From the NCBI RefSeq assembly GCF_023638055.1, contig NZ_JAKRVY010000001.1, positions 379,815 through 443,814 of the forward strand: a stretch of DNA of 64,000 nt, read 5' to 3'. Shown here piece after piece: positions 1 to 64,000 of this stretch; positions within the stretch are counted from its first letter, which is position 1, and every line of letters begins with the position of its first letter. Position numbers and translations under genes: made by a program. This DNA comes from Natranaeroarchaeum aerophilus (lineage in GTDB: Archaea > Halobacteriota > Halobacteria > Halobacteriales > Natronoarchaeaceae). The notes below the pieces were generated by a model. That model saw only the letters and a list, made by a program, of their open reading frames with translations. It did no database searches and had not been told where the DNA came from.

Positions 1-1473
1 GTCGTCTGAAACACCGGGGGCAACGTTCCCAGTCTCGCTACTGGTACTCTGGTTCGCGGGTGCCTCTTTGGTCGATAGACCAGAGTGTTTCACCGTCCAC
101 TCAGAGTCGTCCCACTCAAGGCATGGTACCTGACTGTAGTGTCCATCCGCCGTCGTGTTCTCTCGGGCGGCCACGGGCCGAGCCATCGACCCACTTGTTT
201 GAATCGCTATACGCTCACTAGCGTGTTTTCGCAGGAAATTCGCCGATCCTGCAACATCCGAATGACCCTCACAACCACACGAGTGGCATTGAAGTAAATC
301 ACCACACCGATGCACATCTACACTCTCACACGCTGGGCACGTAGACGACGTACCAGCCTCCGACTTCTCAGTGACGGGTATACCGTACTCGAAATCCAGA
401 ACCTCGTCGAGTCGTCGTCGGAAGCGTCCATGGGCCCAGAACAGGTGCGTCTTCTCGTTGACAGTGGTGGACCAGTGTTTCTCCCTCACACCGCTCAACG
501 CGCCGACGATGAGTTCTGTAACACCTAGCTCGGCGAGCCACTCGCCGAGGTCTCGAATCAAGGCGTCCATGGCATGGTTGCGTTGTTCACCGCGCTTGTG
601 GTAGACGCGCCGAATCTGTTTGCTTGACCAGTCGTCGTCTCCAAGTTTTGATTGTAACTCGGCGATTCGTTTGGTGTGAGTGTGGAACGTGTGGAATGCG
701 GGCCTCCCGTGGTACAGACGGTGGTCGCCTTGACTGGTCGTGACGGCGGCGAGGTTGTTCGCACCGATGTCCACCGCTGCCACTACCTCTTCGCCGCTGC
801 CAGTAGTGGCCAGTGATGATTCAATAGAGTCTCGTCGGCGTGGAGAGTTGTCCCCGTCGCCGACGGTTCGATATGCAGTGAACGTTTCGGTGTCTCTGTC
901 GTACACGATCTCTAGGCGACCCTGCTTGCCCGTCCACCGGGGGTGTCCTGCAACCTCCAAGCGCAACCGTTCGTGGTATCCAAGCCCGTACTTCTCTTTG
1001 AGCTCCATCCCAACGGGAATTTCGAGTCGGCTGCGGTCGCCGAGTTCAGGGGTGTACTGGTCGTTGCGGATGACGGTTCGCGGCATGCGGTTGCCGTTTT
1101 CTTTCCAGTAGCCGGGTGGAGAAGGTTGACCTGTGACGTTCTGGTTGTCAGGGTCTCGGTATTTTGAGAGGACAGCGAAATACGCTTTCCACGGCTCCCA
1201 GTTCTTCTGGACGAGTTGCTGGGGCGTACTGGAACTGAGCCGCTGGATATACTGTTGACGGTATTGCTCTTGGGTGACCGCGTGTTTCACTGTGGATTTC
1301 AATTCGCTGACTGGGACACGGTAATCCGCGTCGTGTTGCGTTTTGAAGAGTGTTTGTCGGCGGTCGTAGTTGACCTGGTTGTTGCAGGCTGCTGACGCGT
1401 CGAGGAGTTCGAGGAGGAGCAACTCGTCACGGTCCGAGAGCGGTCTCACCTCGAACGTATCACAACGCGTCAT
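1..1473 (-). CDS. tnpB: TnpB-family RNA-guided endonuclease (IS200/IS605-type), 3' end outside window
   Basis: The frame is open from ATG at 1473 to the window edge (491 codons, no stop), so the gene is partial at its C-terminus. The N-terminal half resembles haloarchaeal IS1341-type OrfB proteins. RuvC-I is visible as AAVDIGANN (D235), RuvC-III as HSDVAGS (D406), and a four-Cys zinc finger lies between (C379, C382, C396, C399). Relatives, as I recall them, have an acidic residue in RuvC-II (VGDLSGV or vEDL); here it reads VGALSGV (A325), so nuclease activity is doubtful. The family is known for transposon-encoded, omegaRNA-guided DNA cleavage. No tnpA is visible. The guide RNA would lie beyond the left edge. 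Confidence 0.9.
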   Translation of the reverse strand, partial: MTRCDTFEVRPLSDRDELLLLELLDASAACNNQVNYDRRQTLFKTQHDADYRVPVSELKSTVKHAVTQEQYRQQYIQRLSSSTPQQLVQKNWEPWKAYFAVLSKYRDPDNQNVTGQPSPPGYWKENGNRMPRTVIRNDQYTPELGDRSRLEIPVGMELKEKYGLGYHERLRLEVAGHPRWTGKQGRLEIVYDRDTETFTAYRTVGDGDNSPRRRDSIESSLATTGSGEEVVAAVDIGANNLAAVTTSQGDHRLYHGRPAFHTFHTHTKRIAELQSKLGDDDWSSKQIRRVYHKRGEQRNHAMDALIRDLGEWLAELGVTELIVGALSGVREKHWSTTVNEKTHLFWAHGRFRRRLDEVLDFEYGIPVTEKSEAGTSSTCPACESVDVHRCGDLLQCHSCGCEGHSDVAGSANFLRKHASERIAIQTSGSMARPVAARENTTADGHYSQVPCLEWDDSEWTVKHSGLSTKEAPANQSTSSETGNVAPGVSDD

Positions 1474-1477
1474 CTAT

Positions 1478-1497
1478 CGTTTACTATGAGGTAAACG
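1478..1497. promoter_or_regulatory. Palindrome at tnpB start, candidate operator
   Basis: Perfect inverted repeat CGTTTAC-(6)-GTAAACG ending 4 bases before the tnpB start codon and about 65 bases before the divergent winged-helix gene. A second copy of its right half, GAGGAAAACGAAT (1522-1534), matches GAGGTAAACGGAT (1488-1500) at 11 of 13 bases. The position fits repressor binding in the shared promoter region; the binder is inferred to be the neighbouring small HTH protein. Confidence 0.5.
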
Positions 1498-1562
1498 GAT
1501 ATGAAGGTTCCGGTTATCTACGAGGAAAACGAATAACACGGCTTGCACCGTACGTATCCGCA

Positions 1563-1808
1563 ATGACTGACCAAGGACGGAAGAGTAGCGGTGAGTTTGA
1601 ATCCAAAGTCACGGATGAGGACGTACTTGCGGTGTTAGAAGATGCTGAGACACCCGTGTTAACGGCGGGTCTTGTGGCTGAGGAGTTGCCTGTGACATCG
1701 AAAGCTGTGTATTATCGGTTGCGGAACTTGCATGACGAGGGGCGTGTTGGTCAGTTGGAGGTTGGCGCTCGGGCTGTTGTGTGGTGGAGTACCGACGAGT
1801 CGGAGTAA
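1563..1808 (+). CDS. Small winged-helix DNA-binding protein divergent from tnpB
   Basis: This 81-residue protein has a helix-turn-helix. Helices run through DEDVLAVLEDAE (about 18-29), AGLVAEEL (about 36-43) and a recognition-like helix TSKAVYYRLRNLHDEG (about 46-61), followed by a short wing ending in VVWW. Similar small HTH proteins are common in haloarchaea. It is divergent from tnpB with a 20-bp palindrome between the two starts, so I infer autoregulation and/or repression of tnpB. The DNA target and effector are unknown, and no ligand domain is visible. Confidence 0.75.
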   Translation: MTDQGRKSSGEFESKVTDEDVLAVLEDAETPVLTAGLVAEELPVTSKAVYYRLRNLHDEGRVGQLEVGARAVVWWSTDESE

Positions 1809-1867
1809 CGTGGGAATCACGGCCTGAGTGATTCACGTGGTTTGAATAACTTTGCCTATCGCTTGGA

Positions 1868-1887
1868 CCCACGACTAAAGTCGTGGG
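1868..1887. repeat. IS200/IS605-type terminal hairpin
   Basis: CCCACGACTAAAGTCGTGGG is a perfect 8-bp stem with a TAAA loop, followed by GCTTCC. Stem-loops of this form are typical of haloarchaeal IS200/IS605/IS1341 element ends, where they act as transposase-recognised ends or as the 3' hairpin of the guide RNA. It lies upstream of this tnpB, beyond the HTH gene, so it may be the left end of the element or a remnant of another copy. Confidence 0.55.
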
Positions 1888-1904
1888 CTTCCACTGATAC
1901 TGTG

Positions 1905-2219
1905 TCACCTCCGGACCCCACCACATTCAGTTGCTGGGGCTAGATAGTTCCACTCTCGGATGGCAAACCTCACAATTTCGATTCGCCGTTGGAGCTGTTC
2001 CCACTCACGTGCGATCTCTCGGCGACGATCCTCTTCGGTGACGTCGAGTACCTGGTCAACGATCGTCCCGCGAAGTTGGTTCGGTGACTCGATATCGAAC
2101 TCGTCCTTCCATCCTCGTATCTGAGCGTTCATTTCGGTGAGCCGTTCGATGAGGTCTTCGACGGTGTGGCCGCTGTCCCGAAGGCGTATGGCCTCTGTGA
2201 GTGCTTGACACGTGGTCAC
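1905..2219 (-). CDS. Unrecognised 104-residue protein next to the IS end
   Basis: I do not recognise this protein. It starts with GTG at 2219 and is charged and mostly helical, with a possible coiled coil over residues 20-90 (DLIERLTEMNAQIRGW, then TEEDRRREIAREWEQL). Its 3' end lies 18 bases from the IS-type hairpin, and only five more codons are open upstream of the GTG. It could be a complete small gene or the remnant of a larger one trimmed by the insertion. Codon use is ordinary for the window. Confidence 0.4.
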   Translation of the reverse strand: MTTCQALTEAIRLRDSGHTVEDLIERLTEMNAQIRGWKDEFDIESPNQLRGTIVDQVLDVTEEDRRREIAREWEQLQRRIEIVRFAIREWNYLAPATECGGVRR

Positions 2220-2318
2220 CTGGTCGTGAGGCCACTACAAACCCCGTAGTCCGCGACAACGAATACTCGGAGGAAGTCCCCAAACACGTAAATTACGGGC
2301 CGTTCTACCACCGGTCGA

Positions 2319-3407
2319 ATGCTGCTCGTCCTCTGTGTCGACCTCGATGACGACCTCGGCCGGAAGACGGGCGTCACGACGCCCGTGATCGGTCGCGAGG
2401 ACATCCGCGAGGCTGCAGTCGAACTCGCGACCGCCGATCCCGAGGACAGCGACGTCAACGTCCTGTTCAAGGGACTCAATATCGCCGAGTCCATCACTGA
2501 CGAGACAGTCGAGGTCGCCGCAGTCACGGGAACAAACGGGAGTGACGTCGCGGCCAACCGGAAGGTCGGCGAGGAAGTCGATACCGTCCTCGCGAGTCTC
2601 TCGACGCGCGAGGAGATCCGGGCACTCATCGTCACCGACGGCGCACAGGACGAAAGCGTCGTCCCGGTAATCCGTTCGCGAGTCACCGTCGACGGCGTCT
2701 CGCGGGTCGTCGTTCGACAGGCACAGGATCTCGAATCGATCTACTACACGATCAAGCAGGTGCTAGACGACCCCGAGACACGCGGGACGCTGTTGATGCC
2801 GCTCGGTATTCTGCTCTTAATGTATCCACTGGCAGTGCTTGCGAGCTATTTCGATCTCCCCGGACTCGTGCTTGGCGTCACCTCCGGTCTGCTGGGTCTC
2901 TACCTGCTCTCTCGGGGGCTCGGACTCGGCGAGTACCTCGATACCACGGCCGAACGTGCCCGTCGGAGCCTCTACGCAGGGCGAGTAACACTGATAACAT
3001 ATCTCGTCGCTGCCGTGTTGCTCGTTATCGGTGGCGTCAGTGGCGTTGACCAGCTCGAAGCCGTACAGGCGGGCGAACCAGGGGCTCTCGGCGCGCTGGA
3101 GACGTTGTCCGCGCTCGTCTACGGTGCCATCCAGTGGTTCGCCGCGGCAGGCGTCACGACGAGTCTGGGGCAGATCACCGACGAGTATCTGGCCGACGGG
3201 CTGGAGTGGCGCTATCTCAACGCTCCGTTTTACGTCCTCGCGATCGCAGTCGTACTCCATGGCGTTAGCGCGTACGTACTCGGAATCGAAGGACTGTCGT
3301 ACCTCGCTGCGGCGCTCACGAGTGGCACACTGCTGGGGATCGGCAGTACGCTCGCGTTCGCCATCGCCGAAGCCCGGTATCCGACGGCCGACGAATCGGC
3401 GTCGTAG
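2319..3407 (+). CDS. DUF373 family membrane protein
   Basis: The 362-residue protein has a soluble N-terminal half of about 150 residues starting LLVLCVDLDDDLGRKTG and including TPVIGREDI and IVTDGAQDE. About six hydrophobic helices follow, beginning near residue 155 (LLMPLGILLLMYPLAVLASY). This matches archaeal DUF373, a membrane family of unknown function. An AT-rich promoter-like stretch (about 2289-2297) lies about 25 bases before the ATG. It is convergent with the isoprenoid synthase downstream, 17 bases apart. Confidence 0.85.
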   Translation: MLLVLCVDLDDDLGRKTGVTTPVIGREDIREAAVELATADPEDSDVNVLFKGLNIAESITDETVEVAAVTGTNGSDVAANRKVGEEVDTVLASLSTREEIRALIVTDGAQDESVVPVIRSRVTVDGVSRVVVRQAQDLESIYYTIKQVLDDPETRGTLLMPLGILLLMYPLAVLASYFDLPGLVLGVTSGLLGLYLLSRGLGLGEYLDTTAERARRSLYAGRVTLITYLVAAVLLVIGGVSGVDQLEAVQAGEPGALGALETLSALVYGAIQWFAAAGVTTSLGQITDEYLADGLEWRYLNAPFYVLAIAVVLHGVSAYVLGIEGLSYLAAALTSGTLLGIGSTLAFAIAEARYPTADESAS

Positions 3408-3424
3408 CTCCGGACCGCAGCCGC

Positions 3425-4267
3425 TCAGTGCTCCCGAACGACGACAAACTCGGCGAGGTCGCGGAGGTACTCGCCCGGTTCGGTGTCGGCAGTCCCCGTG
3501 CGTTCGAGCGCGTCGATCGCCCTGTCCGCTTCCTCGCGTGCGAGCGCGTTCGCCTCGTCGGGGGTTAGCTCCGTCACCTGTACGACCGAGGGGCGCTCCA
3601 TCTCGGCGTCCTGATTCGTTGGCTTGCCGAGTTCCTCGGCGTCCGCAGTCGCGTCGAGCACGTCGTCGCGGATCTGGAACGCAACGCCCATCCGTTCGGC
3701 GTACTCGCCGAAGGCTTCGACGGTGAACGGGTCGGCGTCGGCCGCGATCGCGCCCAGTTCTGCTGCAGCGCGAAACAGTGCGCCGGTCTTCCGGCGTGCA
3801 AGTTGCATATACTCGGCTTCGTTTGTCGGCTGAGCGACGAGTTCGGTCGCCTCGCCCTCACCCAGTTCGATCATCGATTCAGTCGCGGCCTGCATCGCTC
3901 GGGGCTCGTCGGAAAAGAGCTCGAACGCCTCCCCCAGCAGGCCATCGCTTGCGATGATCGCGGGGCCGTAGCCGTGGGCGGTCCAGGCACTCTCGACGCC
4001 CCGCCGCATCTCCGACTGGTCGATCACGTCGTCGATCACCAGCGAGGCGTTGTGAACGAGTTCGATACCGACGCCGAAGTCGACGGCGTCTTCGGCGTCG
4101 CCACCGGCGGCCTCACACGCGAGGATCGTAACGAGCGGTCGGACGCGTTTTCCTCCCGAGAGTGCAACGTGTTCGACCTCCTCGGACAGCTCTGTGGGTT
4201 CGACCTCGTCGAGCACCGCCTCCAGTCGATCTTCGACCAGCCCCCGTCGGCGCTCCAGAAACTTCAT
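3425..4267 (-). CDS. idsA3: Trans-prenyl diphosphate synthase (GGPP synthase-type)
   Basis: This 280-residue polyprenyl synthetase condenses isopentenyl diphosphate with allylic diphosphates, supplying C20 or longer chains for archaeal lipids and quinones. The substrate-binding GGKRVRP lies at 38-44. The first Asp-rich motif DDVID is at 79-83 and the second, FQIRDDVLD, ends at 205. Residues just before the first motif are small (A74, S75), which fits GGPP or longer products rather than FPP. It is shorter than typical bacterial IspA-type enzymes (about 300 or more) and carries a 65-70-residue tail after the second motif. Chain length is not certain from sequence. Confidence 0.88.
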   Translation of the reverse strand: MKFLERRRGLVEDRLEAVLDEVEPTELSEEVEHVALSGGKRVRPLVTILACEAAGGDAEDAVDFGVGIELVHNASLVIDDVIDQSEMRRGVESAWTAHGYGPAIIASDGLLGEAFELFSDEPRAMQAATESMIELGEGEATELVAQPTNEAEYMQLARRKTGALFRAAAELGAIAADADPFTVEAFGEYAERMGVAFQIRDDVLDATADAEELGKPTNQDAEMERPSVVQVTELTPDEANALAREEADRAIDALERTGTADTEPGEYLRDLAEFVVVREH

Positions 4268-4439
4268 CGACGCGGAGTTAGGGTCCCGTGGGCAAGTAGG
4301 TGACGAATCCGTGGACTCCGTGGGTAGTTCGGTTGCCAGTATGCTTCGTTTACGCGTCGAGTATGTACATCATACCGACAGGTAAGCTAATCCAACTGGA
4401 AGGAAAGGACTCAAGACGTTCAACGCCGTCATAGGGTAT

Positions 4440-5045
4440 ATGTCCGAGGCACAGAGCGTCAGTCTCTCTTACGAGGACGGGGCGCGGGCGGTCGAACTGG
4501 CACGGGAGGCCGTCGAGGCGTACGTCCAGAACGGACAGCGTGAACAGCCTGGCAGTATGCGTGAGTCGTTTTACGCACGTACTGGGGCCTACGTCCGGCT
4601 GGAATCGACCCGCGGGCGGGGGAGCCTGCGTGGGTGTGCCGGCGCACATCAGGAAAACGATCAGCTGGGCCACGTCATCGTCGACGCCGCCATTCAGGCC
4701 GCGAGCGGTGACTCCTGTGGCTCCGAAGTCCGTCCGGCCGAACTATCGAACATCACCGTCTCCGTCTGTGCGGTGACGAACCTGCTTCTCACCGACGATC
4801 CGCTCGAAGACATGGAGCTCGGGGCACACGGCGTCGTCGTCGATGCCGGGGGATCGAGCGCGTGGCTCTACCCCACTGTTCCGGTCGAGAACGGCTGGTC
4901 AGCAGAGGAGTACCTCGGTCGGACCTGCCGCAAGGCCGGTCTGGCACCGGGGGCGTGGCAACGCGAGGACGTGATGGTGACCCTGTTCGAGGGCGAAATC
5001 TACCGCGAGCGCGATCCGGGCGGCAGCGTCGAGCACCTCTCCTGA
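4440..5045 (+). CDS. AMMECR1 / TIGR00296 family protein
   Basis: The 201-residue protein has the AMMECR1 hallmark LRGCAG at 63-68, followed by the conserved block NITVSVCAVTNLLL and the C-terminal region ENGWSAEEYLGRTCRKAGL. The family is conserved in archaea and eukaryotes. Its biochemical role is not established, though a role linked to radical-SAM or nucleotide chemistry has been suggested. It is convergent with the nicotinate phosphoribosyltransferase gene, with only one base between stops. The 173-bp upstream gap holds no other gene. Confidence 0.87.
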   Translation: MSEAQSVSLSYEDGARAVELAREAVEAYVQNGQREQPGSMRESFYARTGAYVRLESTRGRGSLRGCAGAHQENDQLGHVIVDAAIQAASGDSCGSEVRPAELSNITVSVCAVTNLLLTDDPLEDMELGAHGVVVDAGGSSAWLYPTVPVENGWSAEEYLGRTCRKAGLAPGAWQREDVMVTLFEGEIYRERDPGGSVEHLS

Positions 5046-5046
5046 C

Positions 5047-6195
5047 CTACTGGAAGCCAACGAGTTCTGCGTCCACCGCGACCCGTTCAGCGGCATCGTC
5101 CAGATCGAACTCCCGCACGATCTCCCCATCTCGAATCAGCGGTTCAAGCAGTGGCTCACCGTCCTCCGGCCCGTCCCGCCGCGCAAGCCCGACGTGGTGA
5201 CCGCCGTCAGTTGTCCGATACACCTCTTTGACGCCCGAGAGTTTCCCACGCTTCGAGATAGCCTCGCCGTCGATGGAGACAATATCGAGCGCGAAATCCA
5301 GCGGGTCGGCGTCGGTGACGTAGCTCCCGACGCCGAAGCCGTCGGCCACGTCTTGTAACTCCCGCATCGCGTCGGGAGTGATCCCACCGCTGACGAACAG
5401 ATCGACGTCCTCACGTCCGATGGCGTCCAGTTCCCAGCGCAACTCCTTGAGGATGTGTCGGAAGTCGCCGCGACGTGAACTCGTCGTGTCGATCCGGACG
5501 CTGTCGAGGTTCTCGCCGAGCGCCGCGGCGGCCCGGAGCGTCTCGTCGACCTCGTCGGTAAAGGTATCGCAGAGTGCGACCCGTGGCACTTCTTCGTCGA
5601 CCGCCTCGTCGAAGGCGATCCACGCGGCCTCCTGATTACCCGTGCCGAAACACAGCATCAGGGCGTGGGGCATCGTCCCCCCTGCCTCCCGGCCCAGAAC
5701 GTCCCCGGCGGCGACGTGGGAGATGCCGTCCATCCCCGCGAGGAGTCCGGCCCGCTCGACGAGCGGCGTGATCGCCGGATGGACGTGTCGTGCGCCAAAG
5801 GAGAGCACCTGCGAGTCGGGGGCGGCCCGACGTGCTCGCAGTGCATTCGTCGCGTAGCCACTTGCCTGCGAGAGAAAGCCCAGTATCGATGTCTCGAATC
5901 TGGCGAATTCGAGATACGGCCCCTCGATGCGCATCACGGGGCCGCCGTCGAACAGCCGCCCCTCGCGGAGCGCGTCGACGTCGACGTCTCGGCCGTCGAG
6001 CAGGCGTGCGACGTCTTCGATCCCGGTACAGAGCTCGAACTGGCCCGTCGGGAACTGGTCGGCGGTCACTTCCGCGACGACGTGTGGATTCTTCCCGGCG
6101 TGTTCCAGGGTCCGCTCGGTCCGATCAAAATACGCGTCGGTCGCGGTTCCCTCGCTGATCGCCTCAGCGGAAACCGTCCCGAACTGATCGCTCAT
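5047..6195 (-). CDS. pncB: Nicotinate phosphoribosyltransferase
   Basis: The 382-residue enzyme converts nicotinate and PRPP to nicotinate mononucleotide, the salvage entry to NAD. Visible family features are the N-terminal TDAYFDRTERTL, the block FGARHVHPAITPLVERAG, and the phosphoribosyl-binding VSGGITPDAM and GFGVGSYV. The length fits the shorter archaeal/type II branch. It is convergent with AMMECR1. It is followed upstream by the surface protein genes in the same direction but separated from them, so it is probably monocistronic. Confidence 0.88.
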   Translation of the reverse strand: MSDQFGTVSAEAISEGTATDAYFDRTERTLEHAGKNPHVVAEVTADQFPTGQFELCTGIEDVARLLDGRDVDVDALREGRLFDGGPVMRIEGPYLEFARFETSILGFLSQASGYATNALRARRAAPDSQVLSFGARHVHPAITPLVERAGLLAGMDGISHVAAGDVLGREAGGTMPHALMLCFGTGNQEAAWIAFDEAVDEEVPRVALCDTFTDEVDETLRAAAALGENLDSVRIDTTSSRRGDFRHILKELRWELDAIGREDVDLFVSGGITPDAMRELQDVADGFGVGSYVTDADPLDFALDIVSIDGEAISKRGKLSGVKEVYRTTDGGHHVGLARRDGPEDGEPLLEPLIRDGEIVREFDLDDAAERVAVDAELVGFQ

Positions 6196-6244
6196 GCGTG
6201 TACCCTTCCGGGAGCGGTGGCAAAAAACGTCCGTTCGCGCGCGT

Positions 6245-7678
6245 TCAGGATGCCGCGCTGGCGGTGGCTGCCGTTCCGGCGGGTGTCGGAGCGCTCATCG
6301 ACGCTGGAACGGGGTCCTCGACAGCGTGAACGTCGTCCAGTTCCTCGACCGTCGGGGCGTGGACGACGGTTACCGTTGTCCCGTCCTGTACGACGCGGTA
6401 CGCCCCTGCGAACGGCTCGTCCTCGCTCACCTGGTACGTCCGCTCATCGACCGACTCCGCGGCGTTTGCGGTCAGCAGCTCCTCGTATGCCGCGGCGAAC
6501 TCTTCGGCATCGTCGGCGCTCGACCACTCGGACTCGAAGACGTGACCGTACTCGTCGTCGTTCTCGTAGACGACGAGGCTGTCGCCGTTCCAGCCGTTCG
6601 TTATCGGATGGGCGTAATTGTAGCGAGCGTACTCGCCGCTTGCCGTGGCGATATGTCGTTGATCGATCACACCGTTGTACCAGAGCGCGGCAAAGAGCCC
6701 GGCCTCGCCGACAGTCTCGACCCGCGGTTCGTCCTCGCCGAGTCGTTCCCACGACCCATCGCTGCGATCGTCGATCTCCACGTCTTCACCGGGTGAGTCG
6801 GGGTACCTGTCGGGGTCGATCACCTGTGCCGTACTGGCGGGGTACTCCTCGTATGCGGCGTTTACCCCTTCCCAGCCCTCGCGCTCGCGTAGTTCGTGGA
6901 CGAACTGTGGACCGTCAGAGTAGGGGTGGAAAATCGTCAGATACAGCCCCTCGTTGAACGACTGCTGGCTGCCGCCACCACCGCTCGTCGCTGGGTCGAT
7001 ACACTCCCACTCGACCTCACAGCGCTCCTCGTAGATGTCCATCATGTAGTTGGCTTCACCTTCGAGCAATCCGAGCCAGCCGAGCCGTTCGTCACGGGTC
7101 GTCGTCTCCCGAGAGATCCCGAAGTGCTGGTCCTGGAGCGCGTGGGTGAGTTCGTGGACGAGGGTGCCCCGGTCGACCTCAACTGCGTCGGGATCGTCGG
7201 CCACGAGGACGATCCGGCCGTCGTCGGCGGTCGTATAGTAGCCCTGGACCGACGCGCCGTACAGCGCGTCGAACTCCTCGCCGACGGTGCTGTCGTCGCC
7301 GACGACGAACGTCGAGCGCCAGAGCTGTTCGTCGAACGCACTGTACTCTCCGCTTGCGGTGTCGCTCTGCTGGAACTCCTCACGACTGATGACTTCGACC
7401 GGGACGGTTCGCTCGAAGTTCAGCCCCCGCTCGTGCTCGATCCGTGCCATCGCCCGTTTCGTGACGGCGTCGAGTTCGTCCTCACTCAGCCCATCGCTCG
7501 TATCGACGTCGAGCGAGTCGTTGTACCAGTGGCCGTCCACGTAGCCGAGTTCGTCGTCGTCGAGCGGCTGCGGCCCCTCGTCGACGTCGGCAGTCGGCAC
7601 CGTACAGCCGGCGAGTAACACGAGCACACCGACGACGAGCACCGCCACGAACCTTCGATTCACGTCCCTATACAGCAA
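6245..7678 (-). CDS. Hvo_1808-type surface lipoprotein with HExxH metalloprotease motif
   Basis: The 477-residue protein begins with a hydrophobic signal ending in a lipobox (LLAGC, Cys25), so it is predicted to be lipid-anchored outside the cell. A zinc-protease motif HELTHALQDQHF lies at 175-186, followed by LLEGEANYMMD, whose Glu could be the third zinc ligand. A paralogue lies immediately upstream in the same direction, sharing WYNDSLDVDT-like and TNGWNGDSL-like blocks. The proteolytic role is inferred from the motif; substrates are unknown. The upstream region carries a palindrome and repeats that may control it. Confidence 0.8.
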   Translation of the reverse strand: MLYRDVNRRFVAVLVVGVLVLLAGCTVPTADVDEGPQPLDDDELGYVDGHWYNDSLDVDTSDGLSEDELDAVTKRAMARIEHERGLNFERTVPVEVISREEFQQSDTASGEYSAFDEQLWRSTFVVGDDSTVGEEFDALYGASVQGYYTTADDGRIVLVADDPDAVEVDRGTLVHELTHALQDQHFGISRETTTRDERLGWLGLLEGEANYMMDIYEERCEVEWECIDPATSGGGGSQQSFNEGLYLTIFHPYSDGPQFVHELREREGWEGVNAAYEEYPASTAQVIDPDRYPDSPGEDVEIDDRSDGSWERLGEDEPRVETVGEAGLFAALWYNGVIDQRHIATASGEYARYNYAHPITNGWNGDSLVVYENDDEYGHVFESEWSSADDAEEFAAAYEELLTANAAESVDERTYQVSEDEPFAGAYRVVQDGTTVTVVHAPTVEELDDVHAVEDPVPASMSAPTPAGTAATASAAS

Positions 7679-7727
7679 CTATCGACTGTTAAACCGTTCG
7701 CTCCGGAGGGGGTATGCGGTCGAACAC

Positions 7728-7793
7728 TTTGCACAATGCGTGCAAATTGTAGAATGTGTAGAAATTGTAGTGTCTATAGATAGTGTAGAATCT
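7728..7793. promoter_or_regulatory. Palindrome plus GTAGAA-type direct repeats upstream of surface lipoprotein gene
   Basis: TTTGCAC-(5)-GTGCAAA (7728-7746) is a perfect inverted repeat about 50-70 bases upstream of the gene starting at 7678. It is followed by a cluster of direct repeats GTAGAATGT, GTAGAAATT, GTAGTGTCT and GTAGAATCT (about 7751-7793). The stretch is AT-rich compared with the surroundings. The arrangement resembles an operator plus repeated activator sites. Confidence 0.5.
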
Positions 7794-7823
7794 GTCTTCG
7801 TCTTATGGAACTTCCACACCTCG

Positions 7824-9488
7824 TTATGGGCTTCTCGTGGCCCGACGTCGGACGACCAACAGCGTTCCCAGAATACCGACGACAGCTACTCCGACGCCGA
7901 AGCCGGGAATCTCGTCGCCGTCGTCGGCGTCGTTACTGGGTGTCGACTGCGGAAGCTCCCACTCCGTTGTCGATTCGGCGTCCGGTTCAAGCTCGCCGAG
8001 CTGCTCGATCGTCGGGGCATGCACGATCGATACCCGGTCGCCCTCACGGTCGACGTAGTACGCCCCGGCGAATGCGTCATCGGACTCGTAGGTCCCCGCC
8101 TGTCCGTCGACGCGGTTCATCTCCCACACGTTGTCAAGTAGCCGATCGTAGCCGACTCGGAACGTCCGGGCGTCCGACCCGGTTTCCCACTCGGTCGTCC
8201 AGACGTAGCCGGTCTCGCCCGCGTCGTTCTCGTAGGGCTGGAGTCGGTCACCGTTCCAGCCGGTCACGTACTCGTGTCTGTACTCGAACGCACTGAAGGC
8301 TGTCCCGCTCTCCTGAAACTCGCTCTGGTCGAGTACCGATCCCTCGACGTCCGGAGCGAACGTCGGATACGCGAACATCGCTGACAGTCCTGCCTTGCCC
8401 ACGGTCTCATGGTCGGGACGGTCCTCGACGGTCAGTTGCTCCCACTCGTCCGTACTGTTGTCCGGAACTGTCACGTTCGTGGACTCGTAGTTCGGATACC
8501 GATCCGGACTGATGATCTCCGCGGTCGTTCCCGGCGGATCGTCGTACAGCTCGTCCACCGGCTCCCAGTCTCCCGCCGCGCGCTCGCCGGGCTCGTACTC
8601 GTAGACGTCGTCGACGAACGCGGGGCCGTCGCTGTAGGGCTGGAAGGATAGCAGATAGAGTCCGATGTTCGCGAGGTCGTCCGGCGTCGGCTGTTCGGGG
8701 TCAGCCACCTCGACACACGTCCCTTCCCAGACCCCGTCCTCACAGGCCTGCTCGTACAGCTGCTCGACGTAGACGACGTCACCCTCGATCAGCCCCTCGT
8801 CGGCGAGCGAGCCGTCGATCGTTTGCTCGTCAAAGCGGCTCAGATCGAAGTGCTGGTCCTGCAGGGCGTGTCCCAGTTCGTGGGCGAGCAGCGTCTCGTC
8901 GAACTCCAGTGACGCTTCGTCCTCTGCGATCACGACGATCTGCTCTGTCGCCGGATCGTAGTAGCCCCCCACTCCTGTCCCGAGATTCTCCTGTTGAACC
9001 TCCTGTGGATCCTCCTCGTCGACGAGCAACATCGCCCGGTAGACCACGTCCTCGAAGCGCTGAACGTCTTCGGGGCTCTCCCACGCTTCCGTCTCGTCTT
9101 CGAACTCCTCGCGCGTGATCACGTCCACGTCAGTTTCGTTCTCGAAGGGGAGACACCGGATCGCCTCGATGCGCGCTTCCGTCCGTGCGACCAGTGCGTC
9201 GAGTTCCTCCTCGTCGAGACCGTCGGTCGTGTTGATATCGAGTGGCTCGTCGTACCAGTAGCCGTTCGACCAGCCCAGCACGTCCTCCTCGGGATCTGCG
9301 TGATCTTCGGGCGGCTCCGCGGCGCACTCGTGGATCACGCCATCGTCAGGCTGCAGCGTGCCAGCGACGCCGGCAGTCGTGTCGTCCGGAGTGTCACCTC
9401 CCGGGACTCCTCCGACGACGGGCATCGCCACCAGCGAGCAGGCAAACAGGAGGGCGATGAACACGGCCAGGCGCTGGCGCATGGTCAC
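7824..9488 (-). CDS. Hvo_1808-type surface protein with HExxH motif and PGF-CTERM-like tail
   Basis: The 554-residue paralogue of the neighbouring lipoprotein has a cleavable-looking signal peptide (residues 1-26) with no lipobox Cys. A zinc-protease motif HELGHALQDQHF spans 203-214, followed by LIEGDVVYVEQL as a candidate third-ligand region. The C-terminus has an acidic linker, IPGFGVGVAVVGILGTLL and an Arg-rich end, as in PGF-CTERM proteins processed by archaeosortase. The two paralogues therefore look anchored in different ways. It starts ATG-ACC-ATG; the second ATG is an alternative start. Confidence 0.8.
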   Translation of the reverse strand: MTMRQRLAVFIALLFACSLVAMPVVGGVPGGDTPDDTTAGVAGTLQPDDGVIHECAAEPPEDHADPEEDVLGWSNGYWYDEPLDINTTDGLDEEELDALVARTEARIEAIRCLPFENETDVDVITREEFEDETEAWESPEDVQRFEDVVYRAMLLVDEEDPQEVQQENLGTGVGGYYDPATEQIVVIAEDEASLEFDETLLAHELGHALQDQHFDLSRFDEQTIDGSLADEGLIEGDVVYVEQLYEQACEDGVWEGTCVEVADPEQPTPDDLANIGLYLLSFQPYSDGPAFVDDVYEYEPGERAAGDWEPVDELYDDPPGTTAEIISPDRYPNYESTNVTVPDNSTDEWEQLTVEDRPDHETVGKAGLSAMFAYPTFAPDVEGSVLDQSEFQESGTAFSAFEYRHEYVTGWNGDRLQPYENDAGETGYVWTTEWETGSDARTFRVGYDRLLDNVWEMNRVDGQAGTYESDDAFAGAYYVDREGDRVSIVHAPTIEQLGELEPDAESTTEWELPQSTPSNDADDGDEIPGFGVGVAVVGILGTLLVVRRRATRSP

Positions 9489-9504
9489 AGTATCGTGACA
9501 GGCG

Positions 9505-9593
9505 CATAAAAACTATTTATGGTGGTCTTTTGTGAAGGAAGGTAGTATAGCTCATGGCCGGGTGTCTGACGATCGTCTGACTGAATTTTATAC
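9505..9593. promoter_or_regulatory. Divergent promoter region with palindrome
   Basis: Between the surface protein (start 9488) and the small RHH gene (start 9617) lie AT-rich TATA-like elements facing each way: 9505-9520 leftward and TTTTATA at about 9586-9592 rightward, the latter about 25 bases before the ATG. A 10-bp palindrome GACGATCGTC (9568-9577), part of a GTCTGAC direct repeat pair, sits just upstream of the rightward TATA and may be an operator. Confidence 0.45.
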
Positions 9594-9616
9594 GTCCCGG
9601 CAAGCTATGGTCTCTC

Positions 9617-9751
9617 ATGCCACGCCAGTACTCCGTGGTCTGTGACGACGAGATCGGCGACCGCGTCGAAAGCCTCGCCAGGGAGTACGAACTGACCGAG
9701 CAGGAGGTGCTCCGGCAGTTGATCCAGCAGGGTCTCGAAGACTCCGGCTAG
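9617..9751 (+). CDS. Small CopG/ribbon-helix-helix-like protein
   Basis: The frame from ATG 9617 to TAG 9751 encodes 44 residues. It has a short beta stretch (QYSVVCDD), then helices EIGDRVESLAREYE and TEQEVLRQLIQQGLED, which is the ribbon-helix-helix layout of CopG-like regulators. A TATA-like box sits about 25 bases upstream. Its stop overlaps the convergent nob1 stop by 4 bases. It is probably a dimeric DNA-binding protein; the target is unknown, though the palindrome at 9568 is a candidate. Confidence 0.65.
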   Translation: MPRQYSVVCDDEIGDRVESLAREYELTEQEVLRQLIQQGLEDSG

Positions 9752-10212
9752 GCGTTCGAGGGGTTCTTTCTGGAGAGTGGGCTGCCACAGATCGGACAGC
9801 GCTCTTTGTTCTCGTCGAACTCACGTCCACAGCCCTGACACTGGAACTGCCAGTCGCGCTGTTCGGCGATGCCGTCACGGGCGATCACTTCGACATCGAC
9901 GTTTAACTTGTCGGCGACGTTTTGCATCGCGTAATCGTCGGTGACCAGTCGGCCGTCCAGCTCGAAGGTCGCGGCGATCAGTCGGATGTCAGTCTCGGAT
10001 AGTTCGTCGAGATCTCCGCTCTCCCGGGCGGCGCGTTCGATCTTTTCGACGGTCTCACCGCCGGGAATGTGGATGTGCATGCCCGAGCCTTCCATCGCAT
10101 CGTACCGGTAGGCGCTCTCGTCTTCGAGCTCCTCCCGGACGAGCGGGATGCTGGCGGTTTTGCTGTTCGTGTGATACTCGTTGATAAACGCTGAGGAGTC
10201 GAGAACGTACAT
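9748..10212 (-). CDS. nob1: Nob1-type rRNA maturation endonuclease (PIN + zinc ribbon)
   Basis: The 154-residue protein has an N-terminal PIN nuclease domain with acidic residues in MYVLDSSAFINEY (D5), SETDIRLIAA and LVTDDYAMQNVA. A C-terminal zinc ribbon follows with CQGCG and CPICG. This is the layout of archaeal Nob1, which matures the 3' end of 16S rRNA. Its start overlaps the stop of the upstream PRC-barrel gene by one base (TAATG), so the two are cotranscribed. Confidence 0.88.
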   Translation of the reverse strand: MYVLDSSAFINEYHTNSKTASIPLVREELEDESAYRYDAMEGSGMHIHIPGGETVEKIERAARESGDLDELSETDIRLIAATFELDGRLVTDDYAMQNVADKLNVDVEVIARDGIAEQRDWQFQCQGCGREFDENKERCPICGSPLSRKNPSNA

Positions 10213-10457
10213 TACCGCTTGACGACGATGTAGTCTTTGACTGCCTGGACTGCCTGTACGGGAACGCGGTAGCGACCGTTCTCGTCGGTCTGCATATCGC
10301 TGCCGCGGAACGACGTCTCCTCGTCCGGTTCGATGACGACGTCGTGGAGCTCGCCGCTTTTGAGATCCATCGTGATGTTGTACAACATGCCCAGCTCGGT
10401 TCCGTCAGTACCCATGACGGCTTTCCCCGAGAGGTTCTCCGCGAGTATGTCGGACAT
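10212..10457 (-). CDS. PRC-barrel domain protein
   Basis: The 81-residue protein is a single PRC-barrel: beta strands around GKAVMGTDGTELGMLYNITMDLKSG, then VVIEPDEET and RYRVPVQAVQAVKDYIVVKR. The fold is shared by RimM and photosynthetic reaction-centre H subunits. In archaea, stand-alone copies next to nob1 suggest RNA or ribosome-related work, which is inference from context. A TATA-like TTTATAC (10484-10490, minus strand) lies about 30 bases upstream of the ATG. It is first in a two-gene operon with nob1. Confidence 0.82.
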   Translation of the reverse strand: MSDILAENLSGKAVMGTDGTELGMLYNITMDLKSGELHDVVIEPDEETSFRGSDMQTDENGRYRVPVQAVQAVKDYIVVKR

Positions 10458-10601
10458 ATGCCTTCGTTTTACCTACTGTAGTATAAACTCCACGGGCAAT
10501 CGGCGGCCCGCCGACCAGTGTCGCCGGGACGGGCCGTTTTCCGGACCACGACCGGCCGAGCCGGGCGAACACTGAAGTCGTGTGCATGCGTATCATGGAC
10601 C

Positions 10602-10943
10602 ATGGAGGTGTGGCAGTGGGTCCTCGTGTACGCGCTCGCCCTCGTGGTCGTGCAGGTGTTCGTCTACCTGTACCTGCGTGGCGACGATGGTGAGCGGTCG
10701 TTCGATCTGTCCGACGAGGGCGAACGGGGACGGGGGACCCCGCCGAGCGCCGCACCCAGCCAGCCGTACGCGCCCCACTCACAGACCCCGCAGAACACTG
10801 ACCAGCCCGGCTCTCGACCGGAGCCCCACCACGCCGTATCGCCCGAGGAGGAAGCGATCGTCTGTCGACACTGCGGCGCGCGAAACGAACGGGAGGGGAG
10901 CTACACATTCTGTCGAAGCTGTACGTCGCAACTGGGCGTCTGA
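10602..10943 (+). CDS. Membrane-anchored zinc-ribbon protein (DUF7577-like)
   Basis: Starting at ATG 10602 (MEVWQWVLVY) gives 113 residues: one N-terminal transmembrane helix (about 3-24), a Pro/Ser-rich linker rich in predicted disorder, and a C-terminal zinc ribbon with CRHCGARNE and FCRSC. I chose this start because the helix begins directly after it; the upstream in-frame extension reads like noncoding sequence. Haloarchaeal relatives share this layout. Function is unknown. Confidence 0.72.
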   Translation: MEVWQWVLVYALALVVVQVFVYLYLRGDDGERSFDLSDEGERGRGTPPSAAPSQPYAPHSQTPQNTDQPGSRPEPHHAVSPEEEAIVCRHCGARNEREGSYTFCRSCTSQLGV

Positions 10944-10991
10944 TCGTCTCTCGTAGTAGCTGTTTTGGGTGTCCGTCCCCTCTCCCCTGTC

Positions 10992-11741
10992 GTGCCCCGA
11001 GCAGTTGCAATCAACGTCGGCGCGAACACCAACCTCCCGGGCGTCCGCGGGCCGATCTACCCCGACGGCAGGTTCGAGTATCTCCCGATTCCGGAGCGTG
11101 AACCGGTCGGCGAGGAGGTCCCGACGTACGCCGATCTCGATCTCGATACCGCGCTCCCCGAGGACATCCTCGACACGGCGGTCCATCTCGACCCGACGTT
11201 CGCGGAGTATGCTTGCTGTGATCGCTATACCTACGGCGACGACTACGGCGTCAAGGCCCGGCCGCTGCTCGAACTGGCGGCTGGGGACTACGTGTTCTTC
11301 TATGCGACGCTCTCGACAACCCGCCGCGATTCTGAAATGTCGACGGGCAGAGACGAGTCAGCGCCGTGGATCGCCCCCGAGTGGGGCGCGTACGTGATCG
11401 GACAGTTTCGGCTCGCCCGCGACCCGATTTCAGCCGAGGAGTACGGGGAGCTACCGCCCGCAGACCGGGCGTGGTTCGACACGAACGCACACGTCCGCCG
11501 GGAGCGCTTCGACGCCGAGGTCATGCTCGCCGGAGACCCCGAAGAATCGATGCTGTACGACCAGGCACTTCCACTGAGCACCGCCGAGGCGGGGAGCGAT
11601 GCCAACCGGGTCGTCACCGAGCTGTCCAGCGACTCTGGCAAAGGTCCGTGGTGGCGTCGCCCGATGCGATTCCAGCCGTCCGCGGTCGAGGAGCTATTGG
11701 AAATTCGGGAAAACGACGGGTTCGAGCGCTGTTTCCGATGA
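10992..11741 (+). CDS. Nmad3-like protein (putative nucleotide modification associated)
   Basis: From GTG 10992 the product is 249 residues beginning MPRAVAINVGANTNLPG; an in-frame upstream ATG would add only 9 poorly conserved residues. The N-terminal block with INVGANTN, GPIYPDGRFEYLPIPE and the later YTYGDD and GDYVFFYATL resembles the nucleotide modification associated domain 3 (Nmad3) family, assigned here by memory. The predicted role in DNA or nucleotide modification comes from family context only. It abuts the convergent uspA gene with no gap. Confidence 0.65.
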   Translation: MPRAVAINVGANTNLPGVRGPIYPDGRFEYLPIPEREPVGEEVPTYADLDLDTALPEDILDTAVHLDPTFAEYACCDRYTYGDDYGVKARPLLELAAGDYVFFYATLSTTRRDSEMSTGRDESAPWIAPEWGAYVIGQFRLARDPISAEEYGELPPADRAWFDTNAHVRRERFDAEVMLAGDPEESMLYDQALPLSTAEAGSDANRVVTELSSDSGKGPWWRRPMRFQPSAVEELLEIRENDGFERCFR

Positions 11742-12176
11742 TCACTCCTCGTCGAGACGCACGACCAGCACCGGCTGTTCGGCCCGCCGGATCACGTTCT
11801 CGGTGACGCTGCCGAGCAGGAACTTGTTCACTCCCGTGCGGGCGTGCGTTCCCATCACGATGGCATCGATCCCTTCCTCGCTCGCGTAGTCGGTAATCGC
11901 CTCGTCTGCACGCCCCTCACCGACATGGGTGACCGCTTCGACCCCTGCTGCAGTCGCTTTGCTTTCGACGTCCGTCAGGACGTCCCGGGCCTCCGAGCGG
12001 AGCGCCTCCCGGATGGTCTCCCAGCGGCCGTCGGCGAGTCCCTTTCGGGAATCGTCCTCGACGACGTAGAGGATGTGCAGTCGGGCACCGGTGAGTTCGG
12101 CAAGGTCGATCGCTTCGGCGACGGCGCGCTCGCCGCCGGGGCTACCGATCGTCGGAAGCAGGATCTCGTCGTACAT
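11742..12176 (-). CDS. Universal stress protein (UspA family)
   Basis: The 144-residue single-domain Usp starts MYDEILLPTIGSPGG. It carries the ATP-binding signature G-x2-G-x9-G-(S/T) as GTHARTGVNKFLLGSVTENV near residues 109-128. The C-terminus is PVLVVRLDEE. Usp proteins bind ATP and support stress survival. It is followed (upstream) by the K+ regulatory protein gene in the same direction, about 48 bases away, so the two may respond together. It is a separate gene from the Usp proteins at 40420 and 50040. Confidence 0.88.
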   Translation of the reverse strand: MYDEILLPTIGSPGGERAVAEAIDLAELTGARLHILYVVEDDSRKGLADGRWETIREALRSEARDVLTDVESKATAAGVEAVTHVGEGRADEAITDYASEEGIDAIVMGTHARTGVNKFLLGSVTENVIRRAEQPVLVVRLDEE

Positions 12177-12224
12177 ACTGTGACTCGGTATTTCTACTGG
12201 GTTGCTGAAAATACCAGCGGTCGT

Positions 12225-12878
12225 TCAGCCCGACAGCGCCTCCTTGACGCCGTCGAGGCTCTCGGTCTCGACGATGACTGCGACCTGATCGCCGACGTCC
12301 AGCGTCGTGCCGGGAAGCGGGATCGTTAGCGATTCGTCCGCACGACCGTGAGCGTAGATCCGTGCGCTTTCGGGAAGGCCAACGTTGTGGACCTGCTTGC
12401 CGACCGCGCTGGCTCCCTCGCCGATCCGGAACACCGATAGCTGGAGCTTCTCGGTCAGATCGGAGACGACGTTGAAGTTACCGCCCAGCAGCGCGGTCTT
12501 TGCGCCCGCCGCGCCGAGACGCTCCGGGTAGACCACTTCGTCGACATCGTCGGCGTACTTCCGGTAGATGTCCTGGCGGTAGTCCTCGTCGATCCGGAGG
12601 ACCGTCCGACAGCCGTGATGTTTGCCGATCATACAGGCGGCGAAGTTGGCGTTCAGATCGCCGGTCAGGCCGCCGACCGCGTCGACCGTTTCGAGGTTTG
12701 CTCCCTCCAGTGTGCTGTCCTCGCTTCCGTCCCCCTCGATCGTCTCGAACCCGTCCGACTGGGCGCGACGGATCTTCTCCGGATCGTTGTCGACCACAAT
12801 CACTTCGTGACCTTCCTCGCGGAGAATACGTGCGGTCCGGATACCCACACGGCCGTAGCCTACGATAACGAACTTCAT
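12225..12878 (-). CDS. trkA: TrkA-type NAD-binding K+ transport regulator
   Basis: The 217-residue protein has an N-terminal RCK/TrkA-N Rossmann domain with GYGRVGIRTARILRE and the acidic VVDNDPEK that binds the dinucleotide ribose. A C-terminal TrkA-C domain starts near residue 135. It gates Trk/Ktr-type K+ transporters in response to NAD(H) or ATP, which matters for salt-in osmoadaptation. No transporter subunit is adjacent. A good TATA box lies 23-32 bases upstream, suggesting a leaderless transcript. Confidence 0.87.
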   Translation of the reverse strand: MKFVIVGYGRVGIRTARILREEGHEVIVVDNDPEKIRRAQSDGFETIEGDGSEDSTLEGANLETVDAVGGLTGDLNANFAACMIGKHHGCRTVLRIDEDYRQDIYRKYADDVDEVVYPERLGAAGAKTALLGGNFNVVSDLTEKLQLSVFRIGEGASAVGKQVHNVGLPESARIYAHGRADESLTIPLPGTTLDVGDQVAVIVETESLDGVKEALSG

Positions 12879-12900
12879 GCGCGAGAGATACGCAACCGGG

Positions 12901-12910
12901 GCATAAAAAG
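12901..12910 (-). promoter_or_regulatory. TATA box for trkA-like gene
   Basis: On the minus strand the sequence reads CTTTTTATGC, centred about 27 bases upstream of the ATG at 12878. This is the spacing expected for a leaderless haloarchaeal transcript. Confidence 0.55.
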
Positions 12911-12921
12911 GGTGGCGGCGA

Positions 12922-13803
12922 TCAGGCTATCGGCTGGCGATCTCGACGTGCGGAGAGGACGACCGGAAACGCCAGCACGCCCCCACCGATCACTGCCGTC
13001 CCAAGATACGGTCCGACAGGTGACCCAGCGAGTACGCCGAGACCGATACCCAGCGCGATGATACCAGCCAGTCCACAGCTGGCGAGTGTGAGATCAGCGC
13101 GGGTGCCTGCAAGCGGAGTCGGAGTTTTGAGGAGCTGCCAGGCCAGTAGCCCACCGATAGCTGCACCGGTCGCGTTCGCGGCAGCAGTATCGCCGGTAAC
13201 GACGACTGCGAGTGCTCCCATCAGGACCGAGCTCCCGAACAGCGGGGTCGCCGGATCGTCGAGGCGTCGACACGCGGGTATCGCAATGGCGAGGATGGCG
13301 ACGCCAAGGAGGGCTCCGGCAAGCACGTCGATCGGGTAGTGAACACCGAGGATGATCCGGGATACTCCCACCAGAACGACCGCCAGGCTGGCCATCACGA
13401 AGCGACGCGCGCGGGACCACACCTCCAGCAACGCCGCGAGCGCTCCCCACGTCACCGTTGCTCCGAGGGTATGCCCGCTCGGCAGTCCCGGTAGCCGTGC
13501 CGTCGTTTCGTGCTCGTAGAACGGCTGTGCGATCGACGCTACCGCTTCGACGGGGACAGCCGGACCAGTCGGCGGCCGAGGGAGGCCAAACAGCACCTTC
13601 AGAACCAGTCCAGCCGAGAGCGCCGTCAGCACGACGCCGAACAGCGCAGCGATCTCTCTCCGCCCCGTGAACCAGTATGCAAGCGTCAACGCCACGACGA
13701 AGATCCAGATATCTCCCAGCAGCGTCACCCCTGCAAACGGGAGTGCGGCCCATTCGGGCGTCGCCCCCTGCACCGTCTCGACCCCCGAAAACCACGGCGT
13801 CAT
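12922..13803 (-). CDS. PAP2-family membrane phosphatase
   Basis: The 293-residue integral membrane protein has all three PAP2 motifs: KVLFGLPRPP, the PSGHT block in LPGLPSGHTLGATV, and SRIILGVHYPIDVLAG. About seven to eight hydrophobic helices are visible. The family dephosphorylates lipid phosphates or polyprenyl diphosphates at the membrane. It directly follows the YihY-family gene with no intervening base (start at 13803, upstream stop at 13804), so the two form an operon and may act on the envelope together. Confidence 0.86.
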   Translation of the reverse strand: MTPWFSGVETVQGATPEWAALPFAGVTLLGDIWIFVVALTLAYWFTGRREIAALFGVVLTALSAGLVLKVLFGLPRPPTGPAVPVEAVASIAQPFYEHETTARLPGLPSGHTLGATVTWGALAALLEVWSRARRFVMASLAVVLVGVSRIILGVHYPIDVLAGALLGVAILAIAIPACRRLDDPATPLFGSSVLMGALAVVVTGDTAAANATGAAIGGLLAWQLLKTPTPLAGTRADLTLASCGLAGIIALGIGLGVLAGSPVGPYLGTAVIGGGVLAFPVVLSARRDRQPIA

Positions 13804-15222
13804 CTAGGAGCGCCAGTCGCCGATCGCGTTCCGGAGCCGACCGGGGATCCCGAGTACGTTCAGCGTCGTTGTCACGAGTATCATCAGCACGTACAGCCCG
13901 AGTGTCGACAGCCAGAGGACGAGCATCGCCAGGATTGCCCACACCCCGTCGAGATAGACAAACGCGCCGATCGTCATCGCGGTCCCGTAGAGCAAGACGA
14001 GATACGGCCCCCACCCCCGGGCGTGCCCCCGGCGGATCCGGCGTCGGACGTAGCGTTTGAGATCGCTTTCGACCGAATCGCGGTCGACTGTGCGGTCCTC
14101 GACGTCGTCCTCGAACTCGTCGAGCTGTTCGCGGAGCTCTGCCAGTTCGCGGTTGAGCCGCTGTACCTCGCTTTTCGGAGCCGTCCCGGTCGTCACGTCC
14201 TCGTCGCTATCAGCGTCGACGCCAGCCTCTTCGGGTCCGGGGCCGGCCATTCCGACGCCACGATCCTCCTCGTCGTCTTCGGTGGGTTCGTCGTCGGTCA
14301 TCGCTTCCAATTGTGTGTCACGTCGAACGCCATCACGTTGTAATTGCCGGTCCTGTCCGGTGGCTGTTCTGTCTCGATTGTCGGGCTGGCGCTTGTCCGG
14401 TCCGACCAGTTCTTCGACGACGTCGTCCGCCATCACCGCGTTGATGACTGCCCCGACCATTACGATCAGCGCGCCAAAATACAGCCAGGTGAGAAGCAGG
14501 AGGACGCCCCCCAGAACGCCGTAGGCCGCGAAATCGGCGGCGTACGTCGTGTACAGCTGGAACCCCTGCCCCAGCAGCAGCCACCCGACTGCAGCGACGA
14601 CCGTTCCAGGCACCGCATCGCGCGGCGCGATCGTCGTGTCCGGCATGACGAAGTAGAGTGGAAAAAAGATCACCAGCAACGTCACAAGCAGCAGGACTAC
14701 CGCGATCTCGGCACCGAAGGGTCCGAGTGGAAGTCGGCTGATCGCTGTCCCCACGATAGTCACTGCAGCGACACCGATAACGATCGACGCGAGCACTGAC
14801 ACACCGGTCAGCAACTCGTTCACGAGCGAGGAGTAGCTGGTTCCATACACCTGCGAAAACGCCCGGTCGAGTCCGCGGAAGAGTCGCAATGCACTCCAGA
14901 GCAGTACGAGGGACCCGACGACGGTCGCCCCGCCGCGTCCCGCCTGTGCCGTCAGCGCGTCGACCAGGGTCTCCTGGGCCTCCGGCGTCAGGAACTCACC
15001 GACGAACTCGATAATCTGCCCCTCGAAGACGTCGCCGCCCATCACGGAGCCGATCGCCAGCGTGAGTATTGTCAGTGGGATCAGCGAGACGAACGCGTAG
15101 TAGGCGACGCCCGCAGCCAGAAACGTGATTCCGGCCGACTGGGCGGTCTCGACGATCGTTCGGACTCTGCCGACTGTACGAGCTAACTGTCCCACAGCTA
15201 GACTGTCGTGGAAATCGTACAA
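13804..15222 (-). CDS. YihY/BrkB-family membrane protein with coiled-coil extension
   Basis: Residues 1 to about 265 form the six-helix YihY (UPF0761) domain, with FLAAGVAYYAFVSLIPL and LWSALRLFRGLDRAF. A long charged, acidic region follows (about 270-390) with a coiled coil (EVQRLNRELAELREQLDEF), then two more transmembrane helices and a short C-terminal tail. The 472-residue length exceeds the usual 280-330 of the family because of this tail. Transport activity for YihY proteins is not established. It is the first gene of the pair with PAP2. Confidence 0.83.
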   Translation of the reverse strand: MYDFHDSLAVGQLARTVGRVRTIVETAQSAGITFLAAGVAYYAFVSLIPLTILTLAIGSVMGGDVFEGQIIEFVGEFLTPEAQETLVDALTAQAGRGGATVVGSLVLLWSALRLFRGLDRAFSQVYGTSYSSLVNELLTGVSVLASIVIGVAAVTIVGTAISRLPLGPFGAEIAVVLLLVTLLVIFFPLYFVMPDTTIAPRDAVPGTVVAAVGWLLLGQGFQLYTTYAADFAAYGVLGGVLLLLTWLYFGALIVMVGAVINAVMADDVVEELVGPDKRQPDNRDRTATGQDRQLQRDGVRRDTQLEAMTDDEPTEDDEEDRGVGMAGPGPEEAGVDADSDEDVTTGTAPKSEVQRLNRELAELREQLDEFEDDVEDRTVDRDSVESDLKRYVRRRIRRGHARGWGPYLVLLYGTAMTIGAFVYLDGVWAILAMLVLWLSTLGLYVLMILVTTTLNVLGIPGRLRNAIGDWRS

Positions 15223-15285
15223 AAATCGGTTGCGTGTCGGTAGCCCGAGCCCGTTCCTCGTCGGTCACAGCCGCTGGTCATAGAG

Positions 15286-16398
15286 CTACCCGTCGTCGAT
15301 CGCGGCTGCCTCGATCTCCGCGGCGCTCGCGTCGGTTTTGAACGTCGTACCGCCGAAGTGGGTACGCGAGGCTTCGTATCCCGCCTCACGCAGGCGATCG
15401 AGAAACTCGTCCATCCCGATCGCCGTCACGCCCCACTGTCTACAGAGGCGGTGCTGGTCGTAGTGGGTCGGCTGATCGAGCTCGGCCGCAATCGTCGCCG
15501 TCAGCTCGCGAGCCGTCTCGGCGGTTCCCATATCGTCGGTGACGTGCTCGCCGACCTCCTCGACGAACGCCGACTCCTTTGTCGCGCCGAGCCAGATCGG
15601 CCCCGCCGTCAGGACTCGGTTGCCTTCGCAGGCGGGACACGTCTCGGGTGGGTGCGCGATCAGGCCGTGTTCGTGCTCGCGGTGCAGACAGTCCTCACAG
15701 TGGTGAATATAGCCGATCTTCTCGATGGTCTCGTTGGCGTCGGTCGCGCGGTGGTCGAGTTCGAGGTAGGTCCGCACGTAGTGGTTCGTCGCGTGGGAAC
15801 ACAGCGGCGTCACGCCCACGTCGTACCGGGCCGCGGTGCGGGCAAGCGCCGATAGCAGGATCCGCATGCCGATCTCGCCGTGATACTCGGTGTTGCGTGG
15901 GATCGCGGAGTACTTCCGGACGCCGCTGTCGAAGTGCGCGCCACACAGCGGCGCGGTGTCGGTCGCGGTCACACAGACCAGATTGCGAACGTTGGCAAAG
16001 GCGGCGTCGGCGAAGGGGATCGGCGTCCCGAACGGGTCGATATCGACGACGTCGTACAGCTCCTCGTGCAACAGCGCGTTGACGTCGCGCTGGACCGTCT
16101 CCCCGTCGAGGTCGTTGCGTGTGAGGTTGCGCTCGCAGAGCGAGACGGCGTCAGGATCGGTGTCACAGAGCGTTGCCTCCCAGCCGTCAGCCGCGGCGCG
16201 GACCCCGCGGATCCCGCTTGCGGCCATCGCGTCCAGATACGAACTCGCGCGCGGTTCCCGGTCCCGGTAGGCCCGGAGCGTCGCGACTGTCAGATCCCGG
16301 TTTAGCTCCTGGACCGGGTTGAAAAAGACCGCGTCGTCGACGCCCTCGGATTCCTGTTCGGGCACCTCGATCTCGACTGTACCCTCCCGAATCTCCAT
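15286..16398 (-). CDS. trm1: tRNA (guanine26-N2)-dimethyltransferase
   Basis: Starting at ATG 16398 ([15 protein letters not shown]) gives 370 residues, the usual archaeal Trm1 length; the in-frame extension upstream is unlike the family. SAM-binding is visible in [16 protein letters not shown] and catalytic motif IV in [15 protein letters not shown] zinc-binding C-terminal part has [10 protein letters not shown] and CPACEGN. The enzyme uses SAM to make m2,2G at position 26 of tRNAs. It stands alone, divergent from the SWIM gene. Confidence 0.9.
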
Positions 16399-16552
16399 AC
16401 GGGTTCTCGCCGCCCACGCGCGAAAAGCCCCACGATGCGGCCGCGGATCCGAATGCCCCCGTGTATCCGAACCTGTTTTGACACGCCCGTTCCAATGACA
16501 GACCTGTGTCCCGCCCCGCTCTCGCACTGTCGACGAATACAGGTGGTCAGCC

Positions 16553-16894
16553 GTGACCCCGGACTGGCAGGCCATCCTCTCGGAGGCGGGCGAGTTGACG
16601 CCCGACGCCGTCGAGCGGATCACCGCCGTCCACGGCGACCGTGGCGCGCGCGCCATCGAAGCCGTCGCCGAGGAGCGGGTCAAGGAGTACCGCGATTTCA
16701 CCGTCGTCGTCGGCTACACCGAGGAGTACGTCATCGAGGGACGGGGCTGTACCTGCAAGGACAGCCTCTACAATCTCGACGAGAGCGACCCGACCGACCT
16801 CTGCTGGCACGCCCTCGCGGTGATGATCGCTCGCCGGATCGACGCCGTCGACCACCACGATATGTGGTACTCGGACGTCCGGGAGTTCCTCTAG
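16553..16894 (+). CDS. SWIM zinc-finger protein
   Basis: From GTG 16553 the product is 113 residues. The SWIM motif CxCx(15)CxH uses C66, C68, C84 and H86 (GCTCKDSL, then LCWHALAV). Upstream is a helical N-terminal half. Stand-alone SWIM proteins in haloarchaea are thought to bind DNA or partner proteins in recombination and repair; that role is inference. Its stop overlaps the stop of the convergent PIN gene by 4 bases. Confidence 0.8.
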
Positions 16895-17265
16895 TCGTCC
16901 TCTTCGATCGGAATCCGATCGTCGGTCACGGTATCGAACGCCGTGTCGGACGACACGACCGGATCGTCACCTGCGTAGGCGAGATGGTACGCGTCGAACG
17001 CGGTTACTCCGTGTTGTTCCATGTAGTCAGCGGCCTGGAAGAGGACGGTTTCCTCTTCGGGAATCGCTGCGATCTCCAGCACGTAGCTGAGCGCTTCCAT
17101 CCGATCGAACGAAAACCGATCGGAGATCATCAACAGTTCGAGCAGCGTCGCCCGCGAGGTGTAGATCTCGCCCTCGTTCTCCGCCGCGATTGTGGCGGCG
17201 CGCTCTTGCAACCAGTCGTCGTCTTTCACCAGCGCGATAAAAAAGTCGGTATCGGCGTATATCAT
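16891..17265 (-). CDS. vapC: PIN-domain ribonuclease, VapC-type toxin
   Basis: The 124-residue PIN domain shows the expected acidic residues: IYADTDFFIALVKD (D5, D7), LLELLMIS, TAFDAYHLAYAG and SSDTAFDTV. VapC toxins are Mg-dependent RNases that cut tRNA or rRNA. The AbrB-type antitoxin gene lies directly upstream and overlaps it by 4 bases, the standard VapBC order. Some haloarchaeal PIN/AbrB pairs may be housekeeping rather than toxic. Confidence 0.83.
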   Translation of the reverse strand: MIYADTDFFIALVKDDDWLQERAATIAAENEGEIYTSRATLLELLMISDRFSFDRMEALSYVLEIAAIPEEETVLFQAADYMEQHGVTAFDAYHLAYAGDDPVVSSDTAFDTVTDDRIPIEEDD

Positions 17266-17513
17266 TCCCGACGTCCGTCTGTTGCCGCTGATCGGGCGGC
17301 TTCCCGGGCTTCTTGTTTGATTTCATGCATTGATTTACCCTCGAAGGCATCGCCGACGGCTTCGCGAAGTCCTTTGATTGGATCCTCTTCGATCGGGATC
17401 AGCTCGATCCGGTCTTCGAGTTCGATGACCCGATACCGGTCACCGTGTCGCTCCCGGATCTCATGCGGGATAACGATTCGCCCCCGATCGTCGGTTTCCG
17501 CGGTCTTGCTCAT
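17262..17513 (-). CDS. vapB: AbrB/SpoVT-type antitoxin of the PIN pair
   Basis: The 83-residue protein has a swapped-hairpin AbrB domain at the N-terminus (TAETDDRGRIVIPHEIRERHG, RYRVIELEDRIELIPI) and a C-terminal helix (HEIKQEAREAARSA) that would occupy the toxin. It likely autoregulates the operon. A TATA-like TTTTTATTTC on the minus strand lies about 27-36 bases upstream. It is the first gene of the pair with the PIN nuclease. Confidence 0.82.
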   Translation of the reverse strand: MSKTAETDDRGRIVIPHEIRERHGDRYRVIELEDRIELIPIEEDPIKGLREAVGDAFEGKSMHEIKQEAREAARSAATDGRRE

Positions 17514-17703
17514 CCTGTCTACCGATACTGTGGGAAGAAATAAAAAGATTCCCCGAGTCTGTCCGGTGAGTTCCTGCAGAGCAGAGTAGTTCCAGTCTAC
17601 TCGACGATACCAGCGGGTAAGCTCTGTATAAATTCAGTATACAACTACTTCTATTTCGATATAGTGTGTATACCTTTCAACTACTCCCCTGCCTGTTCAG
17701 TTG

Positions 17704-18492
17704 ATGCGACGGAGAACGTTCATCGGCACGTGTGGTATCGCAAGTATGGCCGCCATCGGGGGCTGTCTCGGTGACGACGATGACGAGGACGAAAATGGCG
17801 AAGCAGCCAACGGCGACGAGAACGGTGATGAAAACGGCGACGAGAACGGAGACGAAGAAAACGGTGAGGAAGAGAACGGTGATGAAAACGGCGACGAGGA
17901 GAACGGAGACGAAGAAAACGGCGAGGACGACGACTCTCCCGCGATAGCGGAGTTTACCGGCACCGGCCCGGAGACCACCGACAGCTTCGAGCTCGAAGAC
18001 GGCTTTGCCGCGCTCCGGATCGATCCAATCGAGAATATCGGTGTCGACGTCGTCACGATGGACGGTGGTGTGCCCCGATCGGCCGAGTGGGACGTCAGGA
18101 ACTACCAGGGGTTCCTGCCGCTGAGCATGGGAGCGGGCGAGTACGAACTCGACATCGATGTCGACGAGGACGTCGAGTGGTCCATCACGGTGTACAACGA
18201 TCCCGCCGACGGCGCAACGGCGCTCGACCTGCCGACGACAGTCGAGGGGTCGGAGCCCGATTACACCGGACCGATCGACTTCAGCGAGGGTGTAACCGCA
18301 TCCGTCGATTACGACGGCGAGGGCGAGTTCTTCCTCAAGCTGTACGCACTCGACGGCGAGTACATCGAGGAGCTACACCACGAGGACGGGGCGTTCGAGG
18401 ACGATATCGAGATCGACTACGACGAGTGGGGCTGGGTCCTGATTACGGCCAGCGAGGAGTACGAGGTAACCTTCGACGCCAGCGAGGAGTAG
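17704..18492 (+). CDS. Tat-exported lipoprotein with Asp/Glu/Asn/Gly repeat linker
   Basis: From ATG 17704 (a TTG directly before it is an alternative) the product has 262 residues. The N-terminus RRRTFIGTCG followed by a lipobox IGGC (about Cys20) is a Tat lipoprotein signal. A low-complexity DENGDENG-type linker spans about residues 25-78, which would hold a globular domain away from the membrane. The C-terminal domain (about 80-262) is beta-rich with repeated acidic strands and resembles no family I can name. It is convergent with prf1. Confidence 0.75.
   Translation: MRRRTFIGTCGIASMAAIGGCLGDDDDEDENGEAANGDENGDENGDENGDEENGEEENGDENGDEENGDEENGEDDDSPAIAEFTGTGPETTDSFELEDGFAALRIDPIENIGVDVVTMDGGVPRSAEWDVRNYQGFLPLSMGAGEYELDIDVDEDVEWSITVYNDPADGATALDLPTTVEGSEPDYTGPIDFSEGVTASVDYDGEGEFFLKLYALDGEYIEELHHEDGAFEDDIEIDYDEWGWVLITASEEYEVTFDASEE
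17791..17925 (+). repeat. Intragenic low-complexity repeat (DENG/EENG codons)
   Basis: Tandem hexa/dodecanucleotide units of the form GA(C/T)GA(A/G)AACGG(N) repeat about ten times inside the lipoprotein gene. The units encode Asp-Glu-Asn-Gly and Glu-Glu-Asn-Gly. Such arrays change length by slippage, so linker length probably varies between strains. Confidence 0.8.
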
Positions 18493-18493
18493 T

Positions 18494-19747
18494 CTATACG
18501 CCGGTCGAGTAGCGCAGAATGCCGGCGAATCCGCCGAAGGCGTTGAGCAGTTGGTCGCCCTTCTCGAAATCGGTCGAGACGAACTTCGTTTCGGTCCCGC
18601 GTTGCTCGGCGATCTCGATGAGATGGTCAATGGCGTCCTCACGCTCGCCATCTTCGGCATCCATCTCCTCGCCACACTCCGAGCAGGTGTGATCGGGCGT
18701 CGACGCCCGGCTGTCGACGACCTCGCGTTCCTCGTGGCCTGCCGAGCACTCGTAGGTGATGACGTCCCGGCGGAGGTCCTCGCTGATGAGGAGCGTCTCG
18801 ACCGATCCCATGATGAGGTTCTTGCGGGTCTGCTCGAAACCGTAGGTCGCTTTCTCGCCGTCGTGAAGCTCCCTGAAGAACGTCTCCATGAGATCTTTGC
18901 CCTCCATGAGCTCGGCGTCGGCAAGCGCTTCCTGCCCTGCATCGACAAGGTCGCGGAGGCCCGACTCGTCGGTGTAGGAGACGTCGAACTTCCCGAGGAC
19001 TTTGTCCTGAATCTCGTGGTGGAGGTAATCGCCGTCGAGGAACTCGTCTTTGGTCGGCGATGGACCGCCGACGAGCACGCCGTCGAGTTCGTGGCGTTTG
19101 GCGACGAAGAGGTCGTTTGCCATCTCGGCGACCTCCTGATAGAAGTTGTCGATCGCTTCGAGCCGCAGGCGGGCGAACCGCTGTGCGGACTGGCCACCTT
19201 TGCGCTGCTTGCCGGGGACCAGCGAGGAGGCGGATTTGACCGGCTCGACGCGTTTGCCCTTGAGCCACCCGACGTTGGCCTCGCGCCGATCGAGCACAAT
19301 CAGGCCATACAGGCCCTTGTCCGCCAGCATGTGCTCCAGGGGCTCGGTGAGGAAATCCGAGTCGCAGTGATAGCGGAACGACTCGACCGGCTGGGGCGGG
19401 TTCTCCAGCGCCTCGGTCACCATCTCGCTGCGCCCACCGCTGGTGTTGACCGCGCCCGAAAACAGGACGAGCCCATTGTCAGGCGGATAGGTGTCGTAGT
19501 ATTTCAGACGCGCCTTGATACTCGACAGGGCGTCCTGGACGTTCGTTCTGGTCTGTTTTGACTTGATGTTGGCCGCTTCGCTGTGTTCCTGTGTGACGTG
19601 GGCGACGACGTCGCTGATCTGCTTGTCCGGGGGCACGTAGATCGTGACGAGCTGGGTCCCCGAGCCCTCGTACTCTTTGAGGTCCTCGATGACCTTCCGG
19701 AACTCGTATTTCTTCCGGTCGGAGTGGTCCGCTTCCTGCTGGCTCAT
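18494..19747 (-). CDS. prf1: Peptide chain release factor aRF1
   Basis: The 417-residue protein has the stop-codon recognition element NIKSKQTR in domain 1 and the universal GGQ (RKGGQSAQRFARLR) that triggers peptidyl-tRNA hydrolysis. The C-terminal domain has a zinc-like cluster with YECSAGHEE and HTCSECGEEM. It reads all three stop codons and terminates translation. The length is standard. It stands alone, convergent with the lipoprotein and divergent from minD. Confidence 0.93.
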   Translation of the reverse strand: MSQQEADHSDRKKYEFRKVIEDLKEYEGSGTQLVTIYVPPDKQISDVVAHVTQEHSEAANIKSKQTRTNVQDALSSIKARLKYYDTYPPDNGLVLFSGAVNTSGGRSEMVTEALENPPQPVESFRYHCDSDFLTEPLEHMLADKGLYGLIVLDRREANVGWLKGKRVEPVKSASSLVPGKQRKGGQSAQRFARLRLEAIDNFYQEVAEMANDLFVAKRHELDGVLVGGPSPTKDEFLDGDYLHHEIQDKVLGKFDVSYTDESGLRDLVDAGQEALADAELMEGKDLMETFFRELHDGEKATYGFEQTRKNLIMGSVETLLISEDLRRDVITYECSAGHEEREVVDSRASTPDHTCSECGEEMDAEDGEREDAIDHLIEIAEQRGTETKFVSTDFEKGDQLLNAFGGFAGILRYSTGV

Positions 19748-19871
19748 TGTCTGTACTAACCGCTGGCCCGCCTAAGTATGCTTTGACCTGCAAGGGCGTC
19801 GGGCCGCAGCGACGTCGCTTCCGCTGTCTACCTGTCACTTCCCCGAATTTTCCGCCTTCCTTCGCACGATG

Positions 19872-19879
19872 TTTTATTA
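19872..19879 (+). promoter_or_regulatory. TATA-like box for minD-type gene
   Basis: TTTTATTA lies about 29-36 bases before the ATG at 19908, which would give a short or absent 5' leader. Confidence 0.45.
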
Positions 19880-19907
19880 CGCACGGGTGTTTGCCATATA
19901 CCAACCA

Positions 19908-21185
19908 ATGTCTTCGACAACAGTCTATGCTATCGCGAGCGGGAAAGGTGGGGTCGGCAAGACCACGACGACGGTCAACCTCGGGACCGCGCTGGCGGGG
20001 GCGGGCCACCGCGTTGCGGTCGTCGACACCGACCTCGGCATGGCGAACCTCGCCGGGTTCGTCAACCTCTCGGCCGACGGCCCGACGCTACACGACGTGC
20101 TTGCCGGGGAGGCGACGGTCTCCGACGCAACGTACGAGGTCGCAGAACGGATCGGTGCGATCCCAAGCGGGACTGAACTTTCGGGGTTCGCCGAGGCCGA
20201 CACAACCGAACTGAGCGAGGTAATCGACCGACTCCGCGAGGAGTTCGACTACGTCCTGCTCGATGTTGGTGCAGGCATCAGCCACGAATCCGTGTTACCC
20301 CTCGGCCTCGCCGACGAGACGATCCTCGTTTCGACGCCCGAACCGGCGTCCGTCCAGGATGTCAAGAAGACGATCGACCTCACCGAGCGCTCGGGGGGCG
20401 ATGTGGCGGGACTGGTACTCACCCGAACCAGATCCGGGGACAAGGTATCCTACGACGAGATTGCGGCCCGACTCGACATCCCACTGTTCGGGACGATCCC
20501 CGAGGACGATGCGGTTCGGGACAGCGTGTACGCCCGGACGCCGCTGGTGGTCAACACGCCCGACTCGCCCGCCGCGACAGCATACCGTGACCTCGCTGGT
20601 GCTCTCGTTGAGGACACCGTCGACCCCGACACGACCCCGCCAGCCTCCGAACCGGCGGACGACGCCGCAGTAGAGGCCGGGACCACCCCCGATCAACCAG
20701 CCTCGTCGACCGATGTCTCGGACGCCCTCTCGGACGTCGACGACGCGCCTGATCAGACCGAGACGGACGATGCGGATGACCTGCCCGACGAAGATCTCGA
20801 CCTCTCGCTGGACGAGGACGACGACGCCGTTGTCGAGGCCGAAACCGACGCTGTCGAAGCGGCCACCGGGGCAGTCGACGATCCCTCGGAGAGCTTCGAC
20901 CATGACGCGTCGAGCGACGACGAGGGGGTAACGATCCCCGACGCCGAAGACGATGCGGAAGAGACCGACTCGTCGGCCGAACTGGACGACGACGCGATAC
21001 CGTTCCGGGGCGGCGATTCCGGGGCCGAGGCGGCTGCTGGGGACGACGTTGCTGACGACGACGGAGATGGGTCCACCGAGGCGGTAGACGACGATGAAGC
21101 GGCGGCCGAAGAGACTGACGACGCTGACGCGGATGAGGGAGACGACGAGAAAGAAGGGAAAGGCTTCCTTGGCGGTCTGTTCTAG
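19908..21185 (+). CDS. minD: MinD/ParA-family ATPase with long acidic C-terminal tail
   Basis: From ATG 19908 (MSSTTVYAIASGKGG) the product has 425 residues; an upstream in-frame ATG lies in the promoter. A deviant Walker A KGGVGKTT is at 13-20, with DTDLGMANLAGF and VLLDVGAGIS as later MinD motifs. The ATPase ends near residue 235. It is followed by about 180 Asp/Glu-rich residues and a hydrophobic end GKGFLGGLF. Haloferax MinD4, an oscillating polar organiser for archaella and chemosensory arrays, also has a C-terminal extension; equating them is inference. It is convergent with argS. Confidence 0.85.
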   Translation: MSSTTVYAIASGKGGVGKTTTTVNLGTALAGAGHRVAVVDTDLGMANLAGFVNLSADGPTLHDVLAGEATVSDATYEVAERIGAIPSGTELSGFAEADTTELSEVIDRLREEFDYVLLDVGAGISHESVLPLGLADETILVSTPEPASVQDVKKTIDLTERSGGDVAGLVLTRTRSGDKVSYDEIAARLDIPLFGTIPEDDAVRDSVYARTPLVVNTPDSPAATAYRDLAGALVEDTVDPDTTPPASEPADDAAVEAGTTPDQPASSTDVSDALSDVDDAPDQTETDDADDLPDEDLDLSLDEDDDAVVEAETDAVEAATGAVDDPSESFDHDASSDDEGVTIPDAEDDAEETDSSAELDDDAIPFRGGDSGAEAAAGDDVADDDGDGSTEAVDDDEAAAEETDDADADEGDDEKEGKGFLGGLF

Positions 21186-21187
21186 AA

Positions 21188-22945
21188 CTACATCGATTCC
21201 GGCGCTTCCACACCGAGCACGTCCAGTGAGTTGGCGACGGCGTGTTTTGCCGCAGCGACCAGCGCGAGACGGGCGTCGCGTACGTCGGGGTCGACGTCCT
21301 CGCCAAGCACCTGGCACTCGCGGTAAAAGACGTTGAACCGCTCGGCGATATCGCGCGTGTAAGTGGCGACCACGTGGGGCTGGAGTTCATCGGCGGATTC
21401 TTCGATTACCGCCGGGAAACGGGCGATTGTCCGGAGGAGATCGCGCTCCGCATCGGTGTCGAGCAGGTGGGGGTCGATGTCCGCGGGCGGTTCGGAGCCT
21501 GCCTCGCCGAGAATCCCACTACAGCGTGCGTGAACGTACTGGACGTACGGCGCGGACTGGGCCTCGAAGTCGAGAGCGCGCTCCCACTCGAAGGTGATCG
21601 ATTTGGTCGGCTGTTTGGCGACGATGTCATACCGCACTGCGCCGATGCCGACCTGCCGGGCGATCCGCTCGACATCGCTCTCGTCGAGGTCGTCGTCGCG
21701 GATGCGGTCGTCCAGCCGATCCTCGACCTCCTCGCGGGCGCGGTCGATCGCCTCGTCGAGCAGGTCGTCGAGGTCGACGCCGGTGCCCTCGCGCGTACTC
21801 ATCCCCTCGCCGCCGGGGAGATTGACCCACGAGTAAAAGAGCTGGTCGAGCTGGTCGGTGTCGTTGCCCAGCAGGTCGAGCGCGGCGTCGAGCTGGTCGA
21901 AGGCGAGGCGGTGGTCCTCGCCGATGACGGTGACGGCCCGATCGTAGTTGTCGAACTTCCACTCGTGGTGGGCCAGATCGCGCGTGGGATAGAGGCTGGT
22001 TCCATCCGAACGCAGGAAGACGAGGTTCTTCTCGATGTCGTACTCGTCGAGTTCGAGTTGCCAGGCCTCCTCGTCGTAGACCGCCTGATCGAGCTTCTTG
22101 AGCCGCTCGACGAGATCGTCGGTCGAGCCGTTGCGCATGAACCGGGTTTCCTTGACGAACTCGTCGAACTCCGCGGGGAGCCGCGAGAGGGTCTCTTGCA
22201 TCCCCGCGAGGACGCTGTCGACAACCTCGCTTACTCGCTCGTAGGCCGCCTCGTCGCCCGCTTCGAGCCCCTGCATGATCGCCTCGATCTCGGCCTCGGC
22301 GGCCTCGACCTCGTCTTCGGGTGCCTCCTCGAGGAAGGCGTTGCCTTTGCGGTAGTAGCGGACGAACTCGTAGTCCGGCTTGTCGCGTTCGGGCTCGGGC
22401 AGAGCCGACTCGTCGAAGCGCTCGTAGGCCCAGGTGAAGACGGCGATCTGTCGTCCGGCGTCGTTGACGTAGTAGTGCCGGTCGACGTCGTAGCCAGCGT
22501 AATCGAGGACGCGACAGAGCGCGTCGCCGATGATCGGGTTGCGTGCGCGGCCGACGTGGACGGGGCCGGTCGGATTGGCGCTCGTGTGCTCGACGACGAC
22601 GCTCGTCTCGCGGTCGTCGAGGCGGCCGAACCCGTCGGACTGGGCCGCCTCGAGCGTGTCGGCGAAGTACCGGTCGCTCGGCAGGACGTTGACGTACGGT
22701 CCCTGCGTCGTGACGGCGGCGATATACTCGTACTCGTCGGCGTCGATCTCGTCTGCGATGTCGGCAGCCACCTTCGGTGGCGGTGCGCCGACCTCGCCAG
22801 CCAGCCGGTAGGCGACGCTCGACGCCAGCACGGCGTCGACGTCCTCGGGCGGCTCCTCGATGCCCAGATCGTCGTCGGGCAGGTCGAGCGTGTCGAGCGC
22901 GCTCGCCAGCGCGTCGGCCACTTCGTCGCGGATAGAGAGGAACAT
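21188..22945 (-). CDS. argS: Arginyl-tRNA synthetase
   Basis: The 585-residue class I synthetase charges tRNA-Arg. The HIGH region reads [17 protein letters not shown] and the KMSKS-equivalent region reads [15 protein letters not shown]. The C-terminal DALR anticodon domain begins near residue 460 ([12 protein letters not shown]). Length and layout are normal. It is convergent with minD, with two bases between stops. Confidence 0.93.
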
Positions 22946-22993
22946 GTCCCTCCCTATTCGAGCGCCGGATATAGGACTGACGAGTTCTCCCGC

Positions 22994-23461
22994 TCAGACC
23001 GGCGTCGGATCGGGCCTGACGCCCGGAACGTCCTCGACCGCCTGCCCGTTTTCGAGTGCCCGTAAACACTCCATGACCGGGTGGGTCGTTTCGGCATCAT
23101 CACAGGGGTACACCCCGTGCAACCGGTCGCCTTCGCGGAGGACGAGACAGAGTACTGGCAGGAACATCACCGTCCGACCGGCAGCCCCTCGCCGTACTCG
23201 GAAGAACCGATCGACCGAGCGATCGGTGTCTTCCATCGCACGCTGTAACTCCCTGTACAGCGCCACCTCTTCGGGGAGTCCCCCACGACCCCCCTGTCGA
23301 AAGCAGACTTTCCGGCTCCAGTGGGTGACCGTCACCTCGTCGACGATCCCGGCCTCCTGTAGCCCGTACAGTCGATCCAGTATCGCCTCCTGCTGGCGCT
23401 GAGCGGCGTCCGGCGTGAACCCGCGCATATACACCTCGACTCGAAGCTGTTCGTTGTCCAT
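22994..23461 (-). CDS. Haloarchaeal HTH-annotated small protein
   Basis: The 155-residue protein begins RVEVYMRGFTPDAAQRQQ and has a central HWSRKVCF and a C-terminal VMFLPVLCLVLREGDRLHGVYPCDDAETTHPV. Similar proteins are widespread in haloarchaea, annotated as HTH-domain proteins; I recognise the type but not its function. It stands between argS (upstream stop side) and the divergent gene at 23630. No binding site is evident. Confidence 0.6.
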   Translation of the reverse strand: MDNEQLRVEVYMRGFTPDAAQRQQEAILDRLYGLQEAGIVDEVTVTHWSRKVCFRQGGRGGLPEEVALYRELQRAMEDTDRSVDRFFRVRRGAAGRTVMFLPVLCLVLREGDRLHGVYPCDDAETTHPVMECLRALENGQAVEDVPGVRPDPTPV

Positions 23462-23629
23462 ATCTCCCCCTGCACATCTCTACCACAGGATCGTGTAAAG
23501 CCCTTTCCCGACCCCTATTTTTTCCGACGGGTACGTGAAACGAACTGTTCGGTTGTGGACAGTAGCTCTACACCTGGCGGCCACCGCCCGCGCGTCACGT
23601 TGAAAACGATGGCCCGCTAACGGGGTCGT

Positions 23630-24004
23630 ATGCATTTCAACCAGCGCACGCAGGACGCACTGCGCGAGGCCGGTCTCGACGTCGACGACCTCAAGCGGAC
23701 CTCCGAGGCGGTCGTCGATTCGACCCGACAGACGGCCGACGAACTGGAATCTTTCTTCGGCGACGCCGATACGGTGTACTCCGATATGGAGATGGCACAC
23801 AGCACCGCGGAGTTCCCCGAACACTCCGTCGAATACCTCGATCTGACGACCCACGCCGCCGAGATGCGTGGCTGGCTCCGCTTCGACACGTGGGGTGCGT
23901 ACGTGGAGGACGGCCGGATCCTCGAAGATGGGCTGGTCGAACTCACGCTGGGGCCGACGGTCCACGACCGCGTCCGGTTCGCTCGCTCGCGAGAGCGGCT
24001 ATGA
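23630..24004 (+). CDS. Conserved haloarchaeal protein of unknown function (DUF7532-like)
   Basis: The 124-residue protein is charged and acidic, helical at the N-terminus (RTQDALREAGLDVDDL) and mixed alpha/beta later (MRGWLRFDTWGAYVEDGRI, LVELTLGPTVHDRV). I assign it tentatively to the DUF7532 type. It overlaps the FAU-1 gene by 4 bases (ATGA), so it is cotranscribed and perhaps functionally coupled to RNA processing. An upstream TATA is not obvious. Confidence 0.6.
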   Translation: MHFNQRTQDALREAGLDVDDLKRTSEAVVDSTRQTADELESFFGDADTVYSDMEMAHSTAEFPEHSVEYLDLTTHAAEMRGWLRFDTWGAYVEDGRILEDGLVELTLGPTVHDRVRFARSRERL

Positions 24005-25443
24005 CGCGGGTCAGGCTCCGGGGAATCTACACGACGGCGCTTACCCGGCGACTGCTCGATGAGGGTCACGATGTCGTACAGGCGTCGCCGCCGATCCGCG
24101 AGCGCTTCGAGGCCGAGCTCGACGCCACTCCTCGCGACGTCTGGCTCACGGATACCGATGCCCGGCAAGGGATCGGCGTATCCGGGCCCAGTGACGCGGT
24201 CGAGGACGTCCTCGCCGACCTGCGAGTCGGTCGCGATACGCTCGTCTGGGCCGACCCAGCACCCGCGGGGGCCGTCTTCGAGGGACACGTCACCGACGCG
24301 CTCGGCAGCGGCGCGGTCGTCGCGCTCGATGAGCCCGCTGCGCCCCGACTCGAGGATATTCCGTTCCACGGCGTCGACGCCGAGGGCTTTCTCCCCTACG
24401 ACGACGCCGACGGCTACGTCGACGAGGGCGATCAGGTGCGCGTGCAGGTCCACGAGCCCGCCCCGCCGTGGGCAGACCGCCGCCCGCAGGTGAGCACAGC
24501 CATCGAGATCGGCGGCGGCCTCGTCTCGCTCGCACGCGATCGCAGCGACGTCCGGGCGGACGTAAGCGGCGAGCGTGGCACCGAACTCGTCCGTACCACG
24601 GAGATGCTGCCGGTCGACGCGCCCGATGGCTGGGGAATCCGCTGGGAGCGTTCCGCGGCCGACGCCGAGATCGGACGGCTCGGCGACGCGCTCGACCGGA
24701 TCGGCGACCGTGCGGAGCGGCTGGAGGACACGCTCGGCGATGCTCCCGATACGCCGGACGCCGACAGCCGGATCGCGGCGCCGAATGCGACCGCGTGGTG
24801 CTGGTTCGGCCGGGAGTCACGCCGCGAACTCGACGGGATTCGCCGGGACGTCACGGCGACCATGGCGGGCCACCACCGGATCAAGGCGGGCGACCGTTCC
24901 GCGAGCGACGCGGTCGATTTCGTCGAGGCCGTCTGCGAGCCGACCGGGGAGTTTCCCTTCACCGCGGTCGCCGACCAGTTCGGCCCCCACGAGGGCGATC
25001 GGGTCGGTCTCGGTCACGGCAAGCCCGACGGTCGGCTCATCCAGCTCGGCCGCGGCGAGGTCACCGCGATCGACGGCGACCGGCTGACACTCCGGCGCGA
25101 GATGCGGAGTGCGGGCACCTACGACGCGCTCGGGACCGAGCGCGTGCGCGGGGATGTCGCCATCACGAAACTCGTCGAGGGGCGCTGGTGGTACCCCACG
25201 ATCTACCGCGGCGAGGACGGCAAGCGCAAGGGGACCTACGTCAACATCTGTACGCCGGTCGAGCTGTTTCCCGAGCGCGCACGCTACGTCGATCTTCACG
25301 TCGACGTGATCAAACGCCCCGACGGAACGGTAGAGCGCGTCGACGAGGACGAACTCACCGCCGCAGTCGATGCCGGGTACGTCTCTGAAGCGCTCGCCGA
25401 GAAGGCTCGAAGCGTTGCCACCGCCGTGGAGAACGCCCTGTAA
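24001..25443 (+). CDS. FAU-1-type probable ribonuclease (DUF402)
   Basis: The 480-residue protein resembles archaeal FAU-1, an RNase E/G-related AU-rich RNA-binding RNase. An N-terminal S1-like region includes FEGHVTDALGSGAVV and GFLPYDD. The DUF402-like C-terminal half contains GRWWYPTIYRGEDGKRKGTY and YVDLHVDVIKRPDG. FAU-1 processes pre-5S rRNA in Pyrococcus, known for the family and inferred here. It overlaps the gene before it by 4 bases and abuts DUF418 after it, so it is the middle of a three-gene operon. Confidence 0.82.
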   Translation: MTRVRLRGIYTTALTRRLLDEGHDVVQASPPIRERFEAELDATPRDVWLTDTDARQGIGVSGPSDAVEDVLADLRVGRDTLVWADPAPAGAVFEGHVTDALGSGAVVALDEPAAPRLEDIPFHGVDAEGFLPYDDADGYVDEGDQVRVQVHEPAPPWADRRPQVSTAIEIGGGLVSLARDRSDVRADVSGERGTELVRTTEMLPVDAPDGWGIRWERSAADAEIGRLGDALDRIGDRAERLEDTLGDAPDTPDADSRIAAPNATAWCWFGRESRRELDGIRRDVTATMAGHHRIKAGDRSASDAVDFVEAVCEPTGEFPFTAVADQFGPHEGDRVGLGHGKPDGRLIQLGRGEVTAIDGDRLTLRREMRSAGTYDALGTERVRGDVAITKLVEGRWWYPTIYRGEDGKRKGTYVNICTPVELFPERARYVDLHVDVIKRPDGTVERVDEDELTAAVDAGYVSEALAEKARSVATAVENAL

Positions 25444-26640
25444 ATGAGTGACAGCCCCGGTCCCACGCCGCCCGAAGACCGCATTGTCGCGCTGGACGCC
25501 CTGCGCGGCTTTGCCCTGCTCGGTATCTTACTGATCAACATCTGGGTGTTCTCGATGCCCGAGGACGTCCTGTTCAATCCGAACATCTACGGCGACTTCA
25601 CCGGCGCGAACTACTATGCGTGGCTCCTCACACACGTCTTCGCGGAGGGGAAGTTCATCGCGCTCTTTACGATGTTGTTTGGGGCTGGGATCGTCCTTTT
25701 CACTGCGAGCAAGGAGCGCAAGGGTCAGGACGCCCGGACGCTGTACTACCGCCGGACGCTCTGGCTGATCGTGATCGGGCTGGCCCACGCCTACCTGCTC
25801 TGGTTCGGCGACATCCTCGTCGCGTACGGGCTGAGCGCGCTGTGGGTCGTCACGCTGCGCCACTGGGAGGCGAGCAAGCAACTGTTGGCCGGCGTCGGGC
25901 TGCTGGCTGTACCGTCCGGTCTTGAACTGCTCGTTGCCCTGCAGCCGGGGGCCGACATCGCAGCCCAGTGGAACCCTCCACGGAGCGCCATTCAGGCGGA
26001 AATCGAGACGTACCGGAGCGGCTGGTTCGCTCAACTGGAACACCGGGTCCCCGCGGCGGTCCAGCGACAGACGTCGGGCTTCGTGAGCTACTCGTTCTGG
26101 CGGGTCAGTGGACTGATGCTCGTCGGGATGGCGCTGTTTCGACTGGAGATCCTCTCCGGCGGGCGCTCGACGGCCTTCTACCGGCGACTCGTCGTTGGCG
26201 GCGCGCTCGGAGGGCTCTCGTTGATCCTCGCGGGCGTCGCCGTCATCACCGCCGCCGACTGGTCGGCGGACGCGGCGCTGTACTGGCGGCAGTTCAACTA
26301 CTGGGGCGCACCGTTGCTTGCGTGTGCCTACCTCGGTCTCGTCTTCCTCTATGCGGACTGGCGTCCCGACGGGCCAGTGACGCGCGCGCTCGCCGCGGTC
26401 GGTCGCACCGCCTTCTCGAACTACCTCTTCCAGACCGTGATTGCGACCTCCATTTTCTACGGCCACGGTCTGGGCCTGTTCGGTCGCGTCGACCGCGTCG
26501 AACTGCTGGGGATCGTCCTGCTCGTCTGGATGATACAGGTGCTCCTCTCGGTCATCTGGCTGCGATACTTCCGGTTCGGTCCGGTCGAGTGGGTCTGGCG
26601 GGTTCTCACGTATCGACGGCGTGAGCCACTCAGGAACTGA
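25444..26640 (+). CDS. DUF418 membrane protein
   Basis: The 398-residue protein has about ten hydrophobic helices. It begins with the family signature ALDALRGFALLGILLINI and later has KFIALFTMLFGAG and GRTAFSNYLFQT, as in DUF418 (YeiB-type) proteins of the acyltransferase-3-like fold. Substrate is unknown. The ATG follows the FAU-1 stop codon directly, so it is transcribed with it. The 3' end lies about 30 bases from the convergent DUF5611 gene. Confidence 0.85.
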   Translation: MSDSPGPTPPEDRIVALDALRGFALLGILLINIWVFSMPEDVLFNPNIYGDFTGANYYAWLLTHVFAEGKFIALFTMLFGAGIVLFTASKERKGQDARTLYYRRTLWLIVIGLAHAYLLWFGDILVAYGLSALWVVTLRHWEASKQLLAGVGLLAVPSGLELLVALQPGADIAAQWNPPRSAIQAEIETYRSGWFAQLEHRVPAAVQRQTSGFVSYSFWRVSGLMLVGMALFRLEILSGGRSTAFYRRLVVGGALGGLSLILAGVAVITAADWSADAALYWRQFNYWGAPLLACAYLGLVFLYADWRPDGPVTRALAAVGRTAFSNYLFQTVIATSIFYGHGLGLFGRVDRVELLGIVLLVWMIQVLLSVIWLRYFRFGPVEWVWRVLTYRRREPLRN

Positions 26641-26670
26641 TCTGTCCCCGACCCCCAGTTCGGTCGTTCC

Positions 26671-27063
26671 TCAGGCCTCGAAATCGTGGTCCGGGTCGTC
26701 CTCGACCTGCCGCTTCATCGACTCCCGTCGCGATTTGGCGTCCCGGCCGGTGGCTTCGAGCAGGAACTCGTTTTTGGCGTCGACGGCGTCTGCGGCCGCG
26801 TCGGCGTTGCCCTCCGCGATAACCTCCTCGGCGGGTCGCTCCTCAAAATGGACTGCAAGCTTGTCTTTCTTGCTCCCGTACTCCGCCGTTCCGGCGACGA
26901 TTCGCTCGAACACGGGGTTGTCGGGGTCGCCGACGACGTACAGGTCGTTCCCTTTGAACTCCTCTGTTCCGTCGATCGTGCCGAAGTAGTCCTCGACGGT
27001 GGCTTCCATATCCGGTACGCGTTCTTCGAGATACTCGCCGCGGCGCATCTTGTACTCTTTCAT
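26671..27063 (-). CDS. DUF5611 family protein
   Basis: The 130-residue acidic protein begins MKEYKMRRGEYLEERVPDM and contains the conserved EEFKGNDLYVVGDPDNPVF and DKLAVHFEERPAEEV blocks of haloarchaeal DUF5611. It has a single domain with a helical, charged C-terminus. Function is unknown. It is separated by 43 bases from the upstream zinc-ribbon gene in the same direction; the two may form a short transcript. Confidence 0.75.
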   Translation of the reverse strand: MKEYKMRRGEYLEERVPDMEATVEDYFGTIDGTEEFKGNDLYVVGDPDNPVFERIVAGTAEYGSKKDKLAVHFEERPAEEVIAEGNADAAADAVDAKNEFLLEATGRDAKSRRESMKRQVEDDPDHDFEA

Positions 27064-27106
27064 GCTTGATGGAATCGGTCGGCGTTGATTTACCCGTTAC
27101 GCTTGT

Positions 27107-27973
27107 CTATCGCTCGGCGAGGTAGCCACTGCGACACTCGGGACAGATGTCGCCCGCCCGAAGCGAGCTCCCTGAACCCGGTGCGGTAAAGCCACACTCC
27201 GGACAGACGTACTGCGACCCGTCGCCACTACCGGTCGACTCGACCGGCGTGGGCGCGCTGTCGACGCTGGTAAAGGTCGTTTCCTTGGGGGTGTCCGGTC
27301 GCTCCACGACCGCTTCACCCTCGCCCGAGCCGCCCGATTCTGGGCGCAAGCCGCCGCCGAACTCGACGTTTTCGGGTTCGCCGCTTCCGCTCTCCGCATC
27401 GAACCCCTCGTCCTCGCCGTCAACGGCTGGCCACTCCTCCTCGTCGGCCTCACCGGACCGGGTGTCGTCGGAGTCAGGCCACTCGCCGTGTCCGCGATCA
27501 CGCTCCGGCTCGTCGTCGGGCTCGTTGTCCGCGTCGAGGATCACAGCGTCGTCGTCCGCGGGGTCGATCTCCTCACTCTCGTCGTCCTCTGTCGCGGTTC
27601 CGGCCTCCCGCGTCGCGGCCGGAACCTCCTCGGTATCGTCGGGCCCCTCGTCGACGAACTCCGCGTCGTGGCCGTCCCCGGTGACCTCTTCGTCGGCGGA
27701 GTCTTCGACCCCCTCCGGCGCGTTCACATCGGCGTCGGCTGCGACGCCCTCGTCGACCGCCCCTGCAGCCGGCTCCGCTCCCCCGGGCTCGTCGGTCGAC
27801 TCCCTGATCGCTGTTACTTCCTTGTTCTCGCTGACGAGTTTCGTCTTGCCACACCGGGCGCACGTCTGTTCCTCCCGGATCGTTACCACGACCTCGTTCC
27901 CCTGTTCCTCGCGCTCACGCTCGACGTCGCTGTCGCCGTAGGCGTGTCCGAGGAGCGAACACCTGAGAGCCAT
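27107..27973 (-). CDS. Two-zinc-ribbon acidic protein (DUF7093-like)
   Basis: The 288-residue protein has an N-terminal zinc-binding half (MALRCSLLGHAYGD, TCARCGKTKLV). A long disordered stretch rich in Asp, Glu, Gly and Pro follows (about 55-245), then a C-terminal zinc ribbon with YVCPECGFTAPGS and CPECRSGYLAER. The layout fits haloarchaeal DUF7093-type proteins. Function is unknown; zinc ribbons at both ends suggest a nucleic acid or protein-assembly role. Confidence 0.7.
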   Translation of the reverse strand: MALRCSLLGHAYGDSDVEREREEQGNEVVVTIREEQTCARCGKTKLVSENKEVTAIRESTDEPGGAEPAAGAVDEGVAADADVNAPEGVEDSADEEVTGDGHDAEFVDEGPDDTEEVPAATREAGTATEDDESEEIDPADDDAVILDADNEPDDEPERDRGHGEWPDSDDTRSGEADEEEWPAVDGEDEGFDAESGSGEPENVEFGGGLRPESGGSGEGEAVVERPDTPKETTFTSVDSAPTPVESTGSGDGSQYVCPECGFTAPGSGSSLRAGDICPECRSGYLAER

Positions 27974-28079
27974 TGTCCACGCTTACCCAACCGGACCGTA
28001 AAAAGTTGCCGCCAACGAGCGGTTCCCGCGTCGAACACCGAAGGTAAGGATAAAAACGGGTGGGGCGTATGTATCCCGT

Positions 28080-28376
28080 ATGAAGGCACGGCCGGAGTTC
28101 CGCGACAGGCCCGCAGTCGAGGTCGCGGTGCTCGATGCGCTGGTCGACCGCAACGAGGATGGGATGACGGTGTTCGAGCTACGGTCCCACGCCGAGGTCA
28201 GCATCCACGATCTCGAAGACGCGCTCGAATCGCTGAAAGCCGACGGGCTCATCGAGGTCGAGGAGTCCGGGAGTAAAACGGTGATCAAGGCCGACCAGCG
28301 CGTCGTGCCGGAGACGACGCTCGAGGGCGACGATCACTCGTTTCTCGAGGAGTTGCGCGAACGTCTACCGTTCTGA
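28080..28376 (+). CDS. DUF6432 family winged-helix protein
   Basis: The 98-residue protein has a winged-helix-like fold: helices VEVAVLDALVDRNED, TVFELRSHAEVS and HDLEDALESLKADGLIEVEE, then a wing KTVIKADQRVV. A charged C-terminal helix follows (SFLEELRERLPF). It matches haloarchaeal DUF6432, proposed to be a small regulator. It is divergent from the zinc-ribbon gene, with about 105 bases between, and precedes the GcvT-like gene by 78 bases. Confidence 0.75.
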   Translation: MKARPEFRDRPAVEVAVLDALVDRNEDGMTVFELRSHAEVSIHDLEDALESLKADGLIEVEESGSKTVIKADQRVVPETTLEGDDHSFLEELRERLPF

Positions 28377-28454
28377 GCTGTCGACTCCAGACGGCATTCA
28401 ATTACCCACGCCGGAACCGCTGATCTTTTTCACGCATAGCCCCGAATAGGAGTA

Positions 28455-29543
28455 ATGACAGTTATTCGCTCGGTTCACGAGGACCACGGCGCGACCTTCG
28501 CCGACCGCGGTGGACGCCAGATCGTCCGTCACTTCGGTCGCCCGGGCCGCACCCACCGCGCGGTTCGTAACGGCGTCGGCCTGATCGAGATGGCTTACGG
28601 CGTCCTGACGATCGAGGGCGAGGACCGCGTCAGCTACGTCGACAACGTCGTCTCGAACAGCGTCCCGACCGAGAACGGCGAGGGGACCTACGCGCTCGTA
28701 CTCGACCCACAGGGTGGGATCGAGACGGATATGTACGTCTACAACGCGGGGGAACGCCTCCTCCTCTTTGTGCCCCCGCAGCGTGCCGAACCGCTCGCCG
28801 AGGAGTGGCGCGGAAAGACGTTCATCGAGGACGTCGAGATCGACGTGGCGACCGACGAGTTCGCCGTCTTCGGCCTCCACGGCCCGAAATCGACCGAGAA
28901 GGTTGCAAGCGTCCTCAACAAGGCCGGTGCGCCGGATCCGACCCTTTCGTTCGTTCGCGGGTCGATGGGCGACGCGGGCGTCACCGTTATTCGGACTGAC
29001 GCGCTGGCAGGCGAGGAGGGGTACGAGGTCGTCTGCGCGGCGAGCGAGGCCGAGCACGTCTACGATACCCTGCTGAACCACGGGCTCAACGCTGCCCCCT
29101 TCGGCTACGACAGCTGGGAGACGCTGACGCTCGAAGCCGGGACGCCGCTGTTCGATACCGAACTAGAGGGTCAGATCCCGAACGTGCTCGGCCTTCGCAA
29201 CGCGGTGGACTTCGAGAAGGGCTGTTTCGTCGGCCAGGAGGTCGTCTCCCGCGTCGAGAACCGCGGTCGGCCGAGCAAGCGACTCGTCGGCCTGACCTGC
29301 GAGGCGCTGCCCGCGGCCGGTGCAGCGGTGTTCGACGGTGACGCCTCGGTCGGCGAAGTGACCCGCGCCGCCGAGACCGAGATGATCGACCAGCCCATCG
29401 CGCTCGCGCTGGTCGGATTCGACGCCGCGGAGACCGACGGCCTCACCGTACGCGTCGACGGCGAGGACGTCCCGGCGACGCTCACTGAGCTTCCGTTCGT
29501 CGAGGGGAGCGACCGGTCGGGACGACTGCCGAGCTACGAGTAG
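28455..29543 (+). CDS. GcvT/YgfZ-like folate-binding protein
   Basis: The 362-residue protein has the aminomethyltransferase fold, with N-terminal GRPGRTHRAVRNGVGLIEM and the YgfZ signature KGCFVGQEVVSR near residue 256 (KGCYxGQE in YgfZ). YgfZ-type proteins help repair or assemble iron-sulfur enzymes using tetrahydrofolate. The signature favours that role over a true glycine-cleavage T-protein, and no gcvP/gcvH genes are present here. Its 3' end is 18 bases from the convergent hmgA. Confidence 0.82.
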   Translation: MTVIRSVHEDHGATFADRGGRQIVRHFGRPGRTHRAVRNGVGLIEMAYGVLTIEGEDRVSYVDNVVSNSVPTENGEGTYALVLDPQGGIETDMYVYNAGERLLLFVPPQRAEPLAEEWRGKTFIEDVEIDVATDEFAVFGLHGPKSTEKVASVLNKAGAPDPTLSFVRGSMGDAGVTVIRTDALAGEEGYEVVCAASEAEHVYDTLLNHGLNAAPFGYDSWETLTLEAGTPLFDTELEGQIPNVLGLRNAVDFEKGCFVGQEVVSRVENRGRPSKRLVGLTCEALPAAGAAVFDGDASVGEVTRAAETEMIDQPIALALVGFDAAETDGLTVRVDGEDVPATLTELPFVEGSDRSGRLPSYE

Positions 29544-29561
29544 CCGGTCCGTACGACCGCT

Positions 29562-30773
29562 TTACCGCCCGAGATCCTCGTGTGCGCTCGACAGATGCCG
29601 GGACGCCAGCGCGGCGAGCAAGGAGAGCTCCCCGGCGAGTGCGCCGACCGCGATGATCTCGGCGAGCTCGTCGGCGTTCGAACCGGCGGGATCGCCGCCG
29701 CCGCGGACGCCCAGCACGTCCAGGGCCTCGGCCTGCGTGGGGAGTTTCGTCCCGCCGCCCACGGTACCGACTTCCAGACTGGCGATGCTGACGCTCGCGT
29801 AGAGGCTGTCGCCCCGCTCTTCGATCGTCGTGATTGCGTTCGAGCCCTCGACGACCTGTGCGGCGTCCTGGCCAGTCGCGAGGAAGGCGGCGGCGACGAC
29901 GTTCGCGGCGTGGGCGTTGAAGCCGAGACTGCCCGCCTTGGCGCTCCCGACGAGGTTCTTTCTGGTGTTTGCCTCCTCAATGGCCTCGGGCGTCGTCCCG
30001 AGTCGCTCCTCGACGAGCTCGCGGTCCAGCTCCACGTCGGCGGTGACGCTCCGGCCGCGGCCCTGGACGGCGTTGATCGCCGCCGGTTTCTTGTCCGAAC
30101 AGAGGTTGCCCGAGAGTGCGACCAGATCGGCGGGCGTCTCGTTCTCGACGAGTTCGCAGGCCTCGCCCGTGGCGATCGTCGCCATGTTCATCCCCATCGC
30201 GTCCTTGGTGTCGTAGGCAAACCGCAGATAGACCGAATCGCCGACGACGTACGGTTCGACGTCCAGTAGTTCGCCGTGGCTGGTCGTCGACTCGGCAGCC
30301 TCGCGCAGGCGCTCCGTGTTCTCGCCGACCCAGTCGACGACTTCCTTTGCCTCGACGATACCCTGTACCCGAAAGACCGGCGCGCGGGTCATCCCGTTTT
30401 TCGTGACGCGGGCCTGCGCGCCGCCCGCCGAGCGGATCGCCGAGAGGCCGCGGTTGACGCTCGCCAGCAGCGCGCCCTCGGTCGTCGCGAGCGGGAGATA
30501 GTACTCGCCGTCTGCGGCCCCGCCGTCGATCTTGACGGGACCCACCACGCCCATCGGGAGCTGTGCGCCGCCGATGGCGTTCTCGATGTTCGCGTCGGCG
30601 TCGGCAGCGTCGAAGGCGTACTCTCCGACGGTCGAGAGGTCGGCACCGGTCTCGCGCTCGACCAGCAGGCGGCGGGCCGTCGCGGCGGTCTCGTGGTCCG
30701 CGTGCTCTTCGAGTTCGTACAGGCGCAGGTCGCCGTCCTGAACGCGGTCGGCGAGGTCGGCAGCGTCAGTCAT
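29562..30773 (-). CDS. hmgA: HMG-CoA reductase (class I, NADPH)
   Basis: The 403-residue enzyme reduces HMG-CoA to mevalonate, the committed step to archaeal lipids. Substrate-binding NIENAIGGAQLPMG, Lys in NTRKNLVGSA, Asp in FLATGQDAAQVVEGSN, the cofactor loop GTVGGGTKLPTQ and the catalytic His in RHLSSAHEDLG at the C-terminus are all visible. Length fits soluble archaeal class I enzymes. The 181-bp upstream region, shared with a divergent truncated GNAT gene, has an inverted-repeat element. Confidence 0.93.
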   Translation of the reverse strand: MTDAADLADRVQDGDLRLYELEEHADHETAATARRLLVERETGADLSTVGEYAFDAADADANIENAIGGAQLPMGVVGPVKIDGGAADGEYYLPLATTEGALLASVNRGLSAIRSAGGAQARVTKNGMTRAPVFRVQGIVEAKEVVDWVGENTERLREAAESTTSHGELLDVEPYVVGDSVYLRFAYDTKDAMGMNMATIATGEACELVENETPADLVALSGNLCSDKKPAAINAVQGRGRSVTADVELDRELVEERLGTTPEAIEEANTRKNLVGSAKAGSLGFNAHAANVVAAAFLATGQDAAQVVEGSNAITTIEERGDSLYASVSIASLEVGTVGGGTKLPTQAEALDVLGVRGGGDPAGSNADELAEIIAVGALAGELSLLAALASRHLSSAHEDLGR

Positions 30774-30862
30774 AGTTCGGCAGAGTGTCGCCCGGCCCCT
30801 AACAGTTGCTCTTTGTGGGCGGATCCTGTCGATGAGTTCGTCTCGTCGGACTCCATTACAGC

Positions 30863-30903
30863 ATACTTCGAAATATGAAGTATTATGATACAGTATTCGA
30901 AGT
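30863..30903. promoter_or_regulatory. Overlapping inverted repeats between hmgA and GNAT remnant
   Basis: Two symmetric elements overlap: ATACTTC-(7)-GAAGTAT (30863-30883) and ACTTCGAA-(23)-TTCGAAGT (30865-30903). The region is AT-rich and lies about 90-130 bases upstream of hmgA and 50-90 upstream of the GNAT start. It could be an operator for either side. The core ACTTCGAA also occurs in the 22-bp repeat array at 40851. Confidence 0.4.
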
Positions 30904-30954
30904 TAGTGGCAGGACACCGAAACGCAGTACTTTTCGCCGGGAAATACGCCGAAT

Positions 30955-31281
30955 ATGGATACCATTCGCGATCTGGCTCCCGGGGACGCCTGGGAACTAG
31001 TTGCGCTTTACGAGGAGTACGACTGGTGGGAGGACCGGAGTGTCGAAGACGTCCGCCGCGCACTCGCCGAGACGGAGGTTGCCGTGGGCATCGAAGCCGA
31101 CGGTGATCTCGTGGCGACGGCGCGTGTGTTGACCGATTACACCTACTACGCGAACGTCTTCGACGTGCCCGAGGGCGGCGTCGAAGAGATGGTGCGCATG
31201 ACAGATAGACAGCGGACGCCCGCGTCTTCAGGCGCGGGAGGATGTCAAGTATTCGAGAGAGTGAGCGCCGATCACGCGTGA
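30955..31281 (+). pseudogene. Truncated GNAT acetyltransferase
   Basis: Residues 1 to about 68 look like the start of a GNAT-family acetyltransferase (TIRDLAPGDAWELVALYEEYDWWEDR, DLVATARVLTDYTYYANVFDV). The sequence stops matching just where the acetyl-CoA-binding core (RGxGxG/A) should begin. The remaining frame (about 39 codons) is unrelated and includes an IS200/IS605-type hairpin end. The missing cofactor site means it cannot be a working acetyltransferase. It overlaps the convergent hicA stop by 10 bases. Confidence 0.75.
31199..31248 (+). mobile_element. Remnant IS200/IS605-type end with hairpin
   Basis: CCCGCGTCTTCAGGCGCGGG (31219-31238) folds into an eight-pair stem with a UUCA loop (one G-U pair), followed by AGGATGTCAAG. 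In haloarchaea this hairpin-plus-tail is typical of the right end or guide-RNA 3' end of TnpB elements. No transposase gene remains here, so it is a solo end or deletion scar inside the GNAT gene. Recognition is by pattern and memory. Confidence 0.6.
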
Positions 31282-31523
31282 GCGTCGATCCACTGGCAGA
31301 ACGCGTCGAAATCGGTCGCTCCGGCGTCATCGGCGATCGTGCGGAGGGTTCCAGTCCGGAGCTCGTCGTGTAGCGGTACCGTTATCCGCCGCCGGTCGTC
31401 CTCGTTTGTCGGATGCTCGTAGTACAACTGTGCATGATCGCCCGTCGTTCGACGCCACTCGAAGCCGCCGACGTTAACAAGTACTTTCACGACTTCTCTG
31501 CCCGAGAACGTTCGCCGGCCCAT
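31272..31523 (-). CDS. hicA: HicA-type toxin (mRNA interferase)
   Basis: From ATG 31523 (MGRRTFSGREVVKVL) the product has 83 residues, slightly longer than the usual 60-80. The double-stranded RNA-binding-like fold has the expected catalytic His in TTGDHAQLYYEHP (H30), followed by ITVPLHDEL. HicA cleaves mRNA. It lies one base downstream of hicB, so the order is antitoxin then toxin, the reverse of the classical hicAB order but common for this subtype. Confidence 0.82.
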   Translation of the reverse strand: MGRRTFSGREVVKVLVNVGGFEWRRTTGDHAQLYYEHPTNEDDRRRITVPLHDELRTGTLRTIADDAGATDFDAFCQWIDAHA

Positions 31524-31524
31524 C

Positions 31525-31794
31525 TCAGTCGAGAACGTCCGGTGGTTCAGTATCTCCGGTGACGTTCTGGTCGGGGTCGATTTCTGCACTCCGGAGTTCG
31601 TCGTCGGTCGGTTCCCGCCCGACCTCCCCTTCCTGTAGCGCGACTGCTTCGTCCAGGTTCTCCAGTGCGGCCGCACGTGACCGACCCTGCGTTGTAACTC
31701 CCGTTGTGACGTCTCTGGCGATCCACCAGTCGTCTTCGCGCCACAGACGGATCTCGTCGTCGTGATCGTCTCCGTTCCGCGTGGAACTCGCCAT
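31525..31794 (-). CDS. hicB: HicB-type antitoxin
   Basis: From ATG 31794 the product has 89 residues (a start at 31812 would add six). The degenerate RNase H-like HicB domain is visible in RLWREDDWWIARDVTTGVTTQG and SRAAALENLDEAVALQEGE; the C-terminus is acidic. It neutralises HicA. No separate DNA-binding domain is obvious, so autoregulation may rely on the complex. It is divergent from the AbrB/PIN module, with about 126 bases between. Confidence 0.8.
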   Translation of the reverse strand: MASSTRNGDDHDDEIRLWREDDWWIARDVTTGVTTQGRSRAAALENLDEAVALQEGEVGREPTDDELRSAEIDPDQNVTGDTEPPDVLD

Positions 31795-31894
31795 CGTACC
31801 TGTTTTGTCCAACCTATCTCATAAGGGTTTGCCCCACTTCGGCCAATACGTACCGCTCACCGGTACGCTCTGCCACGTCTCGACCCAATAGCTA

Positions 31895-31918
31895 AGGTAT
31901 TACACCAGGTATTACTCC
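31895..31918 (+). promoter_or_regulatory. 12-bp tandem repeat before AbrB/PIN module
   Basis: AGGTATTACACC (31895-31906) is followed directly by AGGTATTACTCC (31907-31918), matching at 11 of 12 bases, and ends two bases before the ATG at 31921. This position covers or follows the transcription start, so it would suit repression by the AbrB protein. The two copies are about one helical turn apart. Confidence 0.4.
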
Positions 31919-31920
31919 AT

Positions 31921-32181
31921 ATGAGCGAAACCACACGTATCACCGAGAAGGGGCAGGCAACGATCCCGAAACGGCTCCGTGATAAGTATAATCTCGAACC
32001 GGGCGACCAGGTCGTCTGGCTAGAGGGGGAGGACGGCATCGTGGTCCGCAAGCGTACCCAGTCGGGTGGTCGCGGGTTGCTTGCGCCCGATGCGGACGCC
32101 GACGAGCGGGCAGCGATCGCCGAACGTCTGAGCGAGGGCACGCGTGAGGCCCGCGACCGCGAGTACGATCTGTACGAATGA
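31921..32181 (+). CDS. vapB: AbrB/SpoVT-type antitoxin
   Basis: The 86-residue protein has an N-terminal AbrB domain (RITEKGQATIPKRLRDKYN, GDQVVWLEGEDGIVVRK) and a C-terminal helical tail (ERAAIAERLSEGTREARDRE) that would bind the PIN partner. It overlaps the PIN gene by 4 bases (ATGA). Operator-like repeats precede the ATG, so autoregulation is likely. Confidence 0.83.
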   Translation: MSETTRITEKGQATIPKRLRDKYNLEPGDQVVWLEGEDGIVVRKRTQSGGRGLLAPDADADERAAIAERLSEGTREARDREYDLYE

Positions 32182-32588
32182 GTGGCCACTACACTGCCGA
32201 TGCCGTCGCGCTGTATCACTACCTTGCTGACACGCTCCCACCAGCCGCCGACGAGATCATGGCTGAAGCGGAGGCGGGCGTCAGCATCGTCGAAGCCCCG
32301 GCAACAACAGTGGCCGAAGTGCTCTACGGTGTTGCACGCACCGAAGCGGTAGCGGGACAACCGTTGTCCGTCTCGCCGATCGACGCCCAGCGTGGTCTGC
32401 TTGCGGACGGACCGATCAAGCGCGTCGATACGACTGCAGGCGAACTCGCCATATTCGGCAGCCCTGCGGATCACCTGAGCTTGCACGACGCACTCGTCGT
32501 GGCGAGCTACCGGCAGCGGAACACTGATGCCATCCTCACGAACGATCCCGAGATCGACGCGCTCGGCGACGCCACGATCTGGGAGTAA
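32178..32588 (+). CDS. vapC: PIN-domain ribonuclease toxin
   Basis: The 136-residue PIN protein has acidic residues in HYTADAVALYHYL, TTVAEVLYGVA, LSLHDALVVASY and AILTNDPEID, which is the usual four-acid set. It is translated with the AbrB-type antitoxin gene through a 4-base overlap. With HicAB beside it, this makes two toxin-antitoxin modules back to back. RNA target unknown. Confidence 0.82.
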   Translation: MSGHYTADAVALYHYLADTLPPAADEIMAEAEAGVSIVEAPATTVAEVLYGVARTEAVAGQPLSVSPIDAQRGLLADGPIKRVDTTAGELAIFGSPADHLSLHDALVVASYRQRNTDAILTNDPEIDALGDATIWE

Positions 32589-32631
32589 TCGGTCGGTGTG
32601 CTTTTGCCCGCGCCTCGCCTACGACGAGTCG

Positions 32632-32892
32632 ATGAAACTGGGCTTTTTCGAGTCGCTGACGATGGTCGGTGCGCTCGCGGTCGCTATCCCGATGGTCTAT
32701 GCTGGCGGGAGCATCTACCTCGCAGGAAACCCGATTGGACTGTTCTTCGTCGCCCTTGGGGTTGTGATGGTGCTCGCCGAGCGGTTCATCACGACACCCT
32801 TTGACGTGCCCTCGATCGTCGCGAAAAAGACCGTCGGGCGGCTCATGACCGACCCCGAGGAGACCGAGACGGACACGGCCGAGAGCAAGTAG
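32632..32892 (+). CDS. Two-TM small membrane protein (DUF7533-like)
   Basis: From ATG 32632 (MKLGFFESLTMVG) the product has 86 residues with two transmembrane helices, then a soluble acidic tail (TTPFDVPSIVAKKTVGRL, DPEETETD). The layout matches a small haloarchaeal DUF7533-type family; function unknown. Upstream in-frame ATG starts read as noncoding sequence. Its stop is followed directly by the convergent M24 gene. Confidence 0.7.
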   Translation: MKLGFFESLTMVGALAVAIPMVYAGGSIYLAGNPIGLFFVALGVVMVLAERFITTPFDVPSIVAKKTVGRLMTDPEETETDTAESK

Positions 32893-34035
32893 CTACGCGC
32901 CCGGCTCCATCGACAGCGGATACTCGACCAGCGGTCGAACGCCATCTTCCTCGACGACGACAACATCGCCCAGCGCCACGTAGCCCTGCTGGGCGTCGGC
33001 AAGGCCGGGCCGAACTACGAGCACCGTCCCGGCGGAGAGCTCCGTCGTACCGTCCACCGCCGGGGGCTCCCGCTGATCGAGCCCGACGCCGTGGCCGAGG
33101 TTCGCGATGACGTCACCCGACTGCGGAGAGGGATCGAAGCCGTACGCGCCGATTTCGGCGACCAGTTCGCGGTGGAGTTCACCGGTCGTGACGCCCGCGC
33201 CGGCGTCGAGCGTGGCAAGCGCCGCCGAGCGGGCGTTGGTGACCGCGACGTGGGCGCGACGCTCCCACCCGCCGTCGCCGTCGACGACGAGTGTTCGGGT
33301 CAGGTGGCCGTGATAGCCGCCCGGTTCTCGGGGACTGAGCGACACTGTGATGGTCGAGCTGAGCGTGACCGGCACGTCGGATTGAGGGGGTTCCGGTGGG
33401 CCCTCGATCCCGATTCTGGTTGTCCCACAGGGGAGTCCTCCCGCAGTCGCGACCGCCTCGCCGATCGCTTCGCGCAAGCGCCCGGTCGTCACCACGTCGC
33501 CGTCCCATAGCAGTCGGTCACCGGACCGGTCGGCGGCCGTGAGCACCTCTTTTGCCCGGTCCATCCCGGCCGTAGCGACGCCCTGTGCGACCGTTATTTC
33601 GGTTCGCTCGCCCGCTGTTTTCCCCCGACGGGCGCGCTCGACGGCATCCGTTGACGAAAGCGCGTAGTCGGCCGATACATAGAGGGCTGCGTCGTGTGGG
33701 ATCGTCGGCGGCGTCAGAACGGTCTCGTCGTGGGAATCCAGTAGTTCGTCGAGGACCTCCGCGGCCGCCTCCCCGGGATGCTGACGTCGCGCGTCGAACC
33801 GCCTGATGCGCCCGGTGGCTCCGGGAACAGACTCGACAGTCGAGGGGACACAGAGGACTGTCGCATCCGGGGTGTACACGAACGCAGCGGTCACCGGTTC
33901 GTCGTAGCGGGTGAGATATTTGAAGACCGATTCACTTCCAACGTGGACGAACGCGGCGGCGTCGCGCTCGCTCAGTTCGGCGTCCAGCCAGTCGAAGTCC
34001 CGGGGCAGCACCGCCGGCGAGGGGTCGCCGGTCAT
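32893..34035 (-). CDS. M24-family (creatinase/aminopeptidase P-like) protein with altered metal site
   Basis: The 380-residue protein has the two-domain layout of Xaa-Pro peptidases: an N-terminal creatinase-like domain (FDWLDAELSERDAAAFVHV) and a C-terminal pita-bread domain with NLGHGVGLDQREPP. Metal ligands look replaced: SLSPREPGGYHGHLTRT has no first Asp and has His for the second, and the Glu of the EPG motif reads VVRPGL. Only the central His is clearly kept. So it may be catalytically dead or bind another ligand. Its start is five bases past the UvrD-like stop, in the same direction. Confidence 0.78.
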   Translation of the reverse strand: MTGDPSPAVLPRDFDWLDAELSERDAAAFVHVGSESVFKYLTRYDEPVTAAFVYTPDATVLCVPSTVESVPGATGRIRRFDARRQHPGEAAAEVLDELLDSHDETVLTPPTIPHDAALYVSADYALSSTDAVERARRGKTAGERTEITVAQGVATAGMDRAKEVLTAADRSGDRLLWDGDVVTTGRLREAIGEAVATAGGLPCGTTRIGIEGPPEPPQSDVPVTLSSTITVSLSPREPGGYHGHLTRTLVVDGDGGWERRAHVAVTNARSAALATLDAGAGVTTGELHRELVAEIGAYGFDPSPQSGDVIANLGHGVGLDQREPPAVDGTTELSAGTVLVVRPGLADAQQGYVALGDVVVVEEDGVRPLVEYPLSMEPGA

Positions 34036-34039
34036 CCGG

Positions 34040-35884
34040 TTACTGTGCTTCCATCGGTTCGAGCGCCTCGGTCAGCAGCTCGTCGACCGGCCGCTCGTCG
34101 GGCTCGTTGTGTAACAGGACGTCGATCGGCAGCGTCGGCGCGCCGCTAACGAGGTTCTCCATGATGACCAGTCGCTCGCGAGCGCGGCTCATCCCGACGT
34201 AGAAGACGCGCCGTTCGTTGTCGGTCAGCGTCGGCACGGGGCTGGTTGTTTTGGTAAACTCCTCACAGCCTGGCACGTCGGTCGGGTCCTCGACCGTCGC
34301 TGCCATCTGCTCGACGACCTTCTCTGTCAGGTCGGTCCCGACGAAGACGTGATCCGCTTCGCGACCTTTCGCGCTGTGGATCGTCCCCAGTCGGACGCGC
34401 TCGGTGTCCATCCCGAGGTACTCGCCGACGGCGAAGTAGGCGGTGACGCTCTTTTTCTGGAAGCTGGTCACCTTGCGGGACATGTCCGCAGCCGACTTCG
34501 GGCCGGGCATGAAGGGGACGTGCTCGCCGATCAGCTCGGGCTCGATCGTCAGGTTCACGATGTCGTCGACGCCAGCCTCCTCCTCGCGTTCTTCGATCGC
34601 GTCGAACAGCTCGTCGCGCTCGTTCGAGCCGAACGCGGAGTCGGCCAGCATGTCGGCGAGCCGTCGCGCTTCGAGGCCGTTGATCGGTTCGTCGGCGTCG
34701 AGCGCCTCGATCGCACGGACGAACTGGGTGAGTCGGTCGGTCCACATTCGCTGGTCGGTGAGGACGCTGAAGGGGATCCCTTCGGTGATGAACTCGTCGA
34801 TGAACTGGAACATCTGGTAGCGCGCCCGGAAGAGCAACATCACGGTCTCGTCGTCGGTCTCGTCGACCGTTGCGCGGACCTCGCGGACGACATCGAGCAT
34901 CGACGGGCTTTCCTCGGCCTGGACAACCCCACCCTCCTTTCGCGGGTTGAGATCCTTGTCCTGACGCTGGTCGATGTGGCGGATCTCCCGGTTGACGACG
35001 TTCAGGACGTTCGAGGGGAGCCGGTAGGAGTTCGGCAGGATGACGTCCTCGTCGACTTCCTCGTCGAGCAGGAGAGCGGGATCAGCCCCCTGCCAGGAGT
35101 AGACGACCTGGTCGTCGTCCCCGGCGATCAGCACCTTCTTCATGTAGGGTTTCCACTCCTCGTAGACGTCGTACTGCAGCTTCGTGATGTCCTGAAACTC
35201 GTCGATCACCAGATGGTCGACGTTCGGGAGCAGCGAGCGCTGTTTGACGCGTTCGAGCATGTCGGCGAAACCGACGACCCCCTGATCGCCCTTGTAGTTG
35301 CGCCACGCCCGGATCGCCTCGGGGACGTCGACGCGGTCGTCGTCGCTGGGCCACGTCGGTGTGTACTTCCCGCCATCCTGTGCGTTCGGGTCGACATCGG
35401 GCGGCAGCCGAACCTCCTCGACGTCCCACTGGAAGGGGACATCGTACCAGTCGGAAACGTCACGTCGGGTGCGCTGGAGCCACTGGCTCGTCGCGATGAT
35501 CTTGTTGCCAAGCGTCGTCGAGCGGGCGGTGCGGCGGCCCGCGCCACCGTACTCGTCTTCGAACTCGATGCCGTACTCCTCGCAAAACTCCTCTTTGTCG
35601 GACTCACCGACGACATCGTTTCGGGAGAGATTGAGTAGCTCGTAGGCTTTCGCGTGCATCGTACAGACGTTGCCCTTGAGCGCCCGCGGGTTCTCATCGA
35701 GACGTTCGGCCAGCCGCTCGCGGATCTCGGCGGCGGCAGCACGGGTGTAGGAGACGACCAGCACGTCACGCTGGCTCACCGTTCCGTCTTCGAGCAGCTC
35801 TTCGACCCGGTCGAGAAGCGCCGTCGTCTTCCCGCTTCCGGGACCACCGAATAGACGGGTGACGTGCGTTTCGGCTGCAGTCAT
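34040..35884 (-). CDS. uvrD: UvrD/PcrA-type superfamily 1 DNA helicase
   Basis: The 614-residue helicase has Walker A GGPGSGKTTALL near the N-terminus, motif II LVIDEFQDITK, motif III GDDDQVVYSWQGADP, motif V IHSAKGREADHVF and motif VI YVGMSRARERLVI. It would unwind DNA 3' to 5' in repair. It is shorter than bacterial UvrD (about 720) because the 1B/2B insertions are smaller. The M24 gene follows it in the same direction, so they may be cotranscribed. Confidence 0.9.
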   Translation of the reverse strand: MTAAETHVTRLFGGPGSGKTTALLDRVEELLEDGTVSQRDVLVVSYTRAAAAEIRERLAERLDENPRALKGNVCTMHAKAYELLNLSRNDVVGESDKEEFCEEYGIEFEDEYGGAGRRTARSTTLGNKIIATSQWLQRTRRDVSDWYDVPFQWDVEEVRLPPDVDPNAQDGGKYTPTWPSDDDRVDVPEAIRAWRNYKGDQGVVGFADMLERVKQRSLLPNVDHLVIDEFQDITKLQYDVYEEWKPYMKKVLIAGDDDQVVYSWQGADPALLLDEEVDEDVILPNSYRLPSNVLNVVNREIRHIDQRQDKDLNPRKEGGVVQAEESPSMLDVVREVRATVDETDDETVMLLFRARYQMFQFIDEFITEGIPFSVLTDQRMWTDRLTQFVRAIEALDADEPINGLEARRLADMLADSAFGSNERDELFDAIEEREEEAGVDDIVNLTIEPELIGEHVPFMPGPKSAADMSRKVTSFQKKSVTAYFAVGEYLGMDTERVRLGTIHSAKGREADHVFVGTDLTEKVVEQMAATVEDPTDVPGCEEFTKTTSPVPTLTDNERRVFYVGMSRARERLVIMENLVSGAPTLPIDVLLHNEPDERPVDELLTEALEPMEAQ

Positions 35885-35934
35885 TACACAGTTACACGAT
35901 ACGAACGATTATAAGCCCCGTGGCTTCCCTGCGG

Positions 35935-36093
35935 TCAGTTCCCCCGCGAAGAGCGCGCTTTCCGGACGTCGTTGCCCTCCCGGATCAGATCGTCACACTC
36001 GGGACAGACTCTGGGCTCGTCGACGCCGCGTGGTGTGAATACCCGGGCATAGTCTACCGTGACAAACGAATCGCAGTTCTGACAGTGTGGCAT
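35935..36093 (-). CDS. Small zinc-ribbon protein (DUF7563)
   Basis: From ATG 36093 (MPHCQNCDSFV) the product has 52 residues with CQNC and CPECDDL making a four-Cys zinc ribbon, followed by a basic tail VRKARSSRG. This matches haloarchaeal DUF7563, a widespread zinc ribbon with no known function. The upstream in-frame extension is not conserved-looking, which decided the start. A TATATAA-like stretch (36123-36129) lies about 30 bases upstream. Confidence 0.8.
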   Translation of the reverse strand: MPHCQNCDSFVTVDYARVFTPRGVDEPRVCPECDDLIREGNDVRKARSSRGN

Positions 36094-36173
36094 AGTTCTC
36101 CCAGACGAACGTGAGGAACCCACCTATATAATTTTGCTGGCGTACTGCATCTAAGAATTAACACCACACCTAT

Positions 36174-36211
36174 CGGAGTGAAGGCTGTCCGGTGACATTC
36201 CGGACGCTCCG
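36174..36211. other. Bipartite hairpin in intergenic region
   Basis: An outer stem CGGAG/CTCCG encloses an inner perfect stem GTCCGG/CCGGAC with a 7-base loop and an 8-base bulge on one side. The sequence lies between two zinc-protein genes and is a 3' region for the minus-strand gene at 36266. It could be a terminator, a small structured RNA, or an IS-end relic. No similar copy was seen elsewhere in the window. Confidence 0.35.
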
Positions 36212-36265
36212 CTGTGAACGTCTTGTCAGGCTCGAAAAATCGTCGATATCGATCAGTAACTGTCG

Positions 36266-36454
36266 CTACGTCCGGTGTGGCGTCCAGTCACACACAGAAC
36301 AACTGGACGCCTCCTGATCGTGGAGGCCGCCACATTCGGGGCACTGCAACTTGTTATAGTTCCGCTCCCATCCTACGGGTTCTGTCTCGTGACCGTTCCG
36401 CGAAAGGAAGTTGTCGATCAGGTCGTCGCCGGCATCGTTGGGTGCGGACGCCAT
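36266..36454 (-). CDS. HVO_0416-type small zinc-finger protein
   Basis: From ATG 36454 (MASAPNDAGDDLIDNF) the product has 62 residues. CPECGGLHDQEASSCSVC provides four Cys for a zinc finger preceded by the conserved VGWERNYNKLQ. It matches the haloarchaeal HVO_0416 family of small zinc-finger proteins, probably regulatory or RNA-related (inference). A TATA box at 36481-36490 places the transcription start very near the ATG. Confidence 0.82.
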   Translation of the reverse strand: MASAPNDAGDDLIDNFLSRNGHETEPVGWERNYNKLQCPECGGLHDQEASSCSVCDWTPHRT

Positions 36455-36480
36455 ACACGGTACGTGTTCACACACCACGG

Positions 36481-36490
36481 TAATAAAGGT
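36481..36490 (-). promoter_or_regulatory. TATA box for HVO_0416-type gene
   Basis: On the minus strand ACCTTTATTA lies 27-36 bases upstream of the ATG at 36454, the spacing of a leaderless haloarchaeal promoter. Confidence 0.55.
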
Positions 36491-36642
36491 TGGTGGCTCT
36501 GCAGTTCTTGCCCGCTATTTTCGTAAACGAAGTGATCGGTGGACGAGCGTGCAACTATCCGCAACTTGAGAGTGCGTTCTCAATCTCTGTTTGTCTTCTA
36601 TCCGCAGCAGGTCCGGTCAACAAACTAGATACAGAACGGCGC

Positions 36643-36963
36643 TCAGGCCTCTTCGAGCGCGCCATCCCAGTCCCGGTAGCCTCCATCGAGATTGAGCACG
36701 CGGGCGTCCTCGTCGACGCCCTCGTAGGATTCGAGCATCCGGGCGGCCTGCTGTGAGCTCTGCCCGATCGGGCAGACGACGACGATTTCGTTGCCCCAGT
36801 CGTGTTCGTCGACACGCTGGGGGAGTTCGGGAAACGGGATGTTCTCCGCGCCGGGGATGTGGCCCTGTGCGAACTGTGGCGGCTGTCGGATGTCGATTAC
36901 CTGTACGTCATCGCCGTTTTCGAGCTTCTCGGTGACCGTTTCGGGAGCGATATCCTCGACCAT
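36643..36963 (-). CDS. Rhodanese-domain sulfurtransferase
   Basis: From ATG 36963 (MVEDIAPETVTEKLE) the product has 106 residues, a single rhodanese domain. The active-site loop is VVVCPIGQSSQQAA with Cys64 as persulfide carrier, and it contains DIRQPPQFAQGHIPGA. Single-domain rhodaneses pass sulfur to acceptors. It is divergent from ubaA, 103 bases apart, which suggests it may feed the tRNA thiolation or molybdopterin sulfur pathway (context inference). The 189 bases upstream side to 36454 hold only an inverted repeat TTGAGA/TCTCAA. Confidence 0.85.
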   Translation of the reverse strand: MVEDIAPETVTEKLENGDDVQVIDIRQPPQFAQGHIPGAENIPFPELPQRVDEHDWGNEIVVVCPIGQSSQQAARMLESYEGVDEDARVLNLDGGYRDWDGALEEA

Positions 36964-37066
36964 CGTTAGCGGATGTTGGCCACGATTCGGGTAAAGGGCT
37001 TCGACAGGGTCCCAGCGACTGGCTCCGACCGCCCCGTTTATTCGCATCGCTGCCCTACCCCCTGCT

Positions 37067-37891
37067 ATGACCGATCTGAACCTCGACCCGGTCCAGCTGG
37101 ACCGGTACTCCCGGCACGTCATCATGGACGACGTGGGACCGGAGGGCCAGAAGCGCCTGCTCGACGCCCCGGTGCTCGTGATCGGTGCTGGCGGGCTGGG
37201 TGCGCCGATCATCCAGTATCTCGCCGCCGCGGGTGTCGGGCGAATCGGCATCGCCGACGACGATGTCGTCGAACGGTCCAATCTCCAGCGGCAGGTAATT
37301 CACGCCGATGCGGACGTCGGGCGGCCGAAAGTCGACAGCGCCGCGGAGTTCGTCGAGGCGCTGAACCCCGATGTCGATGTCGTGAAACACGATGTCCGTG
37401 TCACCGCCGAAAACGTCGACGAACTGATCACCGACTACGATCTCGTGATCGACGGTAGCGACAACTTCCAGACGCGCTATCTGGTCAACGACGCCTGTAC
37501 GCTCGCGGGCGTCCCCTTCACTCACGGTGCGATCTTTCAGTTCGAGGGCCAGATCACCACGTTCCCCGCCGACGAGGAGTCGCCGTGTTACCGCTGTGTC
37601 TTCCCCGAAGCGCCCCCCGAGGGGATGGTGCCCAACTGTGCGACTGCGGGCGTGCTCGGCGTACTTCCCGGCACTGTCGGCTGCATTCAGGCGACAGAGG
37701 CCGTGAAGATGATCCTCGGAGACGGCGATCTACTGGATGGCCGACTCCTGTTCTACGACGCGATGGCCATGGAATTTGACGAAATCGAGATCCGAACGAA
37801 CCCGGACTGTCCGGTCTGTGGGGAGGATCCTGCGATCGAATCTGTCCAGGACGTCGAGTACGTCGAGACGTGCTCGATCGGTGCAGACTGA
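37067..37891 (+). CDS. ubaA: E1-like SAMP-activating enzyme UbaA (ThiF/MoeB family)
   Basis: The 274-residue enzyme adenylates ubiquitin-like SAMPs for protein conjugation, tRNA thiolation and molybdopterin synthesis. ATP-binding GAGGLGAPIIQYLAAAGVGR starts at 40. Zinc cysteines are C174/C177 and C248/C251. The catalytic Cys191 sits in MVPNCATAGVLG, equivalent to C188 described for Haloferax volcanii UbaA. Length is standard. It is divergent from a rhodanese gene and followed by an aspartoacylase-type gene, 62 bases downstream. Confidence 0.92.
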   Translation: MTDLNLDPVQLDRYSRHVIMDDVGPEGQKRLLDAPVLVIGAGGLGAPIIQYLAAAGVGRIGIADDDVVERSNLQRQVIHADADVGRPKVDSAAEFVEALNPDVDVVKHDVRVTAENVDELITDYDLVIDGSDNFQTRYLVNDACTLAGVPFTHGAIFQFEGQITTFPADEESPCYRCVFPEAPPEGMVPNCATAGVLGVLPGTVGCIQATEAVKMILGDGDLLDGRLLFYDAMAMEFDEIEIRTNPDCPVCGEDPAIESVQDVEYVETCSIGAD

Positions 37892-37953
37892 GTACGATCG
37901 AGGTCGGTGTACCGTGGCGAAGGTCTATTGTTGCGCTCACAGAGGAATCACGT

Positions 37954-38925
37954 ATGGACGATAGTTCCGGGCACACGACCGACCGAGTGACGCTGGCCCG
38001 GCTTCCGTCAGGCGTGGCGATCGAGACGACGGTTCACCGGTACGAGGGCGTCGAGTCGGGGCCGACGGTCTACGTGCAGGCCGCCCAGCACGGCCGCGAG
38101 ATCAACGGCACCGAAGTGCTCAGACGGGTTCACGACCGACTCGCCGCCGACGTACAGGCGGGGACGGTTATCGCTGTCCCAGTCGCGAACCCTATCACGT
38201 TCGATCGGGTGTCCTACACGACGCCCGAGCAACTGGACAGCGTCAACTCGAACATGAACCGGGTCTGGCCGGGCCGGGAGGCAGGGACGCTGCACCAGCG
38301 AATGGCCGCTCGACTCTGGACGTACGCGGCGGATGTGGATCTCGTCGTCGACCTGCACACCGGCAGTCCCGAGATGTTACCGCACGTCGTCTACACTGCG
38401 GGTGACGAGCGATCCCGGGAGCTGGCTGAAGCGTTCGGCACCGACCTCCTGCTGGCAGAACCCTCCGGTGAGGACGCGCCCGACGAGTGGCGACAGCGTG
38501 GCTTCGGCGGAAAGCTACGGGTCGCGGCTGCCAACGAGGGGATTCCGGCGATCACGCCCGAGCTGGCCCACAACAAGCAGTTCGTCGAGTCGGCAATTGA
38601 CACCGGCATCACGGGGCTGTTCAACGTTTTGCGAGAACTCGACGTCCTGTCCGGATCGCCGGTCGACAACGGGGAGACGCGACAGGCACGGAACCACCTC
38701 GGTAACGTCGACGCCAGCTCATCCGGGCTGTTTCGGGTGACTGCCGAGTACGAACTCGGGGAGACAGTCCCGGATGGTGCGACGCTCGGAACGGTATACG
38801 ATCCGACGACATACGAACGGCTCCAGACCGTCCGTACTGACCGTGCAGGTGTACTCTACGCGCTCACACGGGAAGCAACAGTTACCGTCGGAGACCGGCT
38901 TGCGGGGATTGCGGTCGTCGATTAG
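37954..38925 (+). CDS. Succinylglutamate desuccinylase/aspartoacylase family zinc hydrolase
   Basis: From ATG 37954 (MDDSSGHTTDR) the product has 323 residues. Zinc ligands are suggested by QAAQHGREINGTE (His, Glu) and the second His in LVVDLHTGSP; the catalytic Glu fits AITPELAHN. It also has SNMNRVWPG, a conserved substrate loop. The family removes acyl groups from amino acids; the true substrate here is unknown. It is convergent with the KaiC-like gene, with stops overlapping by 4 bases. Confidence 0.82.
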   Translation: MDDSSGHTTDRVTLARLPSGVAIETTVHRYEGVESGPTVYVQAAQHGREINGTEVLRRVHDRLAADVQAGTVIAVPVANPITFDRVSYTTPEQLDSVNSNMNRVWPGREAGTLHQRMAARLWTYAADVDLVVDLHTGSPEMLPHVVYTAGDERSRELAEAFGTDLLLAEPSGEDAPDEWRQRGFGGKLRVAAANEGIPAITPELAHNKQFVESAIDTGITGLFNVLRELDVLSGSPVDNGETRQARNHLGNVDASSSGLFRVTAEYELGETVPDGATLGTVYDPTTYERLQTVRTDRAGVLYALTREATVTVGDRLAGIAVVD

Positions 38926-40160
38926 AAGATGTTGGCCTGCCGGTAGACGTTGATCCCCTCGCTGGTGATCTCGTACGGTTTGGTTTCTCGGGAGTGGTTG
39001 GCGTCCCTGATCTTCTGGATCTCGATCGCCATCTGTGTCTCCCGGAAGTCCGAGGGGCGGATATACCGGAGCACGAACACGGCATCGGTCAGATACTCGA
39101 CGATACCATGCCGGGAGGCGAAGGCCGTATCCTCGCTGGCTTCGCTCGTCATCAGTGTCGTGACACCCGACTGTTTCAGGCTCTTTGTGAAGTTGTAGAT
39201 CTGGTTGCGTCGTGTCGCCCGTTCGTCGTACATCATCTCCAGGAGGGAGACCGAGTCGAGCACGAGCCGGGAGGCTCCGAACTCGTCGACCAGCCGTGGG
39301 AGTTCGCTCCGGATGCTCTGGAGGCTGTTTGCCATCTCGACGGGGTCGATATCGACGACGGCGAGGTCGCCCGCATCGGCATACTCGTCGAAGGCAAACC
39401 CCTTCTCGGTCGCACTCCGGATGACGCGCCGCCGTGATTCCTCCAGCGTGATGTAGACGCCCCGCTCGCCGTTGCGAAGCCCCTCGGCGAGGAACTGCAG
39501 GCCGAGCGTGGTCTTGCCGGTTCCGGCGCTCCCGATCGCGACCATCAGGGACTGGGCGGGGACGCCACCCTGAATCATCGCGTCGAGCCCCTCGATGCCG
39601 AGCGCGATCCGGTCGATGTCGGAGTCGGGATCCTCCTCGAACCCCCCGCTGTCGAGGGTCTCGAAGTCGTCCGTTCCCATGTCGAACTCCCCACCGAAGT
39701 CGAACTCGTCGCCCAGATCGTCATCGATGTCGTCGGTGGTCTCCGCCGGTAGATCCGGCGCGCTCCCGAGGGCTTCGCCAAAGCCCTGATCGAAGAGTCC
39801 CTCGCCGGTGTCGTCGCCAGTTGCCTCCTCTCCCTCCGGGTCGGATGCAGTCTCCGCGGTTGGTATCATCCCATAATCCGCACCGGTATCGGCCTCCTCG
39901 TCCGCGATATCCTCGAATGCCTCCTCGAGGTCGGCGGCGGCTTCGTCGAACGCCGTTGAGGCGTCTGATTCGGCGGCTTCGCTGAACGCCATCGGATCCG
40001 ATTCGGCAGCTTCGTCGTCGCTATCCCCTGTCGTTCCCTCCCTGTCAGCCCCGTCTGTGTCGTCCTCGGCTTCGACAGCCCATTCGCCCACGAACAGGTC
40101 GTCTGTCTGGTCATCGGCGTCCTGTTCGAACCAGTCTTCCTCCGGTTCGTCGTCATCCAT
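38922..40160 (-). CDS. KaiC-like (RecA-superfamily) ATPase with acidic N-terminus
   Basis: From ATG 40160 (a GTG at 40169 is an alternative) the product has 412 residues. Residues 1 to about 175 are Asp/Glu/Ala-rich and likely disordered. The C-terminal KaiC/HTR-like domain has Walker A GSAGTGKTTLGLQF, the Walker B-like SRLVLDSVSLL and a helix-turn GIVEYLTDAVFVLRY. Family members act in signalling and motility in archaea. It is flanked by UspA and aspartoacylase genes with no obvious partner. Confidence 0.8.
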   Translation of the reverse strand: MDDDEPEEDWFEQDADDQTDDLFVGEWAVEAEDDTDGADREGTTGDSDDEAAESDPMAFSEAAESDASTAFDEAAADLEEAFEDIADEEADTGADYGMIPTAETASDPEGEEATGDDTGEGLFDQGFGEALGSAPDLPAETTDDIDDDLGDEFDFGGEFDMGTDDFETLDSGGFEEDPDSDIDRIALGIEGLDAMIQGGVPAQSLMVAIGSAGTGKTTLGLQFLAEGLRNGERGVYITLEESRRRVIRSATEKGFAFDEYADAGDLAVVDIDPVEMANSLQSIRSELPRLVDEFGASRLVLDSVSLLEMMYDERATRRNQIYNFTKSLKQSGVTTLMTSEASEDTAFASRHGIVEYLTDAVFVLRYIRPSDFRETQMAIEIQKIRDANHSRETKPYEITSEGINVYRQANIF

Positions 40161-40419
40161 CGTGATCACCGGCCGGTTCCGACCCGAACATTATAGCCGT
40201 CGCTGCACGACACTCGTCGTGTACGTGGGACGGACGCTCCGGATCGGTCCTGGTGAGGTGACTCATTCTCGGTGACGACGCTGGCAACCGGCACTCGTTG
40301 CGGTACTATCCCCACCCAGACACCGATACCTGATTAACTTTGCTCCAACCACCCAGCTGTGTGGTGAGTTCCCGGAACGTATCGGCGGGTTTACGGATGC
40401 GGGTATGTGAATAGCACAC

Positions 40420-40797
40420 ATGAACTATCTTCTCGGCACGGACTCGGTCCATACCACCGCGAGCGCCTGTGATTATCTGGAGCAACGTGTTGATGCCGCC
40501 GATACCGTGGTCGCAGTTCACGTCCAGTCGACGGAGGGCGACACGCGGGATGGCCGCGAGGCGCTCAACGTCGCGACTGTTCGGCTCGGCGCGATTGCCG
40601 ATGTCGTGACCGAACAGCGCACTGGCGATCCGGCCGAGGAGTTGCTCGCCAGTGCCACCGGTCACGATGTCGACGAACTGATTATCGGTCCCCGGAGCGG
40701 CGAACCCGGAAGTGATAGCAGGGCTGGCTCCGTTGCCACCGAACTACTCTCACAGTCCTCGATACCGGTCGTCGTGGTTCCGCTGGAGGCGCTGTGA
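40420..40797 (+). CDS. UspA-type stress protein (short)
   Basis: The 125-residue protein has the UspA fold with MNYLLGTDSVHTTAS at the start, DELIIGPRSGE in the middle and SSIPVVVVPLEAL at the end. The Usp ATP-loop is shortened (GPRSGEPGSDSRAGSVA in place of G-x2-G-x9-G), so ATP binding is uncertain. It stands alone with a 259-bp upstream gap that shows no other gene, only weak AT-rich stretches. It is convergent with the sensor-domain gene at 40922. Confidence 0.78.
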   Translation: MNYLLGTDSVHTTASACDYLEQRVDAADTVVAVHVQSTEGDTRDGREALNVATVRLGAIADVVTEQRTGDPAEELLASATGHDVDELIIGPRSGEPGSDSRAGSVATELLSQSSIPVVVVPLEAL

Positions 40798-40829
40798 CAA
40801 CCACTCAGTCGTTCAGAGGTCACAGCTCG

Positions 40830-40889
40830 CTTCGAAAACTATAGTTAAACACTTCGAACGCTGTAGTAATACGCTTCAAAAACTGTAGT
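40830..40889. repeat. Three direct repeats at exact 22-bp spacing
   Basis: 16-bp units start at 40830, 40852 and 40874: CTTCGAAAACTATAGT, CTTCGAACGCTGTAGT and CTTCAAAAACTGTAGT. Consensus CTTCRAAARCTRTAGT, 22 bp apart (two helical turns). They lie in a 124-bp gap between convergent gene ends, where no promoter is expected. Confidence 0.75.
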
Positions 40890-40921
40890 GTTGGATCACG
40901 CCCGGAGACAGCACAGGGCCA

Positions 40922-41473
40922 CTACCCGATCAACACGTCGGCCTCGCCTCGATACCGGCTGCAGGTCTCGCCCACCCACGCCCGTAGCTCCGGTGCGCGA
41001 CTCACGACCAGTGCGGCCGGATCGCCTGCCGCATCAAAGACCACACAGACGGCGGTCTCGTCCAGCAAGAGGAGTCCAGTTGGTGAGTCCCCGTCATGGC
41101 CGTAGAGGGTGACCGACGTATCTGCCAGACGGGACTCGACGACCGCGAGCGCTGGGCCGTCGAGACGTTTGCGGGCCGCGCCCGTGAGGACGACCGAGGC
41201 GCGTAGACCGTCGATCTCGCCTGCCGAATCCAGCAGGGATGTGGGAAGCGCGGGCAGGACGCCAACCGCGGCGTCGGCGTCGGCGACAAGCGAACGCAGC
41301 TGCTCGGTGGGCGTCGGCTCCGGTCCCGTGATCGTCGTCGTGGCGTCTAGCTCGTCGAACGGGACGTCGAGAACGTCCTCGACGAAGCCGATGAGGGCGG
41401 CTTTCGGTCCGGTATCCTCCCGACTCGTCGCACCGTCCTGGGGCGTCCTCCCGTCCGTTGTATCCGGAGGCAT
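40922..41473 (-). CDS. Sensor-only protein resembling C-terminal domain of FilR1-type regulators
   Basis: The 183-residue protein has no HTH. An N-terminal disordered segment is followed by a domain with GEIDGLRASVVLTGAA, VTLYGHDGDSPTGLLL and ALVVSRAPELRAWVGETC, resembling the ligand-binding C-terminal domain of haloarchaeal winged-helix regulators of the FilR1 type. This is a low-confidence assignment. It may be a stand-alone sensor partner or a truncated regulator. Confidence 0.5.
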   Translation of the reverse strand: MPPDTTDGRTPQDGATSREDTGPKAALIGFVEDVLDVPFDELDATTTITGPEPTPTEQLRSLVADADAAVGVLPALPTSLLDSAGEIDGLRASVVLTGAARKRLDGPALAVVESRLADTSVTLYGHDGDSPTGLLLLDETAVCVVFDAAGDPAALVVSRAPELRAWVGETCSRYRGEADVLIG

Positions 41474-41548
41474 CGACGGCCACTACCCGCTCTACGTTGT
41501 TGAAACCTCGCTGTCGAGTCACGGTGACCGAGCTCCCCGTCGAGTGCG

Positions 41549-42160
41549 CTACGAGGTGCGCTTCTCCGCGAGGCTCTCGCGGAGAAACGCGACGACCGTC
41601 TCGGCAACCGACCCGTGCTGGCCGACGAAAAAGTGGTCGGCGGCGAGGTCGTCGGTGCGGTGGCCCAGCTCTCGGGCGCGCTCGACGACTGACTCCCATT
41701 CGACTGTCGAGTCCCGCACGCCGTAGACGACCTGTACCGGCGCGTGGATGGCTTCGAGTGCAGCGAGGGCGTCCAGTTCGGACCCGAGTGTGGCGGTTGG
41801 CGCGAGCGCCGAGACAGCATCCACCTGGGTCTCGGCGGCGGCGAGCAGCGCGACCGTCGCCCCGAAGCTGTACCCGAATAGTCCGACCCGGACGTACCGG
41901 TCGCTGGCCCACGAGACCGCGTTCTCGGCGTCAGTGCGCTCACCGCGTCCCCCGTCCCACGGGCCGTAATCGAAGCGCAGACAGTCGATTCCGGTCGCGA
42001 CGAGCGCGTCCGAGACGGCGGTCAGTCTGGCGTCGTGACGGCTCCCGCCGTGTTCGGGATGGGGCGGGCAGGCGACCACAACTGCGTCGCTCGCACCACC
42101 GTCCTGATCGAGCGATGCCCGAACGTCGCGCCCGCCGGGGACGAGCACCGATTCTGACAT
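41549..42160 (-). CDS. Alpha/beta hydrolase (dienelactone hydrolase-like)
   Basis: The 203-residue enzyme has the nucleophile elbow GLFGYSFGATVALL (Ser98, GxSxG) and the N-terminal CPPHPEHGGSRHD as the oxyanion-loop region. The catalytic Asp is in VQVVYGVRDSTVEW and the His in HFFVGQHGSVAET. Substrate is unknown. The start of this gene lies 52 bases from the divergent pspA-like gene; the other side is 75 bases from the sensor gene. Confidence 0.83.
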   Translation of the reverse strand: MSESVLVPGGRDVRASLDQDGGASDAVVVACPPHPEHGGSRHDARLTAVSDALVATGIDCLRFDYGPWDGGRGERTDAENAVSWASDRYVRVGLFGYSFGATVALLAAAETQVDAVSALAPTATLGSELDALAALEAIHAPVQVVYGVRDSTVEWESVVERARELGHRTDDLAADHFFVGQHGSVAETVVAFLRESLAEKRTS

Positions 42161-42212
42161 ACGTTCCGGTTACGTCGATGATGTTTTTAATCACGCGGTA
42201 CACACAAGAGGT

Positions 42213-43061
42213 ATGGGAGTACTCTCGCGCGCCAGCTACGTTATCCGGTCGAAGGTGAACGCCCTCCTCAACCGGGCCGAAGACCCGGGTGAGACGCTCG
42301 ATTACTCGTACGAACAGCTCCGGGACGAGCTACAGGACGTCAAGAAGGGAATCGCCGACCTGACGACCCAGAAGAAGCGTCTGGAGATGCAGAAACGAAA
42401 GCTCGAGGACAACGTCGAGAAACACAACGAACAGGCCCGACAGGCCGTCAAACAGGACCGCGAGGATCTGGCTCGCCGCGCCCTCGAAAAGAAGAAGACG
42501 AAGATGACCCAGATCGAGGAGCTGGAGGGCCAGATCGCCGACCTCCAGAACACACAGGACGGGCTCGTCGAACAGAAAGAGACCCTCCAGCAGCGCATCG
42601 AGGAGTTCCGCACCAAAAAGGAGACGATCAAGGCACGCCACGAGGCCGCCGAAGCGAGCGCGCGCGTCTCCGAAGCGGTGACGGGTGCAGGAGATCAGTT
42701 CGGCGACGTGAACCGGGCGATCGAGCGCGCCGAGGAGAACACCGAAGAGCTGGAGGCTCGCTCCGCAGCGCTGGACGAACTGCAGGAGGAAGGCGTCCTC
42801 GAGGATCAGCTCTCGGACAAAAGCGACCTCGAGCGCGAACTCGAAGATGTCCACACGCAGGGGACGGTCGAGTCCGAACTCGATACGCTGAAAGCCGACA
42901 TGGGCAAAGAGACCGAGAGCGAATCGACGTCAGATGATCCCCAGTCGGTCGCGGAGCCGGACCTCGAAGCGGAACTCGACGAGGACGTCGATGTCGACGC
43001 CGAACTCGCCGACTCGGAGATCGACGCGGAGCTCGAAGAGCTGCGCGACGACGAGAACTGA
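42213..43061 (+). CDS. pspA: PspA/IM30-family protein
   Basis: The 282-residue protein begins MGVLSRASYVIRSKVNALLN, the amphipathic membrane-binding helix, followed by long coiled coils (QLRDELQDVKKGIADLTTQ through about residue 210). The family binds and stabilises damaged membranes. An acidic tail of 60-70 residues extends beyond typical bacterial PspA (222). TATA-like TTTTTAAT (42184-42191) lies about 20 bases upstream of the ATG. Confidence 0.88.
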   Translation: MGVLSRASYVIRSKVNALLNRAEDPGETLDYSYEQLRDELQDVKKGIADLTTQKKRLEMQKRKLEDNVEKHNEQARQAVKQDREDLARRALEKKKTKMTQIEELEGQIADLQNTQDGLVEQKETLQQRIEEFRTKKETIKARHEAAEASARVSEAVTGAGDQFGDVNRAIERAEENTEELEARSAALDELQEEGVLEDQLSDKSDLERELEDVHTQGTVESELDTLKADMGKETESESTSDDPQSVAEPDLEAELDEDVDVDAELADSEIDAELEELRDDEN

Positions 43062-43100
43062 CCAACCGGGGTATTTCCGGCTTCGAGCCCCAGTAATCAT

Positions 43101-43244
43101 ATGGTTCGACTCTCGACGGTACTGATCGGCCTCGGCGTCCTGATCGCGCTCGTGCCAATCCCCCTGCCGATTCCCGGAGTCGGGTTCCTCGGAGGCCTCC
43201 TGTTGGCGCTGTTCGGAGTGGCTCTGCGGTTGTTCGGTCTCTAG
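43101..43244 (+). CDS. Small two-helix membrane protein
   Basis: The frame from ATG 43101 to TAG 43244 encodes 47 residues. It is almost wholly hydrophobic: LSTVLIGLGVLIALVP, then IPGVGFLGGLLLALFGVALR. Two TM helices are separated by a Pro-rich turn. Codon use is ordinary for the window. It sits 39 bases after pspA in the same direction, so it may be an envelope-stress partner. No family can be named with certainty. Confidence 0.6.
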   Translation: MVRLSTVLIGLGVLIALVPIPLPIPGVGFLGGLLLALFGVALRLFGL

Positions 43245-43285
43245 ACTGGCTGTTTTTGTGCTGTCAGATCGACAGTAGACAGGAG

Positions 43286-44284
43286 ATGAAAGAGCACGAT
43301 CCGGGTTCGCTCGGCGGGAGCCGCGACGAAGGCGGGCTTCGCAGTCGCGTTTTGCTGACGACTGATCGCTGGCTCCTGACCGCCTGCGTGCTGGGTGCGG
43401 TGTTCGCGACGCTGGTCGCCGCGAGCCTGCTCGGACTTGCGCCACTGGCCCGGATCGTCGACGAGCAGGGTGGCGTCCAGTTTCTCTTCACCGCCTTTAT
43501 CGGTGCGATCATCACGGGGACCTCGGTCGTCGTCACGATCAGTCAGCTCGTGCTCGCACAGGAGCTGGGGGCGGTCGGCGACCAGCGCGAACGCATGGAG
43601 GAGTCGATGGCGTTTCGCGAGGACGTCGAGCGCGCGGTCGACGCCGGGGTTGCCTCGCCCGAGCCAGCCGTGTTTCTCGCCGAGTTGCTGGAGGGAATCG
43701 AGAGTCAGGCACGGACACTCGACGATACGACGCCGTCGGGAACCGAAATCGACGAGTACGTCCAGCGGCTGGTCGATCGGACTCAGGGGGTTACCGGGGC
43801 TCTCGACGACGCGCAGTTCGGGACGTTCGGCGTCATCCGGGCAGCGCTTCGCTTTGACTACTCGCTCCAGCTCTATCACGCTCGCCGACTCCGTGCCGAA
43901 CACTGGGAAGGCCTCGACACGTCAGCCCGCGACGCACTCGACGAGTTGATCGACGAGCTGACGCTCTTTGGCCCGGCGCGGGAACACTTCAAGACGCTGT
44001 ATTTCCAGTGGGAGCTGATCGAGCTGTCCCGCGCGATGCTGTACGTCTCGATCCCCGCGCTGGTCGTGATGGGCGGGTTGATCATGTACGTCGACGCGGC
44101 AGCAGTCCCCGGCGTGACGCTCGGCGTCGATCACCTCGTCTGGCTCACGAGCGCGGGCTTTGCCGTTGGAATCGCTCCGTTCGTCGTCTTCATCGTCTAC
44201 GTCCTGCGAATCCTGAGTATCGCCAGGCGAACGCTGGCGATGGGACCGTTCGTGCTCCGGGAGACAGATCGGGAGACGACGTAG
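43286..44284 (+). CDS. Haloarchaeal membrane protein of unknown function
   Basis: From ATG 43286 (preceded by AGGAG) the product has 332 residues. Two TM helices near the N-terminus (about 33-52 and 70-95), a long soluble helical middle and two C-terminal TM helices (ALVVMGGLIMYVDAA, IAPFVVFIVYVLRIL) are visible. The family appears conserved in haloarchaea but I do not know its function. The rhodanese gene begins about 38 bases downstream in the same direction. Confidence 0.65.
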   Translation: MKEHDPGSLGGSRDEGGLRSRVLLTTDRWLLTACVLGAVFATLVAASLLGLAPLARIVDEQGGVQFLFTAFIGAIITGTSVVVTISQLVLAQELGAVGDQRERMEESMAFREDVERAVDAGVASPEPAVFLAELLEGIESQARTLDDTTPSGTEIDEYVQRLVDRTQGVTGALDDAQFGTFGVIRAALRFDYSLQLYHARRLRAEHWEGLDTSARDALDELIDELTLFGPAREHFKTLYFQWELIELSRAMLYVSIPALVVMGGLIMYVDAAAVPGVTLGVDHLVWLTSAGFAVGIAPFVVFIVYVLRILSIARRTLAMGPFVLRETDRETT

Positions 44285-44322
44285 TCGGATCGTTTTTGCT
44301 CGGCCACGCTCTACTGTCGCCC

Positions 44323-44691
44323 GTGTCACCCACGTATCCGGACGAGCTGGACGAGCAACTCGACGACGACGCCCCGTTCGTCCTCGACATTCGGCCTCGA
44401 ACCGCCTACCAGTCGGGGGCGATCGAGGGCAGCCATAACATCCCTGTCTACGACGAGCTCCGTGGCGGCGACGAGTCGTCGTTCCGCGCGGGCTTCGACG
44501 AACTCCCCGACGACGAGGAGATCGTCGTCGTCTGCAAGATGGGGATCGTCGCGAAGCGCGCGACTCAGATCCTGACCGACGAGGGCTACGACGCGAGCAC
44601 GCTTGCGGGCGGGATGAGCAGCTGGAACGGCTACCAGTCGGGCTCGCTCGGATACAAACTGCGATCCCTGTTCTGGAGTGTGCGCCGGTAG
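44323..44691 (+). CDS. Rhodanese-domain sulfurtransferase
   Basis: From GTG 44323 (MSPTYPDELDEQLDDD) the product has 122 residues. The active-site loop is VVVCKMGIVAKRATQI, with Cys present, and it contains DIRPRTAYQSGAIEGSHNIP. A second rhodanese of the window, distinct from that at 36643. The upstream membrane protein may be cotranscribed. It follows that gene by 38 bases and precedes the ThrRS-like gene by 37. Confidence 0.85.
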   Translation: MSPTYPDELDEQLDDDAPFVLDIRPRTAYQSGAIEGSHNIPVYDELRGGDESSFRAGFDELPDDEEIVVVCKMGIVAKRATQILTDEGYDASTLAGGMSSWNGYQSGSLGYKLRSLFWSVRR

Positions 44692-44728
44692 CGCCACGCT
44701 TTTTTCACCGACCACCGGAGCTATCGGT

Positions 44729-46456
44729 ATGCGATTGCTCGCCGTGCACGCCGACGCGCTGTCCTGTGAGCCGGTCCACTCGCGGGGGGATGTAGAGCCG
44801 GAGGAGTATCCCGACCCGGTGTCTGCTGACAGCTGTATCGGCGCGTTCGTCGGCGTCGAGACGGGCGACGGCGGGCGAATGGGGGCGGTCGCCACAGCGG
44901 CGGCCGCCGAACTCCGTGCGGCGAGCGACCAGCTCAACACCGACACGGTGGTGCTCGTCCCGACGCCCCACCTCGTCGACGACACGGCCGAGCAGGGCGT
45001 CGTGGCGGCCGTGCTCGACGAGATACGGGCCGGGCTCTCCGATCGTGACGTCCGATCGGTTCCGTCGGGCTGGCATCTCGAATGTGACCTGCGGACGAAG
45101 GGCCATCCCTACGCGGTTCGGTCCAGACGACTCACTGGCGAGGACCACGTGGACGAGGCGACGGGCGAGACCGCGTGGTTCCTCGCGGGCGACACGAGTG
45201 CAGACGGCCCGGACGCCAATGATCCGCCGGTACCCATCCAGGACGCCACCGCGGTTCCGGCTGTGCTCGACGGGATCGTACGCGGGGAGCGACGCCACCC
45301 CCGACTTGGTGAGATCCTCCCAGCCCACGGGATCACAACGAGTGACGAAGCGGCGACAGGAGGCGGACTACGATGGACGCCCCGGGGCCTGACGATGCGC
45401 GCGTGCATCCGGGCGCTGCTCGACGAGCGGTTCGCGGACGCGACGCCGATCCGGACGCCGGAGCAACTGAATCCCGCGACGACGGCGATCCGCGAGCACG
45501 TCGCGGCCGCGGGCTGGACCGTGGAGGGGCCGTCGGTGACCCGTCGGGCGCTCTGTCCCGGCCATCTCTCGGCCCTCGCGGACGCCGATCTCGACGCCGA
45601 CGCGCTTCCGGCGACGCTGTGGGAGGTCGGCGAGTGCGAGCGCCCGGACTCGGCCCCCCAGAAGGTGACGCTTCCGGAGGCTCACACCGCGACGACCGAT
45701 CTCGATGCCGCGCTGGCGGTTGTCGAGGAGCGGCTGGGGCTGTTCGACGAGCTCGATTCGACGCTCGGGATCGATCGCGTGCCGGTCGTGCGCGTCACCG
45801 ACGAGTTCTATGCGGCCCACGAGCAGTGGGTCGAGGGGGTCGTTGGGCGCTTCGAGGGGCCGGTCGCCGTCGAGCGCGGCGCGGTCGAGCACCCTTTCTC
45901 CGTGGCGTTTTTCGCGTCGGTCGGCGACGACGTCGTCGAGCTGGGCTGGCTCCGGGTCGATGTCGACGGCCCGGCGCGGTTCGGTGTCGAGTACGCCGAT
46001 GGGACGCGCCGCTCGACGCCGGTCGTCGTCCACACCGCCCCCGTCGGGACCGTCGAGGCGCTGGCCGCGACGGTGCTCGATCCGGGCGTCCCGACGTGGC
46101 TTGCCCCCACACAGGTCCGACTGCTTCCGATCGACCAGGGACAGGTAGCGCGCTGTCGGAGGGTTGCGGCGACGCTGTCGGGGGCGGGGGTCCGTGTGGA
46201 TATCGACGACAGGGCGCGGACGGTCGGGGAGCGCATCGCGGCTGTGACGGATCGGGTCCCGTACTACGCAGTGATCGGTGACCGGGGCGACGGGGAACGA
46301 CTGCGCGTCACCGACAGCGAGACCGGCGCGACGGAGGAAACGACACCCGCGGCGCTCGCCGAACGGATCGGGGCATCGACGCCGCTCGATCGACCCGTGT
46401 CGCGCCGCGGGCCACTGTGTCTGAGCGACCGGCTGGTGGTCGGCGGGTCGGAGTAG
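44729..46456 (+). CDS. ThrRS-related protein: archaeal editing domain with reduced core
   Basis: From ATG 44729 the product has 575 residues. Residues 1 to about 140 resemble the archaeal ThrRS editing domain (RLLAVHADALSCEP, PSGWHLECDLRTKGHPY), which removes Ser from tRNA-Thr. The C-terminal anticodon-binding domain is visible as PTWLAPTQVRLLPIDQGQ. The middle (about 240-430) lacks clear class II motifs 2 and 3 (no fRxE or GxGxER seen), so aminoacylation is unlikely. Separate editing-only ThrRS proteins are known in Crenarchaea. It likely works in trans beside a full ThrRS elsewhere (inference). Confidence 0.7.
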   Translation: MRLLAVHADALSCEPVHSRGDVEPEEYPDPVSADSCIGAFVGVETGDGGRMGAVATAAAAELRAASDQLNTDTVVLVPTPHLVDDTAEQGVVAAVLDEIRAGLSDRDVRSVPSGWHLECDLRTKGHPYAVRSRRLTGEDHVDEATGETAWFLAGDTSADGPDANDPPVPIQDATAVPAVLDGIVRGERRHPRLGEILPAHGITTSDEAATGGGLRWTPRGLTMRACIRALLDERFADATPIRTPEQLNPATTAIREHVAAAGWTVEGPSVTRRALCPGHLSALADADLDADALPATLWEVGECERPDSAPQKVTLPEAHTATTDLDAALAVVEERLGLFDELDSTLGIDRVPVVRVTDEFYAAHEQWVEGVVGRFEGPVAVERGAVEHPFSVAFFASVGDDVVELGWLRVDVDGPARFGVEYADGTRRSTPVVVHTAPVGTVEALAATVLDPGVPTWLAPTQVRLLPIDQGQVARCRRVAATLSGAGVRVDIDDRARTVGERIAAVTDRVPYYAVIGDRGDGERLRVTDSETGATEETTPAALAERIGASTPLDRPVSRRGPLCLSDRLVVGGSE

Positions 46457-46467
46457 GACGGTTCGGC

Positions 46468-47457
46468 CTACCAGCGGTGGTGAACGTGCTCGTGGACGGC
46501 GGCCTCGTAGATGTCCCGGACCGCACCGTGGGTTGCGTGTGAAAGCGAGCCTGCCTCGGAGACGGCGGCGTTCTGGCGGACATGCTCGGGCGAGGTCGAG
46601 CCTGGAATAACCGACGAGACTGCCTCGTGGTCGAGGATCCAGCGGAGCGTGAACTGGGCCATCGTGAGCTCCTCGGGGACGAGCGGGCGGAGCTCCTCGA
46701 CGGCGTCGAGGCCGGTCTCGTAGGGAACTCCGGCGAACGTCTCGCCGACGTCGAAGGCATCGCCGTCGCGGTTGTAGTTGCGGTGGTCGTCCTCGGGGAA
46801 CTCCGTCTCGCGGTCGAGCTTGCCGGTCAGCAGCCCCGACGCGAGGGGGACGCGGACGATGACGCCGACGTTTCGGCGTTTTGCCTCGCGGAAGAACAGT
46901 TCGGCCGGGCGCTGACGGAACGGGTTGAAGATGATCTGGATCGTCTCGACGCCGGGATACTCGATCGCTTTGAGCGCCTCCTCGACGCGCTCGACGCTGA
47001 CGCCGAAACTGTCGATTTTCTCCGCGTCGGCGAGGGCGGCCAGCGCGTCCCACGGCTCGGGTCGGTAGTACGCGTCGGTCGGCGGGCAGTGCAGTTGCAG
47101 GAGATCAACTGTATCCTCGCCGAGGTTCTCGCGGGAGCGATCGACGAACGCTTCGAGATGCTCGCGGTCGTAGTCCTCGGCGACGTGCGGGTCGAGTCGC
47201 CGCCCGGCCTTGGTCGCCACCGTCACCTCGTCGTGGGCCTCTCGTTCGTCGAGCACCTCGCGGATCAGGCGCTCGCTGCGCCCGTCGCCGTAGACGTCTG
47301 CAGTGTCGATGAAGTCGATCCCGGCGTCGAGGGCGGTCCGGATAGCCTCACGGCCCTCCGCTTCCGATACCTCGCCCCAGTCCGAGCCGATGTTCCAGGT
47401 GCCGAGGCCGATTTCCGAGACATCAAAGCCAGTGTCGCCGAGTCGTCGGTGTTGCAT
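46468..47457 (-). CDS. Aldo/keto reductase
   Basis: From ATG 47457 (MQHRRLGDTGFDVSEIG) the product has 329 residues. The catalytic tetrad is visible: Asp and Tyr in FIDTADVYGDG, Lys in VATKAGRR, His in LLQLHCPP. The NADP-binding end includes SVIPGSTSPEHVRQN. The substrate is unknown. It is convergent with the ThrRS-like gene, 11 bases between stops. An upstream in-frame ATG at 47481 is a weaker alternative start. Confidence 0.88.
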   Translation of the reverse strand: MQHRRLGDTGFDVSEIGLGTWNIGSDWGEVSEAEGREAIRTALDAGIDFIDTADVYGDGRSERLIREVLDEREAHDEVTVATKAGRRLDPHVAEDYDREHLEAFVDRSRENLGEDTVDLLQLHCPPTDAYYRPEPWDALAALADAEKIDSFGVSVERVEEALKAIEYPGVETIQIIFNPFRQRPAELFFREAKRRNVGVIVRVPLASGLLTGKLDRETEFPEDDHRNYNRDGDAFDVGETFAGVPYETGLDAVEELRPLVPEELTMAQFTLRWILDHEAVSSVIPGSTSPEHVRQNAAVSEAGSLSHATHGAVRDIYEAAVHEHVHHRW

Positions 47458-47588
47458 ACCAGTTGGTTCGTCCCCAGCCACCTAACGGTTGGTCAGGCGG
47501 CAAGCGTGTGCTGTGCCGAGTAACGATTCCGAGTTCTGATACCATACCCCTCGGTACATGTATGTGGTTAAAACACGTCTATGTGGCA

Positions 47589-49844
47589 ATGAGCGAACAC
47601 TCGCGGTCGGACCGCGAAAGGCTTCCACCAGTCGGTGACGAGTCGGAGACGGTCCACGAGGTACTTTTTCGAGAGATAGCGGATGCCGTCTTTCTGCTCG
47701 ATGTCGAGTCGACGGAGGGCGACTACAGGTTCAGGTTCCGCTGGAACAACGCTTCGCATCGGCAGCGGACGGGCTTTTCGACCGACGACCTGCGCGGGAA
47801 GACGCCACGGGAACTGCTCGGTGACGATCGGGGTGCAACCATTGCCGACAACTATCGTCGCTGTGTCAGCGCCGGGGAGACGATTCAGTACGAAGAAACT
47901 CTGGAGCTGCCAGATGGAACGAGCCACTGGCAGACGAAACTCACTCCGGTCACCGAGGACGGGACAGTCACACGGATTATCGGCGTTGCTCGGGATATCA
48001 CCGATCAAAAAGAACGAGAACGGGAACGTCGGGCGATGGCACGCCGATTCGAGACCGTGCTCGAAACCATGTCCACGGCGGTGTTTCTGAAAAGCACCGA
48101 TGGCGAGTACTACCTGATGAATCGGGCCTGCCGTGAACTGCTCGGTATCGACGACGAAGATATCACCGGACTGACGGACGAAGATATCTTTCCCCCTGAT
48201 GTCGTCGAACAGGCTCGTACGGACGATCGGACGGTCGCCGAGACCGACGAGATGATCGAGGTCGAGGAGACGGTGCCAACGAAGTCGGGCGACAGCATCC
48301 GTCTCACTCGAAAGTCACCCGTGTATGACGAGTCCGGCGAGATTACTGCCATCTGTGGCGTCTCGACCGATATCACCGAACGGAAACGACGCGAACAGGA
48401 GATAGAACAACTCACCGAGCGCCTTTCGCTCGCACTCAGGTCGACGAACACAGGCGTCTGGGAACTGGATCCGGCGACCGACGAGGTGATCTGGACCGAG
48501 TCGATGGAACGCCTGTTCGGGATCGACCCCGGTACGTTCGATGGAACGTATGACGGGTTCGCAGAGCGCGTGCATCCGGATGATCTGCCCGCTGTGGATC
48601 GTGCAGTCGACCGATCGGTCTCCACGGGCGAACCGCTCCAGATCGAGTACCGTATCCAGGCAGACGACGGCAAACACCGATGGGTCGAATCCCGCGCTGA
48701 ACTCGTGGGAACGAACGATGACGAGCGTCGGATGATCGGTGTCGCTACAGATATCAGCGACCGGAAGGAGTACGAGCAGGCCATCGAAGCGACACAGGAG
48801 AAGCTCAGACAGATCATCGATCTCGTCCCGGACCTGATTTTCGTTAAAAATAGTGAGGGGGAATATCTACTGGCAAACGAGGCGACTGCAGCAGCGTACG
48901 GGGCCACCCCCGAGGAGATCGAGGGGAACCGCGAAGCCGAGGTCATCCCGGATGCCGACGACTCAGAGGAGTTCCGTCGGGACGATCTGGACGTACTCTC
49001 ATCGGGGCAGCCGAAAACGATCCCCGAAGAGGAACTGACGACCGCAGACGGCGAGACGCGAGTTCTGGAGACGACGAAGATCCCGTATCAGGTCGCCGAC
49101 AGCGGTGACGAAGCGGTGCTCGGATACGCTCGCGACATCACCGCGCTCAAGGAGTACGAAGAGACGCTAGAACGCCAGCGCGACAATCTAGAAGTGCTCA
49201 ATCAGGTTGTCCGTCACGACGTCCGCAACGCACTCCAGCTCGTGCTCGCGTATGGAGCAACGCTCGAACCGCACGTCGACGAGGGTGGCGAGGAGTATCT
49301 TCGTCAGATCCTGGAGGCGGGTCGCGAAGCTGTGGATATCACCCGAACCGCCGGTGACGTTACCGAGGTACTGCTTCACTCCGATGGTGACCGTCGGCCT
49401 GTTTCCCTCCGGCACATCCTCGAAGCGCAAGTCGAGGAGGCCCGCTCCAGTCACGAGCGTGCGATCGTTTCGATCGACGGTACCGTTCCGGATACGCGAG
49501 TGTTGGCTGATGATCTGCTGGAATCCGTGTTCCGAAACCTGCTGAACAACGCGGTCGTCCACAACGACACCGACCTGCCCAGTATCACCGTTTCGGCGAC
49601 TGTGACGGAGGAGCGAACTCGCGTGCGCGTCGCCGACAACGGTCCCGGAATCCCCGACGAACGGAAAGACGAGCTCTTCGAGCGAGGCCGAAAAGGGCTC
49701 GACAGTGACGGGACCGGAATCGGGCTCTACCTCGTCCGAACGCTCGTCGACCGCTACGGCGGTGATGTCTGGGTCGAAGACGCGGACACTGGGGGCAGCG
49801 CGTTCGTCGTCGAGCTAGAGCGGCACGTATCAGAGGACGCGTAG
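47589..49844 (+). CDS. PAS-domain sensor histidine kinase (four PAS)
   Basis: From ATG 47589 (MSEHSRSDRERLPP) the product has 751 residues and no TM helix. Four PAS/PAC units follow in series (about 25-140, 150-275, 280-400, 405-530), then a dimerisation/phospho-acceptor helix VVRHDVRNALQLV with the His, and an ATPase domain with N box VFRNLLNNAVVHND, G1 DNGPGIPDE and G2 GTGIGLYLVRTL. It senses an intracellular cue. No receiver domain or response regulator gene is adjacent. Confidence 0.9.
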   Translation: MSEHSRSDRERLPPVGDESETVHEVLFREIADAVFLLDVESTEGDYRFRFRWNNASHRQRTGFSTDDLRGKTPRELLGDDRGATIADNYRRCVSAGETIQYEETLELPDGTSHWQTKLTPVTEDGTVTRIIGVARDITDQKERERERRAMARRFETVLETMSTAVFLKSTDGEYYLMNRACRELLGIDDEDITGLTDEDIFPPDVVEQARTDDRTVAETDEMIEVEETVPTKSGDSIRLTRKSPVYDESGEITAICGVSTDITERKRREQEIEQLTERLSLALRSTNTGVWELDPATDEVIWTESMERLFGIDPGTFDGTYDGFAERVHPDDLPAVDRAVDRSVSTGEPLQIEYRIQADDGKHRWVESRAELVGTNDDERRMIGVATDISDRKEYEQAIEATQEKLRQIIDLVPDLIFVKNSEGEYLLANEATAAAYGATPEEIEGNREAEVIPDADDSEEFRRDDLDVLSSGQPKTIPEEELTTADGETRVLETTKIPYQVADSGDEAVLGYARDITALKEYEETLERQRDNLEVLNQVVRHDVRNALQLVLAYGATLEPHVDEGGEEYLRQILEAGREAVDITRTAGDVTEVLLHSDGDRRPVSLRHILEAQVEEARSSHERAIVSIDGTVPDTRVLADDLLESVFRNLLNNAVVHNDTDLPSITVSATVTEERTRVRVADNGPGIPDERKDELFERGRKGLDSDGTGIGLYLVRTLVDRYGGDVWVEDADTGGSAFVVELERHVSEDA

Positions 49845-49851
49845 CTATCGA

Positions 49852-49941
49852 CCGCTGTCCCGTCTGCCACCCGTCCGGCCTCGGCGGCCGCGCCGACCAG
49901 TTCGGCGACGGGCTCTCCGTGGACCTCGACGATCGTCGTCT
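49852..49941 (-). other. Coding-like fragment, possible gene debris
   Basis: On the minus strand, directly after a TAG, about 30 codons read TTIVEVHGEPVAELVGAAAE and so on, with haloarchaeal codon bias (G/C at third positions). There is ATG-TAG before it, so no start codon in frame is available. It runs into the 3' end of the histidine kinase gene. It may be a remnant or just chance. The rest of the 195-bp gap before uspA shows nothing else. Confidence 0.3.
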
Positions 49942-50039
49942 ACATACCCACATACGGGCTGTATCGCCCCCCGATTGCACGCGAATCGTGATCTCGGACG
50001 GGGCAAGATTCACGGTCTATCGTATGAAATACCGGACCG

Positions 50040-50471
50040 ATGTACGACGACATACTGGTGCCGACTGACGGGAGCGAGGGGACTGCGGAGACGCTCGACC
50101 ACGCAATCGAGATCGCTGGGAACCACGATGCCACCCTGCATGCGATCTCGGTGATGGACCAGCGCGTCTATCTGGCGGCCGAGGACGACGAGCGCGACGA
50201 GATCATCGACCGACTCCGCCGGGACGCCGAGGCGGCGATCGAAGACGTCGCGGACAGGATTGCTGAGACCGACCTCGCCCTCGAAACCGCGGTGGTCGAC
50301 GGAACGCCGTACAAGGAGATTCTGGGCTACGCTGACGAGCACGACATCGATCTGGTCACGATTGGGACCCACGGCCGGACGGGCCGGGACAAACTGGAGA
50401 ACCTCGGGAGCGTCACCGAACGAGTAGTGAGGGAAGCGGATCGGACGGTGCTGGTCGTCAGTATCGGGTGA
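50040..50471 (+). CDS. Universal stress protein (UspA family)
   Basis: The 143-residue Usp begins MYDDILVPTDGSEGT and has the full ATP-binding loop GTHGRTGRDKLENLGSVTER near residues 111-130. The C-terminus is RTVLVVSIG. It is the most canonical of the three Usp proteins here. It is convergent with the AbrB-PhoU gene, with adjacent stops (TGA at 50469-50471, next stop at 50472). Confidence 0.9.
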   Translation: MYDDILVPTDGSEGTAETLDHAIEIAGNHDATLHAISVMDQRVYLAAEDDERDEIIDRLRRDAEAAIEDVADRIAETDLALETAVVDGTPYKEILGYADEHDIDLVTIGTHGRTGRDKLENLGSVTERVVREADRTVLVVSIG

Positions 50472-51497
50472 CTACTGGCCGGTCGTCCGGAGCGCCGACT
50501 GGAGTCCCGTCTCGGCGACGTTCGCGCCGTACTCGGCGATCCGCTCGATGCTGTCGAGGACACTGGCGAGGAGCTGCGGTTCGGGCACGTCCTCGTCGTA
50601 CAGCGACCGGTCGAGCGCCCGGACGTCAGCGACGACGCTGTCCCGATCGACGAAGACGGCCTGCAGATCGCCGATCGAGCCGCCGTCGAGCCCGGCCTCT
50701 AGCGCCGCCCGGAGCACCCCGCGAGAGCGCTCGCCGAGGCTGACGAGATCCTCGTGAAACCGCTCGGGCGGGGCGTCGTGCTGGCGCGTCGCCACGACCG
50801 CCGTCTTCTCGGCGTGGTCGGCGACCCGCTCCAGCTGGCGGGCCATCCGGTAGTACGCGAAGGCAGTCGGGCGGTCGACATCGAGCTGGGCAATCTCGCG
50901 GAACTCCGCGAGGCCGCGGTGGAACTGTCGGCTTACCAGAGCGAACAGCCGGTCGACGTCGTCGTCCTGATCGATCACGCGACGGGCGAGTTCGTCGTCG
51001 TTTTCGAGGATCGCACGGATCGCATCCTCGTGCATCGACAGCGCCGTCAGCTGCATCTGGACGACGGTCTGGCGAAGCGACACTTCCGTCCCGTCGAGCA
51101 GGCTGTGGACCAGCAACGAATCCTCCGTCACCGCCTGGATCTCGACGCCGACGAGTCCGTTGACCGTCGAGCGTGCGGCCCGCCGCTGTTCTGCGGAGAG
51201 CCCGGTCGAGGACTCGATCGTAATCTCGTCGTAGCCGGTGACGTAGGCCGTTTCGAGCGTCTTTTTCATCGCCTCGGGATCGACGCCCCGGACGTCGACG
51301 GTGATGGCGTCGTCGTCGTGCTCGGCCGTCCGTTTCAGCGCCACGAGTCGGTCGGTGCCCGGATACAGGACGAGCGGTGTCCCCGTCTCGACGTCGTTGG
51401 TCGTCGCCCACTCTTTGGGCAAGGAGATCGTGTAGGTCGACCCGCCGGTGAGCTGGACCTTCCGTTCGACCGGTTCGGGATTCCCGTTCATACTCAT
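50472..51497 (-). CDS. PhoU-domain regulator with N-terminal AbrB domain
   Basis: The 341-residue protein has an AbrB/SpoVT-type N-terminus (VERKVQLTGGSTYTISLPKEWA, about 10-50) and a PhoU-like C-terminal domain (VQMQLTALSMHEDAIRAIL, QLERVADHAEKTAV). The fusion is common in haloarchaea and suggests a DNA-binding phosphate regulator. It is the last gene of the phosphate operon, 31 bases after phoU. The ATG at 51491 is an alternative start. Confidence 0.86.
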   Translation of the reverse strand: MSMNGNPEPVERKVQLTGGSTYTISLPKEWATTNDVETGTPLVLYPGTDRLVALKRTAEHDDDAITVDVRGVDPEAMKKTLETAYVTGYDEITIESSTGLSAEQRRAARSTVNGLVGVEIQAVTEDSLLVHSLLDGTEVSLRQTVVQMQLTALSMHEDAIRAILENDDELARRVIDQDDDVDRLFALVSRQFHRGLAEFREIAQLDVDRPTAFAYYRMARQLERVADHAEKTAVVATRQHDAPPERFHEDLVSLGERSRGVLRAALEAGLDGGSIGDLQAVFVDRDSVVADVRALDRSLYDEDVPEPQLLASVLDSIERIAEYGANVAETGLQSALRTTGQ

Positions 51498-51528
51498 CGG
51501 CCGGTCATCGTCGTTCCGTAGGGCATGG

Positions 51529-52194
51529 TCAGTAGATCAACTCGTCGTCGCTTTCGATCATGTACAGGGTTCTCGCGGCGATGTTGACGGCGTGGTCGCC
51601 GACGCGTTCGAGATCTCTAACCGCCAGCAGATGCGTCGAGATGTCGTCGAGGATCGTTTCGGTCGTCTCGTCGGCCGGGCGTTCGAGCAGGCTCCGGACG
51701 ATCCGATCGTTGACTTGCTCACAGCGATCGTCGAGCGCATCGTCGCGCTCGGCGACGTCGTAGGTCGCATCGGCGTCGTCGCGGGCGTACGCCCCCATCG
51801 CCGTCTCGACCATCTCGACTGCGGTCTCGCCGATCTCCTGTAGTTCGGCGGTCGCGTCGGGATCGACAGCCGCCCGGCGGGCGTAGCCCGCGAGGTTGGT
51901 CGCCAGATCCGCGATCCGCTCCAGATCGGTGATGATCTTGAACGAGGCGGCAATAAAGCGGAGATCACCGGCGACGGGCTGTTGGAGCGCCAGGATGTCG
52001 ACACAGTCCTGTTCGAGATCGAGATACAGCTGGTTGATCTCGTCGTCGCCACGAACGACACGTTCGATGACCGCCTCGTCGCCGGACCCGAGCGCATCGA
52101 GCGCCAGTTCGAGCCGCTCGACGACGAGTTCGCTCATGTCGAGGACGTTCCCGCGCAGCCGTTCGAGCTGTCGTTGGTAGTCGTGTCGTGGCAT
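51529..52194 (-). CDS. phoU: Phosphate signalling protein PhoU
   Basis: From ATG 52194 (MPRHDYQRQLERLRGN) the product has 221 residues. It has two PhoU repeats with the metal-binding DLERIADLATNLA and DLERVGDHAVNIA signatures. PhoU links the Pst transporter to phosphate control. It follows pstB with a 2-base gap, so it is cotranscribed. The length matches bacterial PhoU (about 220-240). Confidence 0.92.
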   Translation of the reverse strand: MPRHDYQRQLERLRGNVLDMSELVVERLELALDALGSGDEAVIERVVRGDDEINQLYLDLEQDCVDILALQQPVAGDLRFIAASFKIITDLERIADLATNLAGYARRAAVDPDATAELQEIGETAVEMVETAMGAYARDDADATYDVAERDDALDDRCEQVNDRIVRSLLERPADETTETILDDISTHLLAVRDLERVGDHAVNIAARTLYMIESDDELIY

Positions 52195-52196
52195 GG

Positions 52197-53027
<831 letters not shown>

Positions 53028-53028
53028 G

Positions 53029-53937
53029 TTAGACCTCCGTCTCGTACCTGTTTCGCAGGTAGATCGCGATCCCGTTCATCGCGAACATAAACGCAAGCAG
53101 GACGACGATACCGGTTGCCGCCAGATGGATGAAATGCTGGCTCGGTTCGTTCGCCCAGTTGTAGATCTGGGTCGGCATCGCGCTGAACCGATCGAGCGGG
53201 CCAAACGGCATCCGGTTGGTAAACAGCGCGCCGACCATGATCAGCGGGGCCGTCTCGCCGATCGCCCGGGCCAGCGCGAGGATGGTCCCGGTCATGATAC
53301 CGGGCATCGCAGCGGGCAACACGACCTTCCGAATCGTCTGCCACTTCGTCGCACCGGTCGCGTAGGAACCGTTCCTGACGCCGTCCGGAACGGCCCGGAG
53401 CGCCTCCTGGGTCGAGACGATGATAATCGGCATCACGAGCAGGGCGAGCGCGATCGCCCCGGCGAGCAGGATCGGCCCCATACCGATCCCGTTGACGAAC
53501 GCGGCGAGCGCGAGCAGTCCGTAGACGATCGAGGGGACGCCAGCGAGGTTCGCGAGGTTCGCCTCGATAAGCCGCGTGACCCGGTTGTCCGGCGCGTACT
53601 CTTCGAGGTAGATCGCCGATCCGACGCCGACGAAAAACGAAAGGATCGCCGTCAGGACCATCAGCATGATCGAGGCGATGATCGCACCGCGGAACCCGGA
53701 GAGCTCCTCGCGCCGGGAGCCGTCCCGCGTAAGGAAGTCGCTCATGCTGATGTTGAACTCCGTCATCCCAACGTAGAAGTCGGTGGCGACGTCGAACAAC
53801 AGGAGCGCGAGCATGACGACGCCGAACATCGACGCCGCGAAGATGATCCAGAGGAAAAGCCGGTTTTTCAGGTGCTCCCAGCCGAGATCGATCTCGGTGA
53901 ACAGGTCCTCGTCGTCGGTTTCCGTATCGGTGCTCAT
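53029..53937 (-). CDS. pstA: Phosphate ABC transporter permease PstA
   Basis: The 302-residue permease has six TM segments and the coupling-loop EAA-like sequence [25 protein letters not shown]. It pairs with PstC in the cytoplasmic membrane. Its start overlaps the pstC stop by 4 bases (53934-53937). Confidence 0.92.
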
Positions 53938-54926
53938 CGGTACTCCTCCTGGAAGCGGCGTTTGAACCAGTCGTTGAGCAGATTCATCGTCAGCGTCATC
54001 ACGAACAGAAACAGCCCGACCGCGAACAGGCTCTGGTACTCGATGGTCCCGACCGCGGACGTTCCGCGGGCCATCGAGACCATGTAGGCGGTCATCGTCA
54101 TGATCTCGTCGAACGGGTTCGCGGTGATGTTGGCGTTGAACCCGGCCGCCAGCGTCACTGCCATCGTCTCGCCGATCGCGCGCGAGACCGCGAGAATGTA
54201 GGATGCGAACACGCCCGAGATCGACGCCGGAAGCACGATCTTCGTCGAGACGTCGAACTTCGTCGCGCCGAGGGCGTACGCGCCGTTTCGCAGGTCGTCG
54301 GGCACCGCGGACATGGCGTCCTCGCTGATCGAGGAGACCATCGGGATCGTCATGATACCGACCACGAGCATCCCCGAGAGCATGCTGTACCGGCCGATGT
54401 TGATCCCGAACAGCGAGTCGGCGATCGGGCCGAGTAACACGGGGTTAATGAAGGCGATCGCGAAGTAACCGTAGACGATCGTCGGGATTCCGGCGAGCAC
54501 TTCCAGCGTCGGCTTGAGCTTCGCACGGACGCCCGGCGAGGCGTACTCCGAGAGGTAGATCGCGGTCGCCGTCCCGATCGGGATCGAGACGAACGCCGCG
54601 CCGACGGTGATCACGAGCGTCCCGTAGACGATCGGCAGGACACCGTGAGCAGGGGTCGCGTGATCCGGTGCCCATCGCGTGCCGGTGAAGAACTCGGTGA
54701 AGGTGATCGCCTGTTCGGTGCTCGCGCCCAGCAGCATCTGGGTGAGTCTCGCTCCGAAGAAGTAGCTCGCAGCATTATCCAGCAACACGAAAAAGATCGC
54801 GAGCGTCGTGAGGACCGTGACGGCGGCACAGCCGAAAAGCGCGCGGCGAGCACGCCGGTTGGCTGCCAGATCGCTCTGGGCGGTGCCGCCTGTGATCCCC
54901 GGCCCGTGGTCAGTGTCAGTGCTCAT
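53934..54926 (-). CDS. pstC: Phosphate ABC transporter permease PstC
   Basis: The 330-residue permease has six to seven TM segments and an EAA-like loop DAMSAVPDDLRNGAYALGATKFDV. It forms the translocation channel with PstA. It is second in the operon, with 14 bases between it and pstS. Its N-terminal tail is cytoplasmic and charged. Confidence 0.92.
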   Translation of the reverse strand: MSTDTDHGPGITGGTAQSDLAANRRARRALFGCAAVTVLTTLAIFFVLLDNAASYFFGARLTQMLLGASTEQAITFTEFFTGTRWAPDHATPAHGVLPIVYGTLVITVGAAFVSIPIGTATAIYLSEYASPGVRAKLKPTLEVLAGIPTIVYGYFAIAFINPVLLGPIADSLFGINIGRYSMLSGMLVVGIMTIPMVSSISEDAMSAVPDDLRNGAYALGATKFDVSTKIVLPASISGVFASYILAVSRAIGETMAVTLAAGFNANITANPFDEIMTMTAYMVSMARGTSAVGTIEYQSLFAVGLFLFVMTLTMNLLNDWFKRRFQEEYR

Positions 54927-54940
54927 CGGTTCCCTCGTGA

Positions 54941-55981
54941 TTACTCACGCTGGACGGTGAGCTCGTCCGGGTCCACGCCGACCTGATCGAGCCAGCTGTC
55001 GATCTTGTCGTGGTTCTCCTCGGTGACCTCGTCGGGTGCCGCAAAGAATCCCTCGTCGCGGGCGAACTCCTGGGCGTTGTTGGCGTAGAACCGGGCGAAC
55101 GAGCCGATGAGATCGGGATTCTCCTCGAGGCTCGCCAGATTGACAAACGCAAAGAGCGGTCGGGCAAGCGGGGAGTACAGCCCCTCTTCGATGTTTTCCT
55201 CGGTGGGCAGATAGAACTCGCCGTCGGCGTCGCTCTCGACGGGGACCGCCTCGATCGGCTCGTCGTCCCGAATGTCGGCCAGATAGCCGAGTCCGCCCCA
55301 GCCAAAGCCGTGTAGGTTCCCGGCCACGGCGTTCATGATCTCGTTGGTTGCACTGGTCGCGGAGTAGTCGTCTCGAATGTCGCCGACATCGCCGTTGATA
55401 TTTTCGGTGAAGTAATCGAAGGTCCCGGACGCGCTGTCCCGGGCGTGGAGCTGCATCTCCTCGTCGGGCCACTCGTCGCGGACGTCGCTCCACTGTGTAA
55501 TCTCGTCGGTCGCCTCGAACTCCCAGATCAGCTCGAGTTCCTCGAGCGTGATGTTGTCGACCCAGTCGTTCTCGGAGTTTTTCACGACCGACAGGCCGTC
55601 GAGCCCGACCTCGAGGAACCCGTACTCCACGTCGTTTTCCCCACAGAGATCGATTTCGTCCTCGGAGATCTGGCGGCTCGCACTCTGGACCCCGGAGTTC
55701 CCGCGACAGAACTCCTGGAACCCCGCACCGGTCCCCTCCGGCGCGACGTCGACGAGCACGTCCGGATACTCGTTGGCGAAGTTTTCGCCCGCCCAGTCCG
55801 TGATCGGTGCGACGGTGTTCGATCCCGACGCGTCGATCGTTCCCGAAATTTCGCCGTCAGCGCCGCCGAGACAGCCCGCCAGTGCCAGCCCGCCGACCAC
55901 GCCCGCGGAGGCGAGAAACGTTCGTCGCGTGCTGTCAGTTCGTCCGGTGCTGTCGCCCGTGTCCGATGGGTTCTGTGCCAT
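54941..55981 (-). CDS. pstS: Phosphate-binding lipoprotein PstS
   Basis: The 346-residue protein has a twin-arginine signal (STRRTFLASAGVVG, RR at 19-20) and lipobox LAGC (Cys37), so it is exported folded by Tat and lipid-anchored. Phosphate-binding-type motifs DASGSNTVAPI and ARDSASGTFDYF are present. It is the first gene of the operon, starting at 55981 next to an AT-rich promoter region. Confidence 0.93.
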   Translation of the reverse strand: MAQNPSDTGDSTGRTDSTRRTFLASAGVVGGLALAGCLGGADGEISGTIDASGSNTVAPITDWAGENFANEYPDVLVDVAPEGTGAGFQEFCRGNSGVQSASRQISEDEIDLCGENDVEYGFLEVGLDGLSVVKNSENDWVDNITLEELELIWEFEATDEITQWSDVRDEWPDEEMQLHARDSASGTFDYFTENINGDVGDIRDDYSATSATNEIMNAVAGNLHGFGWGGLGYLADIRDDEPIEAVPVESDADGEFYLPTEENIEEGLYSPLARPLFAFVNLASLEENPDLIGSFARFYANNAQEFARDEGFFAAPDEVTEENHDKIDSWLDQVGVDPDELTVQRE

Positions 55982-55989
55982 CGAGTACC

Positions 55990-56110
55990 GATATGGGAAA
56001 TTCCAATAAGTAGGCTGCTATGAGCTATATATTTGAACCTGTATCTATATATTGTATGCTATATCACTATGTTCCACTACATAGTTCGACGGGCCGTGAG
56101 ACAGATTTAT
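55990..56110. promoter_or_regulatory. AT-rich promoter region of the pst operon
   Basis: This about 120-bp stretch between pstS and the DUF7260-like gene is far more AT-rich than its neighbours. It contains three CTATATAT/CTATATCA motifs (about 56024-56072). On the minus strand a TATA-like ATATATAG lies about 40-50 bases before the pstS ATG, with more AT elements upstream. Repeated half-sites suit a phosphate-responsive regulator, which is inference. A plus-strand TATA TTTATAC is at 56106-56112. Confidence 0.5.
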
Positions 56111-56138
56111 ACTCCCAACCCGCCGACCTACGACCGAC

Positions 56139-56897
56139 GTGGGGGCGAACACACCGACAGGACCGATCGACGCCGCAAGACGGGCGCTCAAGCGCGAGCG
56201 CCGTCAGTTGCGCGAGGAGGTCGATGCGTTCACGGCCTTCGGCGAGCGGGTGGTCGATCTCGATGCCACGCAGCCGACGCCGAACCGGCCGAAAGCGCCG
56301 GTGGCGGAACCGACCTCCGCGAGCCTGCAGGCGGTCCGGGATGCCTACTCCGAGACCGTGATGAGCGTCTCGCACTTCGAGCTTGCGTACGACGAGTCCC
56401 TGCCCGAGCACATGGCCGGCGAACTGGGCGAGGAGGTTTCCGCGGCCGTGGTCGGCAGCCAGTCGCTCCATCCACCCCTGAAACGAAGCCTCATCACGAC
56501 GACGAACGAGGCGATCAGAACCCGAAAGCGGGTGCTCGCCCTGATCGACGGGGAAGAAGAGCGCCTCGACGAGGCCGAACGGACGGTGGTCGACACCATA
56601 GAGCGGATCGATTCGATCCTCGACCAGCCGATCGACCGGATGGAGTTCAACAGCCTCCGGCTCACCCGCGAACGACTCCTCGATCTCCGTGCGGAGTGTG
56701 ACGAACTGGTCGACGAGCGCCAGGACTTTCTCGAACAGCAGCGCCGCGAACTGCCCGATCCAATGACCGGTCTCGCGGAGTATCTCTACCAGTACTGCGA
56801 GACGACGTTCCCGCTGCTCGCCGTGTACGCGCGTCTGGCCGACGTCATCGATCGCTCGATCGAGCGTGCCGAGCGCCGGCTCGCAGAAGCGTCGTAG
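56139..56897 (+). CDS. DUF7260-like helical protein
   Basis: From GTG 56139 (MGANTPTGPIDAARRALK) the product has 252 residues and is almost all alpha-helical, with coiled-coil heptads (RRALKRERRQLREEVDAF) and no TM segment. It resembles the haloarchaeal DUF7260 type. Function is unknown. It lies between the pst operon and the kinase array, convergent with the first kinase (one base between stops). Confidence 0.6.
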   Translation: MGANTPTGPIDAARRALKRERRQLREEVDAFTAFGERVVDLDATQPTPNRPKAPVAEPTSASLQAVRDAYSETVMSVSHFELAYDESLPEHMAGELGEEVSAAVVGSQSLHPPLKRSLITTTNEAIRTRKRVLALIDGEEERLDEAERTVVDTIERIDSILDQPIDRMEFNSLRLTRERLLDLRAECDELVDERQDFLEQQRRELPDPMTGLAEYLYQYCETTFPLLAVYARLADVIDRSIERAERRLAEAS

Positions 56898-56898
56898 C

Positions 56899-58260
56899 TC
56901 ATTCGACGCCGGTGATCTCGAAGCGTGCGCCGCCGTCCGCCCCGTCAGTAACCGAGATCGTCCAGTTATGTGCCTCGACGATATCCGTCACGATTGAGAG
57001 GCCAACCCCGGAGCCATTGTCCGCGATGGTGTACTGTGTCTCGAAGACGTTTTCGCGCTCATCAGGAGGGATCCCGGGTCCGTCGTCCTCGACTGCGAAT
57101 CCAGTTACGGCACCGCCGGATTCGACCGCTTCGACCTCGATCGAAACGTCGGACCCGGCGTGCTTGACGGAGTTTCTGAACAGGTTTTCGAGGACTCTGG
57201 ATAGCTGTGACCGATCTGCCTCCACGAGGATTTCTTGATCCGGCAGCGACAGTGAGGCATCGATCGCGCTGACACTCCGCCATGCATCCTGACAGACATC
57301 GGATATCAACACCGTCGTGGTGTCGAGATCGACTCCCTCAGCCTGTGAGAGTGCAATGACATCGTCGATGATCTCGTCCATCCGATCGAGAGATGCGACG
57401 ACTTCGTTGACGTGTGATTGATCGCCGGTCTCCATGGCGAGCTCGGCGTGTCCTCTGGCGATATTCAACGGGTTCCTGATGTCGTGTGTGAGCGCCTCTG
57501 CAAACTCCTCTAACCGCCCAGTCCGCCGCTGTAGCTCCTGCTCTGTCAGTTTCCGGTCAGTAATCCGCCGTGTGATCCCGACAAGTCCGACCACCTCATC
57601 GTCGACACGGAGCGGCTGTTTCGACGTCCGATTCCACTGCTGGATCTCCGGCAGATACTCTTCTTTGTCGATGATCGCGACGTCCTCCTCGACCACCCGC
57701 ATATCATCGGCGTAGCTCTCCTCGATGTGTTCGTCCGCGATCCCCTCGACTTCTAGATCCGTTTTTCCCACCACATCCTCCGCGAACTCGAGATGCTTGC
57801 TCACCCGGACGTGACGGCCATCGCGATCCTTGACGTAGACGTGGGCCGGGATGGACTCGAAGACCGTATCGAGCCGGTTGACCTCCGCTTTGAGTTCACG
57901 TCGCTCCTGCATCGACGACGTAACATCGACGACGAATCCCTCGATCTGCTCGTCCGAGACTGCCCGAAATCGGTCACGGACCCAGCGTTCGTCACCACAG
58001 TCGGTCTCGATCCGGTAGGAAATCGTCTCGACATCCTCTCGTGGCGGCTCGCTCACCACGTCGACGAGCGCCGGTCGGTCGTCCTCGACGACGATATCGA
58101 GCCAGCCCCGCTCGTCGCCGTCGAGATCGGACGCTTCGAGGCCCAAAAGCTCCTGCAGGCCGGGCGTCGCTCGCTCGACTGGCTGTGGTCGGGAACTGGA
58201 CCGTCGGTACACGGTTCCTGGCGTCTCGTCAACGACGGCTTTGAGCGGTGAATCGAACAT
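56899..58260 (-). CDS. PAS sensor histidine kinase, array member 1
   Basis: The 453-residue soluble kinase has two PAS units (first about 20-115 with WLDIVVEDDRP; second about 135-240 with VFESIPAHVYVKDRDGRH), then phospho-acceptor helix LTHDIRNPLNIARGH and an ATPase domain with N box VLENLFRNSVKHAG, DDGPGIPPDE and GVGLSIVTDIVEAH. It shares this layout with the next two kinases. No response regulator is encoded nearby; the partner must be elsewhere or diffusible. Confidence 0.9.
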   Translation of the reverse strand: MFDSPLKAVVDETPGTVYRRSSSRPQPVERATPGLQELLGLEASDLDGDERGWLDIVVEDDRPALVDVVSEPPREDVETISYRIETDCGDERWVRDRFRAVSDEQIEGFVVDVTSSMQERRELKAEVNRLDTVFESIPAHVYVKDRDGRHVRVSKHLEFAEDVVGKTDLEVEGIADEHIEESYADDMRVVEEDVAIIDKEEYLPEIQQWNRTSKQPLRVDDEVVGLVGITRRITDRKLTEQELQRRTGRLEEFAEALTHDIRNPLNIARGHAELAMETGDQSHVNEVVASLDRMDEIIDDVIALSQAEGVDLDTTTVLISDVCQDAWRSVSAIDASLSLPDQEILVEADRSQLSRVLENLFRNSVKHAGSDVSIEVEAVESGGAVTGFAVEDDGPGIPPDERENVFETQYTIADNGSGVGLSIVTDIVEAHNWTISVTDGADGGARFEITGVE

Positions 58261-58354
58261 GCTCGAATCTGACGTACTGCAACCGTACTGCCGCCCGATG
58301 CGTCTACTGTACGCAGCGAATGAACGCTACTAAATGTTCTGGATCCGACACGAG

Positions 58355-59710
58355 CTATCGGTCGGCATCTCGTCGCTCGACGCCGGTAATTTCGATCCGT
58401 GTGCCGCCGCTCTCGGGGCTCGTGAGATGAATCTGCCAGCCGTGAGCCTCGACGATTTCGGCGACGATCGGCAGGCCAAAGCCCGTCCCGTCGGGATGTG
58501 TCGTGTACGATTCCTCGAACACTCGCTCGCGCTCTTCCTGAGAAATACCGGGGCCGTCGTCGGCGACGGCAAAGCCCTCGTCCAGCAGCTCGACGTCGAT
58601 CCGAACCTCCGTGCCGCCGTGCTGGACCGCGTTGGTAAACAGGTTTTCGAGCAGCCGACGGAGCTGGGAACGGTCGGCCAGCACCTCCCGGTCCGCGGGG
58701 AAGTCGATCTTGGCGCGTGGCGCGGTAATCGAGTGGGCCGCACCGTGACAGAGCCGCTGGAGGGAGACCCATTCCGGATCGATGTCGGGGTCGTGGCGAG
58801 CGAGCGTCAACACGTCGTCGATGATGGCATCAGCCTGATCGAGCGCGTCGATGGTCTCATCGAGATGTGCCGGATCACCGGTTGATTCCGCGAGTTCGAG
58901 CCGACCAAGCGCCGCCGTGAGCGGGTTTCGGATGTCGTGGGCGACGATATCGGCAAACTCCTCTAACCGGTCGGTTTCCTCGCGGAGCTGCTTTTCGGCG
59001 CGCTTGCGCTCGGTGATGTCTCGCGAGACGCCGATGATCCCCTGCACCTCGCCGTTCTCGTCGGTCCAGGGCACTTTCGAGGTGAGGCTCCACTGATCGA
59101 GCCCCGGCAGGTACTCCTCCTGATCGAGGATCGGCTCGCCGGACTCGATGACCTGTCTATCGTCACGGAGACCGCGCTCCCCACGCGGATCGCTGTCCGC
59201 AGCGATCTCGGCATCGGTTTTGCCCACGAACTCCACTCGCTTTTCGAGGTGGTCGCTCACGCGCAGGTGGACTCCATCGTCGTCTTTCACATAGAGATGA
59301 ACCGGGATCGACTCGAAGAGCTGGTCGAGCAGGTGCGACTCCGTTTTGAGCTCCTGGTGTCGTCGCTCGTCCTCGGTGACATCGAACAGGATACCATCGA
59401 GCACGTCTGCGTGATCCTGCGGCACTGCGGCGACATCACGCACCCAGACCGGATCGTCGGTCCCGAGCCGATAGCGCAGGTCGACGCTCTCGCCCGGGTT
59501 CAGGGATCCGACCGCCTTCACTGCATCCCGGTCGTCGGGATGGACGATATCGAGCCAGTCGGGGTCCGAGGTCCGCTGGTCGAGGATGTCGAGTGCTGGA
59601 GCAGGGCCGTCGTCCAGCGACAGCACACGCTGGCCGTCGCCCAGACGGCGGCGGTACTGGCGACCGCCGGCGAGCGCTGCAGGCACGTCGTCGATGCTGT
59701 GCTCTGTCAT
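58355..59710 (-). CDS. PAS sensor histidine kinase, array member 2
   Basis: The 451-residue kinase is built like its neighbours: PAS 1 (WLDIVHPDDRD), PAS 2 (LFESIPVHLYVKDDDGVH), phospho-acceptor helix VAHDIRNPLTAALGR, N box LLENLFTNAVQHGG, DDGPGISQEE, G2 GTGFGLPIVAEIVEAHGW. Spacing to the first kinase is 94 bases and to the third 63, so they are probably separate or loosely coupled transcripts. Confidence 0.9.
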   Translation of the reverse strand: MTEHSIDDVPAALAGGRQYRRRLGDGQRVLSLDDGPAPALDILDQRTSDPDWLDIVHPDDRDAVKAVGSLNPGESVDLRYRLGTDDPVWVRDVAAVPQDHADVLDGILFDVTEDERRHQELKTESHLLDQLFESIPVHLYVKDDDGVHLRVSDHLEKRVEFVGKTDAEIAADSDPRGERGLRDDRQVIESGEPILDQEEYLPGLDQWSLTSKVPWTDENGEVQGIIGVSRDITERKRAEKQLREETDRLEEFADIVAHDIRNPLTAALGRLELAESTGDPAHLDETIDALDQADAIIDDVLTLARHDPDIDPEWVSLQRLCHGAAHSITAPRAKIDFPADREVLADRSQLRRLLENLFTNAVQHGGTEVRIDVELLDEGFAVADDGPGISQEERERVFEESYTTHPDGTGFGLPIVAEIVEAHGWQIHLTSPESGGTRIEITGVERRDADR

Positions 59711-59773
59711 CAGTCTCGGGTGTGTCGGTGATAGTTCTCGCCGCCATGATACTAAGCGTTCGGGCGCTCTCGG

Positions 59774-61240
59774 CTAGTCGTCTCGGCTCCCCACGACGTC
59801 GACGCCGGTGATCTCGAAGCGGGCACCGCCGGAAGCGCTCGCAGACAGGTCGATCTCCCAGCCGTGAGCGTCGATGACCTGCTCAACGATTGCGAGGCCA
59901 AACCCGGTTCCAGTCTCGGCTGTCGTGTACTGCTGTTCGAAGACACGCTCGCGCTCTTCCGCTGGGATGCCGGGTCCGTCATCTTCGACTGCGAAGCCGT
60001 CCTCGATCCGCTCGACGGTAATTGTAACCGTCTCGCCGCCGTGCTCTACGGCGTCCTGACGAGTTTTCGAGTCAGGGCTTGTGGAACCGTGTTCCACAGC
60101 GTCCTGCTGAGCCTGCGAGTCAGGGCTCGTAGAGCCGTGTTCTACGGCGTTCTTGAACAGATTCTCCAGCGCCCGCGCGAGCTGTGACCGGTCGCCCCGG
60201 AACTCCAGGTCCTCGTCGGGCAGCGAGAGCGTGGCCTCGGCCGTCTCGACGTGTGACCAGGCGGTCTCTGCGGCGGTCGACAGCTGGAGTACCTCGGGAT
60301 CGAGGTCGGCCGCACCCTGTCGAGAAAGCGCCAGCACGTCGTCGAGGATGGCGTTTGCCCGCTCGATCGACTGCCTGACCTGTTCGACGTACTCGGTCTC
60401 GGCGTCGGGCTCCTCGATCAGCTCCGCGTAGCCCCGTGCGACCGATAACGGGTTCCGGATATCGTGGCTGACGATGTCGACGAACTGTTCGAGACGCTCG
60501 GTCTTTCGTTCGAGCTCTGCCTTCGCCTGTTTTCGCTCGGTGATCCGTCTGGTTGCCCCGAGTAGCCCCATCGTCTCGCCGTCCTCGTCGTAGATCGGGA
60601 CCTTCGAGGTGAGATCCCACTCGCCAACCGCCGGGTAGTGTTCCTCCTGATCGAGGATCGTCTCGTCGGTCTCGATCACTCGCATGTCGTCCTCGTAGGC
60701 GCGCCGTCCTGATTCGGGTTCAGTGAAGCCGATGTCGATATCGCGCTTGCCGATCACTTCCTCCGGAAAGTCGATGTGGTCGCTTACGTACTGGTGGCGG
60801 GCCTCCTCGTCTTTGATGTAGACGTGGATCGGCACGTGTTCGAAGATGTCGTCGAGCAGCTCGGCGTCCCGTTCGAGGGACTCGCGGTGCGCGATCTCCT
60901 GGGTGACCTCGAAGCAAACACCCTCGATCTGGTCGTCGTCATGTCGCGCGAAGCGGTCCCGAACCCAGCGCGTCCAGCCGCCGTCGGTTCGGATGCGATA
61001 GGTCACGGTGGTCGGCTCCCCGCCTGCTCTCCCGACCGCCGCCCGCACGTCCTCCTGATCGGCCGGGTGGACGTGATCCAGCCAGCGCTCCGGAGCCGTC
61101 GACAGGCCAAGCAGCGCGCCGATCTGTCCCCCACCCGATTCGAGGCGGTGCCCACCGTCCGTTCGGCGACGATACGGGACGCCGTCGGCGTCGGCAAGGG
61201 CGCGAGCGAGCGCGTCCGGTGACGGGGAATCTCCGGTCAT
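59774..61240 (-). CDS. PAS sensor histidine kinase, array member 3, with repeat insertion
   Basis: From ATG 61240 ([15 protein letters not shown]) the product has 488 residues. PAS 1 ([11 protein letters not shown]), PAS 2 ([18 protein letters not shown]), phospho-acceptor [15 protein letters not shown] and ATPase motifs [23 protein letters not shown] and [18 protein letters not shown] are all present. About 32 residues are inserted right after the N box: two extra units of a 16-residue repeat [16 protein letters not shown]. This places extra loops next to the ATP lid region. Whether it is active is unknown. Confidence 0.88.
60041..60148 (-). repeat. 48-bp tandem repeat inside histidine kinase gene
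   Basis: Units start at 60041, 60089 and 60137 (2.3 copies) with a 48-bp period, exactly 16 codons, so the frame is kept. The encoded unit is [16 protein letters not shown]. Copies differ by a few bases (for example GTGCTCTACGG, GTGTTCCACAG and GTGTTCTACGG). The first unit overlaps the N box AVEHG that every such kinase has, so the repeat seems to have grown by duplicating that core. Confidence 0.85.
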
Positions 61241-61401
61241 ACTCGATGGCCGCCAGCGGAGGACTGATCGATCACGTAACTCACAACTATCATCATAGAA
61301 CCGTATACAGACGCGTAAGCGTTGCGCTCGAAGGGGTGTTACGGACTGGCGCGCTGGCCGCCGTCCGAAATCATTTTGACCCACGCTCGCGGAAGGTCGG
61401 T

Positions 61402-63054
61402 ATGCCGACCGAATCGGACACTGAGTACGACCCGACCCTCGGGAACAAGTTCGTTTTCGTCACCGGGGGCGTGATGTCGGGACTCGGCAAGGGGATTACG
61501 GCCGCCAGCACGGGCCGACTCCTGAAAAACGCCGGGTTCGACGTCACGGCAGTAAAGATCGACCCGTATCTCAATGTGGATGCGGGCACGATGAACCCCT
61601 ACCAGCACGGCGAGGTGTACGTGTTAAAAGACGGCGGCGAGGTCGACCTCGATCTCGGGAACTACGAGCGGTTCCTCGACATCGACATGACCTTCGACCA
61701 CAACGTCACGACGGGGAAGACGTACAAGCACGTCATCGAAAAAGAGCGCGCGGGCGATTATCTCGGCAAGACCGTCCAGATCATCCCCCACATCACCGAC
61801 GACATCAAGCGGCGGATCCGCGAGGCCGCCGAGGGCACCGACGTCTGTCTCATCGAGGTCGGCGGCACAGTCGGGGACATCGAGGGGATGCCGTATCTCG
61901 AAGCGCTGCGCCAGTTCGCCCACGAGGAAGACGACGACGACATTCTCTTTACACACGTCACGCTCGTCCCCTACTCGAAAAACGGCGAGCAGAAGACCAA
62001 ACCCACTCAGCACAGCGTCAAGGAACTGCGCTCGATCGGTCTCCAGCCCGACATCCTCGTCGGGCGCTGTGAGGACCGGCTGGATCTCGATACCAAAGAG
62101 AAGATCGCGCTGTTCTGTGACGTGCCGATGGAGGCCGTCTTCTCGAACCCCGACGTCGAGGACATCTATCACGTCCCGCTGATGGTCGAAGAAGAGGGTC
62201 TCGACGAGTACGTCATGGAGCGGCTCGGACTCGCCGACGCCGCGCTTCCGCCGGAGGAACGTGATAACGAGTGGCGCGAGGTCGTCACCCAGCCCACCAC
62301 GGGCGATGTCGAGATCGGTCTCGTCGGCAAGTACGGCCTCGAAGACGCCTACATGTCGATCCACGAGGCGCTGAAACACGCCGGGCTCGAAGCGAGCGTC
62401 GACGTGGAGGTTACGTGGGTCCACTCCGAGGAGCTTGCGGACGGCCACGACGGCCAGCTCGATGATCTGGACGGCATCGTCGTTCCCGGTGGCTTCGGCT
62501 CCCGGGGCACGGAGGGGAAGATCGAGGCGGTCCGATACGCCCGCGAGAACGACGTCCCCTACCTCGGGCTCTGTCTCGGCTTCCAGATGGCGGTCGTCGA
62601 GTACGCCCGAAACGTCCTCGGACTGGAGGGCGCACACTCCGCCGAGATCGAGGAGGACACACCCCACCCGATCATCGACATCCTGCCCGAGCAGTACGAG
62701 GTCGAGGACATGGGCGGGACGATGCGACTGGGCGCACACGAGACCGATATCGAGGCCGGAACGCTGGCCCACGAGGTCTACGGCGAGATGTCCTGTACCG
62801 AACGCCATCGCCACCGCTACGAGGTCAACCCCGAATACATCGACGAGCTGGAAGAGGCGGGTCTCGTCTTCTCGGGTACATCCAACAATCGCATGGAGAT
62901 CGTCGAACTCGCCGATCATCCCTACTTCTTCGGGACGCAGTTCCATCCCGAGTTCCGCTCGCGGCCGACGCGGGCGAGCCCGCCATTTGTCGGGCTGCTT
63001 GACGCGATGGTCGAACAGGTCGAGGACACCGAACAGACGGAGGTCGAACTATAA
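61402..63054 (+). CDS. pyrG: CTP synthase
   Basis: From ATG 61402 ([16 protein letters not shown]) the product has 550 residues. The synthetase domain has [16 protein letters not shown] and the C-terminal class I amidotransferase has [15 protein letters not shown] (Cys nucleophile), [11 protein letters not shown] and [11 protein letters not shown] with the catalytic His. It makes CTP from UTP, ATP and glutamine. It is first of a tight nucleotide operon; its stop overlaps the guaAb start by one base (TAATG). Confidence 0.94.
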
Positions 63055-63971
63055 TGGTAGACGTAGATTCATTCATCACGGAGAAAGTCACAGAGATCGA
63101 AGACGCAGTCGGCGACGAAAACGCGGTCATCGCGCTGTCGGGCGGGGTCGACTCCTCGACTGCCGCGGCGCTGGCCTACGAGGCCATCGGCGACCAGCTC
63201 ACGGCTGTGTACGTCGACACCGGCCTGATGCGCAAGGGCGAAACCGAGCAGATCCGCGAGACGTTCTCGTATATGGACTCGCTGCGGATCGTCGACGCAC
63301 AGGAGCGATTTCTCGACGCGCTCGGCGAGACGACCGATCCCGAGGAGAAACGCCACATCATCGGCGAGCAGTTCATCCGGGAGTTCGAGACGGTCGCGAA
63401 AGACGTCGACGCCGACTATCTCGTGCAGGGAACGATCTACCCCGACCGGATCGAGAGCGAAGGCACGATCAAATCCCACCACAACGTCGGTGGCCTGCCC
63501 GAGGTCGTCGACTTCGAGGGGATCGTCGAGCCGATGCGTGATCTCTACAAGGACGAAGTACGGGAGGTCGCCCGCGAACTCGATCTGGACGCCCTCGTCG
63601 CCGAGCGGATGCCGTTCCCCGGCCCCGGTCTCGCCGTGCGGATCATCGGCGAGATCACCGCCGAAAAGCTCGAAGTCGCCCGTGAAGCGAACCACGTCGT
63701 CGAGGAAGAACTAGAGGAGTACGAGCCGTGGCAGGCGCTGGCCGCAGTGATCGGCAAGGCCACGGGCGTCAAAGGCGACAACCGCGTCCACGGCTGGGTC
63801 GTCTCAGTCCGGTCCGTCGAATCGCGTGACGGCATGACCGCACGCGCACAGGAGATCGACTGGGAGACGCTCCAGCGCATCCAGAGCCGGATCACTGGCT
63901 CCCACGAGAACGTCGCCCGCGTCGTCTACGACGTCACCCACAAACCGCCCGCGACCATCGAGTACGAGTAA
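63054..63971 (+). CDS. guaAb: GMP synthase subunit B (ATP pyrophosphatase)
   Basis: The 305-residue protein has the pyrophosphatase P-loop [28 protein letters not shown], the dimerisation domain [13 protein letters not shown] and the C-terminal [17 protein letters not shown]. Archaeal GMP synthase is split; subunit A (glutaminase) is coded elsewhere. It makes GMP from XMP. It overlaps pyrG by one base and the next gene by one base. Confidence 0.94.
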
Positions 63972-64000
63972 TGTACGCGATTCTCGCAGGTCCCGACCCG
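63971..64000 (+). CDS. Start of DUF7126-like gene, cut by window edge
   Basis: ATG 63971 overlaps the guaAb stop by one base (TAATG). Only ten codons are visible: [10 protein letters not shown]. Haloarchaeal guaAb genes are often followed by a DUF7126-type protein that begins in a similar way, hence the tentative call. It is the third gene of the pyrG-guaAb operon. Confidence 0.5.
   Translation, partial: MYAILAGPDP

Follow-up and report, generated by a model that had tools for sequence, protein, structure and literature searches.

A degenerate but selected archaeal-type threonyl-tRNA synthetase beside a complete bacterial-type enzyme in a haloarchaeon

Why should selection keep a synthetase in which both catalytic sites are damaged? 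The question is raised by a gene of the archaeal threonyl-tRNA synthetase (ThrRS) type, ThrRS-R, in a 64,000-nucleotide stretch of DNA from Natranaeroarchaeum aerophilus, called the window below (Table 1). The start of the encoded protein, MRLLAVHAD, is aligned with the starts of its homologues; a mechanical list of open reading frames gives an alternative upstream GTG at 44678 and hence 592 amino acids. The original prediction that the editing and anticodon-binding ends are recognisable and the class II core is not agrees with the Pfam matches, since PF08915 (65.4 bits against a curated threshold of 30.2) and PF03129 (33.4 bits against 21) were found, and the class II core PF00587 had no match in the protein at E ≤ 1. 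PDB structures of archaeal ThrRS editing domains also align with that of the window protein, the best being 4rrf (E 6.7e-13). Among the NCBIfam models, PRK03991 (archaeal ThrRS) is collinear with amino acids 1-553 at 221.8 bits, under its cut-off of 484, and PRK14938 (Ser-tRNA(Thr) hydrolase) reaches 77.7 bits, below its cut-off of 362. By this end-to-end collinear homology, and by a neighbourhood common to some intact copies, the protein is an archaeal ThrRS by descent. An orthologue in a genome of the same genus is 87% identical, and a search for relatives in another collection, of genome contigs, gave one bacterial locus, in Devosia, at 23% identity. The single-sequence AlphaFold model is unreliable (mean pLDDT 40).

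Table 1. Positions in the window of the degenerate thrS, its domains and its neighbours
Feature	Position	Strand	Remarks
alpha/beta hydrolase	41549..42160	-	divergent from pspA, part of conserved block
pspA (PspA/IM30)	42213..43061	+	Pfam; also upstream of some intact archaeal thrS
342-aa protein	43256..44284	+	no Pfam match
rhodanese-domain gene	44323..44691	+	ends 37 bases 5' of the degenerate thrS
degenerate archaeal-type (ThrRS-R) threonyl-tRNA synthetase	44729..46456	+	575 aa plus stop
Archaea-specific ThrRS editing domain PF08915 (tRNA-Thr_ED)	44729..45130	+	aa 1-134, Pfam E 7.6e-18
Leu117, position of editing lysine (P. abyssi K121)	45077..45079	+	alignments
degenerate class II catalytic region	45344..46078	+	aa 206-450, borders set by us; motif 2 R/E pair and motif 3 R lost, C/H/H kept
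anticodon-binding domain PF03129	46112..46369	+	aa 462-547, Pfam E 5e-8
universal stress protein	50040..50471	+	homologue directly 3' of archaeal thrS in six compared genomes

The gene order leading to the degenerate thrS is alpha/beta hydrolase (minus strand), pspA, the 342-aa protein and the rhodanese gene (all plus), and on its 3' side follow an aldo/keto reductase (minus), a PAS histidine kinase (plus), the universal stress protein (plus) and PhoU (minus). Proteins of the window were searched by tblastn (E 1e-8) against the stretches around the gene in the 20 genomes with a degenerate copy and in 14 of the 26 with an intact or near-intact one. The pspA gene lies upstream, in the same orientation, of 14 of the 20 degenerate genes, namely all nine of the window's family and those of G381, G233, G328, G238 and G265, and likewise of five of the 14 intact or near-intact genes (G125, G198, G160, G371, G050), three of which (G050, G198, G371) are sole thrS copies; often it is not the adjacent gene. 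By tblastn it was not found near six of the 20 degenerate genes (G024, G175, G161, G388, G267, G117) or near nine of the 14 others (G146, G273, G383, G171, G373, G276, G002, G119, G021). In the intact G198, G160, G371, G050 and G002 and the degenerate G267, the match is followed at no more than about 110 bases by a universal stress protein gene. The shared neighbours suggest that the window gene is the old archaeal thrS, still in place. A recent arrival by a mobile element is unsupported, as the neighbourhood is conserved in the window's family and, of 74 plasmid records with a match, the ten listed are distant, at 22-37% identity, three of them annotated thrS. Of the 35 stretches, 13, counting the window, have a homologue of the 342-aa protein close to the archaeal thrS, its orientation being variable, and among the same stretches the rhodanese-domain gene is confined to the window genome and its congener G033.

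For the catalytic core, the window copy was aligned with 26 intact or near-intact archaeal-type ThrRSs, all of which have the motif 2 R and E, the motif 3 R, and the C/H/H positions that we take to be zinc ligands. The class II motifs of the window copy are not intact, as had been predicted: its row is gapped where the others have the motif 2 R and E (this is alignment-dependent, as by eye ECERPD could fit there and keep the R but not the E) and has an A in place of the motif 3 R; three residues aligned with C/H/H are retained. Among the 20 degenerate rows, window included, the motif 2 R..E pair is present in none (G161 enters the alignment as an N-terminal piece, without data at motif 2), the motif 3 R in five, and all three zinc positions in four. 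The reading of a still-active synthetase, for threonine or another amino acid, in which the core is unusual, could appeal to the C/H/H positions kept in the window copy and in three of the other 19 degenerate copies; with the motif 2 pair absent from 20 of 20 rows (G161 lacking data there and the window row gapped) and A in place of the motif 3 R in the window copy, we rejected it on the class II motifs as extremely improbable, and aminoacylation by the window protein is unlikely.

The decay of the core is uneven with that of the ends. Columns conserved at 80% or more in 24 intact copies (without G171 and G373) number 86 of 137 in the editing domain, 22 of 68 in the linker, 168 of 245 in the core, 50 of 100 in the anticodon-binding domain and 11 of 25 in the tail; among 19 degenerate copies (G161 left out), columns near-invariant in at least 15 number 29, 2, 16, 35 and 1, respectively. 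The core is thus the most conserved of the three domains in the enzyme and the least conserved in the degenerate form, in which the anticodon-binding domain, retained in the window protein, has the largest share of near-invariant columns. In two f7 copies, G171 (L014/L119) and G373 (L063/L120), the key residues of motifs 2 and 3 are kept and surrounding core positions are changed, so that these copies look as if caught in transition. A relative in G327 (L079/L140, G327:C18) has an in-frame TAA in the core, between the positions matching window amino acids 255 and 272, which is either a real break or an assembly error, the genome being 89% complete in about 40 contigs.

The search for another complete thrS that the original prediction called for succeeded: the window genome encodes, on another contig, a complete bacterial-type ThrRS (P0002) of 649 aa, and PF00587 matches at five places in the genome, none of them at the window gene. 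Across the class, PF08915 is found in 46 of 391 genomes and has no match in the other 345; all nine genomes of the window's family have a match to the window gene, which is unbroken in eight. A nearly full-length bacterial-type ThrRS (P0002 search, E 2.1e-239 or better) accompanies PF08915 in 31 of the 46 genomes, and in the remaining 15 the archaeal-type gene is the only strong match to P0002, the absence of a bacterial ThrRS being less sure in two of these, whose completeness is 92% and 89%. None of the 15 genomes without bacterial ThrRS has a degenerate archaeal copy, and the key residues are intact in all of them; in the 31 genomes with both, the archaeal copy is degenerate in 20 and intact or nearly so in 11, with kinship uncorrected and with the visibly fraying G171 and G373 counted among the 11. 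These labels are ours and were assigned from match scores and inspection before the residue table was made. Patterns HxxxH and CxGPH, which we take to be marks of the bacterial ThrRS editing site, match in all 30 bacterial-type loci checked, of 31, the one outside this check being that of G171. Patterns for catalytic motifs 2 and 3 match in the bacterial ThrRS of the window genome and fail in some other bacterial-type loci, which we take to mean that the pattern is too strict.

The bacterial-type ThrRSs are of two visible kinds, with MNCPGH (L086-L102) or MNCANH (L103-L115), which suggests two acquisitions; each kind is found together with degenerate archaeal copies. In four genomes an archaeal and a bacterial-type thrS form a divergent neighbouring pair, G125:C1 (L012/L100/L128), G070:C1 (L010/L101), G355:C1 (L050/L102) and G388:C28 (L078/L099/L137); both genes are intact in the first three, which are the f8 genomes, and the archaeal copy is degenerate in G388.

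The class II dimer interface is carried by the core. Such a location weighs against the window protein acting on the bacterial ThrRS as its regulator or as a second subunit, in a heterodimer like Anabaena T1/T2 with one dead partner, as among the three domains conservation is lowest in the core, and the two thrS genes of the window genome lie on different contigs. Both proteins do descend from class II ThrRS, the thrS genes are divergent neighbours in G388 and in the three f8 genomes with both, and PMC4787780 reports that Anabaena ThrRS copies heterodimerise; we nevertheless regard this explanation as very improbable.

Purifying selection on the window gene is evident from a pairwise codon model with the congener G033, where omega is 0.255 at dS 0.26 (2dlnL 59.7 against omega = 1). 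By region, omega is 0.226 in the editing domain, 0.293 in linker plus core and 0.216 in the anticodon domain, and 2dlnL against omega = 1 for the three regions takes the values 14.6, 20.5 and 25.7. The gene is thus neither a chance frame, which is ruled out by the 87% identical orthologue together with the overall omega, nor a free pseudogene, its frame being open and its evolution non-neutral. The whole-gene omega is 0.021-0.093 for the five pairs of intact or near-intact archaeal copies taken as controls, and the bacterial ThrRS gives 0.011-0.040 in seven of the eight genome pairs with degenerate copies; by comparison, the constraint on the degenerate gene is real but relaxed. The other seven degenerate pairs give a whole-gene omega of 0.016-0.150 with dS high or saturated, and weight is therefore placed on the window pair (G000/G033). 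That the constraint is weak is also indicated by the dN of the degenerate gene, which in seven genome pairs exceeds the value for the bacterial ThrRS by a factor of 4 to 27. In six of the eight degenerate pairs the core exceeds both ends in dN. The two exceptions are the window pair, where the anticodon domain changes fastest (82% amino-acid identity, against 90% in the editing domain and 88% in the core) and also has the highest dS, and the pair G238/G265, where the editing domain is fastest in dN.

Fast evolution of this kind, the joint decay of both active sites, the graded series from intact copies through G373 and G171 to degenerate ones, the stop in G327 and sizes from 509 to 729 aa (the G161 fragment aside) would all suit a slowly decaying relic that has no role today, the frame of which survives since high-GC frames rarely meet stops. 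We nonetheless think such a relic improbable, because omega is below 0.3 in each of the three regions of the window pair, the gene has matches in nine of nine family genomes and is unbroken in eight, and 35 of 100 columns of the anticodon-binding domain are near-invariant among the 19 degenerate copies.

The editing site adds an observation to those of the original prediction. In the window copy the editing residues are clearly located by alignments with PDB structures: in P. abyssi numbering, H83 is kept, and Y120, K121 and E134 are replaced by H, L and V. The missing lysine was spotted by eye before the residue table was made, and in that table K121 is kept in none of the 20 degenerate copies, with seven different replacements (the alignment is loose here in two rows, G031 and G128); among the 26 intact or near-intact copies it is lost only in G171, to T. 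The degenerate copies keep H83 in eight of 20 cases, Y120 in one and E134 in four, and thus the pocket is not uniformly kept, these three residues being replaced in most copies. W119 and K128 are kept in 16 of 20 each and H130 and P131 in 20 of 20, the Gly-Trp and His-Pro positions of the editing domain being retained in the window copy as well.

The meaning of these changes can be judged from the work of Ahmad et al. (2015; PMC4491819). K121 of P. abyssi positions a water in editing, and the K-to-M change severely compromises the P. abyssi, A. pernix (K116M) and M. jannaschii domains by shifting the catalytic water, although earlier work of the same group saw partial activity; the mutant domains keep high affinity. 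Loss of the lysine therefore counts against normal editing and not against binding. Y120 and E134 are dispensable, Y120A and E134A staying active, and H83A kills the P. abyssi domain but not that of A. pernix. According to the same text, specificity comes from the backbone, the basis of catalysis is the tRNA and not the side chains, Met is the natural residue of DTD where these domains have the lysine, the terminal adenosine is faced by residues 117-120, and cognate Thr bound without hydrolysis might have its ester protected. A. pernix ThrRS-2 is a real trans-editor.

A trans-editing factor as in Crenarchaea was the function originally proposed, and part of the evidence goes with it: the pattern of kept ends resembles ThrRS-ed, and in near-invariant columns of 19 degenerate copies the ends exceed the core. 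Such a trans-editor would recruit tRNA-Thr through its anticodon domain and strip serine without the lysine side chain, as in DTD with its Met. Its editing domain is recognisable (E 7.6e-18) and under purifying selection (omega 0.226), both ends are slower than the core in dN in six of eight degenerate pairs, the window pair excepted, and the backbone specificity, the active Y120A and E134A domains, the tRNA-based catalysis and the Met of DTD, as stated in PMC4491819, make it conceivable. A specific trans-editing role is nevertheless not borne out, as none of the 20 degenerate copies keeps K121, which has seven different replacements, and according to the same paper a K-to-M change is severe in three domains; only eight of the 20 keep H83; editing motifs are present in the bacterial ThrRS itself at all 30 loci checked; and PF08915 had no match in 345 of the 391 genomes surveyed in the class. 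We therefore rate a working trans-editor as possible but unlikely.

Our best reading, tentative and given slightly less than an even chance, is that the window protein is a retired ThrRS that does not charge, probably hardly edits, and is kept as a tRNA-Thr-binding protein. The archaeal-type thrS would have stayed in its old neighbourhood after the bacterial-type ThrRS took over threonylation. Its product would make no Thr-adenylate; it may dock on the anticodon arm of tRNA-Thr and hold the CCA end in the editing pocket, with hydrolysis of Ser-tRNA-Thr weak or absent, and would thus serve as a non-catalytic binder of tRNA-Thr or aminoacyl-tRNA-Thr, a chaperone, buffer or sensor, the cellular benefit being a guess. 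This reading is favoured by the full-length, sub-threshold PRK03991 match, the second complete ThrRS, degeneracy in 20 of 31 genomes with both forms against none of 15 with one, and the pspA synteny; by omega below 0.3 in three regions, the fall of the core to the least conserved domain, and the loss of K121 with W119, H130 and P131 kept; and, from PMC4491819, by the inactive but high-affinity K-to-M domains and the position of residues 117-120 at the terminal adenosine. Against the tRNA-Thr-binding protein speak the high dN, the anticodon domain being fastest in the window pair, the TAA of G327, the non-uniform pocket, the lack of pspA at six of 20 degenerate and nine of 14 other genes, and the pLDDT of 40.

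Whether degeneracy arose once or several times was approached by trees of the editing plus anticodon columns, in which the degenerate rows are long branches. The 19 degenerate rows form one clade (100/100) beside the near-intact f7 copies, and the clade persists (100/99) after removal of six long rows; a tree test rejects a clade of f4 rows (p 4e-6) and one of f7 rows (p 0.0002). One-by-one placement of 12 degenerate rows onto 22 of the 26 others put them in differing places, mostly with weak support: near f7 (G175, G024, G053, G178, G381, G238 and, loosely, G031), to f8 (G000, G233, G388), to f3 (G267) and outside (G324). Descent from f7 by transfer misfits the neighbourhoods, because the degenerate copies of f1 and f4, and one in f3, have pspA nearby, which was found near none of the seven searchable f7 genes, nor near the two pieces of G161. 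A more speculative proposal, which we consider rather doubtful, is that of a haloarchaeal class of pseudo-synthetases: once a bacterial ThrRS had taken its place, an old ThrRS that lost charging and the editing lysine may have been repurposed as a non-catalytic (aminoacyl-)tRNA-Thr binder, perhaps protecting the ester bond or sensing charging, and the intact, transitional and degenerate copies would record this conversion, possibly more than once.

A 2011 study (PMC3191353) describes archaeal ThrRS-C and ThrRS-R as homeoalleles and proposes that, during replacement, a time of co-existence can precede the loss of one form; within Halobacteriales it places ThrRS-R only in Halorhabdus utahensis, and it reports no genome with both forms. 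Some Halobacteriales are placed in the rare ThrRS in PMC4427996 (2015). PMC9976931 describes ThrRS-ed as a truncated ThrRS without a catalytic site, and PMC5424206 and PMC8762117 describe stand-alone tRNA-Thr-ED proteins and SepRS fusions elsewhere. No description of a degenerate haloarchaeal ThrRS-R was found in searches of an open-licence library, subscription papers being outside their scope. With 31 of 391 genomes having both forms and the archaeal one intact, fraying or degenerate, ThrRS replacement can be watched in living species. The reason why selection keeps a doubly damaged synthetase would bear on tRNA-binding pseudo-synthetases, and on how far the work of the PF08915 fold depends on tRNA as against protein side chains.

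Catalytically dead synthetase-like proteins that keep the fold for a non-charging role include HisZ and the HisRS-like domain of GCN2. The window protein is predicted to be like them in keeping a synthetase fold beyond charging, and differs in that no partner or regulatory role is known for it. With crenarchaeal ThrRS-ed, or A. pernix ThrRS-2 (PRK14938), it shares editing and anticodon domains without a working core and a separate complete ThrRS in the genome; it differs in a core that is decayed but largely present, in the lost editing lysine and in its score (77.7 against 362 bits), and the partner ThrRS in its genome is of the bacterial type with editing motifs of its own. The archaeal ThrRS-R itself (PRK03991; Halorhabdus utahensis and methanogens, in PMC3191353 and PMC4427996) has the same order of editing domain, core and anticodon domain over the full length, and the neighbourhood of the window gene matches that of some intact haloarchaeal copies; the window gene has lost the class II residues and the editing lysine and scores 221.8 against 484 bits. 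Finally, the Anabaena pair T1 and T2, as presented in PMC4787780, offers a parallel in that one cell has two thrS copies that differ in ability, but there both copies can aminoacylate, whereas the archaeal-type copy of the window is predicted to be dead.
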